A stretch of DNA of 13,238 nt. It comes from Pseudomonadota bacterium. GTDB taxonomy: Bacteria; Bdellovibrionota_C; UBA2361; OMIW01. The first letter of the stretch is position 1, and the number at the start of each line of letters is the position of its first letter. This document shows, piece by piece, positions 1 through 13,238 of this stretch. The DNA is taken from the NCBI GenBank assembly GCA_900299205.1, contig OMIW01000145.1, positions 1 through 13,238 of the forward strand, given 5' to 3'. A program made the position numbers and the translations under genes. The notes below the pieces were generated by a model. The model made no database searches and was not told where the DNA came from. It worked only from the letters and a program-made list of their open reading frames with translations.

Positions 1-13
1 CAACCCCACCCCG

Positions 14-41
14 TTGCCCTTACCGCCCCATCCGCTATAAT
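14..41 (+). promoter_or_regulatory. Promoter of the DUF2760-Hsp70 operon
   Basis: A perfect -10 hexamer TATAAT lies at 36-41, preceded after 16 bp by TTGCCC (14-19), which matches four of six bases of the sigma70 -35 consensus. Transcription would begin near position 48 and give a leader of about 97 nt before the ATG at 145. That leader is pyrimidine-rich and contains an ACC/ACA-rich run just before the ribosome binding site, with no riboswitch-like fold that I can see. The call rests on consensus matching and on position in front of a + strand operon. Confidence 0.6.
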
Positions 42-144
42 CCTCAGCCGCGTGCGTATTCCCTGCTCTCCCAAATTTTTAATCGTTTATTGGCTCACAT
101 TGCTTGTCCCCACCACACCGCCACACACCACCAGGAGCTGTTCC

Positions 145-909
145 ATGATTCATATCCTCATCGCCCTCATCCTCCTCGGGGTTCTCGGCGCTCCGTACGT
201 GGTCCCTAATCGCATCCCCGAACCGTTGTTGCCGATAGAATATCAGCCCGCGCTGATAGCACTTTTTGCGGGATATCTGCTGGTAGAGGGAATCCGTCGA
301 CGACGGACTCAGCCGATTCAGACCGGCGATGACCCAACGCGGGCACTGCGTCAAAAGAACAGCGAGCTTGCGGAGCGGGTGCGGGGGCTTGAGGGGGAGT
401 TGGCTTCAGTATCAGGTGAGGTTCGTGAAGGGCGTGAGCGCGCAGAGGGATTGGCGCGCGCGCTCGCCGAGGCGCAGGCTCGTCTGGCAGCGACCCCTCA
501 ACGCTCGGGCGCTCAGGCATCGTCCCAATCGGTCGCTGAGGCGCTCCAGATGCTCTCTCTCCTTCAGCAGCGGGGTCGATTCGTTGATTTCGTCATGCAG
601 GATATCGCGCCGATAGCCAATGAGCAGATCGGAGCAGTCGCCCGGTTTGTTCATCAGGGGTGTCGGTCTGTCTTTGATGAACTGTTCGAGATTAATCCCG
701 TGCGAGAAGAAGGAGAAGGGGCCACGATAACCCTCGCGGGTGCGCCTGATCCCGAGCAGGTGCGTATTCAGGGAAGGACACCGACCTATCCGACCCAGGC
801 GACGATTGTCCATCGGGGGTGGCTCACGAATCGGGTGACGCTACCGAGTGTCACCACCGAGCGGCATCCGCCGTATGTGATCGCACCTGCTGATGCTGAG
901 GTGCGGTAG
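145..909 (+). CDS. DUF2760 protein, membrane-anchored coiled-coil partner of Hsp70 pair
   Basis: This is a 254-residue protein starting at ATG 145, chosen because AGGAG (133-137) sits 7 bases upstream; the open frame extends back to an ATG at 52 without such support. Two hydrophobic segments (about residues 3-20 and 35-50) are followed by an Arg-rich stop-transfer patch (51-54). A long Glu/Arg/Ala-rich stretch (about 64-115) should form a coiled coil. The C-terminal half (about 132-254) matches DUF2760 as I know it: LLQQRGRFVDF (139-149), QIGAVAR (161-167), VHQGC (169-173) and a C-terminal APADAEV. The family's biochemical role is unknown, but it is regularly encoded next to Hsp70-like genes, as here. 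I infer a membrane-docked cofactor or substrate adaptor for the two downstream Hsp70s. The domain call is strong; the role is inference. Confidence 0.85.
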   Translation: MIHILIALILLGVLGAPYVVPNRIPEPLLPIEYQPALIALFAGYLLVEGIRRRRTQPIQTGDDPTRALRQKNSELAERVRGLEGELASVSGEVREGRERAEGLARALAEAQARLAATPQRSGAQASSQSVAEALQMLSLLQQRGRFVDFVMQDIAPIANEQIGAVARFVHQGCRSVFDELFEINPVREEGEGATITLAGAPDPEQVRIQGRTPTYPTQATIVHRGWLTNRVTLPSVTTERHPPYVIAPADAEVR

Positions 910-943
910 GTCTCGGGCCAGCATGACGCTTTCCGTTTTTTCC

Positions 944-970
944 TCCGTGTGTAGGCACACGGATTGTTTT
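944..970 (+). terminator. Hairpin with T-rich tail between gene 1 and the hsp70 genes
   Basis: A perfect 8-bp stem (944-951 with 956-963: TCCGTGTG / CACACGGA) closes a four-base TAGG loop. It is followed at once by TTGTTTT (964-970), which has the layout of an intrinsic terminator. It lies 35 bp after the stop of the DUF2760 gene and ends 31 bp before the ATG of the first hsp70 gene. It could be a leaky terminator or attenuator that lowers hsp70 expression relative to gene 1, or a processing site. A run of six Ts also precedes it (936-941). No new promoter is obvious between it and the next gene. Confidence 0.45.
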
Positions 971-1001
971 GGCAGACGCAGTTATTTATCGCCCTTCAGT
1001 C

Positions 1002-2957
1002 ATGAGCGCATCGTCAACACCTCAATCTCAATCGCCGACACCATCAATCGCCCTCGGCATTGATCTCGGCACTTCCAATACGACTGCATGTATCGCCCAG
1101 GAGGGAGCGGTCGCTCCTCGTGCTATTTCGGTTCGTCAGGTTCAGGGGCCCGGAGTAACGACAGCGAGCACTCTTCTTCCATCGGTGCTCTATCTTCCGA
1201 CGACCGCTGAAAGTGCAACCGCGCCATTTGCGCTGCCGTGGTCTCACGCCACTGATGAGCCGGTTGTTGGTCAGTTTGCTCGCGACCAGGAGGCTCGCAC
1301 CCCCGACCGGGTGATTCGCTCTGCAAAATCGTGGCTCTGCAACCCGGCAATCGATAGGCGCGCTCCGGTGCTGCCGTGGCACGGAGCCGATGACATCGAG
1401 AAACTTTCTCCCTTTGAGGCATCGCGCGCAATCCTCGCGCACGTTCGTCGAGCCTCACACCAGTGGGCGACCGATGAAGGGTTGTCCGATCCAGGCGCCA
1501 TCGGTGCGAATGCTGGATCGATTGTTGTAACCGTGCCCGCCTCGTTTGATGAGGTTGCGCGACAGCTTACTTACGACGCTGCGGTAGCCGCGGGGCTTCC
1601 ATCGTGTACCCTTCTTGAAGAGCCCCAGGCTGCCTTTTATGCGTGGCTCTCTCACCACGAGAGCGATTGGCGTAAGGTCGTCAAGCCGGGCGATACGCTC
1701 ATGGTCTGTGATGTCGGGGGAGGAACCGCTGATTTTTCTCTTATCGCGGTGCTCGAAGAGCAGGGTGAATTGGTGCTGTCTCGGATTGCGGTCGGCGATC
1801 ACATCCTGCTTGGTGGAGACAATATCGATCTAGCGCTTGCGTATCGCGCCCGTTCGCGCCTTCCATCGGGCTCTGCTGAGCTAGATCCGTGGCAGATGGG
1901 AGTGCTTACCGCGCTCGCCCAGACCGCCAAGGAGCGGCTGCTCAGTGATCCCGAGCTAGCTTCCTTCACGATCACGATTCCAACCCGTGGCGCGAATCTC
2001 TTTGCTGCTCCTCTCGAGGTCTCTGTCACCCGGGCGGATATCGAGGAGATCGTTCTCGGTGGATTTTTTCCGATAGTCGAAAGGACCGCTGTTCCCGCGC
2101 AACGGAAAAGTGCGAGCCTCACCGATTTTGGCCTACCGTACGCAGCGGACCCCGCGCTGACGAGACACCTGGCAGCGTTCCTGGCTCGGAGCGCTACCCT
2201 TGTGGAGCAGACCCCGTCACTGGCCTCGCTGCGGGAGCGAGCGGCAGGCGGGTTTATGCGGCCATCCGCGGTGCTTTTCAACGGAGGGGTATTCAATAGC
2301 GATACGCTGCGAGAGCGGGTGCTTTCTCTGCTCCGCGATTGGGTCGCTCCCTTCCCCCTCGAGGAGCTTCACGGCATTGATCGCTCGCAGGCGGTGAGTG
2401 TGGGTGCGGCGTGGTATGCACGGCTTAAGGCATCGGGCACGGGGGTGCGCGTTCGCTCTGCGACGACTAAGTCTTTTTATATCGGGGTCGACAGCTCTCT
2501 CCCCGCGGTGCCGGGGTTCATTCCACCTCTCAAAGGGCTCTGCATCGCTCCACGCGGCGTCGAGGAGGGGAATGATATCACCCTCCCCGCAAAAACATTT
2601 TCCCTCGCATCGGGGGAGGAAGTTCAGTTTCGGCTCTTCGCGAGCGCGGATCGCCCCGATGATCGAGCTGGGGATGAGGTGAGCGATGCCGAACGGTTGC
2701 TCGATGAGCTGGCACCGGTGAGTGCGACCATCAATCCACCGGCGATTCGTTCGGCTGGTACCGATAAAATCGAGGGTTCTGCTCCGTTTGGCAGTGGCCC
2801 AACGCGAATTCCGGTGCAGCTCCATACCCGCCTCACGGAGCTGGGACTCCTCGAGATAACTCTCAGACAAACCACCACCAACGAGACCACCGCCAACCCG
2901 ACAACCACTGCGGATTCGTGGCACCTCGCCTTTGCGACACGTTCGGAGCGCCCGTGA
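1002..2957 (+). CDS. Hsp70-family chaperone ATPase, short form
   Basis: This is a 651-residue Hsp70/DnaK-like protein. The nucleotide-binding domain shows the phosphate-1 motif GIDLGTSNTT (from residue 19), the phosphate-2 motif CDVGGGTADF (236-245) and the adenosine motif VLFNGGVF (424-431). It also has VTVPASFD and LLEEPQAAF segments typical of the actin-like ATPase fold. A beta-rich region with RPDD follows, and the protein ends in a Thr/Asn-rich linker plus one final strand. The usual DnaK substrate-binding domain and lid are not recognisable. ATG 1002 is chosen; a TTG at 969 would add 11 residues but sits inside the hairpin tail. Neither start has a clear ribosome binding site. The stop overlaps the next start by four bases, so the two Hsp70s are translationally coupled and probably act together. 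Confidence 0.9.
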   Translation: MSASSTPQSQSPTPSIALGIDLGTSNTTACIAQEGAVAPRAISVRQVQGPGVTTASTLLPSVLYLPTTAESATAPFALPWSHATDEPVVGQFARDQEARTPDRVIRSAKSWLCNPAIDRRAPVLPWHGADDIEKLSPFEASRAILAHVRRASHQWATDEGLSDPGAIGANAGSIVVTVPASFDEVARQLTYDAAVAAGLPSCTLLEEPQAAFYAWLSHHESDWRKVVKPGDTLMVCDVGGGTADFSLIAVLEEQGELVLSRIAVGDHILLGGDNIDLALAYRARSRLPSGSAELDPWQMGVLTALAQTAKERLLSDPELASFTITIPTRGANLFAAPLEVSVTRADIEEIVLGGFFPIVERTAVPAQRKSASLTDFGLPYAADPALTRHLAAFLARSATLVEQTPSLASLRERAAGGFMRPSAVLFNGGVFNSDTLRERVLSLLRDWVAPFPLEELHGIDRSQAVSVGAAWYARLKASGTGVRVRSATTKSFYIGVDSSLPAVPGFIPPLKGLCIAPRGVEEGNDITLPAKTFSLASGEEVQFRLFASADRPDDRAGDEVSDAERLLDELAPVSATINPPAIRSAGTDKIEGSAPFGSGPTRIPVQLHTRLTELGLLEITLRQTTTNETTANPTTTADSWHLAFATRSERP

Positions 2958-5581
2958 GCCAACCCCGCTATTGCATTGGTATCGATCTCGGCACCACTAA
3001 TTGTGCGCTTGCGTACGTTGACACCCTCGCGGATGGGGATCGCTCACATCTCTTCCCCATCCCGCAAAACCTCTCAGAGACGACCCGTGGTATTGCGGAA
3101 CTTCTCCCTTCAACCGTTGCACTTCTTGATTCAGGCGCGAGACTTGTTGGTCGGGGGGCGCTCGAGCTGATGGCGTTCGGCGCAACTCCGGTGGTTTCGA
3201 GTGCGAAGTCGTGGCTTATCGTTGATACCGTGGATCGACGTGCACCCCTATTGCCGACCGACAGAGTGCTTGCCTCACCCGCGACGAAGGTGAGTCCCGT
3301 TGAGGCATCTGCGATATATCTCATCCATCTGCGCGAACAGTGGGATGAGGTGATGGCGACTTTTGACCCATCGTATAGGCTCGAACATCAGCAGGTCGTC
3401 GTTACCGTTCCAGCATCGTTTGATCCGATCGCGCAAGCGCTTACCCGTGAGGCGATTGAGCTCGCGGGCCTTCCCCCTTCAACGGTCCTGCTTGAGGAGC
3501 CGGTCGCCGCATTTCACCACTTTCTCGAACAGGATGAGGCGGTGCTTTCGCATCTCACGAGGCGCCCAGCGCGGATTCTTGTGGTCGACATCGGAGGAGG
3601 GACGACCGATTGCAGCCTCCTTGAGCTCGATAGGTCGGGAGAGCTGCGGCGAATAAAAGTCGGGGAACACCTCCTGATAGGAGGAGATACCATCGATCTT
3701 GCGATAAGCCATCTCGTCCAGCGGCAGATCGCTGGTACCCTCTCTTCCCGTGCCTGGACCGCAGTGATATACCAGGCTCGACGACTCAAAGAGGCATATT
3801 TATCAGGAGAAATGCCCGCCCACGGAGCCTTTTCGATCACGATTCCCGGGGAAGGGAGCAATCTGTTCGGTTCAACGCAAACAATTACTATCACCCCTGC
3901 CGAGCTCGAAGAGTTGATCCTCGAGGGATTTTTCCCGCTCTGTGAATCGTCGGATACGCCTGGTGCCCGAAGGACTGCGCTCCGCGAGGTTGGGTTGCCA
4001 TTTCCGGCGGATGTGGCGATTACCCGCCATCTGGCCGCCTTTTTGTGGGGGGATGGTGATGGAAGCGGAGAAGCGACCCGCTCCACCATCAAGGTCGATG
4101 CGGTGTTGTATACGGGGGGGACTCTCCTTTCGTCACTGATACAAGATCGGCTCACCCGTTTGCTCACTCGTTGGCAGCGAGGAGTCGCGCCGGTCGTACT
4201 CCCTAATCGCTCACATCTTCTCGCGGTTGCTCACGGTGCGGCCCGTTATGCACTGAGCACTCGGGCCCGTGCACGGCGTGTGGCGATGGCGTACCCGAGG
4301 AGTCTCTATCTCGATATTGGTGAGGGAAACCTCCTTTGTGTTTTTGCTCAGGGACACCACACCGGAGATGAGGTCGTTATTAAGCAGACACCCCTTGTCG
4401 CAACGACAAACCAGCCGGTTCGACTCCAGCTATTCTCCTCAACGATGCGCCCGGATGATCGCGAGGGAGAAATCGTTCCTCGCAATCCGGCCTCGTTTCG
4501 CCCCCTTCCTCCCGCAACGACGGTGCTCGCAACGGAGGGGGACAGCGGAGCGGCGCAGACGATACCGGTACAGCTCGCCATTCATCTCACCGAGGTAGGG
4601 AGCCTCGCGCTCTCGTGTGTCGATCCCGTCGGAGGTCACCGATGGACCGTTGAATTCCACCTTTCAGAGGAAAAGGGGTCATCCCGTAGCCGGAGAAATC
4701 CAGCGTTGGAAAGTGCAATCGACGTCGTGCGAGGAGTGTTTGGAAAAGGACGTGACGACTCTCCGAGTGGGGTGATGACACGGCTCGAAAAAACCCTCGG
4801 AATGCCCCGCGATATCTGGGATATCGGAACGGTGCGGGCATTGTGGGGGCCCCTCGCAGAATCCCTCACCCGTCGGGGTAAAAGTATCAAGCACGAGGTC
4901 GCGTGGCTCCAGTGTGCGGGGCATTCGCTGCGACCGGGGGTAGGGGATGAGTCTGATTCGCTACGCATAAATGAACTGTGGCGGATTCGAGCTGTCGGCA
5001 CTCCGCATCGGCGTGAACCATCGGTGATCCTTGCAACGACGATTGCGTGGCGACGTGTCGCTGCCGGCATATCTGCAGAGAGGCAGAGTGAGCTCGCCGA
5101 GGAGCTAGTAAAAGGGGATCTCAGCAATCCCGAGACGGTTCGTCTTCTCGCGTCGCTCGAGAGATTGACGCACCCAACGAAGCAGAAGATAGCGCAACGC
5201 GCCCTCAAACTTCTCGCAGCGCCTCAGCGAGATGCACAGATCCTCGGCCTCTGGTCGCTCGCGCGGGTTGCAGCAAGAGAGCCGCTTTACGCGGCAAGTC
5301 GGTACGTTCTCCCAGCGGATACCATCGAAGGAATCGTCAAGCGACTCACGACCTCTCTCCAGCTCCCCGAACCACACCGCTCTCGGGCGATTGCGCAACT
5401 TATCCGCCGCACCGGTGATCCAAACCGCGATGTGATCGCCTCGGTGTGGGACGCTGCCGCCGCATCAATCACCGATCAGTGGCTCGTCCTCGCACGGGGA
5501 GAGGGTGATAATCACGACACCGAAGGAGCGTTGCTCGGTGATTCATTGCCGGCAGGGATCCGACTGATGCGGGAGGGGTAG
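2954..5581 (+). CDS. Hsp70-family chaperone ATPase with C-terminal DUF3731 domain
   Basis: This is an 875-residue protein. The GTG at 2954 is chosen because GGAG (2945-2948) lies 5 bases upstream and the codon overlaps the previous stop as GTGA; a GTG at 2918 in the same frame lacks this support. The ATPase domain has GIDLGTTN (9-16), the phosphate-2 motif VVDIGGGTTD (210-219) and an adenosine motif around VLYTGGT (383-389). Residues about 590-860 match DUF3731: LGMPRDIW (from about 615), LRPGVGD (659-665) and AWRRVAAG (698-705). These are followed by alpha-helical, Leu/Ala/Arg-rich repeats. The protein aligns along its first two thirds with the upstream Hsp70 (shared SAKSWL, VTVPASFD, LLEEP, RPDDR, IPVQL) and then continues with DUF3731, so the pair looks like an old duplication. 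Client and partner proteins are unknown. Confidence 0.92.
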   Translation: MSQPRYCIGIDLGTTNCALAYVDTLADGDRSHLFPIPQNLSETTRGIAELLPSTVALLDSGARLVGRGALELMAFGATPVVSSAKSWLIVDTVDRRAPLLPTDRVLASPATKVSPVEASAIYLIHLREQWDEVMATFDPSYRLEHQQVVVTVPASFDPIAQALTREAIELAGLPPSTVLLEEPVAAFHHFLEQDEAVLSHLTRRPARILVVDIGGGTTDCSLLELDRSGELRRIKVGEHLLIGGDTIDLAISHLVQRQIAGTLSSRAWTAVIYQARRLKEAYLSGEMPAHGAFSITIPGEGSNLFGSTQTITITPAELEELILEGFFPLCESSDTPGARRTALREVGLPFPADVAITRHLAAFLWGDGDGSGEATRSTIKVDAVLYTGGTLLSSLIQDRLTRLLTRWQRGVAPVVLPNRSHLLAVAHGAARYALSTRARARRVAMAYPRSLYLDIGEGNLLCVFAQGHHTGDEVVIKQTPLVATTNQPVRLQLFSSTMRPDDREGEIVPRNPASFRPLPPATTVLATEGDSGAAQTIPVQLAIHLTEVGSLALSCVDPVGGHRWTVEFHLSEEKGSSRSRRNPALESAIDVVRGVFGKGRDDSPSGVMTRLEKTLGMPRDIWDIGTVRALWGPLAESLTRRGKSIKHEVAWLQCAGHSLRPGVGDESDSLRINELWRIRAVGTPHRREPSVILATTIAWRRVAAGISAERQSELAEELVKGDLSNPETVRLLASLERLTHPTKQKIAQRALKLLAAPQRDAQILGLWSLARVAAREPLYAASRYVLPADTIEGIVKRLTTSLQLPEPHRSRAIAQLIRRTGDPNRDVIASVWDAAAASITDQWLVLARGEGDNHDTEGALLGDSLPAGIRLMREG

Positions 5582-5585
5582 GCCG

Positions 5586-7646
5586 TTACGGACCGGAATT
5601 AAGGATCTGCTCCGAAAAACCCCGATGGTTCGGAGCACTTAGTGAGCCGCCCCGCGACAGACACTGCGTGTCACTACCCGAAAATCTGGTGAGTACAATC
5701 GTTCGGTCCCTTCGTGGGGAGGATATTCCCGCTCGATGGGTGGGCTCGAGAAACTCCTCAACAGGATTGGCGTACATACCCGCGCGACGGGCGGTATCGA
5801 CAACATCCGGAGTAGTCAGAAGCCATTGGTCGCACGGGGCCATTCCCGCGCGGGTTGCCGATTGGCTCAGTACATCAAGGACATCAACGACTGTCCGGCG
5901 GAATTCTGGAGGGAGCACCACGGACGATTCAACCTGCGAACGCATACGTGCAATCGGTGAATCCTCCGGAGGCTCCGGAACGGTGACAACCTCAACGGGA
6001 ACTCCCGCGTAATACATCAGCGGATCCAGATACTCCTCAAACAGGCTCTTGTAGATAAGGAGCGGGGGGCTCTGAGCCGATCTGCCGGAAACAACGTGGA
6101 CCCGAGCAATAATCTCAGCGGTCCTCCCCGGAAAATCTTTCACAGAGTTTTTAACCCCGAGCCCCAGTGCCACCAACACCATCGGTACGATGCCACCGAT
6201 CACGAAGGCTCGAGTGAGGATATCGGACCCGTGCCCCGCTGCGGCACTCCGCGCAAGATAGCTCCGCAGCACCGTGAGCGTCACCATGACGACCGCAATC
6301 ACCACCCCAGACGAGAGCAGCCATCCCCGCAAAAGAGGCTTAACTGCGCTTCCTCCCGCAATTGACCACCAGCCCGCCACCGTGCCGCCCACCAAGAGAA
6401 GTCCCACAAGCGGCAACGCGAGGAGGATGGGTTCGCTGAGCAGATACCAATGAATCAGTCGCGACCGCTTTGCTTCGGATAGATGGCGTACCTCCCAGAC
6501 CGCATAGTGAGCGGAGATGATCGCGATGGCAGGAAGGATCGGGAGCAGGTACGAGTGGCGCTTCCCCGACGCAACTGAGAAAAGGGCAAGCCCGACGACA
6601 ACCCAGCCAACGAGTATTCCAAGCCCCCGTCTTTGATACCCTCGCCGCACGAGCGCCACGAGAAACACGACGGACCAGGGAAAACAGGTGCGAACTAAAG
6701 ACGGACCGTAAAACCACCACGCTTCGGTGTTGACGTGAGCCCCACCCGCAACACGGTCAGCGTTCTCGAAGAAAATTCGCTCAAGAAACGGAAAGCCCCA
6801 GTGCGCGGCAGCCGGCAGGTACCACAGAAGAGGTATCACAATCGCAAGAACCGCCGGTAAAGGGGGAAGTATCGCCCATCGTAGTGCTCGCCACCCCCCA
6901 AGCCGAATCCAGATGGCGGAAAAAAGGATCGTCGTTGGTAGCACCACCCCAACGGGGCCCCGTGCAAGAACCGCGCACCCTATCAGAAACCAGAGCGCAA
7001 ACTCACACCCCCATCCTCTTTTGCGCCACGTCTGTCGATCTCTCATGTGTGGAAGAATAACCGCGAGACTTCCGGTCGAAAGTGCGGCAAAAACCATGTC
7101 GACGCGGATATTGAGCGACAGGTTGACGAAAAGATGCGACGCGAGGACCATCAGTCCCGCAAGGCGGACCACGGTCCCATCGCCGACGGTCGCTTCATTC
7201 TGCGGATTCCAGCGATCATCACGGTGCGGGTCATCAGTCAACCACCAATCGCTTGTCACAAGCCGCGCGAGCCGCATCGTCGCAAGCACGAGAACCAATC
7301 CTGAGAGGATCGATATCAACCTTCCCACCCACGGAGCTGCGCTCCCGGCGACCCAACCCACCGAAGCGCCGAGCCAATGAAAAAGGGGAGGTTTAGAGGG
7401 TATCTGCCCACCGCGGGTAGGAAAGAGCCAATGAGAAACCATCGTCGACGTGGCCACATCGGGACTGGTAGAGAGCTCCGGTAAGTGAGTCCCCGCACCG
7501 TGAAGCCCGAGTATCGCGGCGATAACGTGGGCTTCACGCGCCTCCGAAGAGCTCGCAATCGGATACGAACTCGCCAGAGCAATCGCAACGATTGCCCACA
7601 GAATAAGCAAGGATCCCGAAGATCGGCTCGAAAAAAGGGGTCGCAT
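5586..7646 (-). CDS. GT39/ArnT-like integral membrane glycosyltransferase
   Basis: This is a 686-residue multi-span membrane protein of the GT-C fold (PMT_2, dolichyl-phosphate-mannose mannosyltransferase / ArnT-like). After a first transmembrane helix (about 12-30) comes an acidic periplasmic loop, SSSEAREAH (32-40), and the family signature SKPPLFHWLGA (84-94). Such loops hold the catalytic acidic residue and bind the polyprenyl-phosphate sugar donor. A further family-like RVD (181-183) lies in the next loop. At least eight more hydrophobic segments follow, then a soluble C-terminal domain of roughly 180 residues. The expected reaction is transfer of a sugar from a polyprenyl-phosphate donor to lipid A, another lipid or protein on the periplasmic side; donor and acceptor cannot be told. 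ATG 7646 has only a weak GGATC upstream. No sugar-activation genes are nearby. Confidence 0.85.
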   Translation of the reverse strand: MRPLFSSRSSGSLLILWAIVAIALASSYPIASSSEAREAHVIAAILGLHGAGTHLPELSTSPDVATSTMVSHWLFPTRGGQIPSKPPLFHWLGASVGWVAGSAAPWVGRLISILSGLVLVLATMRLARLVTSDWWLTDDPHRDDRWNPQNEATVGDGTVVRLAGLMVLASHLFVNLSLNIRVDMVFAALSTGSLAVILPHMRDRQTWRKRGWGCEFALWFLIGCAVLARGPVGVVLPTTILFSAIWIRLGGWRALRWAILPPLPAVLAIVIPLLWYLPAAAHWGFPFLERIFFENADRVAGGAHVNTEAWWFYGPSLVRTCFPWSVVFLVALVRRGYQRRGLGILVGWVVVGLALFSVASGKRHSYLLPILPAIAIISAHYAVWEVRHLSEAKRSRLIHWYLLSEPILLALPLVGLLLVGGTVAGWWSIAGGSAVKPLLRGWLLSSGVVIAVVMVTLTVLRSYLARSAAAGHGSDILTRAFVIGGIVPMVLVALGLGVKNSVKDFPGRTAEIIARVHVVSGRSAQSPPLLIYKSLFEEYLDPLMYYAGVPVEVVTVPEPPEDSPIARMRSQVESSVVLPPEFRRTVVDVLDVLSQSATRAGMAPCDQWLLTTPDVVDTARRAGMYANPVEEFLEPTHRAGISSPRRDRTIVLTRFSGSDTQCLSRGGSLSAPNHRGFSEQILNSGP
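5609..5636. repeat. Inverted repeat at the convergent 3' ends
   Basis: A perfect 8-bp inverted repeat (GCTCCGAA 5609-5616, TTCGGAGC 5629-5636) with a 12-base loop lies 28 bp past the hsp70 stop, inside the last codons of the opposing glycosyltransferase gene. No T-run follows on either strand, so it is a weak terminator candidate. It may still stop or stabilise the hsp70 transcript, because the stop codons are only four bases apart. Confidence 0.4.
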
Positions 7647-7864
7647 AATTCAGATCCAGTGACAGCCGCAGTAAGAATTCGTGAACGAAAATCAGGGCTG
7701 ATGAAAAAAACAAAGCCCAATCAAGAGGAGTCGACAAACCTTCCCCTCCGCGAAATAATCAGGGGAAGAGTCATCCCGGGGCCCCGCTCCGTCTTTTCTC
7801 TCCGGTGATGGGAACTTTGGACGCCAAGATGATGAAAAAATAGCGAACAAAAGGGAACACCACC
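7647..7864. other. Divergent intergenic region with an inverted repeat
   Basis: This 218-bp gap separates the divergent glycosyltransferase and lipoprotein genes, so it should hold both promoters; neither is clear by consensus. It contains a perfect 8-bp inverted repeat, CTTCCCCT (7740-7747) and AGGGGAAG (7761-7768), around a 13-base AT-rich loop. No T-run follows it, so it could be an operator-like site or a structured leader. The open frames across this stretch look like shadows. Confidence 0.35.
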
Positions 7865-8392
7865 ATGGGCAAAGAGCTCCGCTTTTTTGGTTTGAGAGGG
7901 TGTACGGGAGGGTATGCGGAAGGGAGGAGGCGAGGAATAGGGAGTGGTTGCCAAGCTCGAAGTGCTCCCAGAGTTAGAGGTGCTCCCAGAGTTGTCGGTA
8001 GGATTGGATGTATCTTGAGCGGGTGGAGCTTCCTCCTCGGGTGCGGTCCGCTCGGGGGTCTTTCCTCGGAGCTTTACCAAGAACGCCCCCACTACGGAGT
8101 CTCAATCGACCCGGACAGGAACGGCTCCGAGGTCATCATAAAGGCGACGGTGTTCAACACGTCAGATCGAGCTCCCCTCGATATCCGCCAAGCACAGATT
8201 ACCTACCTCTCTGCCAGTACCATCGAGATCCCCCCGCACCAGATAGACGGACCCTGCGTCAAATCAATCGTCCTTCCGCAGCAGTCGTGTACCTTCTCCA
8301 TGAGATATGAGGTCGGGGGAGCACGCCAAGGGGCTGCGTTTTGGGAATTCGTCCTCGATGGTCAGGTCGTGCAGTTTACCCTGAAGGAATAA
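7865..8392 (+). CDS. Hypothetical lipoprotein with beta-rich domain
   Basis: A 175-codon frame starts at ATG 7865 with GGGA (7853-7856) 8 bases upstream. About 45 mostly Arg/Gly-rich residues precede a short hydrophobic run ending in SFLLGC, a good lipobox whose Cys would be lipidated. What follows (YGVSIDPD, IKATVFNTSD, then alternating hydrophobic residues to the end) reads like a small Ig-like beta sandwich with two further Cys. The pre-lipobox region is unusually long and Arg-rich for a signal peptide and contains an 18-bp tandem repeat. The true start may therefore differ (a TTG at 8014 leaves only ten residues before and including the Cys), or the N-terminus may be partly non-native. 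An overlapping - strand frame (7721-8092) is Ser/Thr/Pro-rich and less convincing. I do not recognise the family. Confidence 0.55.
   Translation: MGKELRFFGLRGCTGGYAEGRRRGIGSGCQARSAPRVRGAPRVVGRIGCILSGWSFLLGCGPLGGLSSELYQERPHYGVSIDPDRNGSEVIIKATVFNTSDRAPLDIRQAQITYLSASTIEIPPHQIDGPCVKSIVLPQQSCTFSMRYEVGGARQGAAFWEFVLDGQVVQFTLKE
7962..7997 (+). repeat. 18-bp tandem duplication in the lipoprotein N-terminus
   Basis: Two adjacent 18-bp units (7962-7979 and 7980-7997) share an identical 14-base core, GTGCTCCCAGAGTT. As a multiple of three bases, the repeat keeps the frame and yields a repeated APRV motif just before the hydrophobic signal segment. It looks like a recent slippage duplication. Confidence 0.7.
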
Positions 8393-8437
8393 CTGCCACG
8401 ACCAATACTGACCGCGCGACGGATAGACTGCGCAAGT

Positions 8438-8470
8438 TTTTGGGATGCTGATAAGGAGTGCGTCCCAAAA
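8438..8470. repeat. Inverted repeat between the convergent lipoprotein and tRNA genes
   Basis: An 11-bp stem, TTTTGGGATGC (8438-8448) with GCGTCCCAAAA (8460-8470), contains one T-G wobble and an 11-base loop. It sits between the lipoprotein stop (8392) and the tRNA 3' end (8497), where a two-way terminator would be expected. The Ts lie 5' and the As 3' of the stem, which is the reverse of a standard intrinsic terminator. I therefore call it an inverted repeat of unknown role. Confidence 0.5.
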
Positions 8471-8496
8471 GGCACTGGATAGGGACGAAGGGAGGA

Positions 8497-8573
<77 letters not shown>

Positions 8574-8583
8574 ACACGCCCAA

Positions 8584-8612
8584 AGGATAACTCGTCAGCA
8601 CCTATGCGTCAA
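8584..8612 (-). promoter_or_regulatory. Sigma70 promoter of tRNA-fMet
   Basis: On the - strand TTGACG (8612-8607) is followed after exactly 17 bp by TATCCT (8589-8584). These match five and four of six consensus bases. Transcription would start about 7 bases further, near 8577, giving a leader of only a few bases before the mature tRNA 5' end at 8573. A GC-rich stretch separates the -10 box from the gene, suggesting a discriminator that could respond to growth rate. Confidence 0.8.
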
Positions 8613-8971
8613 GGGTGAGGGGGCGGGGTTTGGAGAAAAAGTAACGAAGGTAGCTTTAATATTGCTCCCCTGGGCGCGTTCAAGAGCAGATTCACGGATG
8701 TTCCGGTTGTTGTCGCGTCTCCCGTCCTTTCAATACCCCGACGTGGCGACGGTTGGATTGAGGTCCTTCCGTGGACAGGTGTGGTGGCGCGGTAATGTTT
8801 CGTAAAGAGGTATCGGCCGAGGTCTCCGGCACGTTGGGCGATGTGGGTGCTCAATGTGTGTAAGCGGCCAGCCCAGTGGATCCCCTCGGGGCTCTCTGTC
8901 TTGTTTGGCCTCAAGACGAGAGGTGTACCCCCAAAGTTAGCCACCTCATATCGGTCGAGAGTCAGAGGCTG
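8613..8971. other. Stretch without a convincing gene, between tRNA-fMet and recombinase
   Basis: I find no supportable gene here. A - strand frame of 111 codons with a GTG start (8609-8944) and a + strand frame of 115 codons (8458-8805) both cross the region. They are Pro/Thr/Arg-rich, match no family I know, and run into the tRNA promoter or the tRNA itself. The DNA may be the decayed remains of genes between the tRNA and the recombinase. No tRNA-derived direct repeat that could serve as an attachment site is visible. Confidence 0.4.
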
Positions 8972-8990
8972 CGGAGCAAGATATGCTCCG
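8972..8990. repeat. Short perfect hairpin downstream of the recombinase gene
   Basis: A 7-bp perfect inverted repeat, CGGAGCA (8972-8978) and TGCTCCG (8984-8990), surrounds a 5-base loop 20 bp past the recombinase stop. On the transcribed - strand no T-run follows, so it is at best a weak transcript end. A recombinase core site also has short inverted arms with a 5-8 bp centre, but with one copy this is only a possibility. Confidence 0.4.
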
Positions 8991-9010
8991 GCGTCGCCCC
9001 TCGGCCCGAC

Positions 9011-10006
9011 CTATAACCCGATCTTCCCGGCAGCATTATCGATAAACAGATTCCCCGCCCGAATATAGCGCCGGAGCATCATGAGGTTTCGATGACCTGT
9101 CTGATCCTGAATCGCCCGCTCGGGAACTCCGCATAGTGCCGCCTGTGTCGCCAGTCCTGCACGGAGCGAGTGCCCAGCGTAGTTTGTACTATCGCGACTT
9201 GCGAGGACGAGGGTGCGCTTTACCACTCGGGCTACCGTCTTGTCGGTAAGCCGACGGGGACTTACCCGACCGGTGCGGCTCACTGCCCGAAACACCGGTC
9301 CGTGGGTGATACTGCCCTGCTCAATCCAATCGCAATACGCCCTCACCGGGCATGTCTCATGCCGCTCGCCGAAGGGGATACCGACTGTCCTGCCACGTCC
9401 CTCCTGATCGGTCTTACTGAAGCGAATCGTAATCGAGAGTCCGTGAGGCGAGGAGACGATATCGGTCACGTCGAGCCGGACCAGCTCGCTTCGACGCATC
9501 GCTCCCGCAAATCCAATAAGGATCAGGGCTCTATCACGTACCCCGAGGAGAGAGTCCGGGAGCGCTGCAAGCATCTCCTGAATATCGCACAGGAGGGTTG
9601 GTAGCTTGCCCCGAGGGGTGAAACCAAAGGTGCGCTTGATGCCATCCCATACTGCGCGAACGGCGGCGTGTTTGACTGGCGTTTCAAACCCCCGAGAACG
9701 GTGCACCTCGGATATGGTTACGAGTCGCCGCGCTATCGTCGTCGTCCGCCTGTTCCCGCGATTGGCCAAAAAGGTGACGTAAAGGGCGACTGTCTCGGGG
9801 GCCGCAGGAAGGGGGGCGCGATCAGCAGCGCGACACCATTCCGAGAAGTGTGCCCAATCGGCTCGATAGGCGCGAATGGTGTTTTGTGCGCGGGAGCGAT
9901 ACGCATAATCGAGAGCTTCGCGCTCAATTTCTGATAATTCAATGACCTCATGTCCAACCTCATCACGAAGAGACGGAAGCGGGGATTGGCCAATTTTTTC
10001 ATCCAT
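9011..10006 (-). CDS. Tyrosine recombinase / phage-type integrase
   Basis: This is a 331-residue site-specific recombinase that cuts and rejoins DNA through a covalent phosphotyrosine. The N-terminal SAM-like DNA-binding domain spans about residues 30-125 (with NTIRAYRADW at 42-51). The catalytic domain spans about 140-320. The catalytic set is complete: Arg171 in RRSELV, Lys198 in RFSKTDQ, His279 and Arg282 in HSLRAG, His305 in TGHRN and Tyr314 in RRYIR. The length is normal. ATG 10006 lacks a ribosome binding site, so it may rely on translation from the upstream phosphoribosyltransferase-like gene, whose stop lies 27 bp away. It does not look like chromosomal XerC/XerD, and no attachment site or phage gene is beside it. 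It could belong to an integrated element, cassette system or decayed island. Confidence 0.9.
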   Translation of the reverse strand: MDEKIGQSPLPSLRDEVGHEVIELSEIEREALDYAYRSRAQNTIRAYRADWAHFSEWCRAADRAPLPAAPETVALYVTFLANRGNRRTTTIARRLVTISEVHRSRGFETPVKHAAVRAVWDGIKRTFGFTPRGKLPTLLCDIQEMLAALPDSLLGVRDRALILIGFAGAMRRSELVRLDVTDIVSSPHGLSITIRFSKTDQEGRGRTVGIPFGERHETCPVRAYCDWIEQGSITHGPVFRAVSRTGRVSPRRLTDKTVARVVKRTLVLASRDSTNYAGHSLRAGLATQAALCGVPERAIQDQTGHRNLMMLRRYIRAGNLFIDNAAGKIGL

Positions 10007-10033
10007 TACATGACTAATGCTAATGGCTTGTTT

Positions 10034-10603
10034 TTATCCGATCGATGAAAGCAGGCGAACCGGTGCTCCGGTGAGAGCTGATACAATCGGGACCGGGCCG
10101 GGGCCAAAGGTCCGATCAATCAGAGTCGCCCAACAGAGCACCGATATCCCCTTGAGGGTCGCCCGGGTATGGGCCTCGAGGCTTGAATGGGCGGTTGTGA
10201 TGACATCAGTCACCAGAACTGCATTGAGACCCCGAAATCGCTCGGCGTAGCCATTTGAAAACTTGCTTTGAAGATACTGCTCAAGCGGTATCTCCTCTTT
10301 TGATCGGCTGATCTCCGAATAGATGGCGCAGAGGCGCTCCGCAAAAAAACTGTATCCGCCAGGCAGACGCAAAAAAAGGTGGACATCAAGCGGAGCGACA
10401 ACATTTTTGATCCGCCGGGCAACATATTCGGCGCACGCATCGAGCTGATCGTCCTCGAGGTCTTCTACGCGGTAATAGACATGACTTTCGCTCCGCCCCC
10501 CAATCGGGACCGGCTCCTCAAAACGCTCGGTAATACCATCAAAGATGGCCTGAATATCCTCTGAGCTTACTTCACCTGATGAACGATCCACATAACCTCC
10601 CAT
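10034..10603 (-). CDS. Phosphoribosyltransferase-like protein
   Basis: This is a 189-residue soluble protein. Residues 128-141, AVLVTDVITTAHSS, match the PRPP-binding motif of type I phosphoribosyltransferases (hydrophobic strand, acidic residue, TT loop, small residues). The segment after it (LEAHTRATLKG, then ISVLCWATLIDR, about 142-164) resembles the helix and strand that follow in orotate phosphoribosyltransferase. The classical TTGGS loop reads TTAHS, and the first acidic position is Thr, so catalysis may be altered or lost. The N-terminal 75 residues are acidic and not recognisable. ATG 10603 lacks a clear ribosome binding site; a GTG at 10591 has GGAGG 4 bases upstream and would shorten the protein by four residues. 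The recombinase gene follows after 27 bp on the same strand, suggesting co-transcription. Confidence 0.6.
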   Translation of the reverse strand: MGGYVDRSSGEVSSEDIQAIFDGITERFEEPVPIGGRSESHVYYRVEDLEDDQLDACAEYVARRIKNVVAPLDVHLFLRLPGGYSFFAERLCAIYSEISRSKEEIPLEQYLQSKFSNGYAERFRGLNAVLVTDVITTAHSSLEAHTRATLKGISVLCWATLIDRTFGPGPVPIVSALTGAPVRLLSSIG

Positions 10604-10863
10604 ACGACGATCCCGAATTGCCGAGCTTCAGCGGTTCCCCCTCAATACTAGATCCGAAGTGTCGTTCGGGAAAAGGGGGTTTTCGAGAGCAAGCGGACGA
10701 GGGAACATTCTACCCGAATCTCGCCGCAGGGTATTCAACATCAATCGCTCATTCACTTGAGACGTTTCTCCACACTCGGGCTATCCTTTGATCGCTGCTG
10801 GTAATCGTGAACTAGGAGATGTTTGATGGGTGCCGAAGATTTCTGGAGATAATAAATTTTGAA
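10604..10863. other. Intergenic region upstream of the phosphoribosyltransferase-like gene
   Basis: This 260-bp gap lies between two - strand genes. It should hold the end of the glycosyltransferase transcript and the promoter of the phosphoribosyltransferase-recombinase pair. On the - strand a -10-like TAGAAT (10712-10707) is preceded by TTGAAT (10738-10733), but the 20-bp spacing is too long to be convincing. No T-tailed hairpin is visible after the glycosyltransferase stop. A small inverted repeat (TCCGAA / TTCGGG, about 10653-10670) is near-palindromic. No gene is seen. Confidence 0.35.
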
Positions 10864-12303
10864 TCATCTTCGCTGACCCCACACCACAATTTTACCCGAT
10901 TGAAAAGCCGCAGAGTACCGCTCTTGGAACATTGCCCAATCATCGGCTCCAAATTCAGGCCCGGGCTCTCCTCCCCACGGTGGATCATGAGCAACGATCC
11001 ATTCGGGTTGATGGGCCTGAAACCACCAACTGGCATTTCCTTTTTTGATCAAGGAAAGAGCCGATGGGTGGATCAGCCCGTGCATGTCGATGATCTTGAG
11101 TTGGGAAATATAACCGATATATCCGATCTCGGCGCAGGCGATCCGGTCGGTCGGATTCGAATGGAGAGCAAGCCAATTAGCGACTGTTTTGTAATCGTGG
11201 CTATTGTAATAGGGGGGTTGTAACAGTACCCCCGCTGAGCCGTAAAGTGCTGCGAGCCCAAGGCCGCAGAGCGTCCAGTTTCGCTCGTGTGTCGCATGGG
11301 GTGCTGTAGGAGCCCTCCCCAGCATCTTCGTAAGTTTTCTTTTCGCCAATTCAAACACCTCAATACCGCCAAGAAGAGCAGATAAATTGAATGCTACAAA
11401 TGACGGGGTGAAGTACCAAAAATAAGCTTCCGGCGCCGATATCGCAGTATATACAGCCATTTGTGTGATCGCGAAGATCATCGCGAAGGTAAGCCCAACC
11501 TGTTGCCTCAGCAGGTATTTGCGAATCAAAAACCAAAAGGCGAGGGGGATGGTCACTTCCGGAGCTGGACGGAACCTAAGCCACGCAATAAGCCAGGGGC
11601 GCCGCGTTGCCCACCATCCGATCCGTGATTGTGCCATTTTAACCCCAATGCTCGATGGGATCAGATCCCCTCCGAGGAGTATGACGATACCAAGGAGTGG
11701 CAACATGACCGCGATAAATGAGCAACACGCTCTGGTGCTAGCCCATAACCGCGGGCCAGCTACCCTCCCACACCAAGTGTATCCCAAGAGGATTGCAAAA
11801 AGGGCCAAGCCGTCGGGGCGGAAAAGACTTCCCAGCGCAGCAAATGCTCCCGCGCGTCCCCACCATTGTCGCTCTACTGCCCACGCGCATAAAAATATAG
11901 TTCCCACAAAACACGAGGTCTCCATTCCCACAGCTTGCAGGAGGGTGCTTTCAAACATCGCGGTTAATGCAATCACCAAACCGAGGCCGGGGCGGTGTTC
12001 GCGAAACATGGCAAAGAGGACACAGCCGAGCAAAGCCATACCACTGGCGTAAGCCACAAGGAGGCTATTCTCTCCGCTAAGTCCCATAAGTCGCAGCCCA
12101 GCGAGGAGGAGCGGGAAGAGGAAAGATGTACACGGATTAGACTGCTCTCCGAGATTATATGTCCAGCCATTACCCCGCATGAGATTGTCGGCAACCCGCA
12201 GAAAAATGAATCCGTCATCGACCAGCGCATGACGGAGACCAAAGACAGCGACGAATGCGGCTCCTATAATCAAAAAAAAGGGCATGGTCCGAATCGTCCT
12301 CAC
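10864..12303 (-). CDS. GT-C type membrane glycosyltransferase, arabinofuranosyl/mannosyl-transferase-like
   Basis: This is a 479-residue protein with about nine or ten transmembrane segments. The start is GTG 12303, backed by AGAGG (12314-12310) six bases upstream; an ATG six codons later has poorer spacing. After the first helix (about 7-27) the first loop has VDDGFIFLRVADNL (28-41) and then GNGWTYN, followed by NPCTSFLFPLLL. This resembles the DDAF...R.ADNL.RG.G..YNPGE...TNP signature of AftB-like and related GT-C enzymes that use polyprenyl-phosphate sugars. The soluble C-terminal domain carries AEIGYIGYISQLKIIDMHGLIHP-type features around residue 405, also found in that group. It should act on the periplasmic side of the inner membrane, and the sugar and acceptor are unknown. 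It differs in family branch from the other glycosyltransferase in the window, and no partner genes are adjacent. Confidence 0.8.
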   Translation of the reverse strand: MRTIRTMPFFLIIGAAFVAVFGLRHALVDDGFIFLRVADNLMRGNGWTYNLGEQSNPCTSFLFPLLLAGLRLMGLSGENSLLVAYASGMALLGCVLFAMFREHRPGLGLVIALTAMFESTLLQAVGMETSCFVGTIFLCAWAVERQWWGRAGAFAALGSLFRPDGLALFAILLGYTWCGRVAGPRLWASTRACCSFIAVMLPLLGIVILLGGDLIPSSIGVKMAQSRIGWWATRRPWLIAWLRFRPAPEVTIPLAFWFLIRKYLLRQQVGLTFAMIFAITQMAVYTAISAPEAYFWYFTPSFVAFNLSALLGGIEVFELAKRKLTKMLGRAPTAPHATHERNWTLCGLGLAALYGSAGVLLQPPYYNSHDYKTVANWLALHSNPTDRIACAEIGYIGYISQLKIIDMHGLIHPSALSLIKKGNASWWFQAHQPEWIVAHDPPWGGEPGPEFGADDWAMFQERYSAAFQSGKIVVWGQRR

Positions 12304-12484
12304 AAGGCACCTCTGATTTCAAAATTGGGGTAAGGCGGGTCTCTCAATCTGGAAGGTCGATGGTATCCCTATTCCCCTGAAAGGGTGTAATGCCTTGAGG
12401 TTGAGACACCCGGTATCGTCGCATCCCCATGGAGCTATCAACGAATCTGGTGTTTCAGGCTTTGAAAGGAAGCGGCGCATCTGG

Positions 12485-12723
12485 TTGATTGTTAGTCGTC
12501 AAACAAAACATCTAACCGAGGAGTACGCCACTATCAGTAAGAGTAATCGGATTGAGCTTTCAGGTCGAGAGGAAACGGGTGATCGATTGACCGCCCTGTT
12601 GCGCACAGGGCGCGAACCCTGATTGAGCGAGGTGTGGAAGCTGAGCTGGTTGAGTTTATGGCGAGGTTTAAGGGCCGCTGCCTTGAAGACGGTCGAGCAG
12701 AGTTGACCCGCTATATTCCCTAA
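12485..12723 (+). pseudogene. IS256-family transposase fragment, frameshifted
   Basis: From about the TTG at 12485 the frame reads KHLTEEYATI, then GDRLTALLRTG. This resembles the N-terminus of Mutator/IS256 transposases (DPLT.LLR.GAR.LI..A.EAE...F). At GGG (12608-12610) one base seems to be missing. Shifting the frame restores the continuation ARTLIERGVEAELVEFMARF and LEDGRAELTRYIP, which parallels the usual DGR.R.VRNGYLP segment, before a TAA at 12721. Only about 80 of some 400 residues remain, with no catalytic DDE domain and no terminal repeats found. It is a dead remnant whose right edge abuts the Hsp20 gene. The match is by eye and recalled consensus. Confidence 0.6.
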
Positions 12724-13077
12724 GCAATAGAGGTCCAAGACCTTTTCTCGCCGCGGATCGAGCTCAAAGAGAACTATAAAGAGATTCTCCTGAAGTGCGA
12801 ACTTCCGGGTCTCTCCGAAAAGGAGATCGATATCTCGATGGGTGATGACTACATCACGATTAAAGGAGAAAAACGGAACGAAGAGGAGAAAACCGAGGGA
12901 GAGGTTGCCTATCATGAGACCTCGTACGGCCGGTTTGAGCGAGTGGTACCGCTTTCCTCTCCCATTAATCAGGATGCGATCAACTGCACCCTTGAAAACG
13001 GAGTGCTCCGCCTTGCTCTGCCAAAGAAGGCGGGAGCGGAAAAAGGAGTCCGGAAGATCTCGGTACGAGCGGCGTAG
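12724..13077 (+). pseudogene. Hsp20 small heat-shock protein, 5'-truncated
   Basis: The frame after the TAA at 12721 gives 117 codons of a clear alpha-crystallin domain: SPRIELKENYKEILLKCELPGL-type beta strands, EKEIDISM, ITIKGEK, YGRFERVVPL and the A/C-x4-GVL hallmark in CTLENGVLRLALPK. An I-S-V near the C-terminus could serve as the oligomerisation I-x-I motif. Small heat-shock proteins hold unfolding proteins for refolding by Hsp70. The usual N-terminal arm of about 30-40 residues is missing, and no ATG, GTG or TTG exists in frame before ATG 12838, which would lose the first strands (79 residues left). The same frame continues upstream through the stop into the transposase remnant. I read this as truncation by the insertion sequence; expression from a rare start cannot be excluded. 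Confidence 0.8.
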
Positions 13078-13088
13078 CGAGTTGGTTG

Positions 13089-13222
13089 CGTGGTACGGTT
13101 TTGTCAGTACTACCTAAGATGTGGGGGGCTTTGTGCTTCCCCACATCAAGAGGGGTAGGGGGAGGTTTAATGAGAACAGACGGGCCTTGAGTATTGTTAG
13201 GCTCAGTTATTGACGTACCACG
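13089..13222. repeat. Distant 9-bp inverted repeat flanking a hairpin
   Basis: CGTGGTACG (13089-13097) and its reverse complement CGTACCACG (13214-13222) enclose 116 bp that contain the strong hairpin at 13118-13147 and no gene. The layout is like a tiny element with terminal inverted repeats, but nine bases are few and no flanking target duplication is apparent. Confidence 0.3.
13118..13147. repeat. Strong hairpin after the hsp20 remnant
   Basis: A perfect 9-bp stem, GATGTGGGG (13118-13126) with CCCCACATC (13139-13147), has a 12-base loop and lies 40 bp past the hsp20 stop. It has the position of a transcript end, but AAGAGGGG follows rather than Ts, so it is not a textbook intrinsic terminator. 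It could protect the 3' end of the hsp20 message. Confidence 0.5.
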
Positions 13223-13238
13223 AATACGGAGAGTTTGA

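Follow-up and report, generated by a model that had tools for sequence, protein, structure and literature searches.

A DUF2760 gene co-inherited with two atypical Hsp70 genes: a candidate membrane-tethered Hsp70 unit

Three adjacent genes, encoding a DUF2760 protein and two Hsp70-like proteins that we call HspA and HspB (the latter with a DUF3731 domain), raise the question of whether they form a dedicated Hsp70 machine and, if so, what kind of Hsp70s these are and which part the DUF2760 protein plays among them. The window, i.e. the whole stretch of DNA that was analyzed, is one complete contig (C145; 13,238 bp) of a 2.45-Mb draft genome, with 144 bp of sequence on the 5' side of the DUF2760 gene. 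A sequence-only reading had placed the three genes in this order and direction behind one good promoter, with GTGA coupling of the two Hsp70s. Open reading frame coordinates and Pfam matches bear out the order and direction, and the GTGA overlap is real (Table 1); a single good promoter is not established, since the 6 promoter-like sites in the window compare with 5.3 ± 2.2 in shuffled sequences and a terminator-like hairpin lies between the DUF2760 and HspA genes. Co-transcription of the three genes is plausible from their spacing, and the hairpin possibly acts by partial attenuation; its fold stability does not exceed that of shuffled sequences (z 0.13), and it was rejected as a special RNA on these grounds. 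The start of HspA is likelier to be ATG1002 than TTG969, a possible alternative.

Table 1. Features of the three-gene locus (positions in the window)
Feature	Position (nt)	Strand	Residues (aa)	Basis or remark
Promoter-like TTGCCC-16-TATAAT	14-41	+		such sites occur in the window in chance number
DUF2760 gene	145-909	+	254 in total	PF10816, E 6.2e-32
Predicted transmembrane hairpin of DUF2760 protein	148-201, 235-306	+	2-19, 31-54	hydropathy, AlphaFold
Predicted coiled-coil helix of DUF2760 protein	334-492	+	64-116	AlphaFold
DUF2760 domain	538-900	+	132-252	PF10816 match
8-bp hairpin, then TTGTTTT, in DUF2760-HspA gap	944-963	+		terminator-like
HspA gene (Hsp70, lidless)	1002-2957	+		PF00012, E 1.6e-15
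HspA Hsp70-type NBD	~1050-2426	+		PF00012
HspA lidless beta domain	~2463-2945	+		homology to HspB beta domain, hhalign 5.5e-41
GTGA overlap, HspA stop/HspB start	2954-2957	+		read from sequence
HspB gene (Hsp70 + DUF3731)	2954-5581	+		PF00012, E 1.4e-16; PF12531 (DUF3731), E 1.9e-42
HspB Hsp70-type NBD	2954-4273	+		PF00012, AlphaFold
HspB SBD-beta (predicted)	~4292-4663	+		AlphaFold, superposition on DnaK
HspB DUF3731 helical solenoid (predicted)	~4700-5536 (Pfam match 4883-5566)	+		AlphaFold, PF12531

Obligate co-inheritance of DUF2760, HspA and HspB

When 84,980 species genomes were scanned with a DUF2760 profile, at least 499 stretches could be confirmed. In 77 of the best 80 loci, which come from many phyla, HspA lies directly downstream of DUF2760 on the same strand, with a median gap of about 34 nt (27.5 nt between HspA and HspB); DUF2760 genes are thus anything but mostly unlinked from Hsp70 genes. 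The three exceptions are Victivallales, which carry HspA and HspB elsewhere in their genomes. By name, the set is found in Pseudomonadota, Myxococcota, Verrucomicrobiota, Planctomycetota, Acidobacteria, Nitrospirae and others; its distribution is patchy and includes some plasmids.

The DUF2760, HspA and HspB genes are obligately co-inherited as one unit. Across 617 genomes sampled from three phyla, 68 have DUF2760, 67 of these together with DUF3731 and 1 without it; a further genome has DUF3731 but no DUF2760, and 548 have neither (Fisher P 8e-88, a value that overstates independence, the genomes being related). Of the 45 genomes from the phylum of the window, 9 contain the two families, always both and always on one contig. 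The second phylum is judged to be Pseudomonadota from its seed genome, G050 (the genome with locus L055), and from members that it shares with the Magnetococcales loci. DUF2760 is present in 28 of its 398 genomes, exactly those matched by the HspA profile (E<1e-60). DUF3731 accompanies it in 27; in the one remaining genome (G061) the contig stops 84 bp past HspA. For the third phylum, seeded with a Verrucomicrobiia metagenome-assembled genome (locus L080), the counts are 31 (DUF2760) and 32 (DUF3731) of 174, with all 31 shared and the lone DUF3731 being a broken fragment with a stop. In 14 of these 31 genomes DUF2760 and DUF3731 are on different contigs, some cases of which may be assembly breaks, or lie 258 kb apart on one contig (G540); that all parts are retained despite such separation argues for a joint function of the three genes. 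Taken together, the linkage and the co-occurrence strongly support the proposal, already made in the sequence-only reading, of a dedicated Hsp70 unit with a partner gene of its own.

Within this unit, DUF2760 and HspA are the core pair. HspB is missing next to DUF2760 in many loci, and when 18 genomes (15 in which no full HspB was seen beside DUF2760, plus the three Victivallales) were checked for DUF3731, it was found in 15. HspB is absent from the searched genomes of loci L090 and L095 and from a Thiodictyon plasmid that carries the DUF2760-HspA pair alone, so HspB is not indispensable. By contrast, in two genomes of the window's phylum the locus holds just DUF2760 and HspB.

Clustering the neighbors of about 90 loci yielded no universal client gene. 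The neighbors are lineage-specific, e.g. a CHASE-GGDEF gene and an exonuclease gene in Vibrio, MlaE/ABC genes in some deltas, sensor kinases and SDR; as no family beyond the three recurs across lineages, the unit is unlikely to have one dedicated client with its gene close by. Two other origins or roles were considered and rejected: for a phage origin, there was no DUF2760 in phage records and no confirmed HspB relative in IMG/VR (single-sequence query), and for a role in defense, PADLOC gave no match of note and the sole copy in a defense-like region is that on the Thiodictyon plasmid.

Architecture of the two Hsp70s

PF00012 scores of 56.9 bits for HspA and 60.3 bits for HspB, over a curated cut-off of 20.6, assign both proteins to the Hsp70 superfamily, and by curated cut-offs they fall outside DnaK, HscA and YegD: the best named model match is HscA, at 76-82 bits over the NBD, whereas the NCBIfam cut-offs range from 620 to 709 (best 81.9 bits versus 620). 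No HscC model is among the profile matches listed. The DUF3731 match of HspB scores 146.3 and the PF10816 match of the DUF2760 protein 110.5, each against a Pfam gathering score of 25, making these proteins clear members of two families without assigned function.

The AlphaFold model of HspB (pLDDT 84, pTM 0.66) starts with an NBD that reaches residue ~440; residues 447-570 then form a beta sandwich and residues 583-861 a helical solenoid. In a single alignment, its residues 3-576 superpose on the NBD and SBD-beta of DnaK and BiP (463 residues at an rmsd of 4.3 Å for DnaK 7kru_B; 461 residues at 3.8 Å with Z 38.7 for 9a5j), Foldseek matches DnaK/BiP-type structures at E ~1e-22, and the domains are predicted to be docked as in ATP-state DnaK. 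It had been claimed that neither Hsp70 shows a standard substrate-binding domain, and this stands for the alpha lid only: SBD-beta is present in the HspB model and, as homology to HspB indicates, in HspA, and it had escaped notice because sequence profiles do not see it (profile searches of HspA and HspB gave no sequence-level match to the DnaK SBD). The lid itself is absent from HspA, whose chain ends after the beta domain, and in HspB it is predicted to be replaced by the long helical DUF3731 solenoid. In a rooted tree with one DnaK outgroup, HspB forms one clade (0.99) and the root is not placeable among HspA. Very long frames that might suggest fusions, such as a 1466-aa HspB frame in locus L114, were discarded as frame overruns, HspA and DUF2760 occupying other frames there.

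The equivalents of the catalytic DnaK residues D8, T11, K70, E171, D194 and T199 are fully kept (100%) in 71 HspA and 52 HspB sequences. In DnaK, residues R167, N170 and D393 contact the J-domain (structure 5nro). The N170 position is E in all 123 of these homologues, that of R167 is T, V or I in HspA and R in 34 of the 52 HspB, that of D393 is G in 69 of the 71 HspA, and the DVLLLDV linker of DnaK is replaced in both proteins. These patterns suggest that HspA and HspB are competent ATPases in which the coupling to J-proteins is altered or absent. The pair probably works independently of J-proteins and GrpE, the residue changes being the single pointer to J-independence. The related claim that no J-protein or GrpE is present holds within the window and fails for the genome, where grpE lies by dnaK on contig C102 and a J-domain protein is encoded on contig C152.

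The DUF2760 protein and a proposed mechanism

In its AlphaFold model (pLDDT 85, pTM 0.50), the DUF2760 protein opens with two N-terminal hydrophobic helices; behind these come the long coiled-coil helix (64-116), two further helices (127-144, 159-180) and, last, a beta domain of small size. By hydropathy, and with guessed start codons, at least one transmembrane helix is predicted in 59 of 79 relatives, with K/R exceeding D/E after the helix, and the unit is probably membrane-tethered; about a quarter of DUF2760 proteins, which have no clear transmembrane helix, count against such an anchor. The relatives that lack this helix open with a short helix that looks amphipathic by eye. Residues invariant among the homologues include Q141, R145, D148, F149, E191, G210, H223, G225, W226 and P234. 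A Foldseek search of the model against the PDB returned nothing significant; as to a J-domain, DnaJ is not among the 25 Pfam families listed for 79 members and an HPD motif is absent from the conserved columns. In mirror-tree comparisons the DUF2760 distances correlate with those of the two NBDs (0.84 and 0.85) and of the SBDs (0.77 and 0.73), a small gap between domains of which the NBDs are the better conserved anyway; this is weakly compatible with DUF2760 acting on the ATPase domains.

We give about even weight to the reading that the locus is one functional unit in which a membrane-anchored DUF2760 protein serves two ATPase-competent, atypical Hsp70s as anchor and cofactor. The DUF2760 protein would be anchored in the inner membrane, its domain facing the cytosol, would bring HspA, as core partner, and HspB to clients as these emerge at the membrane or within it, and would act through the nucleotide-binding domains in place of a J-protein and/or GrpE. 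HspB, with its solenoid instead of a lid, might be a partner or exchange-type Hsp70, as Hsp110 is for Hsp70. Since the unit has no client gene as a constant companion, it would probably serve not a single neighbor but a class of proteins of the membrane or envelope.

Relation to known Hsp70 machines and rival readings

With the DnaK-DnaJ-GrpE system the proteins share the NBD catalytic residues and the SBD-beta fold; they fail the canonical DnaK type in lid, linker and J-contacts alike (HspA lidless, HspB with a solenoid), and the same genome has a separate grpE-dnaK. HscA, the Fe-S cluster chaperone, is the nearest named model, yet the scores are far under its cut-offs, the window holds no HscB or Isc genes, and the conserved linker is lacking here. 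The eukaryotic Hsp70-Hsp110 set likewise joins two diverged Hsp70s, one of them with an enlarged C-terminus, although the extension is of an unrelated kind. The closest functional parallel is HscC of E. coli, whose presumed substrates are membrane proteins and which works with the tail-anchored membrane J-proteins DjlB/DjlC (PMC8215388): it too is a specialized Hsp70 beside dnaK, with a membrane partner, without GrpE and with a patchy spread, whereas here there are two Hsp70s without an alpha lid and with changed J-contacts, and the partner is DUF2760 instead of a J-protein.

Only three prokaryotic types, DnaK, HscA and HscC, are recognized in a 2021 review of Hsp70 machines in bacteria (PMC8215388), and the present set adds to them two further Hsp70 families and a dedicated partner. 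We tentatively consider, at somewhat less than even chances, that the unit represents a further, fourth class of Hsp70 machine in prokaryotes: a membrane-bound pair that either lacks the client lid or has a helical solenoid in its stead, and in which DUF2760 takes the place of the J-protein and/or GrpE. Should DUF2760 prove to drive the ATPase cycle, Hsp70s would have a regulator of a new kind; the lidless Hsp70s would test how far the chaperone cycle needs a lid, a conserved linker and a J-protein, and two Pfam families of unknown function would gain a concrete, testable role.

Other readings of the locus have to be weighed against this one. That the three genes merely hitchhike in an operon, or are transferred horizontally as a linked cassette without joint function, would fit the patchy distribution and the plasmid copies, but genomes in which the genes are separated keep all parts, which largely refutes this reading and leaves it a very slim chance. 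A reading in which DUF2760 is a membrane-tethered, GrpE-like nucleotide exchange factor whose coiled coil, helix pair and beta domain act on the NBDs draws on the succession of long helix (64-116), helices (127-180) and beta domain (181-235) in the model, which is similar to the GrpE layout, on a collinear hhalign alignment and on VIA-align matches to 1dkg_A and 9blt_B (Z 4.8-4.9, over the long helix only). We judge it unlikely: the hhalign P of 0.16 is not significant, GrpE is missing from the Pfam families listed for the 79 members, and the long coiled coil, a structure for which matches are common, is missing in most DUF2760 homologues. Comparably improbable is an HscC-like membrane chaperone with a J-protein encoded elsewhere and DUF2760 as a client adaptor only; the pairing of HscC with DjlB/DjlC and the J-domain protein of the host genome speak for it, while the uniform change of N170 to E, the loss of R167 in HspA, the lost linker and the lack of any J-protein among the recurrent neighbor families examined speak against it.

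The literature search found no paper naming DUF2760 or DUF3731, and the unit is probably a dedicated protein-handling machine that has been hardly studied so far. In V. cholerae it most likely corresponds to VC1375-VC1373, because VC1373 and VC1374 are 'DnaK-related', VC1373-1375 form an operon and a divergent CHASE-GGDEF gene accompanies the unit in other vibrios. Three reports may touch on it while assigning it no function: in a Thiodictyon proteome a DnaK-related protein, not matched by accession to the plasmid copy, is more abundant in the dark (PMC6413534), the quorum-sensing regulator HapR directly activates the VC1375 promoter in vivo and in vitro (PMC10328515), and VC1374 is in a list of genes repressed in biofilms (PMC9201469). 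The two Vibrio reports, together with weak MreB-like matches, would suit an ATP-driven switch or assembly scaffold, i.e. actin-fold ATPases on a membrane anchor that regulate, for instance, the envelope or surface and are no folding chaperones. This seems quite unlikely to us, for what the HspB model presents is a full NBD and SBD-beta, docked like those of ATP-state DnaK.

MnmC-like fourth gene

In two relatives (genomes G014 and G016) the operon has a fourth gene, which overlaps the 3' end of HspB (L023:5399-7249 and L026:4479-6434) and encodes an MnmC-like tRNA-modification enzyme with Methyltransf_30 and DAO domains.

Other settings of DUF2760

Plasmid pTs485 of Thiodictyon syntrophicum (L032) carries the DUF2760-HspA pair without HspB, and its surroundings there include genes with an anti-phage annotation (DUF1156, PLD-like) as well as VapC and a protein with a TIR domain; on the Bradyrhizobium plasmid pCB82_1 (L034) a groES-groEL pair lies about 1 kb after DUF2760-HspA-HspB. 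At the Victivallales loci L067, L071 and L079, DUF2760 is separated from its own Hsp70 genes and now stands behind a DinG-like helicase, with a Mem_trans transporter also preceding it at L067 only. The vibrio loci L036, L046, L084, L086 and L111 place DUF2760 divergent from a CHASE-GGDEF diguanylate cyclase gene, a layout matching that of V. cholerae VC1375/VC1376, where a HapR site lies in between.

Further genes of the window, on the minus strand

Further features of the window
Feature	Position	Strand	Remark
Large multi-TM protein	5586-7646	-	weak glycosyltransferase match
tRNA-Met	8497-8573	-	next to recombinase
XerC/D-like tyrosine recombinase	9011-10006	-	neighbour of tRNA-Met
PyrE-like phosphoribosyltransferase match	10034-10603	-	weak, E 7.5e-4
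Large multi-TM protein	10864-12303	-	weak glycosyltransferase match

The multi-TM proteins gave ArnT-like NF009784 (56.7 bits) and arabinofuranosyltransferase-like (22.8 bits) matches, both weak. A tRNA beside a tyrosine recombinase is an arrangement frequent at integrated elements; the ORF at 8458-8805, which covers tRNA-Met, is probably an artefact.
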